Shown here one piece after another: positions 1 to 64,000 of a stretch of 64,000 nt of DNA. How positions within the stretch are numbered: the first letter of the stretch is position 1; every line of letters starts with the position of its first letter. The translations under genes and the position numbers were made by a program. The notes beneath the pieces were generated by a model. The model made no database searches. It worked only from the letters and a program-made list of their open reading frames with translations, and was not told where the DNA came from. This DNA comes from Ruminococcus flavefaciens (lineage in GTDB: Bacteria; Bacillota; Clostridia; Oscillospirales; Ruminococcaceae). The stretch covers positions 19,736 to 83,735 of the forward strand of contig CACWHY010000010.1 of the NCBI GenBank assembly GCA_902760805.1. The letters are read 5' to 3'.

Positions 1-942
1 CTGCTCCACCTTTGCGTTGTAAAGGGGAACGTTCGGGCCAACGTCCTTGTTGGTGGAGCCGGGGATCTTGCCCAGAACAGGCACCTTTCCCGCTGCAAGG
101 ATAGCGTCGATCATGTACTTGGTGTTCTGATAGTAGGTCTCGGTGTTGCCGGGATTTCCCCAGCAGTCATTGGTGCCGTAGGCGATGCTGACGTACTTGG
201 CCGGAGAAAAGCTGAGCCAGCGGTCGATGTTCTCCTTGCCGTCGGTGGATGTGATACCGCCGATGCCGCCGTTCTCCTGCACAGGGAAATACCTGCTGTC
301 GATCTCATTGACGTGGGTGGCAAAGCCCGTGCCGTAGCAGTTGTTCATGCTCATAGCTGTGATAGAGTCGCCGAAGAAGATCCAGCTGTCGGAAACTCCC
401 TCAGAAACATTGTGTATGTCGAAATTCACGCTTGCCTGGCTGCCCTCCTTGCCGTCTGCCTTGGAAACGTTCAGCCGGATCCAGTTGTAGCCCTCAAAGT
501 CCACCAGGTGCTGGCGTGAGCCGTAGGTGGAGCCCTCAACGGTGTCAACTACCACCCAGCCGTCCTCGGGATAGGTGCCGCCGGGAGCCGCATTCACCTC
601 AATGGTGTAGTCAGAGGGCTCCATGTTGGCGTTTGCGTAAGCTCCCAGCTTGTCGTAGGAGCTGGTGTTGTACCAAACGGCGATGACCTGCTTGCGTTCT
701 GCCTCGGGAACTGCCGACAGGTCGTAGGCCAGATAGTCCGGTGCCTTCAAAAAGGCAAAGGAGAAATAGTGCTCGTCGTTTGCAGAAACAGCCGTTGCAG
801 GGTTGTCTCCGGAATAAGCCGGACAGTTCCTGCTGATCACGGGATTAGGCGTGATCGCTGCCAGGGAAGTGCAGGGCGTTACAGAGGCCGCTGCAAGAAC
901 GGCTGCCGCTGCGGAAACAATGATCTTCTTGTGATTTTTCAT
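1..942 (-). CDS. Secreted SGNH/GDSL-type hydrolase, C-terminus cut off by the window edge
   Basis: The frame is open from ATG at 942 to base 1 with no stop, giving 314 residues of an incomplete protein. Residues 1-30 are a Sec signal peptide (MKNHKK, then an Ala/Val-rich core). Residues 30-170 form a beta-rich region typical of a carbohydrate-binding accessory domain. A GDSL block follows (FFGDSIT, nucleophile Ser193), then a YGTNDCW stretch that matches the oxyanion-hole Asn block of the family. SGNH enzymes of this arrangement deacetylate or de-esterify plant polysaccharides outside the cell; that role here is inferred. It starts 56 bp after the rubrerythrin fusion on the same strand with only a hairpin between, so partial read-through is possible. 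The catalytic Asp-His block and any dockerin lie outside the window. Confidence 0.85.
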   Translation of the reverse strand, partial: MKNHKKIIVSAAAAVLAAASVTPCTSLAAITPNPVISRNCPAYSGDNPATAVSANDEHYFSFAFLKAPDYLAYDLSAVPEAERKQVIAVWYNTSSYDKLGAYANANMEPSDYTIEVNAAPGGTYPEDGWVVVDTVEGSTYGSRQHLVDFEGYNWIRLNVSKADGKEGSQASVNFDIHNVSEGVSDSWIFFGDSITAMSMNNCYGTGFATHVNEIDSRYFPVQENGGIGGITSTDGKENIDRWLSFSPAKYVSIAYGTNDCWGNPGNTETYYQNTKYMIDAILAAGKVPVLGKIPGSTNKDVGPNVPLYNAKVEQ

Positions 943-969
943 TCTCTCAACTCCGATTTTCCGATGAAT

Positions 970-991
970 GGACGCCCCCGCAGGAGCGTCC
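970..991 (-). terminator. Hairpin between the rubrerythrin fusion and the SGNH gene
   Basis: A GGACGC/GCGTCC inverted repeat lies between the two genes. No T-run follows, so termination would be weak; it may instead protect the upstream mRNA end. Confidence 0.4.
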
Positions 992-997
992 GCATCA

Positions 998-2326
998 TCA
1001 ATAATTTTCCTTCCTCACCTCAAAATAGCTCTGAGGGTGGAAGCATACAGGACATACCTCGGGTGCCTCTGTGCCAACAACTATGTGGCCGCAGTTACGG
1101 CACTCCCAGACCATGACTCCGCTCTTCTTGAAGACCTCCATGGCCTCAACATTCTTCAGCAGAGCACGGTAGCGCTCCTCATGGTGCTTCTCAATGGCGC
1201 CTACTCCACGGAACTGAGCGGCAAGCTCCGGGAAGCCTTCCTCCTCGGCCTCTCTCGCCATGCGCTCATACATATCGGTCCACTCGTGGTTTTCGCCCTC
1301 GGCAGCGCTGAGCAGGTTAGCTGCTGTGTCGCCTATGCCGCCAAGTGCCTTGAACCAGAGCTTTGCGTGCTCCTTCTCGTTTTCAGCAGTCTGGAGGAAC
1401 AATGCTGCGATCTGCTCGTAGCCGTTCTTCTTGGCAACTGATGCGAAGTAGGTGTACTTGTTTCTCGCCTGTGACTCACCTGCAAAGGCCTCCATCAGGT
1501 TTTTCTCAGTTTTGGTGCCGGCGTACTTATTGCCGGACTGAGCCTTGGGAGCCTCAGCGATCTTCTCGAACTGGTCAGCGCCCACTCCGCAGAGAGGACA
1601 TTCAAAGTCAGCCGGAAGCTCATCGCCGATGTACTCATATCCGCAGACGGTGCATCTCCAGATAGTATGGCCGTCGTCGGTCTTGCCAACGGGGACAGCC
1701 TCCTCCTTGACCACCTTCTCGAAATCAGAAGCGGGGTGCTTGCAGATCGGACAGATGAAGTCCTCCGGCAGCTCCTCGCCAACATACTCATAGCCGCAGA
1801 TCACGCATCTCCAGATAGTCTGGCCGTCGCTGGTCTTGCCAACAGCCTCAGGCCTCGGCTTGATATTGCTCTGGTAGAACTCATATGTTGCTGAGGGAGC
1901 GTCACTGAGCACCTCCATTCCGGTAACGTCTGCGATGAACATGGTGTGGCTGCCAAGGTCAACTGACTGGATCACCTTTCCTGAGATCACAGCGTTGGTG
2001 CCCTTAGTCACGGCCAGAAGCCCGTTGTCTAGGCGCTTTGTGTCGGTGAAATCCGCAAACTTGTCTGCGTCCCTGCCCGACTGGAAGCCGAAGCGCTTGA
2101 AGAGTGCAAAGTCCGCCTGCTCACTGATCACCGACGCAGAGAATATCCCTGAGGAGAGGATCATGTCGTGAGTGAGATTAGCCTTATTCACGCATAGACT
2201 GACTCTGTTAGGCTCAGAAGTGACCTGTGCCAGAGTGTTGGTGATACAGCCGTTATCCCTGCCGTTTTCGGCGGATGTTACGACGAATAGTCCGTATGAG
2301 ATCTTATACATTGCTTTCTTGTCCAT
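998..2326 (-). CDS. Flavin reductase - rubredoxin - rubredoxin - rubrerythrin fusion
   Basis: This 442-residue cytosolic protein joins parts that are usually separate. Residues 1-150 are an FMN-binding split-barrel flavin reductase as in high-molecular-weight rubredoxin. Residues 168-205 and 218-255 are two rubredoxins, each with a CxxC pair (C174/C177 with C192/C195, and C225/C228 with C243/C246). Residues 268-395 are the ferritin-like diiron domain of rubrerythrin, with the GESQARNKY helix, the ENEKEHAK helix and EKHHEERY. Residues 405-432 form the C-terminal rubredoxin-like iron site (CRNC, CPVC). Known family roles predict NAD(P)H to FMN to rubredoxin to diiron electron flow that reduces peroxide in an anaerobe. 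AGGAGG stands 9-10 bp before ATG 2326. A consensus promoter lies upstream. Confidence 0.93.
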
Positions 2327-2359
2327 AATGGCGGACCTCCTTTTTCATGGTATACAATA

Positions 2360-2388
2360 ATATTAACAGATACTGGCATGGCTGTCAA
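2360..2388 (-). promoter_or_regulatory. Promoter of the rubrerythrin fusion
   Basis: TTGACA (2388-2383), a 17-bp spacer and TAATAT (2365-2360) on the minus strand. Confidence 0.7.
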
Positions 2389-2453
2389 TAGCTTTTTGTG
2401 AATTTTGCAAGTCTCTTAAACAAATTGCCCAACGGGCTCTTGTGCTGTTTTCA

Positions 2454-2482
2454 TTGCCTTTTTGGGAGAAGTGTGCTATAAT
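2454..2482 (+). promoter_or_regulatory. Promoter of the uracil permease gene
   Basis: TTGCCT (2454-2459), 17 bp and TATAAT (2477-2482). The predicted leader is only about 20 nt, so a PyrR-type attenuator does not fit between it and the gene. Confidence 0.75.
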
Positions 2483-2509
2483 GGAGAAAAACATCTTCGG
2501 GAGGTACTT

Positions 2510-3886
2510 ATGGATCTTATTTTTGACGTAAACGACAAACCCAAGGGCGGACAGCTGATCTTCTTCGCCTTGCAGCAGATGCTGGCGATCCTTGCCGCAA
2601 CTATCGCTGTTCCCATGATCATCGGCAACGGCCTTACCCCTGCCGCAGCAATGCTTGGCGCCGGCGTGGGAACGATCGTGTACGTTCTCTTCACTAAGCG
2701 GAAAAGCCCTGTTTTCCTGGGATCCTCCTTCGCCTTCATCGGATCCATGCTGGCGGCCTTCGCCGGTGGAGTTTCCATGGAGCTGGGTATGCTGGGACTT
2801 CTCATCGGCGCTCTTGCAGCCGGTCTTGTATACGTTGTCATAGCGGCTCTGGTCAAGGCTGTGGGAGTTGAGTGGCTGAACAAGCTCATGCCGCCGGTAG
2901 TCATCGGCCCTACTGTGTCGATCATCGGTCTATCTCTTGCAGGAAATGCGATCGGCGACCTGACAAAAGGCAGTGTCCTCCGGGCAAACGCTGAGGGAGA
3001 GCTGATGCCTGTTGCCTCGCCCTATGCGGCAATGCTCTGCGGACTTGTAACTCTGGCGGTGGTCATGATCTGCTCGGTTTACGGAAAGAAAATGGTGCGG
3101 CTGCTGCCCTTCGTCATCGGTATCATCGCCGGATATGCCTGTGCAGCCCTCCTGACTGTCATCGGAAATGCCGCCGACCTTGACAGCCTGAAGCTGATCG
3201 ATCTCTCAGTTTTCCGAAGCTATATGTTCTCAGACGGCCTGTCGGTCAAGACCTTCTTCTCAGTGCCTGACCTGGTATTCGTAAGCGCTTTCAAGGGCAC
3301 CGGAGAGCTCTCCGCCTCATACCTGCTGACCATACTTGTGGCCTATGTGCCGGTGGCGCTGGTTTGCTTTGCGGAGCACGTTGCCGACCACAAAAACCTC
3401 AGCTCAGTCATCGGACGTGACCTGCTGGAGGACCCCGGACTTCCCTCAACTCTCATGGGCGACGGAGTGGGCTCTATCGCAGGCGCCTTCTTCGGAGGCT
3501 GCCCCAATACCACCTACGGCGAGAGCGTAGGCTGTGTTGCGATCACAAGGAACGCCTCTGTGGTAACGATCCTTGCCGCAGCCGTAGGCTGTGTGATCTT
3601 CTCATTCATCACGCCCTTCATCGCACTCATCGCCTCTATCCCCTCCTGCGTCATGGGCGGAGTTTGTATCGCTCTGTACGGATTTATCGCAGTTTCCGGC
3701 CTGAAAATGCTGAAGGCCGTGGATCTTGACGACAACCGCAACCTCTTCACGGCCTCGGTGATCCTCATTGCCGGTATCGGAGGACTGAGCATCAGCTTCG
3801 GCTCCGTAACTATCACCGAGATCGCAGCTGCCCTTATCCTGGGTATCCTGACGAACATCATGCTCTCCAAGAAAGCAAAAAACTGA
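2510..3886 (+). CDS. uraA: Uracil permease, NCS2 (nucleobase:cation symporter-2) family
   Basis: The protein has 458 residues from ATG 2510, which has GGGAGG 7 bp upstream; an in-frame start at 2462 would overlap the promoter and is rejected. It is highly hydrophobic with about 14 membrane segments, as in UraA. The family signature is clear: a GDGVGSIAGAFFGG stretch leads into PNTTYGESVG, the loop that contributes to substrate binding in UraA/PyrP, preceded by HVADHKNLS. It imports uracil with protons across the plasma membrane for pyrimidine salvage. Xanthine permeases are related, but PNTTYGES favours uracil. It is monocistronic with its own promoter and terminator. Confidence 0.93.
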   Translation: MDLIFDVNDKPKGGQLIFFALQQMLAILAATIAVPMIIGNGLTPAAAMLGAGVGTIVYVLFTKRKSPVFLGSSFAFIGSMLAAFAGGVSMELGMLGLLIGALAAGLVYVVIAALVKAVGVEWLNKLMPPVVIGPTVSIIGLSLAGNAIGDLTKGSVLRANAEGELMPVASPYAAMLCGLVTLAVVMICSVYGKKMVRLLPFVIGIIAGYACAALLTVIGNAADLDSLKLIDLSVFRSYMFSDGLSVKTFFSVPDLVFVSAFKGTGELSASYLLTILVAYVPVALVCFAEHVADHKNLSSVIGRDLLEDPGLPSTLMGDGVGSIAGAFFGGCPNTTYGESVGCVAITRNASVVTILAAAVGCVIFSFITPFIALIASIPSCVMGGVCIALYGFIAVSGLKMLKAVDLDDNRNLFTASVILIAGIGGLSISFGSVTITEIAAALILGILTNIMLSKKAKN

Positions 3887-3903
3887 CCGGATAAAAAAGA
3901 ACT

Positions 3904-3938
3904 CCCCCGAAGCACTAATGGCTTCGGGGGAATTTTTT
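3904..3938. terminator. Bidirectional terminator between uraA and the surface operon
   Basis: A 10-bp stem (CCCCCGAAGC / GCTTCGGGGG) with a 7-nt loop is followed by TTTTTT on plus and preceded by an A-run, so it can end transcripts from both sides. Confidence 0.85.
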
Positions 3939-3942
3939 GTTT

Positions 3943-4218
3943 TTAGCGGAATATCATGCTGAATATCAAGCGTATGATAAGAGGTATGCTTCCCGGGTCG
4001 ATGAGCAGAGGCAGCAGGATCAGCAGCGGGTGGCTGAAGCCAAATGCTGCTGTTACTGCAACTGCGCCTGCTATGCCGCCGATAAGGGGCACCATTGACG
4101 GGATCTTCTCAGCTTTTTTCAGCCAGAGATACACGACCCTGTAGTTCATGGAGGTGAATAGCAGGAATGCACCGCCGGTCAGCAGATAGCCGAATACTTT
4201 ATCAGCTATTTCTTCCAT
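3943..4218 (-). CDS. Small integral membrane protein coupled to the RHS gene; candidate immunity protein
   Basis: This 91-residue protein has three predicted membrane segments at about 9-28, 42-60 and 64-89, with a short basic loop (LKKAEK) between the first two. Its ATG overlaps the stop of the RHS gene as TAATG, so translation is probably coupled. I do not recognise it with certainty. A tiny membrane protein directly behind the variable C-terminus of an RHS protein is the classic position and size of an immunity protein against a membrane-acting or translocated toxin. That is inference from gene order; no binding residues can be seen. It is the last gene of the operon before the terminator. 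Confidence 0.75.
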   Translation of the reverse strand: MEEIADKVFGYLLTGGAFLLFTSMNYRVVYLWLKKAEKIPSMVPLIGGIAGAVAVTAAFGFSHPLLILLPLLIDPGSIPLIIRLIFSMIFR

Positions 4219-7200
4219 TACTCATCGTCTCCCAGTCCAAAGAACAGATCCCAGAGGTATGCGAACAGCGGGAATTCTGCTATATAGTCATAGTGATAAG
4301 TACCCGGCTCATATACTCTCTGTCCGTAGAAGAACTTCCAGCATCCGTCCATACTGAATATCCTGCTGCCGGTCGCAGGGTGCGGCCATGACAGACTGCT
4401 GTATGATGCGTATCCGTCTGAGCCATAGTAGCTATAGGGAGTATTGGGATTTCCATTTACATTATTATGCCAGAAATAGATCGGGTCATTTGTCTTAGAC
4501 CAACGGTCCCATTTGAACGTTCTGATGAAGTTCCAAAGGCTCTGTTTACCGGTCATTACCCAGTCTCCGTCCCTTACTCCGGGACGACCCCAGCGGCTGA
4601 TAGGCGTTCCGCCTTCGTTAGCCATAGTGGTCAGCTTCTTGATACCGAAGATACTCATTATAGCCAGCACAACATAGCCAGCGCCCTCCCAAGGCTCGTC
4701 ATTTGCAAATGACTCTATCGCCTTTGTGATAGAAGTTACGAGGCCGAAGGCAGCTATAATGATAGCGATAGCTATACACTTTGCAACAAGCAATGCAAAT
4801 ATCGCTCCAAAGAATGCACCCTTGAGCATTGCCCAGAATACTCCCTTCAGCGGATGATAGCCCTCCTCAGGGTGGTCGAAATACCGGAGTATATTCATTC
4901 CGATAGTGATCGCAGCGCTGGATATCGCGCCAACGATCGCACCGGCTACAACTGCCTCACAGAGAGTGAAGTGACCGGATGGGTCGATGTTCATGATCGG
5001 GTTTGCACTTGCGTAGAGATACTTGTTAAGGCTGATCGGGTCGAAGGGGTTGCCCTGGTAGGTATCCATTGAGGTGAAGGTGCCTGTTGCAGGATCCATG
5101 TACCTTGCACGAAGGTAATAGTAGCCTGTAGTCTCATCGTGCTGCTCGCCGCAGTAGAGATAGGTGTTGGGAGTCTCTCCCTCACTTGAGGCGATCTGTC
5201 CCCATGGGTCGTAATTGTACCAGTCGGTCACGGTGCCCTCACTGTCTGTGAGCTGTCTTACTGAGCCGTGTCCGTCTGTCATGAAGTAGGAGGTGTTCTG
5301 GTCTCTTTCCTGAGAAATGAGCTGTGAGCCTCTTGTGTAGAAGCACCTCTCATTTCCGCTGGCGTCCAGCTCCTCCAGTACCTGAGTGTAGTCTCCCAGA
5401 ATGGTCTCGTTAAGGTAGTAGACCTTATTTCCGTCAGTTGTGCGGCTGATACGGTTGCCGTTGTAGTCGTACTGGTACTCCTCGGTGACAACGATGCCGT
5501 TTTCGGTAACTGCTGCGCTCACAAGGCGGTTATCCCCGTCGTAAACGTAGTTTGCAGACTTGCCGCCGCCCTCCATGGAGATGCGGTTTCCTGACTGGTC
5601 ATAGGTGTACAGGATGTCGCCCTCAGTGATAAGCTGTCCGGCCTGGTTGTAGGTGTATTCTGTGAACTCGCCGTCAACTGTCTTGCTGATGAGGTTGCTT
5701 GCTCCGTCGTACTCATACTCAGTGAGAGAAGTCTCGCCGTTTTCTGTTACGGACTCGCTGGTAAGGCGGAAGAGCTCATCGTAGGTGTAGCTGATAGTTC
5801 TTTCAAGCTCCTGTACCTCCAGCTTTTCGCCGGCTGCACCAAGAGTATAGCTGTACTGAGCGATGACCTCTCCTGCGCTGTTTGAAACGATCTCCTCCAC
5901 AAGTCTGCTGAGAGCATCGCAGGTATACTCAGCTGTAACGCCGTTGGGATACTCGACCTTTGTCAGGAATCCGTTTCCGTTGTAGGTGTAGTTGGTAACG
6001 CCGCCGCTGCGGTCTGTAACAGAAACAAGTCTGTCAAGCTCATCGTAGGCGTAAAGTGTGCTTCCGCCGGGTGCAGATACCTTGATGACCCTTCCGGCGC
6101 TGTCGTAGGTGTAGTCCACAGTTCCGGTCGCGGAATTGGAAACCGATGTGATCTGGCCGTTTTCGTCATAGTTGTACCTGACCACACAGGAGTTGTCAGC
6201 AACTGAAAGGAGCGCTCCATCATAGTTGTAGCTGAAGCTGGTGTTGCCGTCATCGTTTCTCTTATAGATCACTCTGCCTGCCTTGTCGTAGGAGTAGCTG
6301 ATCTGCTTTCCGCCAAAGTCGGTGGCAGAGGTCACGTTGCCGTCTGCGTCATAGGTGAAGGTCATGGACTGACCCAGAGCATTGGTCACTGATACAGGAC
6401 GAAGTGAGCTGTCATAAGCGTATTCGGTAACGTTTCCGTTTGCGTCAGTAACAGCTGTGAGCTCGCCCATAGTGCCGTAGCTGTAGCTTGTAACTCCGCC
6501 GCAGGCATCGGTAACGCTGGTAAGTCTGTCGGAATTGTCGTAGGTGTAATAGGTGGTATTACCGTACTGATCGGTGCTGCTGACCATTCTTCCACGAACA
6601 TCGTACTCTGTGCTGATGGAAGAGCCGTCAGGGAAGATCGTAGATGTGCGGTTTCCGCCGGCATCGTAGGTGTAGCCAAATACGTTGCCCTCAGCATCGG
6701 TCATAGCTGTGATCTCAGAAGCATCGTTGTAGGTGTAGTAGAAGGTGTTTCCGAGAGCGTCTGTCACTGATGTGTTGCGGTTGAGCTCGTCGTAGGTGTA
6801 AGTGGTGACTCCGCCGTTGATACCTGTCTTTGAGATCAGACGGTAGCCGTTGTCGTAGGTGAAGGTCTCCTCAGCGCCGCCGGGATAGATCTTCTTAGTC
6901 ATGTTTCCGACTGCGTCGTACTCCATGGTGACAGTTCTTCCGGAGCGGTCTGTTGCAGAGGTGTTGTAGTTCTCATTGTCGTAGGTGAAGCTCTCTGATG
7001 TTCCGTCAGGATAGCTTACCTTGGTCATGTTTCCACGGTTGTCATAGGTGTAGTTGATCTGATCTCCATTAGGACCAGTCTCACGGATCACCTTTCCGAA
7101 TGAGTTGTACTCCTTGGTAGAAATGCTTCCGTCGCTGCCAATCACCTTTACAATCTGATCGTAGTCGTCATAGGAGTAGGTCTCTGTCAGCTCCTCGCCT

Positions 7201-10200
7201 GAGGTGGTGCTGTAAGTCTTAGTGAGGCATCTGCCCTTGTCATCGTAGGTCATTTTGGTAACTGCGCCTGATCCGTCGATGATAGAAACAGGGTTGCCGC
7301 TTCCGTCATAGGTGATGTTGATCACCTCTCCGATGCTGTCTGACATGGAGGTCAGCTTGCTTCCGGAGTAGGTCATGTTGGAGGTGTTGCCCATGATGTC
7401 GGTCATGGAGGTGATGTTGCCCTTGTCGTCATACTCGTTGGTAAGAGCAGTCATTCCCATGAACTCAACACTTGTTACCTCTCCCTTTGAGTTATAGGTA
7501 TTTGCGGTAACAACGCCTGCTGCGTTCTTTGCAGTGAGGACGTTTCCGTTTTCGTCATAGGTGAACTCCTGAGTATTGCCCAGAGCGTCAGTAACTGTGA
7601 GCACATTGCCGTTTTCGTCATAGGAACGCTTCTCGGTGTTGCCCATGGGATCGGTCACAGAAACGATATTTCCGGCGTTATCGTAGATATAGCGTGTAAC
7701 TCCGCCGTTTCTGTCGGTGACGATCTCCTCTCTGCCGTCGATGTCATGCTCATAGGTAACAGCATTTCCGTCGGCGTCGATGCTCTTGGAGAGCCTGCCC
7801 TCGTCGTCGTACTCGTTGCGGACAGCCTTTACTCCTCTGGGATCGGTGATCTCGGTGAGGTAGTGGTTCATGTAGCCGAAGGTGGTATCCTCGCCGCCTA
7901 CGTCAGTTACCTTCACAAGATCTCCGGCTGCGCTGTACTCATAGGAAACGCTCCTGCCGTTGTTGTCGGAAACGCTTGTGATCCTGCCTGCGCTGTCGTG
8001 GGTGAAGCTGAATGAGCTTCCGCTGTCTGACTTGATGCCGTTTTTGCCGAATGTGATGTTCTCGCCGGAGGGAGTTTTTATGCTCCTCAGGCCGTCCTTA
8101 GCGCCGATAACGTACTCTGTGCCGTCCTTTGCGGTGTATCTGAACACCTGAGGATCGTATTCCTGGAAGTCCTCAGTTACCAGCTGGCCTGAATTGTAGA
8201 CCAGGTAGTTTGAGTGCATATCCACAGGGGTGAGAGTTGCTCCGGAGCCTGTTGTTGAAACGTAGTTTGCTGAGATCTCCAGCTGGAGCGGGAAGAAGGG
8301 CTGTGATGCCGGAGAGAGGATCATTGCGAACTCATCCGAAATGCCGTTGCCCAGATCCACGAAGATCTTGTGAGGACGTGCCTCTGAGAGCGAATAGGTG
8401 GTGATGAAGGAGCCGCTCGACGTCTGCTGCCAATCCTCGCTCTGGTTGCCGCTGATACGCAGCTTTACACTGCTGTAGGAGAGCTCCCAGCCGCAGCCGA
8501 AGCTGCCGGAGCGGTCCTTTCTGCGGCTGTCGTAGGTGCGCTTTACTGAAACAGGGATACCGCCTGCGTCGATCTCCATATCGTTGAAGGTGATGGTGAA
8601 GTTGCCCACCTTCATGCCGCCGGTAACGCTTACGGTAACAGTGTCCTGAGCGCTGCCGTTGTCTCCCCAAACAGTAAGGCGGATGTCATAGATGCCGTTG
8701 TAGAGGATCGTGGGGTCGAAGTCAGCTGTGAGTTCGGTCTCGCTGGCGATAGAGCCTGAGCCGAAAACAGTGAAGCTGTCCTCGCCCATGGGTGAATACT
8801 CGAACTTGTACTTGCTGAAGCCATACTGAGTCACCTCAGCGGTAACAGTGGTCTTCTCGGTGACCTCCTCTGAGCCGTCAGGTGAAAGGATCTTGCACTG
8901 ATACTGCTCGTCAGCCTCAGTCAGGCCGTGGTCGATAACAGTATCTGCTGTCTTTGTCAGAGTGTTTCCGTCAGAGTCCTTGACTGTCACGATAACTGTA
9001 TAGCTTCCCTCATCGTAGAGAGAGGTGTCAACGTCAGCCTGGATCTTGCCGGAGCTATCTATAGTTCCGCTGGAGACTGGGATCATATCGCCGCTGCTCT
9101 TTCCGATAGTCACGGAGAACTCTCTTCCGGCAATGGAAGGATCTGCCTGAGCCTCGATATGGAGCTGGCCGTCCGCAGAAGTTCCGGAAGCAGGTCTCTC
9201 GATAACGATGAGGTCGCTTCCAAGCTGCTGCTCGTTGGCAGGAACTGTATTGCTTACTGTATAGCCTGTAGTAACATAGGAGATATTTCCGCCGTTGTCG
9301 GTAACTGTGAGCTTGACCTCGTAATTGCCGTCAGGGATATTGGTGGTGTCCCAAACGCCAAGCTCAGTGTCTCTGCGCTCATTGAACGAGGAGGAAATGG
9401 GGGTGAAGCTGCTGCCGCCGGACTTGCGGTATTCCAGCTTGTAGCTGCGCATACCGGTCTCGTCATAGGCGGAGCCCACAACTGATACCTTTCCGGAAAC
9501 GGTCTGACCGTTCTCGGGAGAGGTGATCACAGCCTCGGGAGGTGTGCGGTCGGAGTTGTCCTCGAAGATGATCTCCTTGGACTGCTGTGAGGTGCCGCCG
9601 TTTGCATCGGTGGTCTCCACACGGATAGTAACTACGCCGGCCTCGCCCTCGCTGAAGCGGAACTCGCAGGGAGCGTCTGAGATGAGCTCGTCCCCCTTAT
9701 AGACCTTAACGGAAACAAGTCCGTCGTCGTCGGAGGCAAGAGCTGTAACGTTCACGATCTGGCCGATCTCAGCCTTCTCGGGATCTGCTGTGATAGTGAT
9801 CTTTGCAGGATGATCCGTTCTCTCAGCAGGAGGCTCTGTAACGGGCTCAGTGCTCTGCTCAACGTCAGAGGTCTCGCCCTCCTCACCGGGCTGACCGGTG
9901 ATCACTGTGAACTTGATGTAAGAGGAATTGCCTGCTTCGTCTGTAGCAGTCAGAAGGATGTCATACTCAGTTCCGGCCTCGGGAAGAGTGAACTCAGCGA
10001 TAGTGCCCTGGCTCACCTCATCGGAGGATCCTGCGATCTGAGTGTAGTCGTCACTGTCCTTGGGTGCGTAGGAAATGCTGTAGTCGCTGAACTGGCCGCC
10101 GTCAGCAACGCTTCCTGTGATCTTTACATCGTTCCCGTTTACAGAAACTCCGGTCTCCGGGTCGATAGTGATCACCGGTGCGGAAGCGTCACGGGGAGGT

Positions 10201-13200
10201 CCAACGGTAATGGTCTTTGTGGCTGTAGCAGTGTTTCCGCCGATGTCGCTGCACTCCAAAACGATCTGGAGCTCGCCGGCTGACTTGCAGTCGTAGAGCA
10301 CGCTTCCGGCGTAAGCGCTGACAACGCTGCCGTTTACCGTAGTCTTTACATAGGAGATCGCGGTGTCGTCCTTTGCATCGGAGGAGATAAGGATCTGGTC
10401 ACCAACGCAGGGCTCCTCGTCAGAAACTGTGAGGATAGCCTCAGGCGCCTGATCATCGGTGAAAACTGTAGTGTCCTCGGTCTTCTCGGCTATGATCAGA
10501 GCAACTGCCGGGTCGCTCCACTGTCCCTGCTCGTCCAGCACCTGGTACTTCTGGAGGAGCACATCTCCGGCGTTTATGATACCGGGAACTGTTCCCTCCT
10601 GCCAAGCGCTGTCGTCAACACGCTTCCACTGGAACTTCTCCTCGACGATGCCCTTGGAGTCATGGCTCTCGCAGTCAGGATCCATGCTGTCGAAGCTGAG
10701 TGAGCAGATGAACTTTCCTGTCTCCTCAGAGGAGCTCAGGTCATAGCTGATATTTGCCATAGGCTTGGAGTGTACCAGCAGATCCTCAGTCCAGTCAACG
10801 TGGTCTGCCCACTTCTTATATGAGTCAAGGGCAGGATTGCTTCCGGTAGGATCATCGCACAGGTCGAAGGCGATGCTGTACTTTCCGGTATGGTCAAACT
10901 GAGTGATAGGCTCGTTTGTGGTGAAGCTGCCTGTTGTGCCGGTGCTGTTCTCATAAACAGAGGCATCAAGTTCATAGCTCCAAACCTGATCTCCCACAGG
11001 ATCGTTCTCTCGGTCAGAGAAGCTGTTGCTGTAGACGATCTGGTCGGAGGTAGTGATCATATTGTCGGGGATGTCATAGCTCTCCTCAGCAAGACTGCTG
11101 TAGATCATGTTCCTCAGAACGCTCTTGTCCTTGAGAACATCGTACCAGTCAGCATACTGTCCGTCAGCAGATCTCAGGAGCAGGTCGTACTGCTGCTTTG
11201 AGGCTGCTGATCCAAGGCCGATGAGCTCAGCCTTATTGCTGATCAGTGAGCTTACCGCAGAGCCTGCTGAGCTGTTGTCACGAAGGTCGTAGACCTTCTC
11301 CTTGCTCAGATTGACTGCGAAGTGCTTAGCGCTGTCACGCCACTGGAACTTGTCCAGAGCGTCACCCAGCTCGCTTCCCATAACAGTTGTCATGCGGATA
11401 TTGCTGAAGGTGAAGTAGGACTGCTGTCCGCAGGAATGTGAAGCGTGGCAGATGATCGGACCGAAGCCGCTGCCGGTCTGGTCATCGGGGAGCACGAAGT
11501 TGTCGATAATGGGCTCGTCGTCGATATAAACTGAAACAAGTCTGCTGTCGGCAACGATCTTTACGCTGTAGTTGTCGTAAACGTCCTGAACGCCCACGCT
11601 TTTGAGGACAGTTCCAACGCTTGTAATGGAATAGCCGCTGCCGTTGCGGAAGCTCTCAGCATCTACGTCCTTGAGCTGGACCAGCTGGAAGCCGCTCTGT
11701 GTAAGGAGCACGCAGTAGCCGCTCATCTTCTTGACGGTGGTCTTTTCGTCGCCCTCGCCGGTGGTCTCCTCCTTTATAGATGTGTTGAAGAGGAAGCCGC
11801 CGCCCTCCATGCTGTGCCAGTCAGTTCTGTCTCTTACCATGTCGAAGGAGAGGACTCTCTTAGCTCTTATGCCGTCATCAACGAAGAGCCAGTCACGGAG
11901 AGGAGCTGCACTGTAGCCCAGCATCTTGATGGAGTCGTCCTCATAGATGATGTGCTTATCCAGTGTGGGGAGGTAGTAGTCCTGATAGTTGTAATGGTCG
12001 TACTCGTCCCAAGCGAAGGTATCTCTTGCAGTAAGGGTCGAGGTGCTGACTGTGGCAACATTGACGGAATAGCCGTCGTCCTCCAGCTCCTTGCTGATCT
12101 CGCTGATATTCTTGTTGAGAGTATTGATGTCGTCAAGATCGGCGTTGCCCACGGTAACTACCATGTCAACGTTCTTGGCCTTGCTGATGCCTGAGCTTGA
12201 CTGAGGAGCGTCGTTGGAGACCTCAATGGTGTCCTTCACGTTCTCTCTGTCAGTTGTGCTGTCGTAGCGATAGGGCATATCCGGCAGGAGCTGCGGGATA
12301 GTGTCGCTGAACATCTCTGCGGCAGTCAGGCGGAAGCGGTACTTTCCGACTGAATTTGCGGTATAGGTGGTCTGTGTTTCGTTGCCGGTGCAGAAGACCT
12401 CCTCGTTATCGTCGGAGAAATCGCCGTTGTTGTTGCTGTCGAAGGTAACTGCCCAGACACGGCTTGCGATCTGGTCGCCGTCGGGAGAATAGGAGGCGTC
12501 CTTGAGAGTGATCTGAGCCTGACCGTTCTCGTCACGGCCGATCACCTCTGAGTCCTTGGTGAAGGCAGCCACAGGAGCGATGTCCTCCTCAACTGTGAGG
12601 AGCTGGGTGTACTCCACAGGAGCGCCCTTCTTGTCGTTGCCGGTGATCACCACCTGGTAGATACCGGGAGTTGTTATGATCAGCTCCTTGTGGAGAATGC
12701 CGGAGTGGTCCTCGTCGATGCGGATGCTTCCGGAGGATCCTGTGGTGGTGGGAGCAAAGCTCCACTGGATAGAGTCAGTGTCAAGCTCAGGAAGGCCGTA
12801 GCTTTCCGAAATATCAAGCTCGATCTTTCTGTTCTGCTTGTGTACTGACTCAGCGCCGGCGATGACTACCTGAGGATAGAGCTTTTCCAGGTCTTTTCCG
12901 GCCTTTGTCAGAGGATCCATCACCAGGTCAGTACCGTTGATCTGAACATTCTGAGCGATGATGCTTCCGTTTATGTGAAGGTGCTTGCAGTTGAGGATGA
13001 TCTTTCCCTTAGGAGCGTAGAGGACGCCGTTGAAGGTGAGCTCTGCGCCGGAGAAAATGATGTCGCCGTTCTCAGAAGCAATGAAGAGCTCAGTATCATC
13101 ACTGTTCTGAACAGCATCGTATCTTATGTCGCCGGAGGCCTTTATGTAGCCGCTTCCCGTGAAGGCAGTCCTGTCGATGTGAAGGCTCCCCTGAGCCGAG

Positions 13201-13604
13201 ATAGAGCCTGAGGCGTCCAGCTCCGGAGCGTCGATCAGAGCATCTCCCGGATAAGCGGTCTTGTAGTCAACTCTTGTGTTGAGGCGGTCGATGTAGTCGG
13301 GCATAACGGTGCGGCTGTCCCTCTCAGTGAGAGCGACCACCTGTCCGCTGATCCTGCCTGCGTTGAGAGAATTGTTGATATAGCAGGTCTCTTCGCCCAG
13401 ATAGCTCAGCGAGTCACCTGTGAACACGTTTCCGTTGATAACTGCCTTGTGGGTGTTTACGGTGATGTCATCGTCGGAGTAGATAACGAAGTCTGTACCG
13501 GTCTCCACAGCAAAAACAGACTGAGGAAGTGCCGCTGTGCAATACTGTGCAACTGCGGCAGCTGAGATCATAGCAGAGAGCACTCTGCGGAGCTTCTTAC
13601 CCAT
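4218..13604 (-). CDS. Very large secreted RHS/YD-repeat surface protein with a unique C-terminal region
   Basis: The protein has 3128 residues. ATG 13604 is chosen because AGGAGG ends 9 bp before it; an ATG at 13613 touches the same SD. In order there are: a signal peptide (about 1-35); a polymer-like beta region rich in short NGNVF / GSIIAQN strands (about 40-240); PKD- and Ig-like beta-sandwich domains to about 1650; a DUF6531-like entry segment (KVGNFTITFNDMEID, about 1665); several dozen YD repeats (YTYDxxGN, about 1880-2770); and the RHS core end (YLRARYMDPATGTF to NIDPSGH, about 2825-2877). The last 250 residues differ: a strongly hydrophobic stretch, then a soluble block starting SRWGRPGVRDGDWVM. 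RHS barrels enclose toxic C-termini that vary between strains. The toxin activity is not identifiable. It overlaps the upstream gene by 8 bp and the downstream gene by one base. Confidence 0.92.
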   Translation of the reverse strand: MGKKLRRVLSAMISAAAVAQYCTAALPQSVFAVETGTDFVIYSDDDITVNTHKAVINGNVFTGDSLSYLGEETCYINNSLNAGRISGQVVALTERDSRTVMPDYIDRLNTRVDYKTAYPGDALIDAPELDASGSISAQGSLHIDRTAFTGSGYIKASGDIRYDAVQNSDDTELFIASENGDIIFSGAELTFNGVLYAPKGKIILNCKHLHINGSIIAQNVQINGTDLVMDPLTKAGKDLEKLYPQVVIAGAESVHKQNRKIELDISESYGLPELDTDSIQWSFAPTTTGSSGSIRIDEDHSGILHKELIITTPGIYQVVITGNDKKGAPVEYTQLLTVEEDIAPVAAFTKDSEVIGRDENGQAQITLKDASYSPDGDQIASRVWAVTFDSNNNGDFSDDNEEVFCTGNETQTTYTANSVGKYRFRLTAAEMFSDTIPQLLPDMPYRYDSTTDRENVKDTIEVSNDAPQSSSGISKAKNVDMVVTVGNADLDDINTLNKNISEISKELEDDGYSVNVATVSTSTLTARDTFAWDEYDHYNYQDYYLPTLDKHIIYEDDSIKMLGYSAAPLRDWLFVDDGIRAKRVLSFDMVRDRTDWHSMEGGGFLFNTSIKEETTGEGDEKTTVKKMSGYCVLLTQSGFQLVQLKDVDAESFRNGSGYSITSVGTVLKSVGVQDVYDNYSVKIVADSRLVSVYIDDEPIIDNFVLPDDQTGSGFGPIICHASHSCGQQSYFTFSNIRMTTVMGSELGDALDKFQWRDSAKHFAVNLSKEKVYDLRDNSSAGSAVSSLISNKAELIGLGSAASKQQYDLLLRSADGQYADWYDVLKDKSVLRNMIYSSLAEESYDIPDNMITTSDQIVYSNSFSDRENDPVGDQVWSYELDASVYENSTGTTGSFTTNEPITQFDHTGKYSIAFDLCDDPTGSNPALDSYKKWADHVDWTEDLLVHSKPMANISYDLSSSEETGKFICSLSFDSMDPDCESHDSKGIVEEKFQWKRVDDSAWQEGTVPGIINAGDVLLQKYQVLDEQGQWSDPAVALIIAEKTEDTTVFTDDQAPEAILTVSDEEPCVGDQILISSDAKDDTAISYVKTTVNGSVVSAYAGSVLYDCKSAGELQIVLECSDIGGNTATATKTITVGPPRDASAPVITIDPETGVSVNGNDVKITGSVADGGQFSDYSISYAPKDSDDYTQIAGSSDEVSQGTIAEFTLPEAGTEYDILLTATDEAGNSSYIKFTVITGQPGEEGETSDVEQSTEPVTEPPAERTDHPAKITITADPEKAEIGQIVNVTALASDDDGLVSVKVYKGDELISDAPCEFRFSEGEAGVVTIRVETTDANGGTSQQSKEIIFEDNSDRTPPEAVITSPENGQTVSGKVSVVGSAYDETGMRSYKLEYRKSGGSSFTPISSSFNERRDTELGVWDTTNIPDGNYEVKLTVTDNGGNISYVTTGYTVSNTVPANEQQLGSDLIVIERPASGTSADGQLHIEAQADPSIAGREFSVTIGKSSGDMIPVSSGTIDSSGKIQADVDTSLYDEGSYTVIVTVKDSDGNTLTKTADTVIDHGLTEADEQYQCKILSPDGSEEVTEKTTVTAEVTQYGFSKYKFEYSPMGEDSFTVFGSGSIASETELTADFDPTILYNGIYDIRLTVWGDNGSAQDTVTVSVTGGMKVGNFTITFNDMEIDAGGIPVSVKRTYDSRRKDRSGSFGCGWELSYSSVKLRISGNQSEDWQQTSSGSFITTYSLSEARPHKIFVDLGNGISDEFAMILSPASQPFFPLQLEISANYVSTTGSGATLTPVDMHSNYLVYNSGQLVTEDFQEYDPQVFRYTAKDGTEYVIGAKDGLRSIKTPSGENITFGKNGIKSDSGSSFSFTHDSAGRITSVSDNNGRSVSYEYSAAGDLVKVTDVGGEDTTFGYMNHYLTEITDPRGVKAVRNEYDDEGRLSKSIDADGNAVTYEHDIDGREEIVTDRNGGVTRYIYDNAGNIVSVTDPMGNTEKRSYDENGNVLTVTDALGNTQEFTYDENGNVLTAKNAAGVVTANTYNSKGEVTSVEFMGMTALTNEYDDKGNITSMTDIMGNTSNMTYSGSKLTSMSDSIGEVINITYDGSGNPVSIIDGSGAVTKMTYDDKGRCLTKTYSTTSGEELTETYSYDDYDQIVKVIGSDGSISTKEYNSFGKVIRETGPNGDQINYTYDNRGNMTKVSYPDGTSESFTYDNENYNTSATDRSGRTVTMEYDAVGNMTKKIYPGGAEETFTYDNGYRLISKTGINGGVTTYTYDELNRNTSVTDALGNTFYYTYNDASEITAMTDAEGNVFGYTYDAGGNRTSTIFPDGSSISTEYDVRGRMVSSTDQYGNTTYYTYDNSDRLTSVTDACGGVTSYSYGTMGELTAVTDANGNVTEYAYDSSLRPVSVTNALGQSMTFTYDADGNVTSATDFGGKQISYSYDKAGRVIYKRNDDGNTSFSYNYDGALLSVADNSCVVRYNYDENGQITSVSNSATGTVDYTYDSAGRVIKVSAPGGSTLYAYDELDRLVSVTDRSGGVTNYTYNGNGFLTKVEYPNGVTAEYTCDALSRLVEEIVSNSAGEVIAQYSYTLGAAGEKLEVQELERTISYTYDELFRLTSESVTENGETSLTEYEYDGASNLISKTVDGEFTEYTYNQAGQLITEGDILYTYDQSGNRISMEGGGKSANYVYDGDNRLVSAAVTENGIVVTEEYQYDYNGNRISRTTDGNKVYYLNETILGDYTQVLEELDASGNERCFYTRGSQLISQERDQNTSYFMTDGHGSVRQLTDSEGTVTDWYNYDPWGQIASSEGETPNTYLYCGEQHDETTGYYYLRARYMDPATGTFTSMDTYQGNPFDPISLNKYLYASANPIMNIDPSGHFTLCEAVVAGAIVGAISSAAITIGMNILRYFDHPEEGYHPLKGVFWAMLKGAFFGAIFALLVAKCIAIAIIIAAFGLVTSITKAIESFANDEPWEGAGYVVLAIMSIFGIKKLTTMANEGGTPISRWGRPGVRDGDWVMTGKQSLWNFIRTFKWDRWSKTNDPIYFWHNNVNGNPNTPYSYYGSDGYASYSSLSWPHPATGSRIFSMDGCWKFFYGQRVYEPGTYHYDYIAEFPLFAYLWDLFFGLGDDE

Positions 13605-14625
13605 TGTTCTCATCCTCCTTTCTTCTGAGGAGCAGGCAGCATGCCGCAGAAGCAGCTGAGACTCCCAGCAGTGACCAGCCCACAGCAGGCAGAGTTCTTC
13701 CTGTCTTAGGAGATGAGACCTTGGCTGTGTTGGTGGTGGTGGTCTTCTTGTCTGAGTCCTTATCGTCAGACTTAGGCTTTACCTCGGCAGTATTTCTAAC
13801 GCCGTAATATGTAACGAACTCCTTGCCCTCCATATCAGCAGCAGGCTGCCAAAGAACAGCCGCAGCCGAGTCGGAAAGAGCTCTTGTGATGTCGGGAGAG
13901 TAGCCCCACTTATTGTTGTAAAGGCTGGTCCAGTCCGCAAAGATCAGCTGATCGGGAGCCGGATCTGCACCGGAGGTCTTTCCGTAGCCGGCAGCCTCCT
14001 CGCCGGATACCAGCTGAGCCTTCCAGTCAGCAGGTATATCCTGGCCGTTGAAAACAGCCTCGTTGTCAACAGCTGTTCCCGCAACGGAGATCCTGAGGGC
14101 GTCATCACGCTCGATCTGAGGATCCACCATGATCCTTGCGCCGATGTAGTCGTCGGGAGCCGCCTCCTTGACCTTGTAGGAGATCCTCAGCATATCCTCA
14201 CAGCCGGGAGTGTAGCCCTCTGCAAAGCCAAGACGCTGCTCGATCACAACGTCGCCGAAGCGCTGGCTGGAAACGTGGCACTTGCCCTCCTCGTCATAAG
14301 CAGGAGCGTCCACGTCCTCACCAAGGCCGTAGATGTATGGGGATCCGTTGATGTTGATAGTTGTGTATGCTGAACAGTAGTTTGAGTAGGTCAGGTTTTT
14401 CTCGTCGTCCCGTGTAACTGCGGTACGTCCGCCGGTGGTATCAAGGTGGTATTGCAGATACTCGCCGGAGCTCTTTTCCTGCTCAACAGTCAGGCGCAGA
14501 TAGCCGTTTTCCAGAGAAACGCCGTCTGCGGAAACAGCATTCCCCGCAGCAAAAGCAGTGATACTGCCTGCCAGGGACATTGCTGAGACCACCCCGGAGA
14601 TAAGCGCCGCTTTGGTCCTTTTCAT
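13597..14625 (-). CDS. Secreted, SPKTG-anchored surface protein, first gene of the RHS operon
   Basis: The protein has 342 residues. A signal peptide (MKRTKAALISGVVSAMSLAG, cleavage near AFA-AG) is followed by a beta-rich extracellular region of about 270 residues that I do not recognise, a charged K/D-T linker, and a C-terminal sorting module at about 305-342: SPKTGR, a hydrophobic segment and RRKEDENN. That is the architecture of a sortase substrate, with SPKTG in place of LPXTG. The stop overlaps the RHS start as ATGGGTAA, so expression of the two is coupled. It may be a wall-attached partner of the RHS protein; this is inferred from the overlap only. Confidence 0.8.
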   Translation of the reverse strand: MKRTKAALISGVVSAMSLAGSITAFAAGNAVSADGVSLENGYLRLTVEQEKSSGEYLQYHLDTTGGRTAVTRDDEKNLTYSNYCSAYTTININGSPYIYGLGEDVDAPAYDEEGKCHVSSQRFGDVVIEQRLGFAEGYTPGCEDMLRISYKVKEAAPDDYIGARIMVDPQIERDDALRISVAGTAVDNEAVFNGQDIPADWKAQLVSGEEAAGYGKTSGADPAPDQLIFADWTSLYNNKWGYSPDITRALSDSAAAVLWQPAADMEGKEFVTYYGVRNTAEVKPKSDDKDSDKKTTTTNTAKVSSPKTGRTLPAVGWSLLGVSAASAACCLLLRRKEDENNG

Positions 14626-14709
14626 ATCTTTATTCCTTCCTTATATCAATTTTTGGCTGTAACTCGGTAAAAGATCCAGCCTTGCAGCCGTCAGACTGCT
14701 TCATAATAA

Positions 14710-14738
14710 AGGATAACATAGTTACCGAAGCAAGTCAA
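14710..14738 (-). promoter_or_regulatory. Promoter of the RHS surface operon
   Basis: TTGACT (14738-14733), 17 bp and TATCCT (14715-14710) on minus, giving a leader of about 75 nt before ATG 14625. Confidence 0.6.
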
Positions 14739-15012
14739 TTGATGAAACAGCTAACATTAAATATTGTAAATAACTCATTTTTGTTATATCTTACCATAAT
14801 ATTACGCTCTGTATAGCAAGATTTGGCAAACCGCTATTTTTCCGCAAAAATCGCCCATTCCAGCTCTGCCGGTGAAGCTCCCTCAGCGGCAAAAATGCTC
14901 CATTCAGACAAAGTTACCAGTTTTATCTTCACCGCTGTCAGACCAAACAGCAATATTGACATAATGTTTCCAAACTGTAATAAAAAAAGCCGAAAAATCG
15001 CAATTTTTGCTA

Positions 15013-15041
15013 TTGCATTTTTGTTTTGAAAGTGGTACTAT
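15013..15041 (+). promoter_or_regulatory. Promoter of the PTEA-repeat surface protein
   Basis: TTGCAT (15013-15018), 17 bp and TACTAT (15036-15041). Confidence 0.6.
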
Positions 15042-15103
15042 GTAGGTGGAAGAGGAAGAGACTCTTCCTTTCGAGGCTTTATGCTAGGTAAAGGAGAATA
15101 ATT

Positions 15104-15832
15104 ATGAAAAGAAAAGTTTCTATCATCGCAGCTGCCGCTCTGGCAGTTTCACTGACAATGGCTGGCGCCGTAAATTCATTCGCTTCTGAGGAGGCTCCCA
15201 CTGAGGCTCCTGTTGCAGAGCAGCCCACCGAGGCACCCACTGAGGCTCCTACAGAGGCTCCCACTGAAGCTCCCACTGAGGCTCACACTGAGGCTCCTAC
15301 TGAGGCTGCTGAGGTTGCTGAGCCTGCTATCGCTATCGCTGACATCGTTGGCAAGTGGACATATCAGGAGGCTGACGGCAACGTTTCCGTTGAGGAGAAG
15401 TCCAAGGACAACGGCACTGTTGAGATCAAGGAGGACAGCTCCTACACTTACACAAACGCTGAGGGCAAAGAGACTGCCGGCAGCGTACAGATCACAGTTG
15501 AAGAGATCGGCGGCACACCTCTGACAGCTGTTCATTTCTACAACGGCCAGGAGGTAGCTTTCGGCGGCTACTACCAGAATGAGAACGAGATCTCTCTGGG
15601 CAACGGCGGCACAGCTCGTCTTGTTCGTGCAGAGGAAGAGGCTGAGGTAACAACAACTACCACAACTGCTGCAACTACAACAACTACTACAACTACAGCA
15701 AAGGCTACAACTAAGGCTGCTGACAAGAACACCTCTCCCAAGACAGGCGTTGCATTCCCTGCTCTTCCCGTTGCAGGCATGGCAATGGCTGCTGTAGCAG
15801 TTGCATTCTCACTGAGAAAGAAAGAGGACTGA
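15104..15832 (+). CDS. Secreted PTEA-repeat protein with SPKTG wall-sorting signal
   Basis: The protein has 242 residues from ATG 15104, with AAGGAG 8 bp upstream. The signal peptide (residues 1-27) ends at SFA-SEE. Residues 28-68 are tandem PTEA units (one reads HTEA), a stiff Pro/Glu spacer. Residues 75-180 look like a small lipocalin-type or DUF-like beta barrel (IVGKWTYQEADGN, then alternating strands). A Thr-rich linker follows, then TSPKTG, a hydrophobic span and RKKED. The spacer plus sorting signal implies display at the cell wall. The beta domain has no assigned ligand. The repeats are near-identical in DNA (ACTGAGGCTCC), so copy number can change by slippage. Confidence 0.85.
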   Translation: MKRKVSIIAAAALAVSLTMAGAVNSFASEEAPTEAPVAEQPTEAPTEAPTEAPTEAPTEAHTEAPTEAAEVAEPAIAIADIVGKWTYQEADGNVSVEEKSKDNGTVEIKEDSSYTYTNAEGKETAGSVQITVEEIGGTPLTAVHFYNGQEVAFGGYYQNENEISLGNGGTARLVRAEEEAEVTTTTTTAATTTTTTTTAKATTKAADKNTSPKTGVAFPALPVAGMAMAAVAVAFSLRKKED

Positions 15833-15858
15833 TCCTCTAAACCCTGCGTAACGCAAAT

Positions 15859-15889
15859 GTCCCCGGAATGATCTCCGGGGACTTTTTTT
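15859..15889 (+). terminator. Terminator of the PTEA-repeat gene
   Basis: GTCCCCGGA / TCCGGGGAC stem with a 6-nt loop and a run of T. Confidence 0.9.
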
Positions 15890-15901
15890 ATGATGATATG
15901 G

Positions 15902-15930
15902 AAAAGCCGCCCAAAAGGACGGCTTTTTTC
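15902..15930 (-). terminator. Terminator of the AlkD-like gene
   Basis: AAAAGCCG...CGGCTTTT hairpin with T-runs on both strands, at the end of the minus-strand gene at 15932. Confidence 0.8.
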
Positions 15931-15931
15931 G

Positions 15932-16561
15932 TCAGCTCAAGGCTGAACGCAAACTCTTGAATTTTTCCTTCCACTCATCACTGATCCGGAAGGAATCGCA
16001 GATCTTCTGGATAGCTTTTCCGTTGATGCTGTACCTCAGACCGTTGTCCTTCATCCAGTCAAAGACTCTCTCCGGCTCAAAGATCGCCAGCTCGGCAATG
16101 AGCCAGGCCTGACCCATTTGGACGTAGTAGTGATCGTCGTCGTGGATAAGTGGGAGAAGCTCCCCGGCATGACCGGCGCAGTTCTTTGAGATGAACATAA
16201 CATAGCCCCAGCGCCTGATGAACGGATCCTGGGAAACAACGTAATCCCGGGCATAGCTCAGTCCGATCTCGTGATCCAGCTTGCTGACGAAGCCGATGAG
16301 CTGGTCCGTATGCCACCAGTCCGAAAACAGCAGATTTTTGTGGATGAAGGCCATTTTCTCCCTGACACCTCTGATCTGCTTCAGCGCCACATAGAAATAG
16401 ATCCGGTGGAGCCGCTGCTCCGTGAGGATATGCTCCCTGAGAGCTGAGGGGTCGGCCTTTTCCTTCACATAGCCTGCGATCAGGCGGTCGATGTCCTTGG
16501 TCTTGTAGTTTTCCGGCAGAGCGCTGATGTCCTTCAGCACTCCCTCTTTAGTCAGCTTCAT
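15932..16561 (-). CDS. DNA alkylation repair protein, AlkD/HEAT-repeat family
   Basis: The protein has 209 residues, close to the usual 210-240, and is almost wholly alpha-helical. Family features include SDWWHTDQL, RRWGYVMFIS and YYVQMGQAWLIAELAIF, which correspond to the aromatic and acidic cleft of AlkD-type HEAT glycosylases. Such enzymes remove bulky or cationic N3/N7-alkylated bases without base flipping. Whether every catalytic residue is kept cannot be settled by eye, and some family members only bind DNA. The ATG has an AGGAGG-type SD and a TTGACT-17-TATAAT promoter directly upstream. It is monocistronic. Confidence 0.85.
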   Translation of the reverse strand: MKLTKEGVLKDISALPENYKTKDIDRLIAGYVKEKADPSALREHILTEQRLHRIYFYVALKQIRGVREKMAFIHKNLLFSDWWHTDQLIGFVSKLDHEIGLSYARDYVVSQDPFIRRWGYVMFISKNCAGHAGELLPLIHDDDHYYVQMGQAWLIAELAIFEPERVFDWMKDNGLRYSINGKAIQKICDSFRISDEWKEKFKSLRSALS

Positions 16562-16591
16562 GGGCTTCCTCCTGTTGTGGTAGATGCGACC

Positions 16592-16620
16592 ATTATATCA
16601 CAGTCTCCGGCAGAAGTCAA
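16592..16620 (-). promoter_or_regulatory. Promoter of the AlkD-like gene
   Basis: TTGACT (16620-16615), 17 bp and TATAAT (16597-16592) on minus. Confidence 0.7.
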
Positions 16621-16631
16621 CCTGCGCAGGA

Positions 16632-17387
16632 TCATTTCAGCTTTCCGTAGTCCTCATCGGAAACAGCCTCGCACCACTCTGTGCTGCACTCCTCGCCGGC
16701 TATCTCCAGGGCAAGGTGTGAGAACCAGCTGTCCGGAGCCGCACCGTGCCAGTGCTTTACGTTGGCAGGGATATTGATAACGCAGCCGGGAGCCATCTCC
16801 ACGGCCTCCTTGCCCTCCTCCTGATAGAAGCCTCTTCCGCCGACGCAGATCAGCATCTGTCCGCCGCCGCTCTTAGCGTGGTGGATATGCCAGTTATTGC
16901 GGCAGCCCGGCTCAAAGGTCACGTTGTAGACCGGCACCTGCTCAGTGGATAGGGGCGCCAGGTAGCTCTGGCCAACGAAGAACTGGCCGTAGGGATTTTC
17001 CTCACCTATGGGGAAGAAAATGGTGTTCTGGTATCTATCCTTGTCTGTCAGCTCAGGAGAAGGCTCGTTCCAGACCTCCTTGGCAAGCCGGAAAACTGCC
17101 CAGCCCTTTGGCCAGCCGACGTACATAGTTGCGTGGGTGATGATTGCAGCTATCTCCTCCTTGGAAACGCCGTGAGCCTTTGCGTTTTGCAGGTGGTAAA
17201 GCAGCGAACTGTCCGTGATCCCGGACGCCATAAGCGACACCACCGTAATTATGCACCTGGTCTTAACGTCGATAGCCTGCTCATTCCAGACCTCACCGAA
17301 AAGCACATCATCGTTGAGATGTGCGAACATAGGGGCGAACTCTCCCAGCTGTTCTCTGCCGGCAGTCTGTACGATCTTTTCACTCAT
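16632..17387 (-). CDS. Carboxymuconolactone decarboxylase-like / cupin fusion
   Basis: The protein has 251 residues in two parts. Residues 20-105 are a CMD/AhpD-like helical domain, although the redox CxxC of AhpD is absent (CIITVVSLMASG instead). Residues 140-240 are a cupin barrel with metal-site motifs (HIHHAKSGGGQ and HWHG). Fusions of this kind sit beside flavodoxin genes in many anaerobes and are thought to act in detoxification or redox chemistry; the substrate is unknown. SD GAGGAGGT precedes ATG 17387. The promoter -35 overlaps a copy of the TetR operator seen upstream of the nearby regulator, so it probably belongs to the same regulon. Confidence 0.85.
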   Translation of the reverse strand: MSEKIVQTAGREQLGEFAPMFAHLNDDVLFGEVWNEQAIDVKTRCIITVVSLMASGITDSSLLYHLQNAKAHGVSKEEIAAIITHATMYVGWPKGWAVFRLAKEVWNEPSPELTDKDRYQNTIFFPIGEENPYGQFFVGQSYLAPLSTEQVPVYNVTFEPGCRNNWHIHHAKSGGGQMLICVGGRGFYQEEGKEAVEMAPGCVINIPANVKHWHGAAPDSWFSHLALEIAGEECSTEWCEAVSDEDYGKLK

Positions 17388-17461
17388 AAAATGACCTCCT
17401 CGAAGTGTTATTTGGCGGTGATCTGCCGCCTGTTTATTCTGAAACTGTGTAACTGCGTTTT

Positions 17462-17490
17462 ATTATACCAGTATCCTGACACAGCGCCAA
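17462..17490 (-). promoter_or_regulatory. Promoter of the CMD/cupin gene with overlapping TetR-type operator
   Basis: TTGGCG (17490-17485), 17 bp and TATAAT (17467-17462). The string TGACACAGCGCCA at 17477-17489 is a partly decayed copy of the TGACATAGTGTCA palindrome at the tetR promoter, in the same position relative to -10. About 30 bp around it match that promoter. Confidence 0.7.
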
Positions 17491-17572
17491 TGATCTTCCG
17501 CTAGTTTCTGATCATCAGCACTTTGTACTGTTTTGACTTGGCAAGATCGTGCCATTCCACCAAGGGTCAGCT

Positions 17573-18106
17573 CTACAGGGATCTCCCCAGCTCATAGGCC
17601 TTCTCAGGAAAGCCGCTGGCTCTTGTCATTGAGGGCGTGCCGCAGCCATAGCCCAGTACCATTCCCTGATCCCTGAGATCAATGTAGCGCACCAGTGCCT
17701 TGTAGTGAGCCGTCAGCGCATCAAAGGTCCAGTCATCGGAATTCCACGCAGCAGTCAGCAGTGCCGACTTCAGCTTTCTCCTGTTGAGACTGCTGTTATA
17801 GGCGCAAAACCGGTCCACCACAGCCTTTAGCTGAGCCGTCATGCCGTAGTAGTAAAGAGGCGTTGCAAACACCACCATATCGCAGGAAAGCAGAGCCTTC
17901 CGCACGATCTCATTGTCGTCAGCCTGCACACAGTCCCCCTCGTATCCGCAGGCCACACAGCCTGTACAAGGCCTTATATCCAGCCCACAGACCCGGATCA
18001 GGCTCACACTGTGGCCGGCCTCCTCTGCCCCCTTTTTGAAGCTCTCCGCAAGGATATTGGTGGAGCCCTGAGGGTTGGGGCTTCCCATAAGTATCACGAT
18101 TTTCAT
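17573..18106 (-). CDS. NADPH-dependent FMN reductase / iron-sulfur flavoprotein-like oxidoreductase
   Basis: The protein has 177 residues from ATG 18106, which has GAGGTG just upstream; an ATG at 18118 overlapping the previous stop as ATGA is the alternative. The flavodoxin-like fold starts IVILMGSPNPQGSTN (FMN phosphate loop). A cysteine-rich stretch, CTGCVACGYEGDC, gives a CxxCxxC-x5-C pattern as in iron-sulfur flavoproteins, and FATPLYYYGMTAQLK is the second flavin loop. It probably passes electrons in the cytosol between a nicotinamide or ferredoxin donor and an unknown acceptor. It is the last gene of tetR - exported flavodoxin - reductase. Confidence 0.87.
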   Translation of the reverse strand: MKIVILMGSPNPQGSTNILAESFKKGAEEAGHSVSLIRVCGLDIRPCTGCVACGYEGDCVQADDNEIVRKALLSCDMVVFATPLYYYGMTAQLKAVVDRFCAYNSSLNRRKLKSALLTAAWNSDDWTFDALTAHYKALVRYIDLRDQGMVLGYGCGTPSMTRASGFPEKAYELGRSL

Positions 18107-18114
18107 ACTGCACC

Positions 18115-19257
18115 TCATTTCTTTATGGAGAGCTCTGCGGAAACATCGCCCTGGCCAAGTATCTCGCTCAGCTCCTCCTGCGAAAGTCCGTCAACGTGGC
18201 CAAGAGGAGTATAGCTCCAGGAATTCGACCCGTAGAAAATGGTGATCTGGCTGCCCTGATAGAGCATGATGTCGCCGGCCTGGGTGACGGTGCTCTCGTC
18301 GCTCCTGGTCAGTGACCATGGCAGAGCTCCCACTTTCTCGAAGCCGCCGTATTCGCCCAGCTCCACGGTAACGGAGCCGGACTCCAGCTTCTGGGCGAGC
18401 TCCTTTGCGGCAGAGCTGTCTGCAAGGGTGGCGGTCAGCTCCTGACCGTTTACTGTGATATTCAGCTTCATCTCGGTCTCCTCCTTTGTGAGCGGAAGGC
18501 TGTCGTACCACTGCTGCACCTCGTCCTTGGAGGCGCTGGCGGAGAAGCGCTTTCCGGCGAGCTGCTCACCTATTGGCACCAGAGCAGCTATATTTTTTTC
18601 GCTGACAGAGATCCCGCTGCTGCCAGATGTGCAGAATGGGATCACGGTCTTTTCGGAAAGGTCATAGCTCTCCAGGAATGTGTCGATGATCCTGGGCTCC
18701 TCGCCCCACCAGATCGGATAGCCCAGAAATACCGTATCATAGCCATCCAGCGAGCTTATTGGGTCGGCGATCTCCGGCCGGACGGTCTTGTCGTTCTGCT
18801 CCTGATCTGCACGGCAGGAGGAGTTGTTATAGGCGATGTCCTCGTCGGAATAAGGCACAGCCGCCTGGATCACATAGCTGTCTGCGCCAGTGATCTCCAG
18901 CAGGTAATCAGCGATCTTCTCGGTGTTTCCTGTCCGTGAGAAGTAGACCACGATCGTGTCGCTTTGAGGCTCCTCCGCCGGCTGAGCCTCGATCTGCTCC
19001 TTCAAAAGGCACAGGTCGAAAACGTCCCAGCGGCCGTTGCCGTTCAGGTCGTAGTTCTTTCCGGAAAGATCTGTCTCCACAGGTCTGCCAAGGAGATAGC
19101 TCTGCAAAAGAGCCCCATCCTCGGCGGAAAAACGGGTGTCTGCTGTTGCTGCGGAGGCCAGATCCTCTTCCGCCTGATCATCCGCAGAGGTCTCTCCAGC
19201 GCATGACAGGCTCATGAGCATAAGGACTGACACAAAGGCCGATAACAGTTTTTTCAT
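18115..19257 (-). CDS. Exported flavodoxin with dockerin-like repeat and cyclophilin-like domain
   Basis: The protein has 380 residues. A lipoprotein-type signal peptide ends in MSLSCAG, so Cys19 may be lipidated. Residues 45-90 resemble a shortened dockerin with one intact Ca loop (DLNGNGRWDVFD). Residues 100-260 are a flavodoxin (VVYFSRTGNTEKIADYL is the FMN phosphate loop; GYPIWWGEEPRIIDTFLE follows). Residues 262-375 are a cyclophilin-like beta barrel (MKLNITVNGQELTATLADSSAA). Flavodoxin plus cyclophilin-like domains are a known pairing in Firmicutes, but export with a dockerin-like piece is unusual. It lies 20 bp after tetR, so it is probably repressed by it. Confidence 0.85.
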   Translation of the reverse strand: MKKLLSAFVSVLMLMSLSCAGETSADDQAEEDLASAATADTRFSAEDGALLQSYLLGRPVETDLSGKNYDLNGNGRWDVFDLCLLKEQIEAQPAEEPQSDTIVVYFSRTGNTEKIADYLLEITGADSYVIQAAVPYSDEDIAYNNSSCRADQEQNDKTVRPEIADPISSLDGYDTVFLGYPIWWGEEPRIIDTFLESYDLSEKTVIPFCTSGSSGISVSEKNIAALVPIGEQLAGKRFSASASKDEVQQWYDSLPLTKEETEMKLNITVNGQELTATLADSSAAKELAQKLESGSVTVELGEYGGFEKVGALPWSLTRSDESTVTQAGDIMLYQGSQITIFYGSNSWSYTPLGHVDGLSQEELSEILGQGDVSAELSIKK

Positions 19258-19277
19258 AGCGCCTCCTTTCGGAACAT

Positions 19278-19898
19278 TCAGCGGTTTTCTCCTAAAAGCC
19301 GCATAACACAGGCAAATATAATATCAAAGACCTCGTGCATCTCAAACTTGATCTTAGCCTCACGCATAGCGTCAAGCTGCTTTTGAGTCGCCACACAGTA
19401 GGGGTAAACTCCGAACAAAAACGGGAAGAATGCGAAGATGAAGCCCTCTGTGTCAGTGCCGGGGAAGAACTTTTTCAGGCAGGCTCTCATGCCGTCCAGT
19501 GAGGCACCGTAGGCCGCCTTGAAATCCGTCAGGCGCTCCAGCCGTGAGTTCTCCTCCATGTCATAGTGATTCATCGCAAGCAGCTTCAGCAGCTGGCGGC
19601 GCTCATCTAAAGAGCCTGCCACGGCCTTAGCAAAGGCCTCCGGGGAAAGTCTCTCGTTCTCCTGACAGAGAGCGAAAAGCTGATCCGCCCAGCCCTGATA
19701 TTCACGCTGCATTATGGCCAGGAAGATCTCCTCCTTGGTCTGGAAATAGTTGTAGATCGACGGCCGGGAGAAGCTGGTCTCCACACTGATCTCCTTGAGA
19801 GTGATCTCCTTGAAGCTCATGGTCTGGTAGAGCTTTTCGCAGGCGGAGATGATCTCATCTCTGCGAGAAGCGGTAAGTTCGGGGGAACCCTTTGGCAT
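19278..19898 (-). CDS. TetR-family transcriptional repressor of the redox cluster
   Basis: The protein has 206 residues from ATG 19898, with GGAGG 8 bp upstream; the upstream extension to 20081 runs through the promoter and is rejected. The N-terminal HTH is typical: RRDEIISACEKLYQTMSF, ITLKEISVETSFSRPSIYNYFQTKEEIF. The C-terminal helical ligand domain has no recognisable ligand. Its own promoter carries two TGACAnnnTGTCA palindromes, which argues for autorepression, and it heads the operon with the exported flavodoxin and the FMN reductase. Confidence 0.9.
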   Translation of the reverse strand: MPKGSPELTASRRDEIISACEKLYQTMSFKEITLKEISVETSFSRPSIYNYFQTKEEIFLAIMQREYQGWADQLFALCQENERLSPEAFAKAVAGSLDERRQLLKLLAMNHYDMEENSRLERLTDFKAAYGASLDGMRACLKKFFPGTDTEGFIFAFFPFLFGVYPYCVATQKQLDAMREAKIKFEMHEVFDIIFACVMRLLGENR

Positions 19899-19920
19899 GA
19901 TACAGCCTCCTTCAGCATTC

Positions 19921-19970
19921 TGACATTGTGTCACTATAGATATTATAGCAGTATTCTGACATAGTGTCAA
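19921..19970 (-). promoter_or_regulatory. tetR promoter with two palindromic operators
   Basis: TTGACA (19970-19965), 17 bp and TATAAT (19947-19942) on minus. TGACATAGTGTCA (19957-19969) overlaps -35 and TGACATTGTGTCA (19921-19933) lies just past the start site, 36 bp apart centre to centre. A looser TGACATTCTGACA is at 20031-20043. Confidence 0.85.
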
Positions 19971-20051
19971 TGTTTTTTCGGATCTTTTAGGATCTTCAGC
20001 GATATGCACTGTCAGCCGCCCTGTGTTTTGTGACATTCTGACAATGGGCAG

Positions 20052-20079
20052 AAAAAGACCCGGAGACTTGCTCCGGGTC
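20052..20079 (-). terminator. Terminator of the GH2 gene
   Basis: GACCCGGAG / CTCCGGGTC stem with a 5-nt loop, then TCTTTTTC on minus. Confidence 0.85.
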
Positions 20080-20085
20080 ATGAGT

Positions 20086-23000
20086 TTATTTCAGAAAAGA
20101 ATTCATGGTCTCGCTGGTCATAGGCCACTTGTCAGCCGTAAAGAGCTTCGCATCGTACATCTGTATCGCCAGCGCATCGATGCCGTTAACTCCGCTGCTT
20201 CCGTTGTCCACAACATCTGCGTTGAGAGCTCCCTGAGGCTCAAGGGGGTACTTTCCGGGCAGAGCCGAATACTGGAGAATGGCAACTGCGTCGTTCAGAT
20301 CCACTTTTCCGTCAAGATTTGCGTCGCCCCAATCTTCCTCCTCTTCAGGCTCGGCCTGAGCGATATTGTCGAAGTCCACCCAAAGCTGGACATAGGGGCT
20401 GTCAGGGGAATATGCCGGTGAAGCGGTGTTCTGGGAAGCCAGCTCCGCCTCGGTGAGAGCCTTGCTGTAGATCCTTGCCTCGTAGAAATCGGCCTGAGAA
20501 GCACGCCCTGTCTCCGGACAAGCGCCAATGGTCAGCGGGAAGGCCGTCGCCTCAACGCCTGCGGTGGTGTTGGTCTTAGCTGTGCCGATGATCTTTCCGT
20601 CAAGGTAAACGCTGAGAGTGTTGTCCTCGGCGTTATAGATACCGGCCACCTGGTGCTTGCTGCCGATCCAGCCGGAGGTAGTTGTGTGTTCAACGTAGAG
20701 CGAGCGCCAATTTCCGTCTGCACGAACAAAGAAGTCGATCGAGTTGTTCCTTGTTCTCAGTGCGAAGCCGTGGTCGCCGTCGCCTATGAACATATTGAAC
20801 TCGGGGTTGCCTGTGGGAACAACGTTCACCTCCGCCGTGAAGGAATTGTGTCCGCTAAAGCTGCTCTTCAGCTTCTCGCAGTCAGGTATGGCGACCGAGC
20901 CGGAAACTGCATTGCCGGAGTCGGTGGACTTCAGCTTTGCGCTGCTGCCCAGGGGGATGCTCAGCTGGTTGGAGCTCTTATCCTCGATAGTCACGCCGTC
21001 TGAGCGGAGCCTTGCAGCCATGTCGGTGAGCTCCTTTCCGTCAGCAGAAGAGCTTGCCGGCATGATCGTGTAGCCCCAGCTGTAGGTGCGGCTGGAGGGA
21101 AGACGGTATTTCTCCAGAGTTGCCTGACCGCAGGTGGCACTTCCCACGCCCAGTGAGCCGTAGTCCACATTCAAATAGGTCTCGCTGCGTGGACGGAGCT
21201 TATAGGGGTGATCTGCGTATTGCAGGTCTGAGGGAGTAAAGTGGAGAGCGCTGGCCTCCACAGTGCCATCGGCTGCGATAAGCAGGCAGTTCTCACTGCT
21301 GGGATCCTTCACTGAGATCCACTTCACGTCTGTGAGATTTCCGCAGTCGTCAGCCTTCATGTATGGGAAGAACTCCTCGGAAACGCTGGTCTCCCAGACG
21401 CCCTGTCTTCCGCCGGACTTTCGGTCGTTGTAGGTCTCAACAGGGCCGTTTCCGTACCAGGTCAGCTGCTCAGCGCCCGAGGGAAGGGCCATGGCTGAGC
21501 CTACTCTTATGAAGCCGCCCATGCCGGACTTTGTTGCGTCCACATTCAGCGATACCTTCACCTTGCCGTCAGCAGCGATGTCGTACTGGATATCCACCTT
21601 TGTATTGCCGGCGTTGGGGAGGGTCAGGTGAGAGACAACGGTCTTTCCGCCGTCAGCGCCCTCCTTCACGTCTATGCCGTCCACGCTGATCCTCTCCGCA
21701 GCCTTCTCCCAGGCCTTGTCGAAGATCTTATCTCTTGCGTTTCCGCCGTCGTTTTCAACATTTCCACGCCAGAAGTTCAGATCCGGACCCTTGTCGATGA
21801 GCTGCTCGCCCTTGTAGGTGTACTTTGTCATAAGTCCGGTGGACTTCTCTATGCGGAAGCTGAAATCGCTGCCCTTCACGTTATAGCAGTCGCTGCTGTC
21901 AGCGATCTCCACGCTGCCCTCTGCTGCATTGCTGACAGCTCGTCCTGAGGAGGAGATCGGGATCTGTTCGTAGGCCACCTCAGTGCCTGCCGGGATCATT
22001 CTCTCATCGCTGCGCTTGACCACAGACAGGTCAAGGATGAACTCGTCACCTGCAAGGCGCTTCTCCGGCAGCTTAAAGGGAACGGTGATGTCTGCCTTAG
22101 TGAGAGGAGCTGCGGAGGCTCCCTCAACAGTGCCGCTCTGGATAGAGATGCCGTTTTTCAGCAGGCTCCAGTTCAGGTCGAACTCGTTAAGGTCGGTGAA
22201 ATCGTTCTCGTTGAAAACGCTGATCTGGTTCTTTGAGAGCTGCTCAGCGCTGGCAGAGAACCAGAAGCTCTGGTACTGATACCGCACCTCAGCCGCCTCA
22301 GGCTGTTCAGTTCTGTCGGGGCTGATGATGCCGTTCTCACAGAAGCTGTTGTCGTTGGGCTTGTCGCCCCAATCACCGCCGTATGCAAAGAACTTGCCCT
22401 TGCTCTCCTCAGCATAGAGGTTTTTCCGGGCATAGGGCTCGGAGTAGTAGTCCCAGCCTCCGCCCACCTTGTCAAGAGGAACTGCACGGGACTGATCCAC
22501 CCAATCCCAGATGAAGCCGCCCAGCATATTCTGGTGAGCTCTGACTACGTCCCAATACTCCTTGAGAGCGCCCAGGGAGTTGCCCATGGCGTGGTCGTAT
22601 TCGCACATAACATAGGGGATCTTGCCGTTGCCGCCATTTCCGCCCAGCCACTGAGAGGCCGGGTACATATTGCTTCCCATGTCAACGCCCATAGTATTTC
22701 CCTGACCCTCGCTGTGAACAGGACGAGTGGGGTCGTTCTTCTTGAAATACCAGATCATATCCCGGAACATTCCGCCGGCTGCATTGGGGTCACTGGTGTA
22801 GGCCATTTCGTTTCCGATAGACCAGGCCACGATGGAGGGGTTGTTCTTCAGCCGCTTATAGGCGGTCTCAGTTCTGTCCATGGCCAGCTCGTAAAATCTG
22901 GCCTTGTTGTCGTTGTCGTTCATCAGAGCGTGAGACTCCATATTGGTCTCGCCCATGACGTACATTCCGTACTTATTGCACAGCCAGTACAGGTAGGAAT

Positions 23001-24387
23001 CATTGCTGTAGTGGGAGGTACGGATCGCATTGACGTTGTTCTTCTGCATAAGGAAGATGTCCTCACGCATGGTCTCCTGGGGAACAGCCTTTCCGTGGAA
23101 GGGGTCGGTGTCGTGGCGGTTGACGCCCTTCAGCAGCAGCCGCTTGCCGTTGATAGTCATGGGCTGCCAGCTGGTAGTTGTCACCTTGTAGCTGCTGTCC
23201 ACCTGAGTGGAAGTAAACCCGATCTCACGGAAGCCCAGCTGCGTGGAAAGGACCTCCTGCTCGTTCCCGAAGCTGTCCCTGAGAGTTAGGATCAGCGCAT
23301 AGATGTTGGGGTGTTCAGCAGACCAGAGCTTGGGAGAGTCCACGTTTGCGGAGATCTTGACGGCTGTTTTGCCGCCTCTTGAAACATTGCCGATCTCTGC
23401 GGAGGCTCCGGAGAAAAGCAGCTCGCCGGTCTCATCATAAGCATCGGCAGTAACGCTCCAGCCGCTCTTATCGCTGCCGGAGAAGTTAGCGATCTCTGCA
23501 TCTACAGTCAGTTCAGCAGCAGTGAAGCTGTCGTTCAGGTCAGTGCGGACGGTGTAGTCTCTGATCTGCACCTCTGGAGCCGATACCAGGAAAACATCAC
23601 GGAAAATTCCGCCGTCGTAGATCATATCCTGACCCTCGAACCAGGTGCCGTCGCAGAATTTGTGTACCTCCACCGCAAGGGTGTTCTCCCCCTCGGTGAG
23701 ATAGTCGGTGATGTCGAAGCGGTGAGGACTGAAGGTGTCCTCGCTGTAGCCTACGGCCTTGCCGTTGAGGTAAACGTAGTATGCAGATTCCACTCCGTCG
23801 AACTGGATATAGACTCTCCTGCCCGAGGAGAGGATACTGCTGTCGGGAGTGAATTTCTTCCGGTAAAGTCCAACGGGGTTGTACTTGGTGGGAGCCGTTG
23901 GGCAAGGCACATAGCCGTCGTAGTTGCTCTGCCAGGGCATTATGACGTTGTCATAAATGGGAAAATCAAAGCCCTGAGCCGTCCAGCTGTTTGGCAGAGA
24001 AACGCTCCTCCAGCCGTCAGCCGGATCTGGGTAGAAATCAGCGCCCGCAAATCCTGACATGAACACGCCCTGAGCCTGCTCCGCATTTTGGACGACCCGA
24101 AGGTCCCAGTCGCCGCCGGATCCCGTGAGCATTTGAAGATAGTCGGAATTCTCACGTTCATTGTACTCCCACACCGCCGCAGCAGCACTTGCTGCGTCCT
24201 GGAAGGGCACCGGATCAACGGACGCCGCCTCACGGTTTACAGCGAAGATGTCCTCAGCGCCGTTTTTTCCTGTCCATTCCTCGTGAGTGAAATTCACCTG
24301 TGCAGCCTTGACGGGCATCTCCGGCAAAGCCGACACGCAGGTGGCTGCCATGGCCGCCGCCATGACAAGAGAAGCTGCCTTTTTCAT
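20086..24387 (-). CDS. Dockerin-bearing GH2 beta-galactosidase with LamG-like domain
   Basis: The protein has 1433 residues with a signal peptide (1-28). Residues about 120-270 are the GH2 jelly-roll sugar-binding domain (PNSWTAQGFDFPIYDN, NPVGLYRKKF). A Ig-like domain follows, then the TIM barrel with acid/base Glu527 in WSIGNEMAY and nucleophile Glu596 in YVMCEYDHAMGNS. The beta-galactosidase small-chain domain runs to about 1120. Residues 1165-1335 are a LamG/concanavalin-like domain. Residues 1355-1420 are a type I dockerin with two Ca loops (DANLDGKVDLND and a looser second one). LacZ-type length plus a dockerin suggests removal of terminal galactose from plant glycans within a cellulosome. 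It is monocistronic. Confidence 0.92.
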   Translation of the reverse strand: MKKAASLVMAAAMAATCVSALPEMPVKAAQVNFTHEEWTGKNGAEDIFAVNREAASVDPVPFQDAASAAAAVWEYNERENSDYLQMLTGSGGDWDLRVVQNAEQAQGVFMSGFAGADFYPDPADGWRSVSLPNSWTAQGFDFPIYDNVIMPWQSNYDGYVPCPTAPTKYNPVGLYRKKFTPDSSILSSGRRVYIQFDGVESAYYVYLNGKAVGYSEDTFSPHRFDITDYLTEGENTLAVEVHKFCDGTWFEGQDMIYDGGIFRDVFLVSAPEVQIRDYTVRTDLNDSFTAAELTVDAEIANFSGSDKSGWSVTADAYDETGELLFSGASAEIGNVSRGGKTAVKISANVDSPKLWSAEHPNIYALILTLRDSFGNEQEVLSTQLGFREIGFTSTQVDSSYKVTTTSWQPMTINGKRLLLKGVNRHDTDPFHGKAVPQETMREDIFLMQKNNVNAIRTSHYSNDSYLYWLCNKYGMYVMGETNMESHALMNDNDNKARFYELAMDRTETAYKRLKNNPSIVAWSIGNEMAYTSDPNAAGGMFRDMIWYFKKNDPTRPVHSEGQGNTMGVDMGSNMYPASQWLGGNGGNGKIPYVMCEYDHAMGNSLGALKEYWDVVRAHQNMLGGFIWDWVDQSRAVPLDKVGGGWDYYSEPYARKNLYAEESKGKFFAYGGDWGDKPNDNSFCENGIISPDRTEQPEAAEVRYQYQSFWFSASAEQLSKNQISVFNENDFTDLNEFDLNWSLLKNGISIQSGTVEGASAAPLTKADITVPFKLPEKRLAGDEFILDLSVVKRSDERMIPAGTEVAYEQIPISSSGRAVSNAAEGSVEIADSSDCYNVKGSDFSFRIEKSTGLMTKYTYKGEQLIDKGPDLNFWRGNVENDGGNARDKIFDKAWEKAAERISVDGIDVKEGADGGKTVVSHLTLPNAGNTKVDIQYDIAADGKVKVSLNVDATKSGMGGFIRVGSAMALPSGAEQLTWYGNGPVETYNDRKSGGRQGVWETSVSEEFFPYMKADDCGNLTDVKWISVKDPSSENCLLIAADGTVEASALHFTPSDLQYADHPYKLRPRSETYLNVDYGSLGVGSATCGQATLEKYRLPSSRTYSWGYTIMPASSSADGKELTDMAARLRSDGVTIEDKSSNQLSIPLGSSAKLKSTDSGNAVSGSVAIPDCEKLKSSFSGHNSFTAEVNVVPTGNPEFNMFIGDGDHGFALRTRNNSIDFFVRADGNWRSLYVEHTTTSGWIGSKHQVAGIYNAEDNTLSVYLDGKIIGTAKTNTTAGVEATAFPLTIGACPETGRASQADFYEARIYSKALTEAELASQNTASPAYSPDSPYVQLWVDFDNIAQAEPEEEEDWGDANLDGKVDLNDAVAILQYSALPGKYPLEPQGALNADVVDNGSSGVNGIDALAIQMYDAKLFTADKWPMTSETMNSFLK

Positions 24388-24412
24388 AGATCGATCCTCC
24401 TTATTCCCGATC

Positions 24413-24454
24413 GATCCGCATTTTTCTATACGCTCTGAATAGAGCGGGCGGATC
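24413..24454 (-). promoter_or_regulatory. Inverted repeat in the GH2 leader
   Basis: GATCCGC and GCGGATC enclose a GCTCT-ATTC-AGAGC hairpin between promoter and SD. The transcript would fold into an extended hairpin; the function is unknown. Confidence 0.5.
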
Positions 24455-24479
24455 GTTTCAACACATTGTATTAAATACT

Positions 24480-24508
24480 ATTTTATACACATTCCGTTCA
24501 AAAATCAA
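24480..24508 (-). promoter_or_regulatory. Promoter of the GH2 gene
   Basis: TTGATT (24508-24503), 17 bp and TAAAAT (24485-24480) on minus. Confidence 0.6.
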
Positions 24509-24560
24509 CCTACAGAACGCAGTTTTAGTGGATAAAATGCAGAGCAAATGCGGATCTCGT

Positions 24561-24616
24561 TCGCCCCTACAGAACGTTTCCGCACACGCTCTGGCAAAAG
24601 GCCGGGCGCACGATGT
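24561..24616. repeat. Solitary fragment of the palindromic repeat family
   Basis: CGCCCCTAC, a linker like that at 57581-57606, then GGCCGGGCG. It is the end of one unit and the start of another from the 57.2-58.2 kb array. Confidence 0.65.
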
Positions 24617-24643
24617 TTCCGGAAACGTTGCCAAAGCGGCAAG

Positions 24644-24672
24644 GCAAAAAAAGGACGCACAGCTGTGCGTCC
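24644..24672 (-). terminator. Terminator of the XRE/zinc-ribbon gene
   Basis: GGACGCAC-AGCT-GTGCGTCC perfect stem, followed on minus by a run of seven T. Confidence 0.9.
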
Positions 24673-24678
24673 CTTGCG

Positions 24679-25125
24679 TTATTTGCGGTCCTTCCAGTAT
24701 TTCAGCTCCGGGAGAACTCCCCTCAGATAGGTCTTGACCTCATCCTCTGAATGCTCGGGGCTGACCATGTGCTGTGCACAGACATCGATCAGGCTGTCCA
24801 GATCTGTATAGGCGAACTTCCCCTCAGAATAGCACCACTGGCAGTAATCCTCGTTGTATGAGCCGTCCTTTTCGTGACTCATGATCCCGTCCTCCAGCGG
24901 CATACCGCAGCACTGGCAGATCAGCTTTCTGGGAGAGCCCAGAAGCGTGTTGATAGACACTCCAAAGAGCCCCGACAGCAGCTTGAGAGTTTCGGTGTTG
25001 GGGACGGTCTCCCCTGTCTCCCAGCGGCTGACAGCCTGGCGTGTGACGAAAACTTTTTCCGCCAAAGCGTCCTGTGAAAGGCCTGCTTTGGTTCGGAGCT
25101 GGTGAAGAATTGTTTTTGTTTCCAT
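24679..25125 (-). CDS. XRE-type regulator with C-terminal zinc ribbon
   Basis: The protein has 148 residues from ATG 25125, with AGGAGGG upstream; a start at 25149 would lie over the promoter. Residues 5-62 are a Cro/CI-type HTH (LRTKAGLSQDALAEKV, VTRQAVSRWETGETVPNTETL). Residues 75-100 carry four cysteines in CQCCG and YCQWC, a treble-clef or zinc-ribbon pattern found in a family fused to such HTHs. The rest is helical. It could sense a ligand or metal through the zinc ribbon. No target is evident beyond its own promoter, and it has both a promoter and a terminator of its own. Confidence 0.88.
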   Translation of the reverse strand: METKTILHQLRTKAGLSQDALAEKVFVTRQAVSRWETGETVPNTETLKLLSGLFGVSINTLLGSPRKLICQCCGMPLEDGIMSHEKDGSYNEDYCQWCYSEGKFAYTDLDSLIDVCAQHMVSPEHSEDEVKTYLRGVLPELKYWKDRK

Positions 25126-25148
25126 GGTAAGATCCCTCCTTGCTTTCA

Positions 25149-25177
25149 ATTATAGCACGAAGCTCTCACCGGGTCAA
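25149..25177 (-). promoter_or_regulatory. Promoter of the XRE/zinc-ribbon gene
   Basis: TTGACC (25177-25172), 17 bp and TATAAT (25154-25149) on minus. Confidence 0.7.
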
Positions 25178-25198
25178 GCAACCTGCTGTTGCCCCGGA

Positions 25199-26908
25199 TC
25201 AGGACTGCTCAAGGGAAAGATAATACTCCTCAAGCCTAGGCCGAGCGGCAACATATACCTCCCTGAGAGCCGGGTCGAATTGGCTGCCCATGCCCTCCAT
25301 GATGATCCGGTCAGCCTTCTGGAAATCGAAGGCCTCCTTATAAACACGCTTGCTCACCAGGGCATCGTAAACGTCTGCGACCGCCATGATCCTGGCCTCA
25401 AGAGGGATCTGCTCCCCGGAGAGAGCCGCCGGATAGCCGGAGCCGTCCCAGCGCTCATGGTGGTAATGAGCAACGTTTTCCGCAACGATCTTGAAGGACT
25501 CGTCATCGGTCTGGCGAAGGATCTCATGGATGACTCTTGCGCCCTCCTCAGCATGGTGCTTCATTTTTTCGTACTCCTCATCGGTAAAGCGCCCCGGCTT
25601 GCGGAGAACAGCGTCATCAACGTTGATCTTGCCAAGGTCGTGCATAGGCGCCGCCTTCACAACGTCCCGGCAGAATTCCTCGGAAAGCGCAAAGGCATTT
25701 GACCGAACGATCTCCTCCACAAGGATCCTCACGCCCTGACTGGTGCGCTTGATGTGGCCGCCGGTGGAATTGTCACGGCTCTCCACCATCATTGCAAGGC
25801 TCATGATCAGATTGTCATGCATCTCAACGATGTGGCGGGTCTTGACCTCCACCTCCTGACGAAGATCCTCGTTATAGCTGTCCAGGAGCCGGATATACTT
25901 CTGATTGGCGGTATCGTCGGTAAAGGTGACGATGTAGCCTCGCCGGCGGTCGTTGTCGTAGAGGTAGTTCACCTTTGCGCTGTAGATCAGCTCCTCGTTT
26001 TCGGCGGTGCGGAAGGTATACAGGAAGGTGTTCTTCTCCGGGTCGGACTTGAAGCTGTCAAGAAAATGCCTGATCTTTCGCTGAGAGGGCTTATAGCCGA
26101 AGAGCTCGTCCACGGCGATGTCCCTAAGCTCAGGCACCAGCCTTTTGGCAACGGAATTGCTGCCCAGGTATCTGCTCTTGAAATCGAAGGAAACATAGCC
26201 TATCGCCCTATCCTTCACCATTGAGTCGATCACTGTATCGCTGACGTCGTAGAGGTTGACCCTGTAGGCGATGATCAGGAAGATCACCTCAGCGATCACA
26301 TAGCCAAGGGGAACGAATTCCACCTCAGGCACGATCTTGCGGATCAGGTAATAGCTCACCACGCAGATCAGGTACGGCAGCACAAGAAGTCCCAGGACAG
26401 TTCTCGGGACTTGTTTCTTTTTCAGCCAAGAATAGATCACCGCAGCCAGTCCCACGGCGAAAAACATGAAGATCGCACCGTATGTGACCGTATGAGCCGG
26501 ACCATATTCCTTGATGAGAGTACCGCTTTTCTCGCCCATCTCAAAGGTAACGCTTTTGTAGAAGCTGGTACCGTTGCCGATGTTCAGAATGGGCATATAG
26601 AGGGCTGTGCAGATGAGGAAAAGGGCAGTCCTTGTCCAGCGGCTGATCCGGATCTTGCACAGCCCGAAAATATTCAGCACGATGAACAGCTGCAAAAAGC
26701 AGCCGCCCAGGTAGATGATCTTTACGGCAAACAGCGCCTCGCCCAGAGTCTCCGCCATTGATGACAGGAAATATCCCAGACAGGCCACTGGCACAAGGGT
26801 AAAGATCATGGTGAAATTCACGTCGAAATGCCTGTGCCACATGAAAATATATATCACTGCGCAGATCAGCGAGGCCGCCAATGTTCCGCAGTAAAACAGC
26901 TGTATCAT
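25199..26908 (-). CDS. 7TM-sensor HD-GYP phosphodiesterase
   Basis: The protein has 569 residues from ATG 26908, chosen for the GAGGAGG 6-7 bp upstream. Residues 1-215 contain seven membrane helices like the N-terminal 7TM region of some sensor kinases. Residues 225-340 are PAS-like (GYVSFDFKSRYLGSN, ending TFTDDTANQK). A helical linker leads to the HD-GYP domain at about 365-560, with MHDLGKI (HD pair), HHAEEGARVI, HYHHERWDGSGYP (full GYP motif) and MAVADVYDAL. Full HD-GYP motifs predict hydrolysis of cyclic di-GMP or a related dinucleotide in response to an outside or membrane signal. The partner cyclase is not in the window. Confidence 0.92.
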   Translation of the reverse strand: MIQLFYCGTLAASLICAVIYIFMWHRHFDVNFTMIFTLVPVACLGYFLSSMAETLGEALFAVKIIYLGGCFLQLFIVLNIFGLCKIRISRWTRTALFLICTALYMPILNIGNGTSFYKSVTFEMGEKSGTLIKEYGPAHTVTYGAIFMFFAVGLAAVIYSWLKKKQVPRTVLGLLVLPYLICVVSYYLIRKIVPEVEFVPLGYVIAEVIFLIIAYRVNLYDVSDTVIDSMVKDRAIGYVSFDFKSRYLGSNSVAKRLVPELRDIAVDELFGYKPSQRKIRHFLDSFKSDPEKNTFLYTFRTAENEELIYSAKVNYLYDNDRRRGYIVTFTDDTANQKYIRLLDSYNEDLRQEVEVKTRHIVEMHDNLIMSLAMMVESRDNSTGGHIKRTSQGVRILVEEIVRSNAFALSEEFCRDVVKAAPMHDLGKINVDDAVLRKPGRFTDEEYEKMKHHAEEGARVIHEILRQTDDESFKIVAENVAHYHHERWDGSGYPAALSGEQIPLEARIMAVADVYDALVSKRVYKEAFDFQKADRIIMEGMGSQFDPALREVYVAARPRLEEYYLSLEQS

Positions 26909-26924
26909 ATAAACCTCCTCTGGC

Positions 26925-26972
26925 AAAAAGGTACGTCATACACACAGCAGGCAGCTCTGCCGTGTGTATGAC
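26925..26972 (-). terminator. Terminator of the PadR/DUF1700/DUF4097 operon
   Basis: GTCATACACAC (26935-26945) pairs with GTGTGTATGAC (26962-26972); minus strand continues to CTTTTT. Confidence 0.75.
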
Positions 26973-26981
26973 ATTCAATAC

Positions 26982-27935
26982 TTACCGCAGGCTGATATTG
27001 ATGTCGCCGGTATCGGTAGTGATCTCGCAGCGGCCGCCGCTGATAGAGTTAGGAACGTTCACATCGCCTGTATCGGTCTTTGTGATGAAGACCTTTTCGC
27101 TAAGGAGAGTTCCCTTGACATCGCCGGTATCTGTAACGATAAAGATCTCATCAGCATCGCAGTCCTCAAGATCTATATCGCCTGTGTCACGGTCAAGATC
27201 CATTTTCTGAGAGACCTCCACCTTTGTCATTTTAAGGTCGCCGGTGTTGCCCTTTGAATAAAAGTCCTTGCAGGTCATGCCGTCGATGATCACATCGCCT
27301 GTGTCCTCCTCTGAGCGAAATCCCTCAGTGAGCTGGATATTTGTCAGCTTGATATTGCCTGTGTCAGACTTCATCTCCATGCTGTCAGCGCTGATGTCAG
27401 AAGCGGTGATGCTGCCGGTATCAGTTCTGATACTGATGCTCTCCTTAACAGGAGCATACCAGGAAACATCGCCCGTGTCCAGCTCTGCCTTCACCTTATC
27501 AAATGAGAACTCCTTGGGAACATCCAGGTCGCCTGTGTCGGAAATGACGCTGAGCTCCTTATACTGGCTCTCCGGCAGATAAACAGTGGTCTTGAAGTTG
27601 GGACCCACAGACATGAAGTGCCAGCTGATCTTATTTTCATCCCTCTGGTCGATGAGCAGGGTATCGTTCTCCACACGAACATCGTGCAGGCGTTCTGAGT
27701 CCTCAACGCAGACAACGCTGCACTTGCCGTCCTTTGAGGGTACGAAAATGACGTCATCGGTATCTGCCTTGATGCTGATGCTTGAGAAGTCACCGCTTAC
27801 CGGGTATGTGTTTGTAACTGAGTTGGCCGTATCCAGCTTGCTGAAGTCAAATCCAAAGGCTGCACCGGCTCCTGCGCAGATAACTGCTCCGGTGATCACA
27901 AGTGCTGTGCCTGCTATCAATAATTTCTTAGTCAT
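26982..27935 (-). CDS. DUF4097 beta-solenoid protein, membrane-anchored at the N-terminus
   Basis: The protein has 317 residues. One membrane segment (7-29) precedes a right-handed repeat region in which the DTGD/DTGN signature recurs roughly every 18-22 residues from about 150 to 312, as expected of a DUF4097 beta-solenoid. It begins 3 bp after the DUF1700 gene, completing the padR-DUF1700-DUF4097 set that is widespread in Firmicutes. These sets are thought to respond to envelope conditions, but the molecular role is not established. The repeats are not tandem at DNA level. Confidence 0.88.
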   Translation of the reverse strand: MTKKLLIAGTALVITGAVICAGAGAAFGFDFSKLDTANSVTNTYPVSGDFSSISIKADTDDVIFVPSKDGKCSVVCVEDSERLHDVRVENDTLLIDQRDENKISWHFMSVGPNFKTTVYLPESQYKELSVISDTGDLDVPKEFSFDKVKAELDTGDVSWYAPVKESISIRTDTGSITASDISADSMEMKSDTGNIKLTNIQLTEGFRSEEDTGDVIIDGMTCKDFYSKGNTGDLKMTKVEVSQKMDLDRDTGDIDLEDCDADEIFIVTDTGDVKGTLLSEKVFITKTDTGDVNVPNSISGGRCEITTDTGDINISLR

Positions 27936-27938
27936 GGT

Positions 27939-28535
27939 TTATTCTCCCTTTCCAACAAATGATTTTTTGATCCCTAATAATACTTTTCCTGTGCCCTTGA
28001 CGACTGCTTTTGACAGCCATACGCAGAAAACGAACATCAGTATGGCCAGGCCTGCGCAAAGGACAGCTGCTCCGCCTGCGAAAAGTGCCTGAGCCGGTCT
28101 TCCCATTCTCAGGTAAGCAAAGATGCCAACGATGCAGCCGAGGGCGCTTCCGGCCAGTGCAGCTGCCACAGCGTAGAAGCAGATCACCACTGCCCAGACC
28201 ACGATGTAGAGCGACAGCAGTACCACTACAGCTGAGGCTGCAAGAGGCAGCCATACCGGTGACCCCAGCACCAGCAGCACGATCTCCCAGGCCTTCAGCT
28301 TCCGCTTAGGCTTCACCTTTTCCTTCACCAGAGCGGTGATCGGTATCTCGCTCATGATCTGCTCCACGATCCCGTCAACGCTGCCGATCTCAGCAACGGC
28401 CTCCTCCTCGGAAAGTCCGTCCTCCATGCGGTCGTTGATCATCTCGCTGTAGAATTCCACCCGCTCGTCGATATCGCTTTGTGAAAGTCCGTACAGCTTT
28501 TCTCTTAACTCGCTGATAAATTTCTCCCTATTCAT
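27939..28535 (-). CDS. DUF1700 membrane protein
   Basis: The protein has 198 residues from ATG 28535, which overlaps the end of padR by 8 bp; the ORF upstream of that runs inside padR. Residues 1-70 are the soluble alpha-helical DUF1700 head (FISELREKLYGLSQSDIDERVEFYSEMINDRMEDG). Residues 80-180 hold four membrane segments and the C-terminus is basic. In related systems DUF1700 and DUF4097 proteins act together at the membrane, with PadR as repressor; the role here is inferred from this gene order. Confidence 0.87.
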   Translation of the reverse strand: MNREKFISELREKLYGLSQSDIDERVEFYSEMINDRMEDGLSEEEAVAEIGSVDGIVEQIMSEIPITALVKEKVKPKRKLKAWEIVLLVLGSPVWLPLAASAVVVLLSLYIVVWAVVICFYAVAAALAGSALGCIVGIFAYLRMGRPAQALFAGGAAVLCAGLAILMFVFCVWLSKAVVKGTGKVLLGIKKSFVGKGE

Positions 28536-28848
28536 TGCCAATATCCTCTCTTGTAATAAAATCGTAGATGGAAAGGATCTCCTTCCAATCCTCTTTGAAT
28601 TCATCTAAGCGGCTGAGCCCGACATCGGTGATGTGGTAATACTTTCTCAGCCTGCCCTCGTGCTCGACGCTCCTGACCGTGATCTGGTCAGCGGACTCAA
28701 GCCTTTTGAGTATAGTATAGAGCGTGGACTCCGACAGCTCGATATAGGGCTTCATTTCTTTGATTATCTGATAGCCGTAGGAATCCTCGCTTTTAATGGC
28801 CGCAAGAACGCACACATCCAGCAAGCCACGTTTAAGCTGAACATCCAT
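28528..28848 (-). CDS. PadR-family transcriptional regulator
   Basis: The protein has 106 residues, a compact PadR subfamily-2 protein. It contains LKRGLLDVCVLAAIKSEDSYGYQIIKEM, the winged-helix ESTLYTILKRLESADQI and the wing (GRLRKYYHITDVGLSRL). AAGGAGG is 9 bp before ATG 28848. As first gene before DUF1700 and DUF4097 it very probably represses its own operon; ATAT-N8-ATAT symmetry lies inside the promoter spacer. Confidence 0.93.
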   Translation of the reverse strand: MDVQLKRGLLDVCVLAAIKSEDSYGYQIIKEMKPYIELSESTLYTILKRLESADQITVRSVEHEGRLRKYYHITDVGLSRLDEFKEDWKEILSIYDFITREDIGNE

Positions 28849-28872
28849 AGAATACTCCTCCTTCCGTAATAC

Positions 28873-28901
28873 ATCATATCACGAAGTATATCACTTGTCA
28901 A
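28873..28901 (-). promoter_or_regulatory. padR operon promoter with candidate PadR site
   Basis: TTGACA (28901-28896), 17 bp and TATGAT (28878-28873) on minus. The spacer holds two direct GTGATAT copies and ATAT-N8-ATAT symmetry. Confidence 0.7.
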
Positions 28902-28987
28902 GGTATTATTTCCGAAATTTACAAATCGTTAAAAACTTATGGAAATTCCCACTGTAATATTACGAATAGTTGATTTTTCGGCGGCTC

Positions 28988-29038
28988 TTGATTTTCTCTC
29001 ACGATCGTCTTATAATAAAAGTGCGGAGATCTCCGCAC
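28988..29038 (+). promoter_or_regulatory. Promoter and start-site palindrome of the flavin reductase gene
   Basis: TTGATT (28988-28993), 17 bp and TATAAT (29011-29016), followed at once by the perfect 18-bp palindrome GTGCGGAGATCTCCGCAC (29021-29038), which covers the predicted start of transcription. Confidence 0.75.
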
Positions 29039-29062
29039 AATGACTGAAAAGGAGTGTTTATC

Positions 29063-29626
29063 ATGAGAAAAAACATCACCACTACCGAAGCTATCTTCCC
29101 CATGCCTGTGCTTATGGTCGCCACCTACAACGAGGACGGCTCTATCGACGTAATGAATGCCGCCTGGGGTACTATGGTGGAGCGAGACATCGTTGCACTC
29201 AACCTGACCGAAACTCACCAGACCGTTGTGAACATCAAGAAGAGAAAAGCCTTTACCGTTGCCATAGCTGACGCAGCTCACGTTGTAGAGGCCGACTTTT
29301 TCGGCGTGGTCTCCGGAAAAAACACACCGGATAAGTTCGCAAAGAGCGGCATGAAGGCTGAGAAGTCTCAGCTGGTAGACGCCCCCGTGATCACGGACTT
29401 CCCCATTGTGCTGGAGTGTGAGTTCATCGAGTATCAGGACAGCGAATACGGCCTTGGTGTTATCGGCAAGGTGGTAAATGTTTCCGCAGATGAGAGCGTC
29501 CTGAAGGACGGAAAAGTGGACATCGACGCCCTTGGTGCGATCGCCTTCGACCCCTACACTCACGGCTACTACAAGGTAGGCGGAAGAGTGGGCGAAGCCT
29601 TCAAAGACGGTCTTAAACTGAAATAA
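29063..29626 (+). CDS. Flavin reductase-like FMN-binding split-barrel protein
   Basis: The protein has 187 residues from ATG 29063, with AAGGAG 8 bp upstream; a GTG at 29054 sits inside the SD and is rejected. The split-barrel fold is clear: PMPVLMVATYNEDGSIDVMNAAWGT, LNLTETHQTVVNIKKRKAFTVAIADA and DFFGVVSGKNTPDKFAKSG, which matches flavin reductases that use NAD(P)H or act as flavoredoxins. The donor and acceptor are not visible. The 18-bp palindrome at its start site suggests repression by a dimeric regulator. Monocistronic, with a strong terminator. Confidence 0.88.
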   Translation: MRKNITTTEAIFPMPVLMVATYNEDGSIDVMNAAWGTMVERDIVALNLTETHQTVVNIKKRKAFTVAIADAAHVVEADFFGVVSGKNTPDKFAKSGMKAEKSQLVDAPVITDFPIVLECEFIEYQDSEYGLGVIGKVVNVSADESVLKDGKVDIDALGAIAFDPYTHGYYKVGGRVGEAFKDGLKLK

Positions 29627-29643
29627 TAAGGGATCCTTCCCAT

Positions 29644-29684
29644 AAAAAAACAGGCACCTTGCTATGAAGGTGCCTGTTTTTTAT
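29644..29684. terminator. Bidirectional terminator
   Basis: CAGGCACCTT-GCTATG-AAGGTGCCTG flanked by A7 and T6, ending both the flavin reductase and the convergent CotH-kinase gene. Confidence 0.9.
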
Positions 29685-29685
29685 A

Positions 29686-32304
29686 TCAGTTGGAATTGAT
29701 CTGCGCCACAAGATCCTTCATGAGGATCATGTCGTAAACGTTCAGTCTTTCGTCCCGGCAAAGGTCTCCTGCCCGCCAGTCTGCCAGCTTTGTGTCAGGC
29801 ACTGCAAGGAGCCATTTCTGTAGGAGAACAGCGTCGTTCATATTTGTATCTCCGTCAGCGTTCACATCGCCGGTAGGAACGTACTCGCCGAAATTCGCCG
29901 TAAGCTCCATGTCGCCGTCCAGAGTGAAGGTGTACGCTGTCTCACTGCCGGAATAGCTGCCGCTCCAGCAGTCAAAGCCCTTGCCCTCTCCGGGGACTGC
30001 GCTGACAGTGATCTCAGAGCCCTCAGGATAGGTGCAGACCAGGCTGCCCTGCTGATCCTTCACGGGGACTCCGTTCACCATGACAGTACCCTCACCGCTG
30101 GTGTTCAGGGTCAGCTTGTGCATAGCCTTATTTGAGCCGCAGAAGTTCATCATAAACTTAACAGCGTAGTCCGGGCGTCTGCGGAAGAAGTTCCTGACGT
30201 TGCCGATCTCGCCGGAAAGGTAGCTCTGCTCGCTGTTGTAGAGCTGATCGTTAGGCTGAGAAGCGGCGTTCCACCTGAGCTGGCTCTCCACGAAATAGCT
30301 CAGGTACCGGTCGGTGATCCGGTTGATCTCGGCCTCCATTTTATCCGGTGCAAACACCACGTTTGCATAGTCGCAGAAGCGTGTCATGAACTCCTCCTTG
30401 AACTGCTCGTTCTTCATCAAATTCAAGAAGGCCGCCGCAACATACTTGGTGTTGCCGCCCAGCTTTTGGAAGTGGTCATAGCTGAAGCTGCTCTGTCCGT
30501 GATCGTAATCCAGTCCGCAGGTGTAGTCGAAATCGTAGGTGCCGAAGCGCCATTTTCCGTCGGAATATGGGTTGCCCTGTATCGGTGCGCCGTTTGAGCG
30601 CCAAGCGATGTAGTTGTGGTTTGGCCAGTCCCACATACCCGTATAAAGGCAGGTGCAGAAGTGGTCGATCATTGAGCCGGTGTCCAGCTTATCGGTAACG
30701 CTGCTGTAATACTCAGCATTAGTCATATCCATTTCTGTGGCAAAGGCGATCATCTCGTCGAATTCCGCCTTGTCAGTCTCAGTTCCCTCCTCCAGCGCAT
30801 TGTCCTTTATCATGGCAACGTCCTTGTCGTCGATGCCGTAATTGCTCTGGATAAAGCTGTCGGAGATCTTCTCCTGGATCTCATATAGTCCCCAATACTC
30901 GCCGTTGAGGAAGAGCACCGCCTTCTCACGGTCGATAGTCGCCATGTCAGCGATGTCCTTCAATGGCTCCTGCACCAGATGGTCACGGTAGCGGTTTATC
31001 CAGCTGCACGCCCTCAGCGAGAAGGAATCGAATTTCTTGATCTGCTTGTTATCGTCATAGGAGCGGTTATCAGGGATCAGGTCGAAATTCAGCTTAGAGT
31101 CGCCGTATTCGCTCCTTGCGTAAACGTTGAAGCTCTTCATCTGAGCGTTGCGAGTGGAGGCTCCCTTGATGCGGATACCCATATCCTGCATAAGTGTCAG
31201 CTGGCCGTTCTGGAAAAGGCTTATGGTGGCCGGCCGCTCCCATTCCTTGCCCTTTGAGAAGAAATTTGCAACGTTGTCGGTATCCCACTCGCTCTTGTTG
31301 GGCTTATAGTCAGAGCTGTTCTTCCAGTCAAGATACTGCTGGCCGCAAACGTAGATGCCTGTGTCCTTGTTGAAAAGGTTTTCACCGTCAGTGACCAGCG
31401 AGACCACGGGGATATCCCGGTAATGCTCAAGGCGCTGGCTGTCCAGGACGAAGTATGTGTTGGTGACCACCTTGCTCCAAGCTCCGCCGCTTTTTGCAGC
31501 AGCACGGATAACGCTGGCCTTCTCCACCGGATAGCTGGGAGCATTGTACTGAGTCTTCAAGGTGATAGAATAGGGGCTGTTGTCCTTGTGGTCGTAATTG
31601 CTCCAGATATTGGGATCCGATGAGCGGTCGCTGAGCTCCAAGGCTCCGCTGTAGAGCTTGGCGCTGTCAGAGGTGGTAGGGTCGCTGCCGTCTGTGGTGT
31701 AATAGATCTCCCCTGAAGCGCTAAGCTCCAGAGTATTCCTCTGAGCCGCATCGTAAAATCCCGATGTCAGCGAAAACCTAGGCTCTGCCACAGAAGCGTT
31801 GTTCTCCCGCCCCGGAGAAGCAGCCATTTCCGCCCATTCCTCTGTTCCCGGCAGGAGCCCGTAGGTCCTGTCCTCCCCCAATCCGGGGATCGTGATGTCC
31901 TGAATCACCGCCCCGGAAGCGTCTGCAAGGCGAAGGGTGTCTCCGCTTTTGCTTAGGCCAAATCCAGTGTGGAGCTCGCTTTCGGTGGACGATGCCTTGT
32001 CTGCGAAGACGATAAGGTACTCCCCGGCGCCGATCCGGACATTGTCCGGGAAAGTCCAGCTCTTGCTGGTGTCGGAAAGCGTCCAGCCTCCAATGTCTGC
32101 GGCACTTCCCGAGCCGTTGTACAGCTCGATCCAGTCCGCCGGACTGCCGCTGCTGTCCAGCAGCGATGTTTTGTTTTGTGTGCAGATCTCCGTGATCCTG
32201 ACCCCGGAGCCTTCACCTGCCGCACTCACCACAGCGCCGGGCATCGAAGCCGCCGCCATAGCTGCCGAGAGCAGCACGCCTGTGATCTTTTGTAATTTTT
32301 TCAT
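29686..32304 (-). CDS. Dockerin-bearing CotH-kinase protein with lamin-tail domain
   Basis: The protein has 872 residues from ATG 32304, with GAGGGAGG upstream. A signal peptide precedes a lamin-tail domain (about 35-165: VRITEICTQNK, DWIELYNGSG). A chitobiase-like beta hairpin (EIYYTTDGSDPTTSDSA) lies near 200. The CotH kinase domain spans about 290-650, with GIRIKGASTRNAQMKSFNVY, FLNGEYWGLYEIQEKI and WRFGTYDFDYTCG, the latter holding the acidic metal-binding pair. A InlB-type beta repeat follows at about 735-800, then a type I dockerin (GDVNADGDTNMNDAVLLQKWL and a second Ca loop). CotH is a secreted protein kinase in Bacillus spores; dockerin-CotH proteins occur in Ruminococcus cellulosomes and their substrate is unknown. 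Confidence 0.92.
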   Translation of the reverse strand: MKKLQKITGVLLSAAMAAASMPGAVVSAAGEGSGVRITEICTQNKTSLLDSSGSPADWIELYNGSGSAADIGGWTLSDTSKSWTFPDNVRIGAGEYLIVFADKASSTESELHTGFGLSKSGDTLRLADASGAVIQDITIPGLGEDRTYGLLPGTEEWAEMAASPGRENNASVAEPRFSLTSGFYDAAQRNTLELSASGEIYYTTDGSDPTTSDSAKLYSGALELSDRSSDPNIWSNYDHKDNSPYSITLKTQYNAPSYPVEKASVIRAAAKSGGAWSKVVTNTYFVLDSQRLEHYRDIPVVSLVTDGENLFNKDTGIYVCGQQYLDWKNSSDYKPNKSEWDTDNVANFFSKGKEWERPATISLFQNGQLTLMQDMGIRIKGASTRNAQMKSFNVYARSEYGDSKLNFDLIPDNRSYDDNKQIKKFDSFSLRACSWINRYRDHLVQEPLKDIADMATIDREKAVLFLNGEYWGLYEIQEKISDSFIQSNYGIDDKDVAMIKDNALEEGTETDKAEFDEMIAFATEMDMTNAEYYSSVTDKLDTGSMIDHFCTCLYTGMWDWPNHNYIAWRSNGAPIQGNPYSDGKWRFGTYDFDYTCGLDYDHGQSSFSYDHFQKLGGNTKYVAAAFLNLMKNEQFKEEFMTRFCDYANVVFAPDKMEAEINRITDRYLSYFVESQLRWNAASQPNDQLYNSEQSYLSGEIGNVRNFFRRRPDYAVKFMMNFCGSNKAMHKLTLNTSGEGTVMVNGVPVKDQQGSLVCTYPEGSEITVSAVPGEGKGFDCWSGSYSGSETAYTFTLDGDMELTANFGEYVPTGDVNADGDTNMNDAVLLQKWLLAVPDTKLADWRAGDLCRDERLNVYDMILMKDLVAQINSN

Positions 32305-32339
32305 AGCTGACCTCCCTCTCATTGGTAGCTTATAGCACG

Positions 32340-32368
32340 ATTATACAATACAGTTCCGAAAAAGTCAA
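32340..32368 (-). promoter_or_regulatory. Promoter of the CotH-kinase gene
   Basis: TTGACT (32368-32363), 17 bp and TATAAT (32345-32340) on minus. Confidence 0.7.
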
Positions 32369-32400
32369 CAGTTTTCGTCGATCTTCTCCCAGATCCTGAC

Positions 32401-32429
32401 AAAAACAGGGCAGACCTTAGCCTGCCCTG
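32401..32429 (-). terminator. Terminator of the GT2/serine hydrolase operon
   Basis: CAGGGCAG...CTGCCCTG stem followed by TTTTT on minus. Confidence 0.85.
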
Positions 32430-32433
32430 AAAG

Positions 32434-33924
32434 TTATTTTTTCGCTCCTGCGTGAATGAAGCGCTTTATGCTGGAAATGATCAGCATGGATACCAAGGCC
32501 GCCAGCGCCGCCGCTGCGATCAGCAGAGTGTACGGCATCCAGACCCCGATCATATAGCAGCTTGCGAAGCCATAGCCAACCGCCATAAACAGCAGCTGCG
32601 GCAGGAAAATGACCAGAGCCAGCAGAGGTATCAGCAGCACCAGCCGCCTGATCAGCTTTTTCTTCTCGCCGGGATAGGTGGTGTTGTCCTTGGCCACACG
32701 TTTTTTCTGGGTGAACATCAGCACCAGTATCAGCAGAATGAAGGCTGCGCAGATGATACAGATGATCGTCGATACCAGGTCGACTAAAGCCATGGTGTCC
32801 GGCACATCAAGCTGTCCACGATCGATGCCCTCGCCCTTCATGATCTGATGCAGAGAATTTCCTGCGTAGTCGGGAGTGTTGATCCATGCGTTGGAAACTG
32901 CGAAAACTCCCATATCGTGCTCCTCGTCCACCATGGTAAAGGAGCTGAACTCCGGGTTAGTGCCAAGGTGGAAAATATATCCGTTGTAGTGATTCCAGCC
33001 GTTGTAGTAGGTCACGCCCTCTCCCTGCTCGATACGGTAGTCCTCGGGCGTTTCGTGGGAGGCCTTGATCGCCTTTGTCAGCTTTTCCGGCAGGTCAAGG
33101 TGTCCCAGCTGAGCCTCCAGCCACAGCGCCATATCGCCGGAGGTGGACCTTAGGCCGCCGTCGCCGTAGGTGGAAAGGTTTTCCGGGGAGTTATAAGGCC
33201 GCAGCTTTCTGAAAAACCACCGATAGCCGGTAGTTGGCTTGATCCCGTAGCCGCTGTGGGTCATACCGATGGGCTGCAAGATCTCCTGAGAAACGTAGTC
33301 CTCAAAGGGCATACCGCTGACCTGCTCCACGATGTCGGCCAGCACGTCATAGCCGATATTGCAGTAGTGGAACTTTGTTCCCGGCTTGTAGACCAGCTTT
33401 GCGTTCTCGGCGATGTGCGCCTGGAAGTCGGTAGAGTTCTCGCCGTCCTTCTCCAGCTTCATCATGGTCGTGTTGGAGATGCCGGAGCAGTGCTCCAGCA
33501 GCTGCCAGATCCGGGTGTCCTGGGAATTGCCCTCCCAGGTGACGTTCCACCAGGGCAGATGCTTGGAAACGCTGTCGCTGAGCTTGAGCTTGCCCTCCTC
33601 CTGAAGAAGGAATATAGCCAGGGCGGTGAAGGCCTTTGAGCAGGAGCCTATACCGAAAACAGTCTCCTCAGTCACCGGGGTCTGCGACTCCAGGTCGGCG
33701 CTCCCCCAGCTCTTGAAGGCCAGCTCCTCCCCCTTCGCCACAGCTACCGCCAATCCGGGAGTGCTGTCCTGCTGGATCTTTTCCTCCACGAAGGCGTTCC
33801 AGTTCGGGTCATTCAGGTATTCCTCAGCCTCATTTGCCGAGGCTCTCATGGGCGAGGCAATAATCATGGGCAGAGCAAGTGCTGCTGCAATGAATTTTTT
33901 CACGGTCTTTTTCAATCCAAACAT
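32434..33924 (-). CDS. Membrane-anchored serine beta-lactamase-like hydrolase
   Basis: The protein has 496 residues. A signal peptide (1-30) is followed by a class C beta-lactamase / D-Ala-D-Ala carboxypeptidase-like domain at about 38-375, with SCSK (Ser94, Lys97), YCN (Tyr187, Asn189) and FHLGTNP as the third active-site strand, where HLG stands for the usual KTG/HTG. Three membrane segments follow at about 385-490. The motifs predict an active serine hydrolase facing the wall. Substrates of this broad family range from peptidoglycan peptides to esters. It starts one base after the stop of the GT2 gene, which carries its SD, so the two are translated together. Confidence 0.9.
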   Translation of the reverse strand: MFGLKKTVKKFIAAALALPMIIASPMRASANEAEEYLNDPNWNAFVEEKIQQDSTPGLAVAVAKGEELAFKSWGSADLESQTPVTEETVFGIGSCSKAFTALAIFLLQEEGKLKLSDSVSKHLPWWNVTWEGNSQDTRIWQLLEHCSGISNTTMMKLEKDGENSTDFQAHIAENAKLVYKPGTKFHYCNIGYDVLADIVEQVSGMPFEDYVSQEILQPIGMTHSGYGIKPTTGYRWFFRKLRPYNSPENLSTYGDGGLRSTSGDMALWLEAQLGHLDLPEKLTKAIKASHETPEDYRIEQGEGVTYYNGWNHYNGYIFHLGTNPEFSSFTMVDEEHDMGVFAVSNAWINTPDYAGNSLHQIMKGEGIDRGQLDVPDTMALVDLVSTIICIICAAFILLILVLMFTQKKRVAKDNTTYPGEKKKLIRRLVLLIPLLALVIFLPQLLFMAVGYGFASCYMIGVWMPYTLLIAAAALAALVSMLIISSIKRFIHAGAKK

Positions 33925-33925
33925 A

Positions 33926-34669
33926 TCATTCTCCTATCTTGTCGTTGTAGTCGTAGAACAGCTCGTCCAGCATTTTGTTAAGGCCCCTCCTGTCTCCAAG
34001 AGCAGCTCTGATGAAGGTGCCGAAATTGGCAAAGATCAGCTTCAGATAGAGCCAGTCCCCCATATCGTCGTATTTTCTGGTGGAATTTATCAGCACATTT
34101 TTCCGCAGACAGGTGTACCTCCTGCCCAGCTTTTTTCCGTAGGCCTTCAGCCGCTTAGCAGTTGCAGCGTCCTCCATGGCCTTTTTCTCCACAAATCCGC
34201 CAACTGCCTGAAATGTGGATCTTTCCGCCCAGAAAATGCCGCAGTACAGGCCTGTCACCTTGAACGACACCCGGCACAGCAGGTCGTTGAGCCAAAGTGG
34301 GAGCGAGTACCGCTCAAAGCGAATGGGAGCTCCGCCGCCGATGTACCTGCCGGTGCTGAGAAGGTATCCGATCTCCCGAAGAGTGCCACGGGTCATGCGG
34401 TTGTCGCAGTCGATAGTCACGATGATCTCTCCCCGTGCCGCAGCGATACCGGCGTTGCGCACCCTTGCGATACAGCGGTCCTGGTTGGGCACTGTCCTTG
34501 CTCCGAGGCTCTCTGCGATCTGCTGAGTTTTGTCCGTACAGCGGTTGCAGACCACGATGACCTCCACCGCTCCCTTGTAATTTCGGGCAGCGGCTCTTAT
34601 CGAACGGATACATCGGGCGACGTATCTCTCCTCGTTATGAGCAGGGATGATCACTGAAATGCTCTTCAT
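33926..34669 (-). CDS. Family 2 glycosyltransferase
   Basis: The protein has 247 residues with a GT-A fold: SVIIPAHNEERYVARCIRSI (UDP-sugar site), VIVVCNRCTDKTQQIA, and IIVTIDCDNRM (the DxD-like metal site, here DCD). A likely acceptor helix is FWAERSTFQAVGGFVEKKAMEDAATAKRL, with the ED pair usual in GT2 enzymes. It has no membrane spans apart from a short hydrophobic patch, so it is peripheral. Donor and acceptor are unknown. Being co-transcribed with a cell-wall-facing hydrolase suggests envelope glycan or glycolipid work. Confidence 0.9.
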   Translation of the reverse strand: MKSISVIIPAHNEERYVARCIRSIRAAARNYKGAVEVIVVCNRCTDKTQQIAESLGARTVPNQDRCIARVRNAGIAAARGEIIVTIDCDNRMTRGTLREIGYLLSTGRYIGGGAPIRFERYSLPLWLNDLLCRVSFKVTGLYCGIFWAERSTFQAVGGFVEKKAMEDAATAKRLKAYGKKLGRRYTCLRKNVLINSTRKYDDMGDWLYLKLIFANFGTFIRAALGDRRGLNKMLDELFYDYNDKIGE

Positions 34670-34701
34670 AGCTGACCTCCTTCTGTCAGATCTTTTCTTT
34701 T

Positions 34702-34730
34702 ATTATAACATACACATCTGCTTTTGGGAA
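34702..34730 (-). promoter_or_regulatory. Promoter of the GT2/serine hydrolase operon
   Basis: TTCCCA (34730-34725), 17 bp and TATAAT (34707-34702) on minus. Confidence 0.5.
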
Positions 34731-34767
34731 GTCCCTTGTTGCTGTTTTTTACGATCTCAGCCTATTT

Positions 34768-34813
34768 TGTAGCTTAGGCTACACACTGCTCTTCCTCAGT
34801 CGCTTAGGCTACA
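34768..34813. promoter_or_regulatory. Direct-repeat regulator site upstream of the mini surface protein
   Basis: GCTTAGGCTACA occurs at 34772-34783 and 34802-34813, exactly 30 bp apart. The first is part of a palindrome, TGTAGC-TTAG-GCTACA (34768-34783). The second ends 20 bp before the -35 of the plus-strand promoter. Confidence 0.65.
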
Positions 34814-34833
34814 AATCAAGGGAAAACTGAATA

Positions 34834-34862
34834 TTGAACGATCGCCCATATCGTGGTATCAT
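34834..34862 (+). promoter_or_regulatory. Promoter of the mini SPKTG protein
   Basis: TTGAAC (34834-34839), 17 bp and TATCAT (34857-34862). Confidence 0.65.
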
Positions 34863-34930
34863 ATGATCATGGAAGGGGGAACGCCCCGCCGAAAATGAAG
34901 ATCTATCGTAATGAAAAAGGAGAAAAAAAT

Positions 34931-35182
34931 ATGACAAAGTTAGTATCTATCATCACCACCGCAGCTATCGCAGGCACAATGGCTATTGCAGGAGCAATGA
35001 GCTCCTTTGCAGCTGAGGAAGCAGCCGGAGCCGAGATCCAGCAGTCCATTCAGGAAGCCCAGACTGAAAGTTCGGAGAGCAGCTCTCCCAAGACCGGCGT
35101 TGCAGCACCTTCACTGCCTGCTGCCGGTATCGTCCTGGCTTTCGCAGCAGTCGTACTCACCCTCAAGAGAAAGAAGAACTGA
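34931..35182 (+). CDS. 83-residue secreted mini-protein with SPKTG sorting signal
   Basis: ATG 34931 has AAAGGAG 8 bp upstream; the longer frame from 34853 would start inside the promoter. The protein has a signal peptide to about residue 27 (SSFA-AEE), a linker of only about 24 residues (Glu/Gln/Ser rich), then SSSPKTG, a hydrophobic span and KRKKN. After signal and sorting cleavage only about 25 residues would remain on the wall. There is no room for a folded domain. It may be a surface charge-modifying peptide, an adhesion tag or a decoy for sortase; none is demonstrated. Strong promoter, direct-repeat regulatory site and terminator support a real gene. Confidence 0.8.
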   Translation: MTKLVSIITTAAIAGTMAIAGAMSSFAAEEAAGAEIQQSIQEAQTESSESSSPKTGVAAPSLPAAGIVLAFAAVVLTLKRKKN

Positions 35183-35199
35183 TCCTCTCACAGCCCAGT

Positions 35200-35228
35200 C
35201 CCCGGAGATCCTCCGGGGATCTTTTTTA
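35200..35228 (+). terminator. Terminator of the mini SPKTG gene
   Basis: CCCCGGAG-ATC-CTCCGGGG followed by a T-run. Confidence 0.9.
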
Positions 35229-35230
35229 TT

Positions 35231-35296
35231 TTGGGGCAAAATGCAATGTAATTGGGGCAAAATGTCATTCCATTTCCGGCTGATGTCGGCTATAAT
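35231..35296 (+). promoter_or_regulatory. GH26 promoter with two TTGGGGCAAAATG boxes
   Basis: TTGGGGCAAAATGC (35231-35244) and TTGGGGCAAAATGT (35252-35265) are 21 bp apart, two helical turns. The second ends just before a poor -35 (TTCCAT, 35268-35273), then 17 bp and TATAAT (35291-35296). A weak -35 with adjacent boxes is typical of an activator-dependent promoter. Confidence 0.8.
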
Positions 35297-35341
35297 TTGA
35301 GTAAAGTCAGACGGAAAAATATACTGACAGGAGGAATTGGA

Positions 35342-37816
35342 ATGAAAAAGATCATATCAGCAGCTCTTGCTGCTATCACCATGTGCGCTGCTCTTCCCGG
35401 GCTGCCTGCATCGGCTGCGGGCGTGACCTATGAGTTTGAAAGCGGCTCGATCTACGACACAGGCGAGAACGAAACTGCCGTTGTGTCTCTGACAGGAGCA
35501 AGCGGCGGAAAGGCCGTCGACCTTCGTGATGCCGGAGACTCAGTCACCCTCAAGGTGAAAGCCGAAAGCGCAGGCTTGCAGAAGCTGACTATCCGCTACT
35601 GTCAGCCCTACGATGAGGGCGGAAAGTACCAGGACGTACTGGTAAACGGTGAGAACGTGGGACAGATCTTATGCGGCTATACCGGCGACGGAAATTTCGC
35701 ATCGGTGAGCATTTCCGCAAGCCTGAGAGCCGGAGAGAATACCGTTGCAGTTCAGGGCTCATGGGGCTGGACCTACCTTGACAGCCTTACCGTGGAGGCC
35801 GCAGAGAGCTTCTCATCGGACATAAGCGGAGCTCTCTCAAACCCCAATGCTACGGCAGAAACCAAGTCTCTCTACAGCTATCTCTGCGACACCTACGGCA
35901 GCTACATCATCTCCGGACAGCAGGAGTCCACTTGGATGGGCAGTGAGAACTATGAGTTCGACATCATCAAGAGAGCAAGCGGAAAATACCCGGCTCTCAG
36001 AGGCCTTGACTACATGGGCGATGACTTCTCCGGCTGTAACCGCAGGGCAAAGTCCTGGTATCAGCAGGGCGGCATCGTTACGATCTGCTGGCACTGCGGA
36101 AGCAATTTCTCCGGCAGCCATACCGAGGCTATGAACTCCGACCTGAACTGGAGCGCTGCTCTCACCGAGGGAACTGCGGAGTACAACACCCTCATCGCCG
36201 GCATGGACAAGGGCGCTAAGGCTCTGAAGGAATTGCAGGATGCCGGTGTGCCCGTTATCTGGAGACCCTTCCACGAATTCGACGGAAAGTGGTTCTGGTG
36301 GGGCAAGGGCGGTGCCGAGAATTTCAAGAAGCTCTGGCAGATCATGTACGACCGCTACACGAACTATTGGGGACTGAACAACCTTATCTGGAATTTGGGC
36401 TACAGCGGCACAGTAACTGACGGCTGGTACCCCGGCGACGAATACGTTGACATCATAGGCGCCGACACCTACGTTGACCACACCAATTCCCTGGTGGGGA
36501 TCTACGCAAAGACAGCTCAGGTGGCTGACAAGCCGGTCTGCCTCCACGAGAACGGCCCTATCCCGGATCCTGACAAGGTGAAGGCTGACGGTGCGAAGTG
36601 GCTGTGGTTCATGACCTGGCACACCTCATTCATTGACAGCGACCCGATAAATACTGCCGACTATCTGAAAAAGGTCTACAACAGCGACTATATGCTGACC
36701 CTTGACGAGCTGCCTGACGTTTACCACTATCAGTCCGACGACCCCAAGCCCACTGAGCCCCCTGTAAGCGTTAAGGGCGATGTGAACGGCGACGGCCAGT
36801 TCAATATCGCAGACGCTGTCCTTCTGCAAAAATGGCTGCTGGCTGCTCCCGATGCACAGCTTGCTGACTGGCAGGCCGGCGACCTTACGGAGGACGGAAA
36901 GCTGAGTCTCTTCGACCTGATCTCCATGAAGGAAATGCTCGCCCAGCCTCAGACTCCTCCCGAGGAGCCCAAGCAGAGCTACTCCTACGATCCGGCCAAG
37001 AAGTACACCGAGTACGACTGGAGCTACAAGAACGAGGCCTCTCAGAAGGGCACTATCGTCAAGGAGAGCTACAACGGCATAAACGGCATGAATTCCCTGA
37101 ACGTATACCTGCCCTACGGCTACGACAGCAGCAAGAAGTACAACATCTTCTACTTCATGCATGGCATGGGCGACAGCGAGAATTCCCTGTTCTACAACGA
37201 CAACGGCGAGTCTCAGCGGCTGCTGGACAACATGATCGCAAAGGGCGACATCGAGCCTATGATCATCGTTACTCCCACATTCAACAAGGTCAGCAGCGAT
37301 ACCTTCTACAATGCCGAGAACTTCTACAAGGAGTTCCGTGAAAGCGTTGTTCCCTTCGTTGAGGGCAAGTATTCCACCTATGCAGCCTCCACCTCTGCCG
37401 CTGACATCAAGGCCTCAAGAATGCACCGTGCATACGGCGGCTTCTCCATGGGAAGCGTTTCCACATGGGCAGTTTTCGAGAACTGCGTGGACATCGTCGG
37501 CTACTTCATGCCAATGAGCGGCGCTCATCACTGGGGAACAGGCACCGCTGATGCAGGCGCTCTGGCAAGGGCTGTCACAAACGCCGGACTTTCCAAGGAT
37601 CAGGTGTTCATCATGTCAGCTACCGGCACATCGGACTTCGCCTATCCCGTCCTTGGACCTCAGATCGAGGACATGAAGAAGCAGAGCGTTTTCGAGTACA
37701 CCTCTGACTTCTCCAAGGGCAACCTGTGGTTCATCCTGGCAGACGGCGGCGAGCACAGCTGGTACTATGTAAGACAGTACATCTACAACTGCCTGCCATT
37801 CTTCTTCCACCAGTAA
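35342..37816 (+). CDS. CBM35-like / GH26 mannanase / dockerin / esterase multidomain enzyme
   Basis: The protein has 824 residues from ATG 35342 (AGGAGG upstream; the longer frame from 35252 begins in the promoter box). A signal peptide precedes a CBM35-like module (about 25-150). GH26 spans about 160-460: acid/base Glu312 in WRPFHEFDGKWFWW and nucleophile Glu403 in CLHENGPIPD, the arrangement of beta-mannanases. A type I dockerin lies inside the chain at 477-540 (GDVNGDGQFNIADAVLLQKW plus second loop). Residues 550-824 form an alpha/beta-hydrolase esterase of CE1 type, with Ser702 in GGFSMGS. Mannan backbone cleavage plus removal of acetyl or other ester groups fits acetylated glucomannan. 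The specificity of the esterase is inferred. Confidence 0.92.
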   Translation: MKKIISAALAAITMCAALPGLPASAAGVTYEFESGSIYDTGENETAVVSLTGASGGKAVDLRDAGDSVTLKVKAESAGLQKLTIRYCQPYDEGGKYQDVLVNGENVGQILCGYTGDGNFASVSISASLRAGENTVAVQGSWGWTYLDSLTVEAAESFSSDISGALSNPNATAETKSLYSYLCDTYGSYIISGQQESTWMGSENYEFDIIKRASGKYPALRGLDYMGDDFSGCNRRAKSWYQQGGIVTICWHCGSNFSGSHTEAMNSDLNWSAALTEGTAEYNTLIAGMDKGAKALKELQDAGVPVIWRPFHEFDGKWFWWGKGGAENFKKLWQIMYDRYTNYWGLNNLIWNLGYSGTVTDGWYPGDEYVDIIGADTYVDHTNSLVGIYAKTAQVADKPVCLHENGPIPDPDKVKADGAKWLWFMTWHTSFIDSDPINTADYLKKVYNSDYMLTLDELPDVYHYQSDDPKPTEPPVSVKGDVNGDGQFNIADAVLLQKWLLAAPDAQLADWQAGDLTEDGKLSLFDLISMKEMLAQPQTPPEEPKQSYSYDPAKKYTEYDWSYKNEASQKGTIVKESYNGINGMNSLNVYLPYGYDSSKKYNIFYFMHGMGDSENSLFYNDNGESQRLLDNMIAKGDIEPMIIVTPTFNKVSSDTFYNAENFYKEFRESVVPFVEGKYSTYAASTSAADIKASRMHRAYGGFSMGSVSTWAVFENCVDIVGYFMPMSGAHHWGTGTADAGALARAVTNAGLSKDQVFIMSATGTSDFAYPVLGPQIEDMKKQSVFEYTSDFSKGNLWFILADGGEHSWYYVRQYIYNCLPFFFHQ

Positions 37817-37851
37817 TTCCCTATATCACTCCACACTCAGATAATAGCCAT

Positions 37852-37878
37852 AGCTCCGCAGATCGTGCGGAGCTTTTG
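37852..37878 (+). terminator. Terminator after the GH26-esterase gene
   Basis: AGCTCCGCA-GATCG-TGCGGAGCT with a short T-run, weaker than others nearby. Confidence 0.65.
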
Positions 37879-37883
37879 GCGTA

Positions 37884-37912
37884 TTGACGAAAGCTGCATG
37901 GTGCTGTATAAT
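37884..37912 (+). promoter_or_regulatory. Promoter of the hybrid AraC-type regulator
   Basis: TTGACG (37884-37889), 17 bp and TATAAT (37907-37912). Confidence 0.7.
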
Positions 37913-37933
37913 AAAACAAAAAGGGGTGACATT

Positions 37934-40147
37934 ATGGAAAGCAAGGGCAGGATCGGGCTCATCGTCCCGCATATACTTTACAATCCGGACGTAGCTCTGG
38001 TGGACGTTATCCACCGTCAGGCCATGCAGTACGGCTACGACACGGTGGTGCTCACCGGAGTCATAAACTACGTTGACGAAATGCTGGAGGACACCTACGC
38101 CAAGGGTCAGACCAACCTCTATGACCTTATAAGCTGCGGAAAATTCGACGGCTTCATCTTCGAGGCAGGCATTTTTTGCAGCGAGCGTCAGCGGAAACGC
38201 ATCATCGAGCTTCTGGGGAAGCAGTCTGCGCCGGCGGTGGTGATCGGCTACGAGCAGGACAGCTTCCCAAATATCACGGCGGAGGAGAGCTCGCTCCTCT
38301 ACCAGACCACCAAGCATTTAGTGCAGCTCCACGGCTGCCGGAGGATCTTCTGCATAGGCGGCTACAAGGGCCACCCTCAGTCCGAGGAGAGGATCCAGGG
38401 CTTCCGCAAAGCTATGGAGGAGGCAGGTCTTGCCTACTCAGAGGAGGACATCATCTACGGAGACTACTGGCGGACAGTTCCCCATCAGGTGGCGCTCGAC
38501 ATTGCGAATGGCCGCCTTGAAAAGCCGGACGGCATAGTCTGCGGCAGCGACATCATGGCTGTGGAGCTGTGCCGTACCCTCATGGCGAACGGTATCCGTG
38601 TGCCTGAGGACATCTGCGTTACAGGCTGTGACGGAAACATGGTCTCTCAGACAGAGGCGGTCACGATCACAACTGTCTCCTCTCAGGAGAGCCGCCTGGG
38701 AATGGCTGCCGCAAGAAGGCTGCTGTCCCTTATGGGCGAGGAGGTGCCCGATGAGGAGCTCTCTCCGGCGCTTGTCATCGGCGAGAGCTGCGGCTGTGCT
38801 GAGCTGGGAAGGATCGTCCGCAGCCGGGAGCTCTCCGACATCAGATCCTACGCCGGCAGCCTTCTGGAAAAGCTGGAGGCTCGCCGCACCAGCAGCACCG
38901 GCGAGATCCTTCGGCGAATGAGCGAGGCCTCCACTCTTGACGACGTTATGGGGACCGTAATCGGCTGCTGCTACATGATCCCAAATAACCTCCGGGGGGA
39001 GGTATGCCTTTGCAGCGACTGGTGCAAGGACCTGGATCACCCCTCAGTCTACCGGCGGGGAGGCTTCTCCGAGAAGATGATCCTGGGAACTGAAGTGTGG
39101 GAGGGCGGCTTTTTCAACAAGCACATCGAATTTCCTGTTGGGGAGCTCCTGCCCTCTCTCAGCGAAAAGCACTCTCCCCGGCTGATCGTGCTTTCGTCCC
39201 TGCACTATAAGGGACAGATCTTCGGCTACATCTCCCTGACCTACCCAAAGGCCGCCGACATTCTCATGGACGAGTATTTCATGCAGTGGTGCGATGCGGT
39301 GAGCAGCGGCCTCAACACTGTCCAGAACAAGCTGTACAAGGCCTACGTCAACGCCCGGATCGAGGCTCTGTCGGAATTCGCCCCGGTGCTTGGTATCTAC
39401 AACCGTCGAGGCCTGATCAGCCGGCTGACTGGACTTCTCTCAGACAGCAGCGATACCGTCTACGGACTGTGCCTTCTGACCTATCTCAAGCAGGAGCGCC
39501 AACACGACACAGTTCCCCCGATCAACGCCATAGTCCACGCAATGCGGCTTTCAGAAAAGGATCTGCTGCTGGCCAGCTTGGACGAGGGGACCATCGCATT
39601 CCTTGCGCCGGAGAAGGAGCTTTCCGGCTCGCCCCAGGCTCTCTCTGCGCAGATAGCAAAGCAGGTAGGCCAGGTCTACCGCACGGCTCTGAACATAAAG
39701 GAGGAGCAGATCGTTATCGTCCGCTCCACAGTGACATACGAGAATATTTTCAGCATCGAGGAGCTCCTCCGCAGCATGGAGTCCGAGCTCAAGGGCAAGG
39801 CCCTCTCCCTCAGATCCGGCGCATTCAGCTATCAGGAGCGGCTCCAGGCCCTCCGTGAGACGATCTTCCGTGAGCCTCAGCGTGACTGGAGCATGGACGA
39901 GATCACCCGCTCGCTGGGCGTCAGCAAGAGCCATTTCCAGAGGATCTACAAGGAGCTCTTCGGCACCACCTGCAAGGAGGACATCATCCAGAGCAGGCTC
40001 AGCCGGGCAAAATGGCTGCTGGAGAACACCCAGCTGCTGATCGCTGATGTGGCGGAGCAGTGCGGCTACAGCAACACCAGCCATTTCGTAAGACAATTCA
40101 CCGCCAGGATCGGCGAGCCGCCCTCAGCCTACCGAAAGCAAAAATGA
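37934..40147 (+). CDS. Hybrid regulator: LacI-type sugar-sensor domain, degenerate GGDEF-like domain, AraC HTH
   Basis: The protein has 737 residues from ATG 37934 (AAGGGG upstream); the longer frame passes through the promoter. Residues 5-290 resemble periplasmic-binding-protein/LacI sensor domains (GRIGLIVPHILYNPDVALVDVI, IVCGSDIMAVELCRTLMANG, VPEDICVTGCDGN), but without an N-terminal HTH. Residues 300-480 look GAF-like. Residues 490-630 contain LGIYNRRGLISRL, like the start of a GGDEF domain, but no GGDEF motif, so cyclase activity is unlikely. Residues 640-737 are a two-HTH AraC domain (WSMDEITRSLGVSKSHFQRIYKELFG, IADVAEQCGYSNTSHFVRQF). It probably activates the GH26 gene and the RNA on either side through the TTGGGGCAAAATG boxes in response to a mannan-derived sugar. 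Confidence 0.88.
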   Translation: MESKGRIGLIVPHILYNPDVALVDVIHRQAMQYGYDTVVLTGVINYVDEMLEDTYAKGQTNLYDLISCGKFDGFIFEAGIFCSERQRKRIIELLGKQSAPAVVIGYEQDSFPNITAEESSLLYQTTKHLVQLHGCRRIFCIGGYKGHPQSEERIQGFRKAMEEAGLAYSEEDIIYGDYWRTVPHQVALDIANGRLEKPDGIVCGSDIMAVELCRTLMANGIRVPEDICVTGCDGNMVSQTEAVTITTVSSQESRLGMAAARRLLSLMGEEVPDEELSPALVIGESCGCAELGRIVRSRELSDIRSYAGSLLEKLEARRTSSTGEILRRMSEASTLDDVMGTVIGCCYMIPNNLRGEVCLCSDWCKDLDHPSVYRRGGFSEKMILGTEVWEGGFFNKHIEFPVGELLPSLSEKHSPRLIVLSSLHYKGQIFGYISLTYPKAADILMDEYFMQWCDAVSSGLNTVQNKLYKAYVNARIEALSEFAPVLGIYNRRGLISRLTGLLSDSSDTVYGLCLLTYLKQERQHDTVPPINAIVHAMRLSEKDLLLASLDEGTIAFLAPEKELSGSPQALSAQIAKQVGQVYRTALNIKEEQIVIVRSTVTYENIFSIEELLRSMESELKGKALSLRSGAFSYQERLQALRETIFREPQRDWSMDEITRSLGVSKSHFQRIYKELFGTTCKEDIIQSRLSRAKWLLENTQLLIADVAEQCGYSNTSHFVRQFTARIGEPPSAYRKQK

Positions 40148-40164
40148 TCTAAAAGTGCATTGAT

Positions 40165-40209
40165 TTGGGGCAAAATGTAATTGCTACTCTGACTGGGATA
40201 GTTTATAAT
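40165..40209 (+). promoter_or_regulatory. Promoter of the candidate RNA with one TTGGGGCAAAATG box
   Basis: TTGGGGCAAAATGT (40165-40178), -35 TTGCTA (40181-40186), 17 bp and TATAAT (40204-40209). The box starts 39 bp before -10, exactly as the proximal box does at the GH26 promoter. Confidence 0.8.
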
Positions 40210-40215
40210 TGTATT

Positions 40216-40435
40216 AAAGGAAAGCACCCGTCGTGAGGATCTTCACAGGATAGCTCGCAAAGGCATAAAGGCTTCATCACTCCTGAACACCAGCCCGAAA
40301 CGACCGACAGCTTCATTCCTTTCAGATCGAAGCACATATCACGGCATCTGCACAATAGCCGTGAAAATGTGGTTTATAAAAGCCTAAGGGGGCAGATCAG
40401 ATACCGCACTCACAAGAAGTGCGGTATCTTTTTTT
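40216..40435 (+). ncRNA. Candidate structured non-coding RNA of about 220 nt
   Basis: A promoter with TATAAT and a perfect terminator frame a stretch with no coding potential: the only ATG opens a 7-codon frame without SD. Pairing is visible. In the 5' half AAAGGA pairs with TCCTTT, GTCGT with ACGAC, and CAGGA with TCCTG, with a GTGA/TCAC hairpin between. In the 3' half CACAT-N2-CACGGC pairs with GCCGTG-N3-ATGTG. The nested stems look like a folded RNA rather than a leader, because no gene follows on this strand. It does not show the conserved strings of SRP RNA, tmRNA, RNase P or 6S RNA that I know. It shares an activator box with the GH26 gene, so it may be a sugar-controlled regulatory RNA. 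The exact 5' end is inferred. Confidence 0.65.
40400..40435 (+). terminator. Terminator of the candidate RNA
   Basis: GATACCGCACT / AGTGCGGTATC perfect 11-bp stem with a 7-nt loop and T7. Confidence 0.92.
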
Positions 40436-40467
40436 GCAAAAAGCCGGAAGACAGCTCTCCCGGCCTT
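40436..40467 (-). terminator. Terminator of the ABC transporter operon
   Basis: GCCGG/CCGGC stem extended by AAG/CTT with one bulge, then TTTTT on minus. Confidence 0.7.
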
Positions 40468-40471
40468 GCGT

Positions 40472-42826
40472 TTATTCCTGTATCAGACCGTAAGCCGACA
40501 GCCTCTTCATCCTGCCGGACATGAGATAGCAGAGCAGGAAGATCATGGCGGTTATGGCCACTACCGGGATCACCATGAGACCTGCCTTCACGATAAGGTC
40601 TGAGTTCTTTATGCCGTAGCCGTGAAGCACCAGGCCAAACAGCGGATTTACCAGAAAATAGCCTGCCAGAGCCCCTGCTGCCGAGGCAATGAGGGCGGTG
40701 GGGATCAGAGACAGCGCCAGCTGATACCTGAGCTGAGTGCTGGTGAAGCCAACTGCCTTCTTTATGCCGAACTCCCTCTCTCGCTTGACAAAGACGGTCT
40801 TCAGCAGCAGCCTGATCACCAGGATCATTGTGGCGATGTTGAGCACCACCAGAAATGCTACCACGAAGCCTATGGCCAGGACGGGAGTATTCTCGTCGCT
40901 GTGCTGATACTTGAACTGGTTTTCTGTGTTCACGATCTGGTCTCCGCAGAGCTCCCTTCCCTGCTCCAGCACCCGGTCAACGCTCTCGTTATCCGGCTTA
41001 TGGAGCCTTACACGGATCATTCTGTAGTTCGCAGGGACTCCGGCTCTCAGCGCTGCCTCCTGAGTAACATAGATCCTTTCGTTCATGACGGACTGCTGAA
41101 GGCCGGTCACCAGAAAGCGGACAGATCTTTCACCAAAGCAGACCTCCACCTCATCGCCAACGCCCACGCCCATTCTCTCGGCCACAGGCAGACCCAGTAC
41201 GGCCTCGTTGTCCTCAGCCATCATCTCTCCCTCGAACAAGCCGCAGTCGATCGGGTCGGGATCGGTGACGTAGATGAAGTTGACCTCCTCGCCGCCGATG
41301 ATCCCGGTCACTGAGCTCATGCTGTACACCTGAGAAACTCCCTCTATGGTGCGGAGCTTCTCCATAGTTTCGTCAACAGCCTCCGCCGAGGTGTCCTTCA
41401 CATAGAAATATGCGTCGCCCACGTCCCCCTGAACGATACGCTGGAAGTGGGAGATGTCCACCTTAGTGTTGTAGTACAGCACTCCCGAAAACATGGTCAC
41501 GAAGGCCACCGCCAGCACGATCACGAAGATGATCAGGTTCTGAGCTTTGTTTTGAAGAGCGCTTTTCAGTGCCAGCAGCAGATCCAGCTTCCCCCTGGTC
41601 TCACTGAGAGGCAGGTGGTTTTTCCTGAAGCTGTTGGACTGTAGTCCGAAGCGCAGAGCTGTTGCCGGGTGGAGCTTTCGGATCCTCATGGTGGAGAGGA
41701 AAGCTGTCACCAGGATCACAGCCATAACTCCCAGCAGCACGCCGAAGCTGGCAGAGGGCATGAAGCGTTTCTCCCACACAAGGCCTGTGATCTCACGGAT
41801 GTACAGGTACTCTAAGGCGGGATAAAGGGCGTAGGACAGGACGATCCCCATGAAGGATCCGGCTGCTCCCAGAATGAGATACTCCCCGGTAAGCGCTCCC
41901 CGGATCTGCCCCACGGTGAAGCCCACAGCCTTCAGAGCGCCGATATTGGCAACGTCACGGCTGATATTGTTGTTGATAGTGAACACTATGATGATCAGGC
42001 ATATCGCCATTATGATCACAGCGAATGCTCCGATGAAGGCCGCAAGGATGTTCACCACCGCAGTATAGGCGTACTCACGCTGCTCGTTGGCGGAGATGCC
42101 GTCGCAGAAGACCACTCTTTCGCTGAGCCCGGCCTTTGAGTCCTTGACGCACTCCTCCACATCACAGCCCTCGCCGACATCAACATAGGTAACTGTGCGG
42201 ATCGTACGGGCGTCCGGCTGCTGATAGAACTCCTCCTGCACCTGCCTGAGATCCGCAAAGACCTCCGGCTCCACCATTGCGGAGAGGTATGTGTAGGAGT
42301 TGCCCAGGAATTGGTGCTGGAAGATACCGGCGATGGTGAATTCCTGCTGGTAAACGTCCGATGAGACCGTTACCCTGTCCCCAACGCAGAGGCCGCTGCT
42401 GTAGGCGGAATAGAGGTTGAGGTAGAGCTTGTTCCCGGGAACGCTGTCATCTCTTTCGATGAAGTACAGATGTGAGAAGTCGCTGGCTCCCTCAGTGGAC
42501 TGGAAGATCCAGTCCGCAGCATTCCTCTTCTTGGAAAACTTGGCGGAGTCCAGCTCCAGGGACTGTATCAGCACCGCCTCAGATGAGGAGCTCTCCTTAA
42601 CGTAAGCCTTCTGGCTGAGGAAGTCCTGCACAGTGTCACAGTCACTGCTGCTGACCAGTATATAGTCCGCCAAGCCCGTGGCCTCACCGTGCCTGTCGTA
42701 AACGTTTTTGTAGTCCGAGGCCATAAGTCCCGTGTGCATCAGTAAGGTGGACAGCATCATGATCAGCAGAAAGATCACCAGCACTGTCCTGTCCTTGCGC
42801 AGATCGGCCTTTATCAGCTTTACCAT
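40472..42826 (-). CDS. FtsX-type ABC transporter permease
   Basis: The protein has 784 residues. A first membrane segment near 12-32 is followed by a long outer domain (about 40-245), three segments at about 255-375 (first FtsX domain), a short linker with LHPATALRFG, a segment near 425, a second outer domain (about 450-640), and three segments at about 655-775 (second FtsX domain). This two-repeat plan matches MacB/BceB-like exporters that move or sense lipids, peptides or antibiotics at the membrane. It overlaps the ATPase gene by 7 bp and lies behind a two-component system, the usual setting for envelope-stress or antimicrobial-peptide response. The substrate is not known. Confidence 0.9.
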   Translation of the reverse strand: MVKLIKADLRKDRTVLVIFLLIMMLSTLLMHTGLMASDYKNVYDRHGEATGLADYILVSSSDCDTVQDFLSQKAYVKESSSSEAVLIQSLELDSAKFSKKRNAADWIFQSTEGASDFSHLYFIERDDSVPGNKLYLNLYSAYSSGLCVGDRVTVSSDVYQQEFTIAGIFQHQFLGNSYTYLSAMVEPEVFADLRQVQEEFYQQPDARTIRTVTYVDVGEGCDVEECVKDSKAGLSERVVFCDGISANEQREYAYTAVVNILAAFIGAFAVIIMAICLIIIVFTINNNISRDVANIGALKAVGFTVGQIRGALTGEYLILGAAGSFMGIVLSYALYPALEYLYIREITGLVWEKRFMPSASFGVLLGVMAVILVTAFLSTMRIRKLHPATALRFGLQSNSFRKNHLPLSETRGKLDLLLALKSALQNKAQNLIIFVIVLAVAFVTMFSGVLYYNTKVDISHFQRIVQGDVGDAYFYVKDTSAEAVDETMEKLRTIEGVSQVYSMSSVTGIIGGEEVNFIYVTDPDPIDCGLFEGEMMAEDNEAVLGLPVAERMGVGVGDEVEVCFGERSVRFLVTGLQQSVMNERIYVTQEAALRAGVPANYRMIRVRLHKPDNESVDRVLEQGRELCGDQIVNTENQFKYQHSDENTPVLAIGFVVAFLVVLNIATMILVIRLLLKTVFVKREREFGIKKAVGFTSTQLRYQLALSLIPTALIASAAGALAGYFLVNPLFGLVLHGYGIKNSDLIVKAGLMVIPVVAITAMIFLLCYLMSGRMKRLSAYGLIQE

Positions 42827-43584
42827 CCCATCTCCTCCAGTGATCCTCTGATCCTTTCGTGGCGCTGCTTGTCGCCGCTGACGTATTTTCCCAGGTCGAA
42901 CTCGCCCATTACGCCGCCGTCCTGCAAGTAGATCATGCGGTCGCCTCTTCTGGCGGACTTGATGTCATGGGTGACCATGACGACGGACTGTCCGGCATTG
43001 TTTATGTCAGTGAGCACATCCAAGACTGCCTTTACTCCGGCAGAGTTGAGAGCTCCTGTTGGCTCATCTGCGAAGATCACATCCGGGTCGTTTATCAAAG
43101 CCCTTACCACTGCGCAGCGCTGAGCCTCGCCGCCGGAGATCTGAGCCGGGAACTTCCTTGTGAGCTCCTCGCTTATGCCCACTCGCCTGAACAGCTCCAT
43201 GGCCTTTTCCTTCAGGTCCTTCTGCTTCTGCCCGGTGAGCATACCTGTGCTGATAACGTTGTCCATGATGCTCATGCTGTCCACAAGGTGGATCTGCTGA
43301 AAGACAAATCCGCAGTGCTTTCTCCGAAAAACAGCCAGCTTGTCATCGTTCATGCCGGTGATGTCCTGACCGCAGTAGGTGATCCTGCCAAGGGAGGGCT
43401 TATCCATTCCGGAAAGAGTATAAAGCAGGGTGGACTTTCCGGCTCCCGATGAGCCCATGATCACAGTGAAGTCCCCCTTATAGATCTCAAGATCCAGATT
43501 TTTGATGACGTGCTGCTGCTTTCCGCCCACAGAAAAGCTCTTTGACAGCTTTTCGGTCTTTATGATAACTTCCTTCTCAGCCAT
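42820..43584 (-). CDS. ABC transporter ATP-binding protein
   Basis: The protein has 254 residues of the LolD/MacB/BceA type: Walker A GSSGAGKST (about 44-52), Q-loop FVFQQIHLVDSM, signature SGGEAQRCAVVRAL, Walker B VIFADEPTGALN and H-loop MVTHD. The signature has EA where QQ is common. AGGAGGAAGCT precedes ATG 43584. It drives the FtsX permease encoded next to it. The leader hairpin at 43595-43630 abuts the SD. Confidence 0.93.
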   Translation of the reverse strand: MAEKEVIIKTEKLSKSFSVGGKQQHVIKNLDLEIYKGDFTVIMGSSGAGKSTLLYTLSGMDKPSLGRITYCGQDITGMNDDKLAVFRRKHCGFVFQQIHLVDSMSIMDNVISTGMLTGQKQKDLKEKAMELFRRVGISEELTRKFPAQISGGEAQRCAVVRALINDPDVIFADEPTGALNSAGVKAVLDVLTDINNAGQSVVMVTHDIKSARRGDRMIYLQDGGVMGEFDLGKYVSGDKQRHERIRGSLEEMGW

Positions 43585-43594
43585 AGCTTCCTCC

Positions 43595-43637
43595 TAAAAA
43601 ACAAAGGCCATACAGCCTTCTGTATGACCTCATTATA
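43595..43637 (-). promoter_or_regulatory. Overlapping terminator and promoter ahead of the ABC genes
   Basis: An 11-bp stem (AGGTCATACAG / CTGTATGGCCT in minus orientation, 43630-43605) with loop AAGG is followed by TTTGTTTTTT. One base upstream stands TATAAT (43637-43632) with no good -35. A transcript starting there begins inside the stem and cannot form the terminator. Confidence 0.6.
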
Positions 43638-43698
43638 GCACATAGTTCTCCGAAAATCTTTGTCAGTTCTTTAACTGTTTTTTATTTTCCGGCAAAGA

Positions 43699-44964
43699 TC
43701 AGGCAAGGATGAAGCGCAGCTCCACGGTGAAGCCCTCGCCGTTATTTCGGCAGGAGAGCTGGCCTCCCATTCTGTTCATCAGGTAATTTGAGATGTAAAG
43801 TCCTATGCCGGAGCCCTCCTTCCCCTGAGAATTCGAGCCCCTGCGGAATTTCTCCGTGACCAGCTCGATCTCATCCTCAGGCACGCCGCCGCCCTTGTCG
43901 GAAAGCTCCACCAGAAGGCAGTTCCCCTCAAAGCGGCTGTTCACAGTCATGGGCGTGTGGGCGTATTTGTAGGAGTTGGAAATGATGTTGCCGATGATCT
44001 GCTCAAGCCTGAGCTTGTCCGCCATGATCACGCAGTCCTGCACATCGAGCCGGGAGACCATTTTCAGGTGGTCGGCCTCCGTGATAATCTGGGTCAGCTC
44101 CCGGGAGGACAGCTCCTCCGTGCGCACCTCAAGCTGCTCCAGCTCCTCCAAGGTCGCATGGAAGAGGTTTGACACCAGCTTGTCGATACGGTCAGCCTTG
44201 CTGTTTATTGAGGCAAGAGTCTCCTTCTGAGCCTCGTTTTCAGTGGTCAGCTCCAGGAAATCCACCATTGCCTTTATGGAGGAGACCGGAGTTTTGATGT
44301 CGTGGGAAAGCTCAGCGATCATCTCCTTGCGGCTGCGCACCGCCGCCTCCTCACGCTGACGGGAGGCCTTCAGCTCCTCACGCATGATGTCGAAGCTCTC
44401 GGTGAATGCGCCGAAGATATTGCTCCTGTCCATTTCAAGGGGAGTCTCCAGATCTCCGCCGGCAACACGCTCCGCAAAGCCCTTCAAACGTCCGAAGGGA
44501 GCCACCACCCGCCTTTTCAGGAAGGCGAAGTACCCCGCCGAAGCCGCCAGCATGAGCAGGGACATTCCTCCCACCATGGCCGCAGCCTTCTTTCGGCCGG
44601 CTTTTTGCAGCTCCTCATAGTCATTGTACACGATCAGCCGACCCAGGATCTGGCCGTCCCTCTCCACGTCCCGGATCACATCGTAGTGTCCCGTGGCGGC
44701 GGAAACGCTCTCGGAAAGCCCCTCCCTTGTGGCGAAGATAAGCTCCCCATCGCTGCCGATGAGGGTGTAGTCGAAATCCTCCTCCGGGAGCTGTGCGCCG
44801 GGCAGCTCCTCCCAATTCTCGGATAGCTTCACCAGCAGCCGGTTGATCTCAGTGGTGTACTGAGGGAGCTCTCCGGCCTGATCCATGCCCAGGATCCTTC
44901 CGCAGATAAGGGCGCTCAGCACCAGAAAGGCCGCCGCATACAGCAAAATATACCTTGTTTTCAC
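43699..44964 (-). CDS. Sensor histidine kinase
   Basis: The protein has 421 residues. GTG 44964 is chosen because GGAGG ends 6 bp before it and the start sits one base after the regulator stop; a TTG at 44988 lies inside the regulator. There are two membrane segments (about 7-25 and 115-135) around a roughly 90-residue outer sensor, a HAMP-like linker, the H-box ELSHDIKTPVSSI, N-box NIISNSYKYA, and G-boxes DKGGGVPEDE and GSGIGLYISNYL. All catalytic motifs are intact. It pairs with the OmpR-type regulator and probably controls the ABC transporter downstream. Confidence 0.93.
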   Translation of the reverse strand: MKTRYILLYAAAFLVLSALICGRILGMDQAGELPQYTTEINRLLVKLSENWEELPGAQLPEEDFDYTLIGSDGELIFATREGLSESVSAATGHYDVIRDVERDGQILGRLIVYNDYEELQKAGRKKAAAMVGGMSLLMLAASAGYFAFLKRRVVAPFGRLKGFAERVAGGDLETPLEMDRSNIFGAFTESFDIMREELKASRQREEAAVRSRKEMIAELSHDIKTPVSSIKAMVDFLELTTENEAQKETLASINSKADRIDKLVSNLFHATLEELEQLEVRTEELSSRELTQIITEADHLKMVSRLDVQDCVIMADKLRLEQIIGNIISNSYKYAHTPMTVNSRFEGNCLLVELSDKGGGVPEDEIELVTEKFRRGSNSQGKEGSGIGLYISNYLMNRMGGQLSCRNNGEGFTVELRFILA

Positions 44965-44965
44965 C

Positions 44966-45652
44966 CTATACCTCCAGCATGAAGCCAACGCCCCACACGG
45001 TCTTTATGAACTCCGGGCGGCTGGGGTCGGCCTCGATCTTCTCACGCAGGTGGCGGATATGGACGTTCAGCGTCACCTCGCTGACGAAATCGGTCTCCCA
45101 GACCTTCTCGAAGAACTCATTCTTGGTGATCACCCGGTTTTTGTTCCCCAGCAGGTACACCAGCAGCTTGTACTCCATGGCCTTCAAGGGAAGCGACTTG
45201 CCCTCCCTGAGAACACAGGCCTTTTTCAGATCCACCTGAGCGCTCCCCAGAGAGATCGGCTCCGGCTCAGCTTCCGCCTTAGAGCTGCCCTCATAGCGCT
45301 TCAGAGCAGCCTTCACCTTCGCCAAAAGAACTCCCAGAGAATAGGGCTTGCAGATGTAATCGTCGCCCCCTATCCCCAGGGCCAGCAGCATATCGTCCTC
45401 GGAGGAGCGTGCGCTGATGAAGAAGATCGGCACGTTCATTGTGCTGCGGATCTCTCTGCAAAGGTCGAAGCCTGAGTCGCTGCCAAGATTTATGTCCAGC
45501 AGGATCAGTGAGCAGCTGTTCTCCCGGAGGAAATCCAGGGCGCTTTTGTAGTCCAGAACATATTCCGCCGGGATCCCTGAAACGGTGAAATACTTGGCAG
45601 TGTACTCCGCCAGCTCCGGCTCGTCATCTATTATAAGGACGCTTGTGTGCAA
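44966..45652 (-). CDS. OmpR-family response regulator
   Basis: The protein has 228 residues. The start is TTG at 45652 with AAGGAGG 9 bp upstream; no ATG or GTG fits. The receiver domain has DDEPE acidic pair, phosphoacceptor Asp53 (LILLDINLGSDSG), ISAR and KPYSLGVL. The C-terminal winged helix has LPLKAMEYKLLVYLL, NEFFEKVW and VTLNVHIRHLREKIEADP. It forms an operon with the kinase; the regulator and kinase genes are separated by one base. Confidence 0.93.
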   Translation of the reverse strand: MHTSVLIIDDEPELAEYTAKYFTVSGIPAEYVLDYKSALDFLRENSCSLILLDINLGSDSGFDLCREIRSTMNVPIFFISARSSEDDMLLALGIGGDDYICKPYSLGVLLAKVKAALKRYEGSSKAEAEPEPISLGSAQVDLKKACVLREGKSLPLKAMEYKLLVYLLGNKNRVITKNEFFEKVWETDFVSEVTLNVHIRHLREKIEADPSRPEFIKTVWGVGFMLEV

Positions 45653-45682
45653 ATCTAGCTCCTCCTTCCGTCATTTTGTTTC

Positions 45683-45711
45683 ATTATAGCACACAGCCGC
45701 TCATTTGTCAA
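45683..45711 (-). promoter_or_regulatory. Promoter of the two-component operon
   Basis: TTGACA (45711-45706), 17 bp and TATAAT (45688-45683) on minus: full consensus. Confidence 0.85.
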
Positions 45712-45755
45712 AAAATGGAAGATCTGCGGTATCGAGCCAAACAGTCCAGCCTGAT

Positions 45756-45784
45756 ACATAAAACCGGGATCTCTGCAAATAATA
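45756..45784 (+). promoter_or_regulatory. Possible sigma-G-type promoter of spoVT
   Basis: ACATA (45756-45760), 17 bp and AATAATA (45778-45784), one mismatch per box to the GMATA / CATAMTA pattern known for sigma G. No vegetative promoter is obvious. Confidence 0.35.
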
Positions 45785-45818
45785 CCCTCACAGAGAACAA
45801 TTCTATGGAGGTATTTTT

Positions 45819-46361
45819 ATGAAAGCAACAGGAATAGTAAGGCGTATCGACGACCTGGGACGAGTGGTGATCCCCAAGGAGATCCGCCGCACCATGCGTA
45901 TCCGGGAGGGCGACCCTCTTGAGATCTACACAAACAGCGAGGGCGAGGTGATCTTCCGAAAATACTCAGCTCTCAGCGAGATGAGCCGCAGCGCCGACCA
46001 CGTTGCGGAGATCATGCACAAGCTGGCAGGCTGTCCCGTGGCGGTCTTTGACAAGGATCAGGTCACTGCCAGCTCCGGGATCCCCAAGAAGGAGATCTCC
46101 GGCCGCCGAGTTTCCGGCCAGCTGGAGGAGCTCATGGAGAGCCGTGGGCAGTTCTTCTGTCCCGACGGCGCCACCAACACCTTCTTCCCGGCAGAGGGCT
46201 GCGACAGGACAGCCATAGCGGCTCTCCCGGTGATCAACGCCGGAGATGTTTCGGGGGCGGTGGTCTTCCTCACAGGAGAAAAGGCCTCAGCCGCAACGGA
46301 TCTCCACAAAAGCCTGATCCAAGCCGCAGCGCAGTTCCTTGCCCGGCAGATCGAGGGATAA
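45819..46361 (+). CDS. spoVT: Stage V sporulation protein T, AbrB-like regulator
   Basis: The protein has 180 residues, the standard SpoVT length. Residues 1-50 are the swapped-hairpin AbrB DNA-binding domain (MKATGIVRRIDDLGRVVIPK, EIRRTMRIREGDPLEIYT). Residues 55-178 are the GAF-like ligand domain. It regulates forespore genes late in sporulation in Bacillus and Clostridia. TGGAGG precedes the ATG. Many Ruminococcus are not seen to sporulate, yet the protein looks intact. Confidence 0.95.
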   Translation: MKATGIVRRIDDLGRVVIPKEIRRTMRIREGDPLEIYTNSEGEVIFRKYSALSEMSRSADHVAEIMHKLAGCPVAVFDKDQVTASSGIPKKEISGRRVSGQLEELMESRGQFFCPDGATNTFFPAEGCDRTAIAALPVINAGDVSGAVVFLTGEKASAATDLHKSLIQAAAQFLARQIEG

Positions 46362-46396
46362 AAAAAGGACGCAGGCATTTAGCGTGCTATCCTTAA

Positions 46397-46450
46397 CGAA
46401 AAAAGTGGGCTACCGGATCGTGATCTTGCGTTACGCATTCGGTAGCCCAC
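46397..46450 (-). terminator. Terminator of the polytopic membrane protein gene
   Basis: GTGGGCTACCG (46405-46415) pairs with CGGTAGCCCAC (46440-46450) over a 24-nt loop, then T-run on minus. Confidence 0.8.
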
Positions 46451-46492
46451 GAAACTGCCAGAGGGGGGCTCCCCTCATTGTGCCATTTCGTT

Positions 46493-48418
46493 TTATTTTG
46501 CCTCAGAAGGCTTTCTGAGATGGATATAGTATGCGATGATGATCGGCATTGAGTAGATTATGGGGAAGGTGTATCTGGGGTGCTCCTGGATGACAGGTGC
46601 TGCCACCACGATAGCTGCACTTACGAAAAGTGGGAACAGTGCTATCAGCAGCCTCCAGGACTTCTTCTTCAGAGCGAACAGTATCAGGAACAGCAGCGCT
46701 ATGCAGTAAGGCGCCGGGTGAGAGAACATTCCCACCACAGGCAGCGAGAAGCAGCTCTTATACAGGCCTCTTACCACCATTTTCGCACCCTGGAGCCCCT
46801 CTACCTCAGTGATGCCCAGGTCGCCGTTGACGGTGGGAGTGAAAAATCCGCCTATTCCCTCAGGAACAGTTTCCGTGTAGATAACATCATAGCCGCCGTC
46901 GTTCTCCACGAATGGATAGAGCAGGTAGTAGTTCTGGTTCATGGTGGCATTGACGTAAACGCTGGGGTGCTTGAAGAACATTTTCAGCCAAACTCCCAGG
47001 TATCTGGTGAAGTCCTTGGTGGTGGACTCGTTCTTGAAGGTGTTCTTAACAGGATCGGCAAATCTTGGGTCGTAGATAGCCGGGAGAGCGTCGTAATCTA
47101 TCAGCGCACGAATGGCCTCGGCCTCCTCCTCAGTGACCTCATCACCATGGAGAGAAACATAACGGGCGGTCTGCTGGAAGGGCAGCGACATAGCCTCACG
47201 GATGCCGAACTGCTCGACGCCGTAGGTCTTGATCAGGGCTGTAAAGAACATATTGGCAACGATGATCGGCGCTGCAAAAGCCACCAGTGGTCTGATCATA
47301 GGCTTTAGGAAGTTCTTCTTATCCTTTTTGCGAGCTTTTATCAGGAAGTAAGCCAGCACCAGGATCACTGTGGGATAGAGCGCATACTTTCCGTTATTTC
47401 TTGCAAGGAAGGTGCCGATCACCGAAACGAACAGCAGAATGATGTGTTTGAGCTCCTTGAAATAGTCTGTGCCTTTTTCCAGGATACAGATCAGCTCCAG
47501 CATGAACAGCAGGAAGAACACCGAATAGAAGGTATCCTTGATCTCAAGGGCGATGTAGTCGGTATAGAAGGGCACGATGCCGATGACAGCGAAGGAAAGG
47601 ATCCTCAGCCAGCGTGGAGTTCCCCACTTCTTCATCAGGAACATAGCGTATGCCATAACGAAGGCAGCGGTCAGGGTCTGGACGATGACCGAGAGGTAAA
47701 GTCCCACATTGACGTGGCCCATTTTCAGTCCCAGCTTAGTGAACAGTCCCAGGAAGACCGTATGAGCAGGAGGCTGATGAGTGGTAAAGCCGATCTTGTC
47801 GTAGTACATACAAAGCTGATACCAGGCGTCGTAGCAGACATATCCCGGATAAGCGATGATCAGGTGGGGCAGCCACAGGATCATGATGACCGCAAAGGAA
47901 AACCAAAACGGGTGCTTCTTGTAGAATTTTGCCAGCTTGCCCTTGGGCTCGGTCTTTGTCTCAGACTGATTTTCCAGAAACCAGAACATGACCTGTCCCA
48001 GCTCGAAGAGCAGGTAGGTGGAGCCTGTCAGGTAGATCACAGATTTCAGCACCTGTCCGGCGCTGGAGGTCAAGTGATCCAGGCTGTTATTGATGTGGAA
48101 GCCGGCTCCCATGAGCCAGACCACCGCTATGAGGAAGCTCAGCGGCAGCAGCAGCCTTGACTGCTTCAGGCCCTTCTTTATGCGCTGGACCACTGCTCCC
48201 AATCCCACAAAGCCTCCGAAAAGCATGGTGGAATTGACGCCGGTGCTCTGGAGACTGTTCCTAAAATTCCAAACGATCTCAGTCAAAGCGCCTGACTTCT
48301 GCTCCTCAGGCAGCTCCGGCATAGCAAAGCTCATGCTGAAGGCAATGGCTGCGCAGTATGACAGAAAAACGATCGCCGTCCACTGTTTAGGGGACAGCTT
48401 TTTGAAAATAGCTCCCAA
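46493..48418 (-). CDS. Large polytopic membrane protein, DUF6020 / GT-C-like
   Basis: The protein has 641 residues with about 12 or more hydrophobic segments. It has features of DUF6020 proteins, which resemble GT-C lipid-linked glycosyltransferases: YPGYVCYDAWYQLCMYYDKIGF and HQPPAHTVFLGL in the first outer loop (an acidic residue there is the likely catalytic one), LARNNGKYALYPT, and an outer domain with TRYLGVWLKMFFKHPSVYV near 450. Function in glycan or polymer assembly at the membrane is inferred. Monocistronic with a good promoter and terminator. Confidence 0.8.
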   Translation of the reverse strand: MGAIFKKLSPKQWTAIVFLSYCAAIAFSMSFAMPELPEEQKSGALTEIVWNFRNSLQSTGVNSTMLFGGFVGLGAVVQRIKKGLKQSRLLLPLSFLIAVVWLMGAGFHINNSLDHLTSSAGQVLKSVIYLTGSTYLLFELGQVMFWFLENQSETKTEPKGKLAKFYKKHPFWFSFAVIMILWLPHLIIAYPGYVCYDAWYQLCMYYDKIGFTTHQPPAHTVFLGLFTKLGLKMGHVNVGLYLSVIVQTLTAAFVMAYAMFLMKKWGTPRWLRILSFAVIGIVPFYTDYIALEIKDTFYSVFFLLFMLELICILEKGTDYFKELKHIILLFVSVIGTFLARNNGKYALYPTVILVLAYFLIKARKKDKKNFLKPMIRPLVAFAAPIIVANMFFTALIKTYGVEQFGIREAMSLPFQQTARYVSLHGDEVTEEEAEAIRALIDYDALPAIYDPRFADPVKNTFKNESTTKDFTRYLGVWLKMFFKHPSVYVNATMNQNYYLLYPFVENDGGYDVIYTETVPEGIGGFFTPTVNGDLGITEVEGLQGAKMVVRGLYKSCFSLPVVGMFSHPAPYCIALLFLILFALKKKSWRLLIALFPLFVSAAIVVAAPVIQEHPRYTFPIIYSMPIIIAYYIHLRKPSEAK

Positions 48419-48483
48419 TTAGTTCGACTTCCTTTCATAAACAACATTATAAAGGCCTTCATAGGGAAAGCCTACAAATATAC

Positions 48484-48512
48484 ATTATACCAATTATTTC
48501 GTGAAAAGTCAA
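48484..48512 (-). promoter_or_regulatory. Promoter of the polytopic membrane protein gene
   Basis: TTGACT (48512-48507), 17 bp and TATAAT (48489-48484) on minus. Confidence 0.75.
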
Positions 48513-48525
48513 CGTCCACGGAGGA

Positions 48526-48567
48526 AAGCCCCCGAAGCGCTCAAAAGAACGGCTCGGGGGCTTTTTT
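48526..48567. terminator. Terminator at the end of the ECF sigma operon
   Basis: AAGCCCCCGA...TCGGGGGCTT hairpin. The T-run is better on plus than minus, but the only gene ending here is on minus. Confidence 0.65.
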
Positions 48568-49289
48568 CAGATTATCTCAAGGGTGTCGAGCATGGCGCAG
48601 ATGTCGTCATAATTCTCGGGAGCTGCGGTGTTTGCGATGTAGATCCCATCATAGTCAGGGAAAGCAGCAAAGTCCCAGGTACCCTCGGAGTAGCTGTAGT
48701 AGCTCACGTCCATGCCGCCGATCTTGTCCTCGATGATCGTCAGTCCGGTGCCGCAGACCCCCAGCTTTCCGCAAACGACCTCCACAGCGCCGCTGCCGTC
48801 GGGAGCATTCAGCCGCACACCGCCGTTTCCTTCGCCGATCTCCGGATCTGCTATCTGCCAATCAGCAGGAGCCAGCAGGCTATAGGCGAAGGTATCACCG
48901 CTGCCGGAAACATACTGCATAGGCCGCTGTGCCTTCTGAACAACGTTCACGTCCAGCACCTCGCCGATTATTGCCGGATAGCACTCCAGGATCTCGCCGG
49001 TGTGCTCCACATCCACTGTATCTCCGGGAGCTATATCCTCCGGGAGCCTGTTGAAGGAAGCGGTAAATTTTCCGCCCTCTTCGCAGTCTATGAGCAGGGT
49101 ATCGCCGTCCACATCGTAGACCACGCCCTCCATAACGCAGCTGGGCTCGTCAATGGCGACCTCCTTCGGAGCGCTTGTCTCCGGCTCAGAAGAAGGCTCC
49201 TCCAAGCTGCTGACCGGCTCAGTGTCCGTCACACCGCAGCCTGTGAGCAGCACAAGTGCTGCTCCGGCCGCAAAGATCTTGCGCATCAT
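48567..49289 (-). CDS. Lipoprotein of unknown function in the ECF sigma operon
   Basis: The protein has 240 residues. A lipobox (LVLLTGCG, Cys18) is followed by a Ser/Glu/Pro-rich linker. Residues about 50-110 form an OB-like beta domain (MEGVVYDVDGDTLLIDC, PGDTVDVEHTG) as in YobA/DUF3221-type proteins, and residues 120-238 are a second alpha/beta domain (YSLLAPADWQI, GGVRLNAPDG) like a DUF4367/PsbP-type fold. I do not recognise a function. It is the third gene after the sigma factor and beta-propeller protein (21 bp gap), so it is probably an envelope-stress component. Confidence 0.75.
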   Translation of the reverse strand: MMRKIFAAGAALVLLTGCGVTDTEPVSSLEEPSSEPETSAPKEVAIDEPSCVMEGVVYDVDGDTLLIDCEEGGKFTASFNRLPEDIAPGDTVDVEHTGEILECYPAIIGEVLDVNVVQKAQRPMQYVSGSGDTFAYSLLAPADWQIADPEIGEGNGGVRLNAPDGSGAVEVVCGKLGVCGTGLTIIEDKIGGMDVSYYSYSEGTWDFAAFPDYDGIYIANTAAPENYDDICAMLDTLEII

Positions 49290-49310
49290 AGTCTCACTCC
49301 TCTGCTAAGA

Positions 49311-51515
49311 TCAAAATTCGATAGTATCTGTTACGTCAAGACTGTAGTAGTCGATAGCTGTGAATTTTTTGCCGGAAAGGGCGTAGATGTAGTCGCCGAT
49401 GTATACCGCACGGTCAACGGGATCTACATAATCGCCCAGCTCAAGCTCAGCTCTGAGAGTGAAGTCTCCGTTCTCGTATGCCAGGAAAGCGATCTCGCTC
49501 CAGCTTCTGTAGTTGTAGGTGTCGGTCTCGGAGTCATATGTGTGATCATTGTAGTTAAGGGGGATACAGATCAGGTTTTTCTCAGGAGCCAGCAGCAGAG
49601 CCTTTCTGTCCCACTGTGCGGGAGAGCTCACCCAATAGCCGCTGTAATCATCATAGCTGTAATTGCTGTTGAATGAGATCTTGCCCACTTCCTGTAAGTT
49701 CTCAGGGTCTGAGTTGTCGAACATAACAGCCTTCACGCCGGTCTCGACGCCGTTTGCGTCAGCGTCAGCGCCGAAGCCGAAGAGCAGTCCCTCGTCCCAC
49801 TTCTCCATGTATGAGCTGTAGCCCAGGATCTTGAAGGAATCGGTGATCAGGGGATTTGTAGGGTCGGAAAGGTCTATGGCAAAGAGGGGATCTGTGCGCT
49901 CATAGGTAACGACGTAGGCCAGATCTCCGCTGAAATTAACGGACTTGATGGTCTCATTCTTGCCGAAGTTGTCGATATAGCCCACTTGATTCATGTCCAG
50001 ATCAAGAACATATACCATGTTGTCGCTGACGTACTCAGTTGACCTGGGGATACCGAACATATCGGTGATGAAGTTGCCGCTTTCGTTCCACTTCTGGCGA
50101 GTTGTAGCCACACGGAAGTAGCCGTTGTACTCGCTCATGGAGAACTGATCGTTGACATAGCCCTCAACGGTGCCGCTTGCCATGGGAGTTATCTCGCCGC
50201 CGCCGATAGCGATACGGGTGATGCTGGTGTCCTCATAGCCTATGGTGGTGTAGAGGTTGTCGGCTGAGCAGTAGATATTGCCGGAGCAGCCAGCCAGAGC
50301 CTTCTGAGAGGCAACTGCGAACTCCCCGGGAGTATTCAGGTCAAAGCTGGTGACCACAGTGTAGTTCAGGTATTCAGTAGGCTCTATGCAGTCATCGGGC
50401 ATGAGTATATCCTCAGCCGGCATGACCTCGCACTCATCGGCAAGTCCGCAAACGGGGATATACTGCTCCACGTTCTCCTCATCGACCTCCTCGAAGGAAC
50501 GAGTTCCGTAATTTGAGAGAAGGTACATATATCCGTCAGGAGCTATGCGCACATCGCTGAAATAGCCGTCCTGATAGTAGGTGCCGATCAGCTCAGGCTC
50601 CATGCCTGTAGTGTAGAAGGAAACGAAGCACTGCGACTTTCCCCAGTAGTTGTAATATGGTATCTCATCCTCAAGCTCATCGATGTCGTGGTAATTGTAG
50701 GTAGTTCCGATGATAGCGATCATGTCGTCGTAAACGTACATATCAAAGGCAGAGACCTCAGTGATAGCTTCATCAGCTCCAACTTCGGGAGTAAGATCCA
50801 GAGTGTTCGACCCGATGAACTCTCCGTCCTTTGCCTCAGCGATACGAAGATATGAGGCAGGGCATTCACGCTCCTCATCGTAGGTATTGGTCAGGTAGTA
50901 GATGTACTTTCCGTCAGTCTTGACCTTGTCGGCCTCACGGACGCCCTCCTCCTGATCATGGGTCTCAGAAAAATCGGGAGTCGTCTCCTCCGGGCCTGAG
51001 CCGTAGCCCTCGCTTTCATCGATGCCGATCTCATCGGAGTTCATAGCAGGAGCCTCCGCTGAGAAGCTCTCCTCAGCATCCTCAGTTTCATGATCATAAA
51101 CTGCGCTGTTGGTGTAGCTGCCGCTGTATTTCCTTCTGTCAGCCTCGATCTTCTTCTGGTTTTTCTCATGGGACTTCTGGAAAAGCTGATACACCTCAGC
51201 GTAATCCGAAGCGCTGCTCATATAGGGAGCCAGCTCCGCCAGTTCCTCGGCTGAGCTCATCTCGGAGCTCTCCTCAGATGCAGAGGATCCGCCGTCACGG
51301 GAGATCATGCCGTTTTTACCGGCGTAAACAGCTCCTCCGCAGATCACTGCACAGGCAGCAGCACCGGCTGTGATCCTCATTGCAGTCTTCTTTATACCAG
51401 CTCTCTTCTTGACGGGAGCCTCTTTCTCAAGCATCTCACGGATCCTCTCAGGAGAAAGCTCCTCGGGGATCTGGGGCTCGTTCAGGAAATCTCTGATCTT
51501 GTCGTCGTTATTCAT
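49311..51515 (-). CDS. Membrane-anchored beta-propeller protein, likely anti-sigma factor
   Basis: The protein has 734 residues from ATG 51515 (AAAGGAG upstream). The N-terminal 40 residues are acidic and helical (DDKIRDFLNEPQIPEELSPERI), a membrane segment lies at about 45-66, then a disordered Ser/Glu linker. From about 190 the outer part is a beta-propeller of the C-terminal-propeller family (PF09826-like): TDGKYIYYLTNTYDEER, VYVLDLDMNQVGYIDNFGKNE, FSGDLAYVVTYERTDPLFAIDLSDP. Lying 22 bp after an ECF sigma gene, with a small cytosolic head, it is best read as the anti-sigma factor that senses something outside through the propeller. This is inferred from order and topology. Confidence 0.85.
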   Translation of the reverse strand: MNNDDKIRDFLNEPQIPEELSPERIREMLEKEAPVKKRAGIKKTAMRITAGAAACAVICGGAVYAGKNGMISRDGGSSASEESSEMSSAEELAELAPYMSSASDYAEVYQLFQKSHEKNQKKIEADRRKYSGSYTNSAVYDHETEDAEESFSAEAPAMNSDEIGIDESEGYGSGPEETTPDFSETHDQEEGVREADKVKTDGKYIYYLTNTYDEERECPASYLRIAEAKDGEFIGSNTLDLTPEVGADEAITEVSAFDMYVYDDMIAIIGTTYNYHDIDELEDEIPYYNYWGKSQCFVSFYTTGMEPELIGTYYQDGYFSDVRIAPDGYMYLLSNYGTRSFEEVDEENVEQYIPVCGLADECEVMPAEDILMPDDCIEPTEYLNYTVVTSFDLNTPGEFAVASQKALAGCSGNIYCSADNLYTTIGYEDTSITRIAIGGGEITPMASGTVEGYVNDQFSMSEYNGYFRVATTRQKWNESGNFITDMFGIPRSTEYVSDNMVYVLDLDMNQVGYIDNFGKNETIKSVNFSGDLAYVVTYERTDPLFAIDLSDPTNPLITDSFKILGYSSYMEKWDEGLLFGFGADADANGVETGVKAVMFDNSDPENLQEVGKISFNSNYSYDDYSGYWVSSPAQWDRKALLLAPEKNLICIPLNYNDHTYDSETDTYNYRSWSEIAFLAYENGDFTLRAELELGDYVDPVDRAVYIGDYIYALSGKKFTAIDYYSLDVTDTIEF

Positions 51516-51537
51516 ATCTATTCTCCTTTCGCACCGA

Positions 51538-52071
51538 TCATATTTCTCGTGCAGGCTCAGCACCGCTCAGCTCTAGTCTCAGGCGCTCCTTGATCCGTGC
51601 AAGTCTGGATCTTACTGAGCTCGCCTTCAGTCCGCAGACCTGCGAGATCTCGTCGCTGCTGTAGCCCTCCAGCACAGACATGGAGAGTATCAGCCTTGAC
51701 TGTGGATCCAGCTTGTCAACAGCCTCTCTCAGCTCGGTATTCTCGAAGCTGAAATCCGCCGCCGGACTGTTTTCCTCGGTGAGCTCGCCCTCGGGGGAGA
51801 AGTATTCCCTCTGCTTCTGCTTGATCTTAGCGGAGAGTATCCGCATGATCCAGCCACGGAAGGCCTTCTCGTCCCTCAGCTTGCCGATCGAGCAGAAAGC
51901 GTCCAGAACGGTCTCGCTTACGGCGTCGCTGGCGTCATGGGAGCTCCTCAGACTGTAGAGTGCGATGTGGTACATATCCTTATAGACGAGGGCATAGAGC
52001 CTTGAAAATGCGGCGGGATCGCCTGCTCTGGCCAGCCTCACGTCAGTTGTGAAATCATTCTCATTTTTCAT
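51538..52071 (-). CDS. ECF-type RNA polymerase sigma factor
   Basis: The protein has 177 residues. Region 2 includes DPAAFSRLYALVYKDMYHIALYS and the -10-reading helix KAFRGWIMRILSAKIKQKQR. Region 4 includes LDPQSRLILSMSVLEGYSSDEISQVCGLKASSVRSRLARIKERL, a clean HTH for -35 contact. It heads the operon with the beta-propeller protein and the lipoprotein. A sequence reading GCAAC, 17 bp, ACACCTTA upstream might be its own promoter type, but one example cannot define it. Confidence 0.93.
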   Translation of the reverse strand: MKNENDFTTDVRLARAGDPAAFSRLYALVYKDMYHIALYSLRSSHDASDAVSETVLDAFCSIGKLRDEKAFRGWIMRILSAKIKQKQREYFSPEGELTEENSPAADFSFENTELREAVDKLDPQSRLILSMSVLEGYSSDEISQVCGLKASSVRSRLARIKERLRLELSGAEPAREI

Positions 52072-52142
52072 ATCCGATCCCTCCTTTGAATCGATTCACC
52101 CATAAGGTGTAAAAAAAGCCTATGATCGTTGCAAGGGAGAAA

Positions 52143-52194
52143 TAAAATCAGCCACCTGCACAGATCCGGTATCCGAAATTTGTGCAAGTGGCTG
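52143..52194 (-). terminator. Terminator of the GH74 operon
   Basis: AGCCAC/GTGGCT and TGCAC/GTGCA arms over a longer loop, then ATTTTATT on minus. Confidence 0.75.
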
Positions 52195-52205
52195 TAAAAA
52201 TAGCC

Positions 52206-53162
52206 TTAGCCGTTAGCTCTTCCCAGGAAAGCAGCGCCGATGATACCGGCGTCGTTGCCCAGCTTAGCGATAACGATCTCACAGTTCTTCTCAGAGTCTC
52301 TTGTGTAGACCTCCTTCTCCACCAGAGCCTTCATAGGCAGGAGGAGAGGATCGCCCTCATTGCAGACTCCGCCGCCAATGCACAGAACATCGGGCTGGAA
52401 GATGTTGATCGTGTTTGTGATACCTGCTGCCAGGTACTTTATGTACTTGTCCACAACGTCCTTAGCGTACTTATCGCCGGCTCTCATGCAGTCAAATGAA
52501 GTGCGGGCAGTTACCTTTCCACGCTCCTGAGCCATCTTGTTCATAACGCTGTCAGGGTGCTCAGCCATGGACTCCTTAGTCATGCGGATAAGGCCGGTCG
52601 CAGAGGAGTAAGCCTCAAAGCAGCCCTTTCTGCCGCATGAGCACTGAGCGCCGTCAACCTCGATAACGGTATGGCCGATCTCAGCACCGGCGAAGTTTGA
52701 TCCGGCGTAGATCTTTCCGTCGATGATGATACCGCCGCCGACGCCTGTTCCCAGGGTGATGCAGACAGCGTTCTTAGCGCCCTTAGCAGCGCCTGCAACG
52801 AACTCGCCGTAAGCCGCAGCGTTAGCGTCGTTCTCGATGAAAACTGGCTTGTCGATAGTCTCCTGGATGTACTTTACCATGGGAGTGTTCTTGAAGCCCA
52901 AGTTGTTGGAATACTCGATGATACCGGTGGAGCTGTTAGCGATACCGGGAGTACCCACGCCGACCCACTCGATCTGATCGATCGTCAGGCCTGCATTCTT
53001 CACAGCCTCCAGAGCCATTTTCGCCATATCATCGGCGATCTCCTTCTCGGGTCTGGGACAGTTTGTCTTAGTGCTTGCCTTAGCGACGATGTTATATTCC
53101 TCGTCAACAACACCTGCAACGATATTTGTTCCGCCAAGGTCGATACCTACATAGTATTTCAT
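52206..53162 (-). CDS. glcK: ROK-family glucokinase
   Basis: The protein has 318 residues, the normal ROK length. It starts YVGIDLGGTNIVAGVVD (phosphate-1 ATP motif), has ENDANAAAYGE with the catalytic Asp, GTGVGGGIIIDG, and the ROK zinc site CSCGRKGCFEAYSS. ROK glucokinases phosphorylate glucose in the cytosol. Last gene of the GH74 operon, 12 bp after manA, so it would feed sugars released from xyloglucan into glycolysis. Related ROK kinases act on mannose or fructose, so substrate is probable, not proven. Confidence 0.93.
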   Translation of the reverse strand: MKYYVGIDLGGTNIVAGVVDEEYNIVAKASTKTNCPRPEKEIADDMAKMALEAVKNAGLTIDQIEWVGVGTPGIANSSTGIIEYSNNLGFKNTPMVKYIQETIDKPVFIENDANAAAYGEFVAGAAKGAKNAVCITLGTGVGGGIIIDGKIYAGSNFAGAEIGHTVIEVDGAQCSCGRKGCFEAYSSATGLIRMTKESMAEHPDSVMNKMAQERGKVTARTSFDCMRAGDKYAKDVVDKYIKYLAAGITNTINIFQPDVLCIGGGVCNEGDPLLLPMKALVEKEVYTRDSEKNCEIVIAKLGNDAGIIGAAFLGRANG

Positions 53163-53174
53163 AGAATTTCCTCC

Positions 53175-54122
53175 TTATAATGATGTTGCGATAACGCAGC
53201 ATTTACCCTTTATATTGCACGCCTGAGTACCTGCCGGCACGAAGACGCTTGAGCCTTTTTTCAGCTTGATAGAGCCGCCCTCGAAGGTGAGCTCGCCCTC
53301 ACCGTCAACGATGAGGATATGGACGAAGGAGTCCTTTGTCAGCTCGTCGAAGTTCAGCTCGCCCCGAATGTCCGCCTTAGTTGCGGTGAAGTATTTGCAC
53401 TGAGCCAGCTTTGTGAGAGAAGAAGTCCCGCAGACCACAGGCATTGCCGGTCTGTAGGGAATGCTCCTGAGAGTCTCAGTGACCTCCACAGCCTTGTCGA
53501 TGTGGAGCTCTCTTGGCTTGCCGTCAGCCCCAAGCCTTCCGTAGTCATACACACGGTAGGTGACGTTGGAGCTCTGCTGGATCTCAGCGATCAGGATGCC
53601 CTTTCCGATAGCGTGGAGAGTACCGGGAGTGATGAAGAACACGTCCCCCTTCTTTACAGGGACCCTGTCCACGCAGTCCATGAGGGTGTTCTCCTGGATA
53701 GCCCTGCGGAATTCTTCCTTGGTTATGTCCCGGGAGAAGCCGTATACCAGCTCAGCGCCGGGCTCGCAGTCCACGATGTACCACATCTCGGTCTTGCCGT
53801 TGTCGCCCTCATTAGCCTGAGCGTAGGCGTCGTCCGGGTGTACCTGTATGGAAAGGTCATTTTTAGCGTCGATCAGCTTCACCAGCACAGGCAGCTCAGT
53901 CAGTCCCCTGCCCAGAGCCTCCGGGTGAGCCTTTATGAAGTCCGCAAGTGCAGTTCCGGAGAACTCTCCTGAGCAGATCACGCTCATGCCGTCCTTATGG
54001 CAGGAAAGCTCCCAGCTCTCAGCCAGCCGGTCAAGGCTGCTCACCTTGCCGAACTCATCTCTCAGCTTAGTTCCTCCCCAGATATAATCCTTGATAGGGG
54101 GTGTTAGTTCAAATGGTGTCAT
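53175..54122 (-). CDS. manA: Class I mannose-6-phosphate isomerase
   Basis: The protein has 315 residues, the short Firmicute form. It has KDYIWGGTKLRDEFGK, the zinc-binding IQVHPDDAYAQANEG and TEMWYI segments, PGTLHAIGKGILIAEIQQSSN and YDYGR, then a C-terminal cupin. It interconverts mannose-6-P and fructose-6-P. The gene lies 19 bp after the lysozyme gene and 12 bp before the kinase. It suits mannan use from the GH26 enzyme encoded elsewhere in the window, and GDP-mannose supply. Confidence 0.94.
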   Translation of the reverse strand: MTPFELTPPIKDYIWGGTKLRDEFGKVSSLDRLAESWELSCHKDGMSVICSGEFSGTALADFIKAHPEALGRGLTELPVLVKLIDAKNDLSIQVHPDDAYAQANEGDNGKTEMWYIVDCEPGAELVYGFSRDITKEEFRRAIQENTLMDCVDRVPVKKGDVFFITPGTLHAIGKGILIAEIQQSSNVTYRVYDYGRLGADGKPRELHIDKAVEVTETLRSIPYRPAMPVVCGTSSLTKLAQCKYFTATKADIRGELNFDELTKDSFVHILIVDGEGELTFEGGSIKLKKGSSVFVPAGTQACNIKGKCCVIATSL

Positions 54123-54141
54123 AATTCCTCCTGCAAAATTA

Positions 54142-54855
54142 TTACGGGAACATTTTGGCGAATTCCGCCTCTGTTCCGTTGAAAACGTTCAGGTCGATGC
54201 ACTCCTCCTCGCCTGCATAGCCCTCCAGACACTGAGAGTCATCGTACTGCCAGAAGACCCAATCCATGCACTCCGGCTCGATGTAGGTACAGCGTATCCA
54301 CAGGGGATAGTCGCCGTAGCTGTCCTTGACGTAGCGCAGATAAACAGGGATCGTGGTGTAGATGATCGGCTTTGTGCCGTAGTAGTCCTCCAGCTTATCC
54401 AGAAGGGGCGTCAGGATCTCCTCGGCCTCCTCCTTTGAGGGCTTGTTGCTCTGCTTATCGGCGTAGTATTCGATATCCACCACCGGCGGCATATCGATCT
54501 CATCCCTGCCAACTGCGGAGATGAAGTTATCCGCCTGAGTTGAGCCGGGGCTGTCGAAGCTGAAAAAATGATAGCATGAACGCTTTATGCCGGTGCCTGC
54601 GGAGAACTCCAGATTGTATCTCACCGATTCGTCCACATGGCCGCTGCCCTCAGTAGCCTTGATGAAGGCGAACTTCACGCCCTGATCCTCCAGCACCTTC
54701 CAGTCTATAACTCCCTGATAGTGGGAAACGTCCACCCCGAAAACGGGATAGCGGGCGCTGCTGACCCTCAGGGGCGAGATCAGCGCAGAAACTCCCACAC
54801 AAGCCGCTGTCATCATAGCGCCCACAGCGGCAAAGGCGGTCTTTTTTCTTTTCAT
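54142..54855 (-). CDS. GH25 lysozyme (N-acetylmuramidase), exported
   Basis: The protein has 237 residues. A basic N-terminus and one hydrophobic segment act as signal or anchor (8-30). The GH25 barrel starts FGVDVSHYQGVIDWKVLED (catalytic Asp), contains KFAFIKATEG, MPPVVDIEYY (catalytic Asp/Glu pair) and WIRCTYIEP, WVFWQYDD, and ends DLNVFNGTEAEF. No wall-binding repeats. Family activity is cleavage between MurNAc and GlcNAc. It lies in an operon with a xyloglucanase, an odd partner; wall turnover for export of surface enzymes is one reading. Confidence 0.93.
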   Translation of the reverse strand: MKRKKTAFAAVGAMMTAACVGVSALISPLRVSSARYPVFGVDVSHYQGVIDWKVLEDQGVKFAFIKATEGSGHVDESVRYNLEFSAGTGIKRSCYHFFSFDSPGSTQADNFISAVGRDEIDMPPVVDIEYYADKQSNKPSKEEAEEILTPLLDKLEDYYGTKPIIYTTIPVYLRYVKDSYGDYPLWIRCTYIEPECMDWVFWQYDDSQCLEGYAGEEECIDLNVFNGTEAEFAKMFP

Positions 54856-54876
54856 TCAATGCTCCGGTATTCAGGC

Positions 54877-57060
54877 TCACCCGGCCTCGTTACCCATAAC
54901 GATACCACGGCCATTGGTGGCGAAGTAAACTCTTCCGAAGACCTGACTGTCTCCGGTTATAGAAGGTGTGATATTGCCGAAAAGGTGGTCATCGTCGTTA
55001 AGGCGCTGCCAGCTTTTTCCGTTGTCAGTCGATCTGTAGATGCCGTCGCCGTGCGGAGTTTTGTTGCCCTCCACGTTGTCGTTGCCCATGATATAGATGG
55101 TCTCGTCACCGCCGGACTTTTTGGGAGCTCCCAGGCCAAGGGCAGTGGCGTTTGCGGTCTTCACCAAGGTGAAGGTCTTCCCGCCGTCCTCAGATACCAT
55201 GGGATAAGAGCCTCCGCAGGCCCAAATCACTCCGGACTTCTTGCCGCTGGGCGTAAGGACGCAGCTGTCCGTGAGCACAGCGCCGGTAGCAGTGAAGTTG
55301 AATCCGCCGTCCTCTGAGGCGTAGACCATGCCGCCGCTTATGGCGTAGAATTTCTTCGGGTCAACTCGGTCCGCAGCGATCTTAGCGCCGTAGCCGATGC
55401 CCTCGCAGTAATACCAGGTCTTTCCGTAGTCGTTGGTAACATAGGGCTTTCCGCTGATAGAAGCCGGCTTCCAGATGATCGTAGAGCCGTCAGCAGACAT
55501 TGAGGCGCTTCCGCCCTGTGACTTCTCCGGCAGCTTCTTGATAGTTTCCCAAGTTGCGCCTCCGTCGGTGGTGTACACAAGCGCCTGCTTGCTCTCACTT
55601 GTGTAAACGGCATAATTGCTGTCCAGCCAAGCGCAGTCCACGGAGGTGGGGTTGCCATTCTTCATGAAATGAGCGTCGTCGGGGCACTTCTCCACGTCCA
55701 GATGAGCAAAGCCCGTCAGGTCGCCCATTATGGAGTAAAGCTGAGGCTTGCCCTCCTCATAAGGAGGAGCGACCATGTCGAAAACAGCAGTTTCCTCGAT
55801 ACCGTAGGCGTCGAATTCGATCGTTACGGGAGTATCGCTGCCCAGGTCAGTGAGATTTTTTGTGGAGAAAAGCGTTGCACCGGTGCCGTAGCTGACCTTA
55901 TCGGAGTCAAATGGATCCAGCGCCACAGCCGCTGTCCACCAGCCTGTCTTGGCCTCGTCCCTGCCCCAGTCAAGCCACTGAGCACGAGAGGTGTCCATGA
56001 CGTAATTCTTCTCGGTTTTCGTGTAAAGCGCAGACCAGCTCTCTCCGCCGTCAGTGGTACGGTAGAGGTTGTCGCCCTTGTCGTCCCAGAAGCTGAGGGA
56101 AGTCACCACAACGGTGTCGGGATCCTGGCCGTCCAAAGTTATGCCGCCGTAGCCGCCGTAGTGTCCGTCCCCCACATCGGGAGTTATATCAGTGAATGTT
56201 TCAGTTTTCAGGTCAAGTGAGTAGACAGCTCCGGCCTTGGGGTCGGTATTTGGTCCGCAGGTGTCAGAGCAGGCCATGTACATCTTGCCATTTGTCGATA
56301 TAACGGCCTGAAGCGGATAATATCCGGGAGCATTTGCCGGAAGAGCCTCCCAGGAATTTCCCCCGTCAGAGGATCGGTAGATGCACTCGCCGTTCATCAT
56401 GGCAGCTCCGGCATAAACATCACCATTCACCGGGTCGAATTCCACCCACATTATGCCGATCTTGTTGCCCTCCTGCAAATAATCGCCCTTCACCGGGAAG
56501 GACTCCACCTGCTTCCAGGTCTCGCCGAAGTCCTCGGATCTCCAAAGGCCGTCAGACCGGGAGCCGAAGTAGACGATGTTGTTGTTCACAGGGTCGACCT
56601 TCAAGCGCTCGCCCACGCCTCTTCCGGAGTTATTTCCTCCGCAGCCGAAGGGCAGATCAAAGCGCTTCCAGGTCTTTCCGTAGTCTTTGGAGGAGATGAT
56701 AGCGCCGTTTTGCCCCATATAGGTACCGCAGGCGCAGTAGACACGGCTAGTCTCCTTGGGGTCACAGGCAATGCTCTCGATGCCGATGAGATTCCACTCA
56801 TCGCCGCCGAAGCAGTCAGTGATAGCGACCCAGCGGCCTTTTTCCTTGTCGAAGCGGTAGGCTCCGCCGATGTCAGTGCGTGCGTAGGCGAGGCCCTCCT
56901 CGCCGGGGTCGTATACGATACCAGTTATATAGCCGCCGCCTCCGATAGCGACGTTGCTCCAGTCATAGCTAAGCTGTGCGGAGCTCTTAGCCGAGCAGCC
57001 AGCCGCTGAGAGGGCAACGGCAGCAGCTGACAGAAGTGAGAGGATCCTGACAGAACGCAT
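54877..57060 (-). CDS. GH74 xyloglucanase, lipoprotein type, without dockerin
   Basis: The protein has 727 residues. A lipobox (LSAAGCSAK, Cys22) suggests a lipid anchor at the cell surface. Two seven-bladed propellers of GH74 follow, with BNR-type turns (SSKDYGKTW, SSDGGNSWEAL, TTDGGESWSAL, TNDYGKTWYY, SEDGGKTFTL). The catalytic Asp sits in YARTDIGGAYRFD near residue 62; the partner Asp should lie in the second propeller and VDCAWLDSNYAVY is in the right region. GH74 enzymes cut the glucan backbone of xyloglucan. Being membrane-bound rather than dockerin-bearing sets it apart from the other glycosidases here. First gene of a four-gene operon. Confidence 0.93.
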   Translation of the reverse strand: MRSVRILSLLSAAAVALSAAGCSAKSSAQLSYDWSNVAIGGGGYITGIVYDPGEEGLAYARTDIGGAYRFDKEKGRWVAITDCFGGDEWNLIGIESIACDPKETSRVYCACGTYMGQNGAIISSKDYGKTWKRFDLPFGCGGNNSGRGVGERLKVDPVNNNIVYFGSRSDGLWRSEDFGETWKQVESFPVKGDYLQEGNKIGIMWVEFDPVNGDVYAGAAMMNGECIYRSSDGGNSWEALPANAPGYYPLQAVISTNGKMYMACSDTCGPNTDPKAGAVYSLDLKTETFTDITPDVGDGHYGGYGGITLDGQDPDTVVVTSLSFWDDKGDNLYRTTDGGESWSALYTKTEKNYVMDTSRAQWLDWGRDEAKTGWWTAAVALDPFDSDKVSYGTGATLFSTKNLTDLGSDTPVTIEFDAYGIEETAVFDMVAPPYEEGKPQLYSIMGDLTGFAHLDVEKCPDDAHFMKNGNPTSVDCAWLDSNYAVYTSESKQALVYTTDGGATWETIKKLPEKSQGGSASMSADGSTIIWKPASISGKPYVTNDYGKTWYYCEGIGYGAKIAADRVDPKKFYAISGGMVYASEDGGFNFTATGAVLTDSCVLTPSGKKSGVIWACGGSYPMVSEDGGKTFTLVKTANATALGLGAPKKSGGDETIYIMGNDNVEGNKTPHGDGIYRSTDNGKSWQRLNDDDHLFGNITPSITGDSQVFGRVYFATNGRGIVMGNEAG

Positions 57061-57110
57061 ATGGCCTCCTTAAATAGTATTTCTAGTGAGCCGAAAGATC
57101 ATACACTTAT

Positions 57111-57139
57111 ATCATACCACAAAACGGCTAAAAAAGCAA
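57111..57139 (-). promoter_or_regulatory. Promoter of the GH74 operon
   Basis: TTGCTT (57139-57134), 17 bp and TATGAT (57116-57111) on minus. Confidence 0.65.
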
Positions 57140-57221
57140 GAATTAGTTTACGGCTTCTCCGGCAGTCTATGCCTAGACAATATGTGGGGCGCAAAATGTG
57201 CGCCCGGCCGCCACCAACAAA

Positions 57222-57320
57222 AAACGTAGGGGCGGACCCATGTGTCCGCCCGGCCGTTACGAACACCAAAACCCAGCAGGCCCGAAGGGTCCTGCGAAGA
57301 ACAGTCAAAAGCCGGCGGAG
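57222..57320 (+). repeat. 99-bp direct repeat, copy 1
   Basis: Nearly identical to 57744-57842. It includes one palindromic unit and a GCAGG...CCTGC hairpin. Confidence 0.9.
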
Positions 57321-57743
57321 GAGGTGGGGAGTGAGGGAAAAGAGAGTGCAGAGAGGAAAACCGTATAGAGGGGAGGGGGAGCCGGCTTTTGTACCAGTTT
57401 TTTTTACACACCCTCCCCTCTAGGAGGTGTTCCTCTTTGCATTGACGAGGCGGAGGTCTGACGGACAACAAAACGTAGGGGGCGATGCCCACATCGCCCC
57501 GCCAATATCGTTTCCGCATACGTTTTTCAAATGGCATGGGCGATCGTTTGGTATTAGGCCGGGCGGATAATATCCGCCCCTACATTTACGCATACGTTTT
57601 GCAAAAGGCCGGGACGTCGAGGACGCCGTCCCCTACAATTCGTTTCGGCAGATGTTGTCAAATCGGCCGGGAGGCCGAGGGCGGCCTCCCCTACAATTCA
57701 TTCGGGCATATGATTTCCAAACGGCCGGGCGTCACGAACAACC

Positions 57744-57842
57744 AAACGTAGGGGCGGACCCATGTGTCCGCCCGGCCGTTACGAACACCAAAACCCAGCA
57801 GGCCCGAAGGGTCCTGCGAAGAACAGTCAAAAGCCGGCGGAG
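57744..57842 (+). repeat. 99-bp direct repeat, copy 2
   Basis: Copy of 57222-57320. A 16-bp string, AGTCAAAAGCCGGCGG, is then duplicated in tandem at 57825 and 57841. Confidence 0.9.
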
Positions 57843-58182
57843 TCAAAAGCCGGCGGAGGTCTTACGGACAACAAAACGTAGGGGGCGATGCCCACATCGC
57901 CCCGCCAATATCGTTTCCGCAAATATTTCGATATGTGGCCGGGCGGATAATATCCGCCCCTACATTTACGCACACGTTTTGCAAAAGGCCGGGACGTCGA
58001 GGACGCCGTCCCCTACAATTCGTTTCGGCAGATGTTGTCAAATCTGCCGGGAGGCCGAGGGCGGCCTCCCCTACAATTCATTCGGGCATATGATTTCCAA
58101 ACGGCCGGGCGGATAATATCCGCCCCTACATTTCCGCATACATTGTCCCCATGGCCGGGACGTCGAGGACGCCGTCCCCTAC

Positions 58183-58264
58183 AATTTGTTCCCAGAGAAC
58201 GATCAAGATCCGTCCGCCAAATGACGGACACCGCAATTGTGAATTATTGATCAAAAGATTGTGG
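58183..58264. other. Spacer between repeat array and corA promoter
   Basis: No gene seen; AT-rich towards the promoter. Confidence 0.5.
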
Positions 58265-58293
58265 TTGCATTTTTTCTGAAAATATGTTATACT
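58265..58293 (+). promoter_or_regulatory. Promoter of corA
   Basis: TTGCAT (58265-58270), 17 bp and TATACT (58288-58293). The transcript would start near 58300, leaving a leader of about 230 nt. Confidence 0.75.
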
Positions 58294-58294
58294 A

Positions 58295-58529
58295 ATAGTA
58301 GCCGTGCTGACACGGACTATTACAAATGTACAGGAGGTGCAAAGATGAGCTCTGACCCTTATGGGAGTCTTGAGATCTACCCTCAAAAACGGCAGCGGTG
58401 CTGACCGGACATTCTGATAGTGCTCCCTCGAAAGCGGAGGCAGTATCAGACTGCCCGGCCGGTCCTGCGCTCCAGCCGTGAAATACTTTGAAAGGAGCGC
58501 TGCCTGTCCAAAGCAGGCACAATTTAGCT
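58295..58529 (+). promoter_or_regulatory. Structured corA leader with internal leader ORF
   Basis: In order: a hairpin at 58291-58320 (ATAGT/ACTAT and CCGTG/CACGG), a leader ORF at 58345-58404, and a long hairpin closed by GACCGG (58403-58408) and CCGGTC (58459-58464) with CTGATA/TATCAG and CTCC/GGAG inside. AAAGGAG follows at 58491-58497, then a GCCTG/CAGGC hairpin at 58502-58518. GGCAGCG (58391-58397, in the leader ORF) is fully complementary to CGCTGCC (58498-58504), right after the SD, so two foldings exclude each other. The conserved core of the M-box Mg riboswitch is not seen. Confidence 0.7.
58345..58404 (+). CDS. Leader peptide of corA, 19 residues
   Basis: The frame ATG 58345 to TGA 58402-58404 has AGGAGG exactly 7 bp before the start, one of the best SDs in the window. 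It encodes MSSDPYGSLEIYPQKRQRC: acidic and Pro residues first, then a basic end. The stop overlaps the 5' base of the large downstream stem. MgtL of enteric bacteria, which controls an Mg transporter by ribosome destabilisation at low Mg, has the same sort of composition (Asp/Glu-Pro near the start, then Arg/Lys). Similar logic here is an inference; I know of no homologue. Confidence 0.7.
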   Translation: MSSDPYGSLEIYPQKRQRC

Positions 58530-59456
58530 ATGATCAATTTTTACACTTCAGAGAACGGCCGCCTGATCCAGTGCGAAGAGCCGACCCCCGGCTGCTGGAT
58601 CTCAGTGGTCAGCCCCACTCCCCAGGAGGTCAAGGAGCTGATCGACGGCTACGGCCTTGACAGCGGATTTGTCAAGTCCTCTCTCGATGAGGAGGAGTCA
58701 TCCCGTATCGAGCGTGAGGACGACCAGACCCTTGTGATCATCGACACCCCTGTTTCCTCTATGGACGAGGACCAGACAAGGCTGTTCTACACCATGCCTA
58801 TCGGCATTATCCTCACCGATGAGTACGTCTTCACGATCTCTCTTCAGGAGACCCAGATCATCGACGAGGCCGTAAGAGGAACTATCCGCAACCTCCGCCC
58901 CAGCTTCAAGACACGCTTTGTTTTGCAGCTCCTGCTGAGGATCGCCGCAATGTTCCTCATCTACCTGAAACAGATCGACAAGATCTCATCTGCTGCTGAG
59001 CAGAAGATCCACGACGCCATGAAGAACGAACAGCTCATGCAGCTGCTTGCTCTGGAGAAGTCACTGGTATACTTCTCCACCTCGCTGAAAGCCAACGAGG
59101 CCACTATCGAGAAGATCTTCCGTGGAAGAGTCATCAAGCTCTACGATGAGGATCAGGATCTGCTTGAGGATGTTCTTATCGAGATGAAGCAGGCGATCGA
59201 GATGTCCAGCATCTACACGGGGATCCTGTCCAGTATGATGGACGGCTTCTCCTCCATAATCTCCAACAACCTGAACATCGTCATGTGGCGCCTGACCATA
59301 ATCACCATCGTTATGGAGATCCCCAACATCATGTTCGCATTTTACGGTATCAACACAGTTGACCTGCCCATGCCCTACACATGGTTTGCGATCACCCTGA
59401 CAGTTTTCCTCACAGGCATAACGGCGTTTATCCTGATAAAATGGAAGAAAAAATGA
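58530..59456 (+). CDS. corA: CorA-family magnesium transporter
   Basis: The protein has 308 residues from ATG 58530. An in-frame TTG at 58488 lacks an SD, and homologues start close to MINFY. The soluble alpha/beta funnel domain occupies residues 1-235. Two C-terminal membrane helices follow with YGIN at the end of the first, where GMN is typical, a variant seen in many CorA-like proteins, and the tail WKKK. A pentameric channel for Mg or another divalent ion at the plasma membrane is expected. The nearest strong SD (AAAGGAG) is 32 bp upstream behind a hairpin, while a weak AAGCAGG lies closer, so initiation is probably controlled by leader folding. Confidence 0.92.
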   Translation: MINFYTSENGRLIQCEEPTPGCWISVVSPTPQEVKELIDGYGLDSGFVKSSLDEEESSRIEREDDQTLVIIDTPVSSMDEDQTRLFYTMPIGIILTDEYVFTISLQETQIIDEAVRGTIRNLRPSFKTRFVLQLLLRIAAMFLIYLKQIDKISSAAEQKIHDAMKNEQLMQLLALEKSLVYFSTSLKANEATIEKIFRGRVIKLYDEDQDLLEDVLIEMKQAIEMSSIYTGILSSMMDGFSSIISNNLNIVMWRLTIITIVMEIPNIMFAFYGINTVDLPMPYTWFAITLTVFLTGITAFILIKWKKK

Positions 59457-59457
59457 A

Positions 59458-59490
59458 AAGATCCGGAAGAGCTGTTCTTCCGGATCTTTG
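59458..59490. terminator. Bidirectional terminator after corA
   Basis: GATCCGGAAGA / TCTTCCGGATC perfect stem with a short loop, A-rich before and T-rich after. Confidence 0.9.
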
Positions 59491-59492
59491 TT

Positions 59493-60845
59493 TTACTTTG
59501 CAAGGAAATCTCTGAATGAGCCGGTGCCGCCTGTCTGAGTGTAGGCGTAGTAGGAGAGCACCGTAGAAGCGTCGGTTGCATCAATGAACTCATCACGATC
59601 AATGTTGCCGGCGATCTTCTGATCCTCGCTGAGAGCCGAGGGAGCTCCGGTCTGAGTGAGAGCGTAATCAGCCAGGATCACAGAGGCATCAGATGAATCG
59701 ATAACATCATCCAAATTCACATCGCCGATGAAAACTCCCACAGCACTCTTATATGCTGCAAGAGCAGCTGCGGGGTAGCTGTCCTTGTCTGCCAGCGAGC
59801 GGAAGGTCTTTCTCATAAGGCCGCCGTCGTTGCGCATATCGCCCACAGCGTTTGCGATAGTTGCGGCGATAGCCAGGTGTCCCTTCTTGTTGGGGTGGAA
59901 GTCCAGATCATCGCCCTCCTCCTGAATATCGGTGAAGAACCATGAATACTGCCCGCTCTTGCCAGCCTCAGCCGAGGTGAAGTCAGTGTAAACGTCCGCA
60001 ACGATCAGTCCCTTTTCAGCAGCGTACTCGCTGAGCTGGGTCTTGAAGCACTTTGCGTTAGTGGAGCTTGGGTCAACTCCCAGAACGTCCTGGAAAATAG
60101 GCGAAACTGCATTGATCACAGTTTTGCGGTTGGCAGACATATTCTTGTCCAGGAAGCCCTCCTCGAACTGGAGAGGATCGTAGATAGTCTGAACAACGAT
60201 CTTCAGGTCAGGGTCGGAGTTCAGCTCTCTGACCGCAGAAACAGCCTTGTCGATGTTGGGGATGATCTGAGTTTCGATGATGCAGTCGTACTTAGTGGTC
60301 TGAGTCATTCTCAGGTTAGCTGTCAGCCTTGCAGTTGTCTTTGCCAGAGTGAGAGTGTTCTTGGCATCGTTGATGTAAGCAGCTGCTGCTGAGCGGTCCA
60401 GCATATTCTCAAGGTCGCCGAAGGTAGGCCTTGTGGGAATATCATCTGCGGTATATCCGGCAGTCATGAACTTATTCGTAGCGGCGAAATCCAGCAGGAA
60501 CCTTGCTCCGTAGTTGATAAGGTCGTTTCCTCCGATAGAGATAACAACGATGTCAGCGTCAGAAACTGCGGAAGAAAGCTGATCTGAGGGTGCTTCCAGC
60601 TGTTTTGCCAGGTCGTCGGAAGTTGCGCCGGCAACAGCGAAATTCGCATAGGCCGAGCTTCCGTAGTAGTCGCTGAGGATCTCACCGTAGCAGCTCTCGC
60701 CCTCCTCAAGACCGTAGCCGCTGGCGATAGAATCTCCCAGCACAACGATAGCCGGAGAGCTCTCCTCTGCGGCAAAAGCTGGAAAAACAGCAGCAGAAGC
60801 AGCTGTAAGTGAAGCTGCGATGGCAGCCGAAATGAACTTTTTCAT
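59493..60845 (-). CDS. Secreted SGNH/GDSL hydrolase with C-terminal dockerin
   Basis: The protein has 450 residues. Signal peptide 1-26. SGNH blocks: VVLGDSIASGYG (Ser39), a Gly block near ANFAVAGAT, SIGGNDLINYG (Asn) and DFHPNKKGH (Asp, His). The size and insertions between blocks resemble lipase-like SGNH enzymes rather than pectin acetylesterases. A type I dockerin at about 375-440 has GDVNLDDVIDSSDASVILADY and GNIDRDEFIDATDASTVLSYY, two good Ca loops. It would act in the cellulosome as an esterase. AGGAGG precedes the ATG. A full-consensus promoter stands upstream. Confidence 0.93.
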   Translation of the reverse strand: MKKFISAAIAASLTAASAAVFPAFAAEESSPAIVVLGDSIASGYGLEEGESCYGEILSDYYGSSAYANFAVAGATSDDLAKQLEAPSDQLSSAVSDADIVVISIGGNDLINYGARFLLDFAATNKFMTAGYTADDIPTRPTFGDLENMLDRSAAAAYINDAKNTLTLAKTTARLTANLRMTQTTKYDCIIETQIIPNIDKAVSAVRELNSDPDLKIVVQTIYDPLQFEEGFLDKNMSANRKTVINAVSPIFQDVLGVDPSSTNAKCFKTQLSEYAAEKGLIVADVYTDFTSAEAGKSGQYSWFFTDIQEEGDDLDFHPNKKGHLAIAATIANAVGDMRNDGGLMRKTFRSLADKDSYPAAALAAYKSAVGVFIGDVNLDDVIDSSDASVILADYALTQTGAPSALSEDQKIAGNIDRDEFIDATDASTVLSYYAYTQTGGTGSFRDFLAK

Positions 60846-60876
60846 TGCAATACCTCCTGTGGTAAGTGATATAACA

Positions 60877-60905
60877 ATTATATCTCATTATCGCCCTCTT
60901 GTCAA
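60877..60905 (-). promoter_or_regulatory. Promoter of the dockerin SGNH gene
   Basis: TTGACA (60905-60900), 17 bp and TATAAT (60882-60877) on minus: full consensus. Confidence 0.85.
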
Positions 60906-61041
60906 GCCGGGAAAGCTCACAGGGATTTTTCAACGATTTCAACAGCCTTTCACAAAACAAACATACTCCCCTGCTAAAATGTCATCATAGAGAAAAACGC
61001 AAAAGCAACGGGATTGGGCACTTCAGAAAGAGGTGTTTGAT

Positions 61042-63213
61042 TTGAAAAACCATAATACCACAAGGGCATTGAGCCTCATTGCGGCGGCCATGACCTTTAC
61101 TATGATGACAGCCGGTTGCAGCGGACAAAGCTCCTCCTCATCATCAGAAGAGAGCGAGAGCGCAGCGGTCACAAGTACCACCGAAGCCGCTAAGGCCGAG
61201 AGCCTTTCCGAGACCTCCGCAGCCGACCAGGAAAAGTCCTCTGAGAGCAGCCTTTTCTCCGCAAGAGACCTGGCTCAGGACTACGGACAGCCAACCTCCA
61301 CGATCACTCTTGACGGCTCCTCAGCAAAGATCGAGGGCAGCGGAGCTTCCGCAGAGGGCTCAGTGATCACGATCACCCAGGAGGGCATATACCTGATCAC
61401 GGGTAAGCTCACCGACGGCCAGATCATCGTTGACGCTGACCAGGCTAAGGTGCAGCTTGTGCTGGATAATGCGGAGATCACCTGCAAGACCGGCCCAGCG
61501 ATCTATGGAAAGAACTCAGACAAGATCTTCCTGACCCTGGCAAAGGACAGCAAAAACTCCCTCACCGACGGCGAGACCTACGCTGATACCTCCGAGGAGG
61601 CGCCGGACGCCTGCGTTTTCTCCAAGGACAGCCTGACCATAAACGGTCCGGGCACACTTACTATTAACGGAAACTTCTCCGACGGTATCCACAGCTCAGA
61701 TGATGTGGTCCTGACCGGCGGCGAGTTGACTATAACTGCCGTAAACCACGGCATAAAGGGAAAAGATTACTTCGCAGCAGCCGGCGGCACGGTGAAGATC
61801 ACCTCCGGCGGCGACGGCATAAAGTCCACCAACGCCGAGGAGGAGGGCAAGGGCTTCATCTACATCGAGGACGGCTCCTTCACTATCAACGCTCAGCAGG
61901 ACGGTATCCAGGCGGAAACTGACCTGACTGTGCTTGACGGAGGATTTGACATCACCTCCGGCGGCGGAAGCGAGAATTCCACCAAGACCCACACCGACAA
62001 CTTTGGCGGAGGAAGAGGCTTCGGCGGAAAAATGGAATTCGGCACCGAGGAAGGCCAGATGCCTGAAGGCTTCACACCGGGTCAGTTCGGCGGAGAGATG
62101 CCAGAAGGCTTTGCTCCGGAGGGAACTGAGGACGGACAGACACAGTTCGGCGGAAGAGGACCTCACGGCGGGATGGCTCGTCCGGGAGATACCGGACAAG
62201 AGGGCGAGATCCCCGAAGGGATGACACCTCCCGATATGGGGCAGATCCCTGAAAATGGGGAGATCCCCGAAGCCGGACAGCTCCCTGATGAAGGACAGAC
62301 TGCCCAGCAGGAGTCCTCCGCTGACAGCGAAACTACCATAAGCACCAAGGGCATAAAATCCGGCGGTGAACTGAATATAAGCGGCGGCAAGTTCAAGATA
62401 AACTCCGCAGACGACGCCCTCCATTCAAACGGAAAGATAACTCTCACCGGCGGCAGCTTTGAGCTTACCGCAGGGGACGACGGTATCCACGCAGACGCCC
62501 AGCTGGAGATCTCCGGCAGTGCGGAGGTCAACATAACCAAGTCCTATGAGGGTATAGAAGCCGCTGTGATAACGGTCAGCGGCGGAGATGTGAGCCTTGT
62601 GGCCTCCGACGACGGCTTCAACGCCAGCGACGGCACCGCTCAGGGCGCTATGGGTACATACTCCGAGGGCGCAAGCCTTAGCATCACCGGCGGAACAGTC
62701 TACGTCAACGCTTCCGGCGACGGACTTGACTCCAACGGCAACATCAATATCAGCGGCGGCAGCGTCACTGTTGACGGCCCCACAAATTCCGGCAACGGTG
62801 CTCTTGACTCCAACGGCGAGATCAATATCACCGGCGGCACTCTGATAGCTGCGGGAATGTCCGGCATGGCCGAGGCTCCCGGCAGCAGCTCAACTCAGTA
62901 TTCCGTTTCATGCACCTTTGAGTCAACCTACGACGGCGGAACAAAGGTCAGCCTTGTTGACGAAAACGGCAGCGAGGTGATGAGCTTCGCCCCGGCAAAG
63001 AGCTTCGACAACATTATCATGAGTTCCCCTGAGATCAGCTCCGGCAAGACCTACAAGATCCTTGCTGACGGAGTGGAAGCCGGCACATTCACCGCAGAGG
63101 ACGTGACCTCCTACATCGGAAGGCAGTCCATGATGGGCGGCGGAATGAACTTCGGCGGCCATGGCGGCAGAAACGGCGCAGTTTCGGAGGAAAGCTCCTC
63201 TGAACAGATCTAA
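61042..63213 (+). CDS. Lipoprotein with Cthe_2159-like carbohydrate-binding beta-helix
   Basis: The protein has 723 residues. TTG 61042 is preferred: AAAGAGGTG ends 6 bp before it and it gives a normal lipoprotein signal (MKNHNTTRALSL to MTAGCSG). A GTG at 61033 sits inside that SD. After a Ser/Glu linker, residues from about 80 form an extended beta-helix with repeating GGxxxIT / DGIHS / SGGDGIKS turns, as in Cthe_2159, which binds cellulose and polygalacturonate. It is split at about 315-435 by a Gly/Pro/Glu-rich insert of loose FGGEMPEGF-like repeats that is probably unstructured. Likely a cell-surface polysaccharide-binding lipoprotein; Asp-rich turns suggest Ca binding. Confidence 0.85.
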   Translation: MKNHNTTRALSLIAAAMTFTMMTAGCSGQSSSSSSEESESAAVTSTTEAAKAESLSETSAADQEKSSESSLFSARDLAQDYGQPTSTITLDGSSAKIEGSGASAEGSVITITQEGIYLITGKLTDGQIIVDADQAKVQLVLDNAEITCKTGPAIYGKNSDKIFLTLAKDSKNSLTDGETYADTSEEAPDACVFSKDSLTINGPGTLTINGNFSDGIHSSDDVVLTGGELTITAVNHGIKGKDYFAAAGGTVKITSGGDGIKSTNAEEEGKGFIYIEDGSFTINAQQDGIQAETDLTVLDGGFDITSGGGSENSTKTHTDNFGGGRGFGGKMEFGTEEGQMPEGFTPGQFGGEMPEGFAPEGTEDGQTQFGGRGPHGGMARPGDTGQEGEIPEGMTPPDMGQIPENGEIPEAGQLPDEGQTAQQESSADSETTISTKGIKSGGELNISGGKFKINSADDALHSNGKITLTGGSFELTAGDDGIHADAQLEISGSAEVNITKSYEGIEAAVITVSGGDVSLVASDDGFNASDGTAQGAMGTYSEGASLSITGGTVYVNASGDGLDSNGNINISGGSVTVDGPTNSGNGALDSNGEINITGGTLIAAGMSGMAEAPGSSSTQYSVSCTFESTYDGGTKVSLVDENGSEVMSFAPAKSFDNIIMSSPEISSGKTYKILADGVEAGTFTAEDVTSYIGRQSMMGGGMNFGGHGGRNGAVSEESSSEQI

Positions 63214-63249
63214 GAAGTCTTCTTCATTTTTCATATAAACCACCCTTAA

Positions 63250-63288
63250 AGGGAAACAGCGGCCAGTTTGAACTGACCGCTGTTTTCC
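63250..63288. terminator. Terminator shared by convergent genes
   Basis: AAACAGCGGCCAGTT / AACTGACCGCTGTTT long stem with a 2-nt gap, T-rich on both sides. Confidence 0.9.
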
Positions 63289-63289
63289 T

Positions 63290-63862
63290 TTAAGCATGAT
63301 TAGATTTGATAAGTTGGTTTGCGAGCTCCTTGCTGTGTATTTGTGAGAACATCAGAATAGTGAATATGAGAAGCGCCGCTGCAATAAGGCTCCCTGCTAT
63401 GAGCAGCAGCCGTTCAGCCGTAGTGCTGAGCCTGATCTCCCGTTTGAAAGAGCTTTCGTAAGTATGAAACAGCAGGTGAAAGCTCAGCAACACTGCCCCT
63501 ACGATGAAAACACTGAGGATCTCGGTTCCCACTGTCCGGTAATCGGTGACACACAAGTAATCAAGCGGAGGGTTGGGCTGAGTAATATCGTTGCACATGG
63601 TCATGAATCCAGAAGCCTTGTAAATTCGCCGCATTATATCCTGGCTTGCAAGAAAGGCACCGAGAACCGCAAGTTTCTCCGGACCTTTTCTGCACATTAT
63701 CAGCACACCGATAAGCACAGAGAGCGCTGCCGAGACGCAGGCGGCCAGATCACCTTTCCTTATCGTAACAAGGGAAAACCACATTGCAAATGAACCCATA
63801 AATGTGCCGCATACAGCCGCAACAGTCGATTTTGCGAAAAATCGCAATTTAGACCCTTTCAT
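63290..63862 (-). CDS. Small membrane protein of unknown function next to the rRNA operon
   Basis: The protein has 190 residues from ATG 63862, which has GAGGAG 8 bp upstream; the frame continues upstream through the 5S rRNA, which is not coding. There are four likely membrane segments at about 10-35, 38-58, 107-132 and 155-178, with a 45-residue loop holding two Cys (MCNDITQPNPPLDYLC). I do not recognise the family. It has no promoter of its own that I can see and starts 24 bp after the rRNA terminator hairpin, so it may depend on read-through. Confidence 0.7.
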   Translation of the reverse strand: MKGSKLRFFAKSTVAAVCGTFMGSFAMWFSLVTIRKGDLAACVSAALSVLIGVLIMCRKGPEKLAVLGAFLASQDIMRRIYKASGFMTMCNDITQPNPPLDYLCVTDYRTVGTEILSVFIVGAVLLSFHLLFHTYESSFKREIRLSTTAERLLLIAGSLIAAALLIFTILMFSQIHSKELANQLIKSNHA

Positions 63863-63886
63863 AAATAACTCCTCATTGCTTAAATA

Positions 63887-63914
63887 AAAAATCTCCACCC
63901 GAAAGGATGGAGAT
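63887..63914 (-). terminator. rRNA operon terminator
   Basis: ATCTCCATCC-TTTC-GGGTGGAGAT (minus) with one G-U pair and TTTTTTATTT, 10 bp after the 5S rRNA. Confidence 0.9.
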
Positions 63915-63923
63915 CTTAAAACT

Positions 63924-64000
63924 GTGCCGGCATTGAAATACTTTCCCAGGCCGTCGCCAGCCAAGTATCATCTTCGCATCAGAGCTTAACTTCCGTGTTC
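63924..64000 (-). rRNA. rrf: 5S ribosomal RNA, 3' part, cut by the window edge
   Basis: Read on minus, the first bases are GAACACGGAAGTTAAGCTC, the conserved loop B/helix III string of 5S rRNA. Helices IV-V follow (ATGATACTTGGCTGGCGAC, CTGGGAAAGTA), and the 3' strand of helix I ends in GCCGGCAC. About 77 nt of the usual 117 are present. A terminator directly behind marks the end of an rRNA operon that continues beyond the window. Confidence 0.93.

Follow-up and report, generated by a model that had tools for sequence, protein, structure and literature searches.

The corA locus and its leader region

The window, by which we mean the whole 64,000-nt stretch of Ruminococcus flavefaciens DNA that was analysed, carries a corA gene preceded by a short leader open reading frame (ORF) with its own Shine-Dalgarno (SD) sequence and by three RNA strands, R1, R2 and R3, of which R2 is predicted to pair with either of the other two. 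The features of the locus are listed here with the evidence for each.

58265..58293, + strand: probable promoter TTGCAT-17-TATACT (by-eye reading of the sequence)
58296..58322, + strand: hairpin at the presumed mRNA 5' end (predicted fold)
58332..58337, + strand: leader Shine-Dalgarno sequence AGGAGG (read in the sequence)
58345..58404, + strand: leader ORF MSSDPYGSLEIYPQKRQRC plus stop, ATG at 58345, 19 codons, TGA at 58402-58404 (Asp-Pro start conserved, tail not)
58354..58359, + strand: Asp4-Pro5 codons GAC CCT, the conserved core (residues constant, codons variable across loci)
58363..58365, + strand: Gly7 codon GGG (a rare codon, yet kept without exception in the genus)
58388..58407, + strand: R1, the leader end and stop codon, predicted to be able to capture the anti-SD strand (pairing with R2 at -24.2 kcal/mol)
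58408..58459, + strand: extra hairpin of this species within the R1:R2 loop (predicted fold)
58460..58479, + strand: R2, the anti-SD strand, including GCGCTCC at 58467-58473 (fold and duplex analysis)
58491..58500, + strand: R3, the corA SD AAAGGAG with GGAGCGC, paired to R2 in the closed form (fold and duplexes)
58501..58519, + strand: P3, a hairpin between the corA SD and start codon (predicted fold)
58530..59456, + strand: corA, 308 aa, CorA superfamily, with GIN replacing GMN (profile matches; motif read in the sequence)

The corA product matches Pfam CorA at 165.6 bits (cut-off 27) and also matches solved CorA chains; against NCBIfam TIGR00383 it scores 89.3 bits, below the cut-off of 200.75. 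It is the one CorA match in the source genome (96.5% complete), in which neither MgtE nor an M-box was found, the M-box covariance model (RF00380) being unmatched both there and in the leader region. Within the genus, a pattern search found GIN in place of the GMN signature in 26 of 30 CorA loci, the other 4 being unmatched by the pattern, and GMN was kept in 26/26 CorA loci from other genera of the family. Because GIN stands in place of GMN, the cargo of the genus CorA is less certain. A search of the whole window against Rfam gave 5S rRNA as the sole match at gathering score; two permissive matches, both far under gathering score, were rejected.

The leader region folds with a z-score of -2.95, and 0/200 shuffles were equally stable. 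A preliminary description of this DNA had proposed a promoter, a hairpin, a leader ORF with AGGAGG, and then a large hairpin with its 5' base at 58403. The first hairpin is present in the predicted fold, and the large one does overlap the end of the leader, stop codon included, but the fold places it at 58397-58465. The promoter can be read by eye, but a consensus scan of 57900-58700 found none at the scan threshold. Over the same region, a test for an intrinsic-terminator attenuator returned 0 terminator-like sites. The intergenic region farther upstream (57222-58277) contains long direct repeats, among them an exact 99-nt pair (57222-57320 with 57744-57842) and a pair of 185 nt that match at 97%.

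A leader peptide with a conserved Asp-Pro start

Conservation of the leader was assessed in sets of corA loci of increasing taxonomic breadth, in all of which an SD-like word was required before a leader was counted. The genus set holds 117 corA gene starts found in 116 of 125 genomes, two of them in a single genome. The family set holds 86 loci (26 + 60) from 135 genomes with a match, chosen without regard to the leader and with 4 genus genomes left out. Weak CorA relatives were left out of the order/class set of 68 loci (48 + 20), in which the cut at the gene start is out of frame for about half of the 20 added loci, leaving the uORF scan unaffected. The phylum set holds 28 loci from 88 genomes with a match.

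The proposed leader ORF proved to be both present and conserved: 113 of the 117 Ruminococcus corA upstream regions contain an ORF that has its own SD and carries Asp-Pro within residues 3-5, such a leader being absent from L040, L100, L103 and L106. Strict Asp4-Pro5 occurs in 111/117 genus loci, 57/86 loci from other genera of the family and 33/68 loci elsewhere in the order or class, against dinucleotide-shuffle means of 0.05 (20 shuffles), 0.15 and 0.10, respectively. It is missing from 6, 29 and 35 loci of these sets, and Glu4-Pro5 is found instead in 0, 1 and 4 further loci. Asp-Pro at each of seven other residue positions occurs in 0-5 loci per set (shuffle means 0.05-0.30). When every acidic-Pro start whose Pro is residue 4 or residue 5 is counted, the leader is found in 113/117 genus, 59/86 family, 38/68 order/class and 10/28 phylum loci, with shuffle means of 0.65, 1.05, 0.65 and 0.20. 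The codons at the leader start vary (GAC or GAT; CCT, CCC, CCG or CCA), as do the start codons (ATG, GTG or TTG). Because the residues are kept while the codons vary synonymously, selection acts on the start of the peptide. The preliminary description had likened the peptide to MgtL for its early Asp-Pro and its basic end. The former is the conserved core, and E. coli K-12 MgtL (MEPDPTP...) has the same residues, Asp4-Pro5; the latter does not hold up, the tail being free in length and sequence. Full peptides run from 10 to 45 residues, and conservation within the genus is limited to roughly the first 8.

A motif scan for the Ruminococcus type retrieved 106 stretches; among the 80 listed, 77 precede a CorA ORF and the other 3 look like chance. 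The family pattern scan placed 24 of 30 loci before CorA. The strict DP[YC]G pattern matched 6/394 genomes in the order, and its sole match outside the family (L149) sits inside a long coding ORF, looks like chance and was rejected; further reach across taxa comes with the wider x-x-[DE]-P form and not with strict DP[YC]G. Searches of NCBIfam and Pfam with three leader peptides found no match. At locus L124 of genome G407, the leader-like ORF MDADPCGIFMPRPKE lies before an ORF resembling by eye a CBS-domain protein; this may be chance.

Codon 7 is GGG in 111/111 strict genus leaders, a count made without constraint on this codon, and GGG makes up 15 of the 278 Gly codons in five coding sequences of the window. 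The rare Gly7 GGG may be read slowly and so lengthen the Asp-Pro stage. A hairpin between GGG and a downstream pyrimidine stretch was considered as a reason for this invariance and not accepted (z -1.9, with 153/5000 permutations as good; present in 73/113 loci, compared with 54.6, maximum 63, for shuffled tails). A test for an amino-acid attenuator found no single-residue codon run in the window peptide, the relatives being judged by eye.

Two helices compete for the anti-SD strand

In the window, GCGCTCC of R2 (58467-58473) pairs with GGAGCGC of R3 (58494-58500), and the R1:R2 helix forms in the folding model when the corA SD is held open. These pairings were compared across the 113 genus loci in which both leader and SD were found, R1 being sought from 8 nt past codon 7 in the duplex, geometry and opening-cost analyses. 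A locus's own R1:R2 duplex averaged -18.4 kcal/mol vs -11.8 kcal/mol for permuted partners (z -20.9), and its own R2:R3 duplex -16.2 vs -13.2 kcal/mol (z -13.8). After dereplication to 47 loci the z-scores were -12.5 and -9.0, with 0/5000 permutations reaching either. The control pair R1:R3 showed no gain (z +2.6 for 113 loci and +0.9 for the 47). Among the family and class loci, 70 of 154 (63 dereplicated) passed the filters, and the 63 gave z -3.7 for R1:R2 and -5.7 for R2:R3, with 0/5000 permutations for each and a control of 0.6.

An alignment of 38 sequences, hand-picked from the 113 genus loci for absence of long inserts, allowed individual pairs to be followed. Compensatory two-sided changes are seen in all 8 R1:R2 pairs, with pairing in 93.8% of cells, and 0/500 shuffles reached any of five measures. 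For R2:R3, 83.4% of cells are paired, compared with 82.3% when shuffled and 36.5-60.1% when slid; two-sided changes were seen in 2/10 pairs, and 178/500 shuffles had as many. The few two-sided changes in R2:R3 are explained by the invariance of the SD within R3. On this comparative evidence, R1:R2 and R2:R3 are mutually exclusive, covarying helices, one of them at or in the uORF. The R1:R2 loop is variable: besides the extra hairpin of this species, some relatives (e.g., L033 and L036) also carry long inserts there. Spacers between SD and start codon measure at least 22 nt in 95/113 genus loci and fold at -11.7 kcal/mol vs -5.7 kcal/mol when shuffled, with 68/95 folding below all 20 shuffles.

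The competition first proposed for this leader was a different one, between GGCAGCG in the late leader codons (58391-58397) and CGCTGCC just past the corA SD (58498-58504). The two 7-mers are indeed complementary, but their pairing is not conserved: among 101 loci, all 7 matches occur only in the window (L001) and a close relative (L002), five more loci have 6, and the mean longest match of a locus with its own partner equals that with permuted partners (4.13 and 4.13). GGCAGCG sits within R1, whose conserved partner is R2. As judged from the compared sequences, the conserved competition is that of R1:R2 with the pairing of R2 (58467-58473) to the SD (58494-58500), and not that of the 7-mers. 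In its general form, the idea that a ribosome at the leader end would alter which stem can form is supported by helix covariation, geometry and opening cost.

A model for Mg2+ control of corA

The sequences themselves show the conserved leader, the fixed position of its Asp-Pro, the covariation of R1:R2 and R2:R3, the geometry, and a genome without M-box or MgtE matches; we infer that the leader is translated, that ribosomes drop off, that Mg2+ is the signal, that the helices are chosen kinetically and which way the choice goes. We lean towards an account in which drop-off at Asp-Pro under low Mg2+ would leave R1 to trap R2, so that CorA is made, and in which R2 would hide the SD under high Mg2+. 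The leader start x-x-Asp-Pro would destabilise a newly started ribosome. With ample Mg2+, the ribosome would pass Asp-Pro and arrive at R1, which lies at or just past the leader end or, in about half of the relatives, inside the leader; it would there cover or melt R1, and the freed R2 would pair with the corA SD (R3), giving little CorA. With scarce Mg2+, the ribosome would pause or drop off at codons 4-5, before R1, and R1 would pair with R2 as the RNA emerges, leaving R3 open for CorA to be made. This proposed logic follows that described for MgtL and comes nearest to that of MgtQ. For MgtL, the available sections of PMC11282234 describe ribosome drop-off on EPDP at low Mg2+ and state that, in that paper's constructs, EttA dependence requires at least DPEE; for MgtQ, those of PMC8092293 describe release of the ribosome binding site (RBS) when acidic codons abort translation. 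A single Asp-Pro would presumably be a weaker destabiliser than EPDP.

When R1 is sought from the leader ATG on, a ribosome holding the Pro codon in its P site stops short of R1 in 103/113 loci (median gap 12 nt), and in the other 10 the best R1 starts inside the footprint of this ribosome. A search begun beyond the footprint gives 113/113 by construction. The leader stop lies before or in R1 in 58/113 loci, the window included, with the terminating footprint on R1 in all of them, and the leader reads through R1 in the other 55/113. In the folding model, covering R1 made the SD costlier to open, the mean going from 4.2 to 7.8 kcal/mol with an increase in 107/113 loci, while covering the stretch 5' of R1 gave 3.7 kcal/mol (higher in 15/113) and covering the stretch between R1 and R2 gave 4.2 kcal/mol (70 loci); in the window itself the cost rose only a little, from 3.6 to 4.7 kcal/mol. 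Because R1 is defined as the best partner of R2, these analyses speak to geometry and cost, and the independent test of pairing is the permuted-partner duplex comparison.

Equilibrium partition functions for 90 loci showed no switch, the SD being unpaired at 0.33 when the RNA was free, 0.36 with the ribosome at Asp-Pro and 0.34 with it at the stop; in the window the values were flat (0.50, 0.50 and 0.49). Any real switch must therefore be kinetic. For the remaining 23 loci, at which the footprint of the terminating ribosome lies on the SD or within 3 nt of it, the value of 0.67 says little because the footprint partly forces it. The sign of the switch may differ where the leader stop lies beyond R2.

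A switch of opposite sign, in which completing the leader would open the corA SD by translational coupling and drop-off would lower corA, has in its favor the terminating ribosome on or beside the SD in those 23/113 genus loci, as well as a number of other genera in which the stop lies 11-30 nt before corA, between R2 and R3. Nevertheless, we consider it unlikely, since a stop before or in R1, as in the window and the rest of the 58 loci, means that R2 is not reached; covering R1 closes the SD in the folding model, and an importer so controlled would be off under Mg2+ shortage. Better folding of the leader region than of its shuffles and covarying helices would also suit a riboswitch, the RNA itself sensing Mg2+ or another ligand and the peptide being accessory. 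We find this very improbable: R1 and R2 change freely and, the SD aside, no long conserved stretch lies between, whereas it is the peptide start that is conserved, and the window has no Rfam match at gathering score besides 5S rRNA. A similarly low probability attaches to an arrest peptide, or to the leader being the target of another factor (such as an ABC-F protein or some state of a ribosomal protein), Mg2+ then acting indirectly; EttA modulates MgtL and L31 modulates MgtQ in enteric bacteria, according to the available sections of PMC11282234 and PMC8092293, but no conserved C-terminal arrest motif is seen by eye among these leaders, whose conservation in the genus is confined to the first ~8 residues. 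Classical attenuation, in which the leader would respond not to Mg2+ but to a charged tRNA or an amino acid (with Pro, Asp, Tyr/Cys or the rare GGG codon as candidates), could point to the invariant GGG at codon 7 of the 111 strict genus leaders but is scarcely credible, given one codon of each kind at the leader start, Glu in place of Asp with Pro retained in 5 loci, acidic-Pro leaders also before some mgtE genes, which encode an unrelated Mg transporter, and the lack of Tyr6-Gly7 in many other genera.

Wider distribution

Control of corA through ribosome drop-off at Asp-Pro, our preferred reading, may extend beyond Ruminococcus. A set of mgtE loci was drawn from class genomes (67 genomes with a match, 30 loci listed, of which the ORFs of L464 and L473 may not be mgtE), and an acidic-Pro leader precedes the gene in 3 of the 30 loci listed (MDYDPLP..., MDSDPLP... 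and MVDPGPLP...), a count made with no shuffle control. At one of these loci (L463), an M-box at 219-383 is followed by the acidic-Pro uORF MVDPGPLP... at 447-536 and then mgtE, two candidate Mg2+ sensors in tandem. At the corA gene of a class relative (L371), an M-box at 882-1047 lies upstream of an Asp-Pro leader at 1398-1487, a distance of 351-516 nt.

Tentatively, and with the chances close to evenly balanced, we suggest that class-wide and partly phylum-wide acidic-Pro leaders, most of them Asp4-Pro5, govern CorA and some MgtE genes of Bacillota through changing anti-SD switches, with Mg2+ sensed by the translating ribosome; the signature shared with MgtL would reflect deep ancestry or repeated reinvention, and the leaders could be a stand-in for the M-box in genomes that lack it. 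Ribosome destabilisation as a Mg2+ sensor is known from a few enteric genes; the original paper on ribosome drop-off is reportedly Chadani 2017, beside which Gall 2016 is said to be cited. If our suggestion is true, ribosome-based Mg2+ sensing would be a general bacterial strategy, serving corA and some mgtE genes across Clostridia, and more than 100 natural leader variants would be at hand for testing why young ribosomes fall off. It would likewise give a candidate mechanism of Mg2+ control to a Ruminococcus in whose genome neither M-box nor MgtE was found.

Comparison with known leader systems

A literature search, with most subscription papers and bioRxiv preprints outside its scope, found no report of such corA leaders in Bacillota, and the available main text of PMC11109978, which surveys candidate RNAs and includes eight uORF candidates, makes no mention of corA.

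Among characterized systems, the M-box (ykoK, RF00380) shares with the Ruminococcus leader its cis control of Mg2+ transporters in Bacillota, but has no match in the source genome or leader region. The mycobacterial Mbox-uORF2 (Rv1805A) likewise combines a conserved uORF, an anti-SD/anti-anti-SD platform and Mg2+ control, as presented in the available sections of PMC12810186. There, however, the Mbox controls the uORF, whereas in this Ruminococcus genome no Mbox was found and it is the uORF that we propose as sensor. CorL of E. coli is also a leader before corA. We take it to be the 18-codon, TTG-started ysgD of K-12, (M)DTPSRYW..., because a UUG start is named in the available sections of PMC11552253; it differs in having no Asp-Pro dipeptide and a Rho-dependent output.

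The closest likenesses are to MgtL and MgtQ. MgtL, the leader of mgtA in E. coli and Salmonella, is likewise a short, SD-led peptide before a Mg2+ importer, with an Asp4-Pro5 start and two exclusive RNA forms. Its EPDP motif and TPLPRRR tail are absent from the window peptide, and the tails of the relatives are variable. The enteric output is Rho-dependent transcription termination, according to the available sections of PMC11552253 and PMC11282234, whereas that of the Ruminococcus corA leader looks translational because R2 pairs with the corA SD. MgtQ, the mgtB leader of Salmonella, shares early acidic residues, a strong SD, and helices that mask or free a downstream RBS (PMC8092293, available sections). 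However, MgtQ is 8 aa long, with Asp2, Pro4 and Glu5, and lies between two operon genes, whereas the Ruminococcus leader has Asp4-Pro5 and 10-45 aa and precedes corA with seemingly its own promoter.

Three marks of an MgtL/MgtQ-kind leader are found here, namely an SD-led uORF before a Mg2+ transporter gene, an acidic/Pro start and exclusive helices. The preliminary view that a leader peptide in a Firmicute precedes a Mg-transporter-type gene and appears to use an RNA unlike the enteric one is supported. On the best reading of these sequences, the corA leader would work like MgtL and MgtQ, with another peptide, another RNA and in another phylum.

Follow-up and report, generated by a model that had tools for sequence, protein, structure and literature searches.

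Does the short open reading frame ahead of the corA gene of Ruminococcus flavefaciens control the translation of that gene, and what would the ribosome reading it respond to? An initial annotation of the window, by which we mean the whole 64,000-nucleotide stretch of DNA analysed here, had likened the encoded peptide to the enteric leader MgtL and proposed that a ribosome on the leader changes which RNA stem forms downstream. We examined this proposal at the locus itself, among its relatives in the genus, and in the wider phylum Bacillota.

Layout of the corA leader

The leader open reading frame MSSDPYGSLEIYPQKRQRC comprises 19 codons on the forward strand (58345-58404; ATG at 58345, TGA at 58402-58404), as judged from open-reading-frame calls and conservation, and the mechanical ORF list includes it as the final part of a longer frame that opens with GTG and also ends at 58404. 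Its Shine-Dalgarno sequence AGGAGG lies at 58332-58337 on the same strand, and GGAGG, GGTGG or GGCGG precedes nearly all of the listed relatives' leaders. All of these elements had been given correctly in the initial annotation, as had two complementary 7-mers discussed below. The gene that starts 125 nt downstream of the leader stop is indeed that of a Mg2+ transporter, a CorA-type protein of 308 aa (58530-59456, forward strand; PF01544, E = 2.1e-48). At the thresholds applied, CorA is matched once in the genome of the window and MgtE nowhere. The neighbouring genes encode a GDSL lipase (59493-60845), whose dockerin match falls below the cut-off, and a BNR/sortilin-repeat protein (54877-57060).

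A promoter-like sequence with an extended -10 element, TTGCAT-17-TGTTATACT, can be read by eye at 58265-58293 on the forward strand, and TATAAT-like boxes stand at the matching place in many relatives (by eye, uncounted), but the promoter scanner returned no site for this candidate at its cut-off; the promoter claimed earlier therefore stands as a visual reading and not as a scanner call. The intergenic region upstream of it (57222-58277) consists of repeated GC-rich units, including 99 identical nucleotides at 57222 and 57744 and 185 nt that are 97% alike at 57547 and 57927. Both hairpins described in the initial annotation were recovered by folding, one at the 5' end of the predicted mRNA (58296-58321) and a long one after the leader (58400-58463), both on the forward strand, and the fold of 58295-58529 is stronger than that of shuffled sequences (z = -3.06; 2 of 200 shuffles were as good). 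The nearest relative, L002, has the long hairpin too, and no constant counterpart of the first was noticed in a by-eye listing of relatives. At gathering scores, the single Rfam match was a 5S rRNA at the window's end, with nothing in the leader region, and the M-box family RF00380 was not found in the window; no family matched 58150-58600 at E values up to 10. No site resembling an intrinsic terminator was found at 58180-58560.

Conservation of the leader start

From 135 CorA relatives we kept the best 80 lying on named genome contigs (74 of the 80 titles are Ruminococcus), and 79 of these best 80 loci carry, upstream of corA, a leader of the M-x-x-Asp-Pro-Tyr-Gly type with a Shine-Dalgarno sequence directly ahead; L004 is the exception. 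Together with the window this makes 81 corA loci, 80 of them with Asp-Pro in place. The recount over these loci fixed nothing after Asp-Pro, and residue 6 was Tyr in 75 leaders and Cys in five, and residue 7 Gly in 78 and Ala in two. In the window, the corresponding core codons GAC CCT TAT GGG (Asp4-Pro5-Tyr6-Gly7) occupy 58354-58365 on the forward strand. A search for the core-codon pattern, in which the following gene was read for the fetched loci, matched 97 of 125 genomes of the genus (57 of the 68 of high quality), and a reversed-pattern control matched none. The 28 genomes that failed to match comprise nine without corA at E = 1e-20, 15 with a variant leader (GGGCAT or MTADPYG, for example) and four with corA and no leader. 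Five corA genes of the genus stand without a leader (L004, L120 and L127-L129): at L004 and L120 no more than a five-codon ORF is left before the Shine-Dalgarno sequence, and L127 and L128 have a promoter-like box a short way upstream of corA. One genome, G318, has a second pattern match (L138) with no transporter in the translated stretch downstream.

The 102 distinct leaders collected in the genus are 10 to 45 residues long with a free C-terminus, so the basic C-terminal end to which the initial annotation drew attention is a property of the window that relatives do not conserve; the likeness of its early Asp-Pro to MgtL was better founded, as both the frame and Asp-Pro are conserved. The residue two before Asp is Ser in 64 of the 102, Asn in 33, Thr in two and Lys in one, never Asp or Glu, and two leaders are one codon shorter. 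This set was gathered with an expression that demands Asp-Pro-[Tyr/Cys]-[Gly/Ala] with a codon 7 ending in G, and those letters are no evidence within it.

Codon choice at the core could be read from the 81 anchored loci. All 78 of the leaders with Gly7 use GGG for it, and so do 13 of 13 in the genomes that failed to match, whereas GGG accounts for 87 of the 1133 Gly codons (7.7%) of the corA genes. Asp4 is GAC in 77 leaders and GAT in three (n = 80), and the wobble position of Pro5 varies (CCT 89, CCG 7, CCC 6; n = 102). The conserved core, the varying Pro wobble and the fixation of GGG together indicate that the start of the peptide is under selection and that something besides the amino acid keeps the Gly codon constant. 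This may be base pairing to the CCC within the Asp-Pro codons, RNAalifold having proposed a CCC-UUAU-GGG helix in the core codons, or slow decoding. The latter would suit a mechanism in which the ribosome stalls instead of dropping off: Asp-Pro and the rare GGG would make it pause at codons 5-7, the cue being Mg2+, the activity of EF-P or the charging of tRNA, and the downstream 5' arm would stay free with the same output. Besides this use of GGG, the 5' arm of the 62 aligned leaders begins 13-22 nt (median 19) after GGG, roughly far enough to lie outside a ribosome paused at codon 7, given the size of a ribosome footprint. Since the core has neither Pro-Pro nor a run of cognate codons, and Gly occupies position 7 in no more than 18 of the 55 leaders from outside the genus, we consider such a stall rather unlikely, if worth keeping in mind.

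We then compared corA loci outside the genus using SD-preceded upstream ORFs with Asp4-Pro5. These were found at 42 of 65 corA loci in other genera of the family, with leaders such as VNPDPGST, MSPDPGCR, MDGDPSR and VEGDPRG, and at 13 of 69 loci in other families of the class, the motif being absent from the remaining 23 and 56 upstream regions. Any other position of Asp from 2 to 14 gave zero or one leader each, and shuffled sequences averaged 0.1 with a maximum of one. The rule on residue 4 was made after part of the family set was known, and the class set is thus the cleaner test, with three of its 13 matches (G483, G554 and G546) known beforehand. The 65 family loci derive from 69 genomes with CorA, less two of the window's genus and two partial matches (G042 and G080); the 69 class loci derive from 87 CorA places, of which 70 were read and one was dropped (G063, of the window's family). 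In the 55 leaders outside the genus, gathered by a search that itself demands Asp-Pro, residue 2 is acidic (Asp or Glu) in 20.

Patterns not tied to any gene gave sparser matches. The class search matched 11 times in 291 genomes against five control matches, and eight of the 11 lay before corA or mgtE: the window, six corA genes and one mgtE, next to two N-termini of CNNM/CorC proteins and one unrelated case. Gene identities in the class rest on Pfam for L227, L228, L230, L231, L232 and L237 and on likeness only for L229, L233 and L235. In the phylum, 20 matches in 348 genomes (seven in the control) comprised six corA, four mgtE and two MgtE_N-CBS-PRC genes, Pfam having been run on all twelve of these transporter-type genes, and eight others, about the number that the control predicts. 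The pattern matches L236, L338, L340, L348, L349, L352 and L355-L357 do not represent short leaders ahead of Mg2+ transporters and were set aside. Of 30 mgtE loci of the class, some of which may not be mgtE because the ORF was picked by a script, two have the motif (MDYDPLPI and MDSDPLPG). As judged from these sequences, the same peptide core is present across Bacillota on differing RNAs.

This distribution bears on the alternative that the RNA itself, as a riboswitch, or a protein senses Mg2+ and that the short ORF merely sets up the structure. The helices downstream do covary, as described below, and the near-fixed wobble positions of Asp4 and Gly7, together with the possible CCC-UUAU-GGG pairing, are what a structured RNA might produce. 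Other genera, however, keep the frame and residues 4 and 5 but seem to share no likeness beyond the core (by eye, unaligned), the Pro wobble varies, and no Rfam family matches the leader region. We therefore regard sensing by the RNA or a protein as improbable.

RNA helices at the corA Shine-Dalgarno sequence

In the initial annotation, the choice of stem depended on GGCAGCG in the leader (58391-58397) and CGCTGCC next to the corA ribosome-binding site (58498-58504). The two are exact complements, yet a match of at least 7 nt between these regions occurs in 3 of 100 leaders (the window, L002 and L018), and the mean longest match is 4.28 against 4.20 in shuffled sequences; within the 235 nt of 58295-58529 there are three complementary 7-mer pairs against 1.62 in shuffles. 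Because of this rarity and of lengths so close to those of shuffles, we rejected the 7-mer pairing as a conserved device. From the comparison of sequences, the conserved device is instead a competition in which a 5' arm, at or after the leader end, and the Shine-Dalgarno region contend for one middle strand. The earlier idea that a ribosome on the leader alters the choice of stem thus retains its basis in exclusive, covarying helices, which form by a pairing other than the one proposed.

In the window, all on the forward strand, the 5' arm or anti-sequestor CGGCAGCG falls within the last leader codons (58390-58397), assigned by its pairing in the minimum-energy fold and by the covariation of its counterpart helix in relatives. 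The middle strand (58467-58478), assigned by folding and by the covariation of the corresponding arms, contains the anti-Shine-Dalgarno sequence GCGCTCC (58467-58473) overlapping the partner of the 5' arm, CGCTCCAGCCG (58468-58478). The corA Shine-Dalgarno sequence AAAGGAG plus CGC follows at 58491-58500, and its GGAGCGC (58494-58500) is complementary to 58467-58473. A further predicted hairpin lies between it and the corA start (58501-58519) and is seen by eye in many, not all, relatives (uncounted).

Covariation was counted in an alignment of 62 leaders of the short class, which leaves aside 36 long ones, the window among them, as well as L082 and L083; kinship of the sequences inflates the covariation counts of both helices. 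Between the 5' arm (columns 39-50) and the middle strand (columns 76-87), 90.3% of the cells are paired, against 78.7% in shuffles and 31-52% in slid versions. Two-sided changes amount to 73 cells against 25.6 and affect 8 of 11 pairs against 6.0, a number reached by 24 of 500 shuffles. The helix of the middle strand and the TGCTCT upstream of it with the Shine-Dalgarno region is paired in 85.4% of the cells, against 83.2% in shuffles and 46-53% in slid versions, with two-sided changes in 36 cells against 9.4 and in 6 of 14 pairs against 3.8 (reached by 35 of 500 shuffles). Its pair types number 17 against 16.2, which 207 of 500 shuffles reach, and its Shine-Dalgarno side is largely invariant. 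RNAalifold recovered the first helix and not the second. The repetition of the arms is visible in single leaders, for example as CCGGCG, CGCCGG and CCGGCGAAAGGAG in L003. By these counts, two covarying helices that exclude one another are open to the RNA after the core, and one of them hides the corA Shine-Dalgarno sequence.

To what extent does folding reproduce such a switch? In the minimum-energy fold of the window, the 5' arm pairs with 58468-58478 and GGAG of the Shine-Dalgarno sequence pairs with leader codons 2-3, and GGAG is predicted to be closed (0.04 open) even when no part of the leader is occupied. Its mean unpaired probability is 0.16-0.20 when folding begins at 58375 or 58386, 0.03 from 58392 and 0.00 from 58400 on. 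After passage of the ribosome, the predicted openness of the Shine-Dalgarno sequence falls below the shuffled mean at 85 of 100 loci of the genus (the 102 leaders minus two without a Shine-Dalgarno sequence by the expression used), 36 of 42 of the family and 11 of 13 of the class. Among 18 loci found by pattern, which include the three class matches known beforehand, 11 lie below the shuffled mean, which is not significant. The gain in opening upon exposure of the 5' arm did not exceed that of shuffles in any set (55/100, 26/42, 7/13 and 13/18 loci), and in an earlier scan the difference between early and late openness exceeded 0.3 in only 16 of 100 leaders. We therefore rejected equilibrium folding as proof of switching: because closure exceeds shuffles and opening does not, folding supports sequestration, and switching is left to covariation and kinetics. 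A hairpin of GGGAAU with a downstream AUUCC gave a weak signal (78 of 102 leaders above the shuffled mean, at least 5 pairs in 47 of 102) and is not claimed.

The positions of the leader stops speak to plain translational coupling, in which the leader would just feed re-initiating ribosomes to corA. Among the 62 aligned leaders, 46 stop before the 5' arm, in it or in the loop after it, 14 in or after the middle strand, and two past the Shine-Dalgarno sequence. Coupling would suit L034, L054 and L055, whose frames run past the corA Shine-Dalgarno sequence and end 6-12 nt before its ATG. The 46 leaders ending upstream of the middle strand argue against it, as do the conserved separate Shine-Dalgarno sequence of corA in the aligned relatives and the fixation of Asp-Pro, for which coupling gives no reason; as a general account, we consider it very improbable.

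A translation-abort model and its known counterparts

The preferred reading is that the locus is a Mg2+-responsive leader-peptide switch on corA translation, an MgtL/MgtQ-like sensor of translation abort, and we lean towards it with some confidence. Leader translation would begin at once after transcription. With ample Mg2+, ribosomes would read past Asp4-Pro5 up to or over the 5' arm, and the freed middle strand would pair with the corA Shine-Dalgarno sequence, turning corA off. At low Mg2+, the ribosome would be destabilised on the nascent M-x-x-Asp-Pro and leave, or stay, upstream of the 5' arm, which would then capture the middle strand, so that the Shine-Dalgarno sequence would be free and CorA would be made. 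The sequences themselves show the conserved ORF with Asp4-Pro5, its association with Mg2+ transporters and M-boxes, the two exclusive helices and the predicted sequestration of the Shine-Dalgarno sequence; we infer the drop-off, its dependence on Mg2+ and the direction of control by analogy, the model being joined from the dissociation of ribosomes on acidic residues of MgtL and the exclusive stem-loops of mgtQ. Its expectation of the leader end agrees with 46 of the 62 aligned leaders; the 14 and two that stop further downstream would need release-dependent refolding or coupling, and L034, L054 and L055 are exceptions to it. Ahead of the presumed abort point, the window peptide has a single acidic residue (Ser2-Ser3-Asp4-Pro5) and MgtL two, which counts against the model.

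A few enteric leaders are known to sense Mg2+ through destabilisation of the ribosome, and the mechanism was reportedly named by Chadani in 2017. Escherichia coli MgtL begins with MEPDP, with EPDP at residues 2-5. Ribosomes dissociate on its acidic residues at low Mg2+, and EPDP, Glu2 and Asp4 are named as mattering in the excerpts of PMC11282234 at hand. The leaders described here resemble MgtL in being short, in this case predicted, ORFs with a strong Shine-Dalgarno sequence directly before the gene of a Mg2+ importer, in having Asp4-Pro5 at identical positions, and, in the 20 leaders outside the genus, in their acidic residue 2. They differ in that the helices involve the corA Shine-Dalgarno sequence, whereas MgtL controls Rho-dependent termination and targets a P-type ATPase (parts of PMC11282234 and PMC11552253), and in that the targets are CorA and MgtE in another phylum. 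Because residue 2 in the window is Ser and not Glu2, we do not name its leader MgtL. The tested precedent at the level of translation is mgtQ of the Salmonella mgtCBRU operon, in which destabilising acidic residues of the leader and exclusive stem-loops open or close the Shine-Dalgarno sequence of mgtB and thereby set its translation, as the available text of PMC8092293 describes. The relatives share with it the predicted exclusive helices, one hiding the transporter Shine-Dalgarno sequence (62 relatives; closure in 85 of 100). In contrast to the present leaders, mgtQ encodes 8 aa inside an operon, and its start-codon mutant lowers the transporter, for which the present model predicts a rise (same excerpts of PMC8092293). 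The best reading by analogy is that the window leader works like MgtL and mgtQ.

Other known elements are more distant. CorL also lies before corA in enteric bacteria, with a Mg2+ response reported in E. coli, but it is Rho-dependent and has fewer acidic and Pro residues by the account in the accessible part of PMC11552253. The corA motif is reported among Gammaproteobacteria (from a portion of PMC6429828). A conserved small ORF, uORF2/Rv1805A, lies downstream of an M-box in Mycobacterium tuberculosis; it encodes a mycobacteria-specific peptide with a conserved Pro at position 7, according to the sections of PMC12810186 at our disposal, which mention no Asp-Pro leader. Among the matches listed from open-licence PMC full texts there was no report of an Asp-Pro leader in Bacillota, and the accessible portions of PMC11552253, PMC12810186, PMC13009471 and PMC9276622 contain nothing of such leaders.

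We think it fairly probable that M/V-x-x-Asp-Pro leaders are phylum-wide nascent-peptide Mg2+ sensors of Bacillota that stand on unrelated RNAs ahead of CorA, MgtE and MgtE_N-CBS genes and sometimes behind an M-box, where one mRNA would read Mg2+ twice, by RNA for transcription and by ribosome stability for translation; Asp4-Pro5 would be shared with enteric MgtL through convergent evolution or a common ancestor. Bacillota with such leaders may gauge magnesium by the ability of the ribosome to finish a short peptide. If so, this mode of gene control would be widespread in gut and environmental bacteria, could explain the regulation of corA genes without an M-box, and would offer well over 100 natural variants that could reveal what kinds of N-terminal sequence destabilise the ribosome.

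The M-box (ykoK, RF00380) belongs to the same regulon and, unlike the leader, is an RNA aptamer without a peptide. We scanned 19 leader loci for it, a set other than the 55 corA-anchored leaders outside the genus, and found it upstream of the leader in seven (L279, L341, L343, L344, L351, L353 and L354), with 100-154 bits, 61-304 nt away and on the same strand. The leader lies between the M-box and a gene for a Mg2+ transporter or MgtE_N-CBS protein in each, and L353 and L354 are corA loci. Such an M-box, Asp-Pro leader and gene form an apparent two-sensor mRNA leader, which would be a natural two-sensor device. At mgtE-type loci without the motif, an M-box was found in three of 20, and we claim no enrichment. 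Finally, a CNNM/CorC-type membrane protein (L232:1515-2828, forward strand, by Pfam; also L233) itself begins with MDPDPNG behind GGAGG, possibly the same motif built into a protein.
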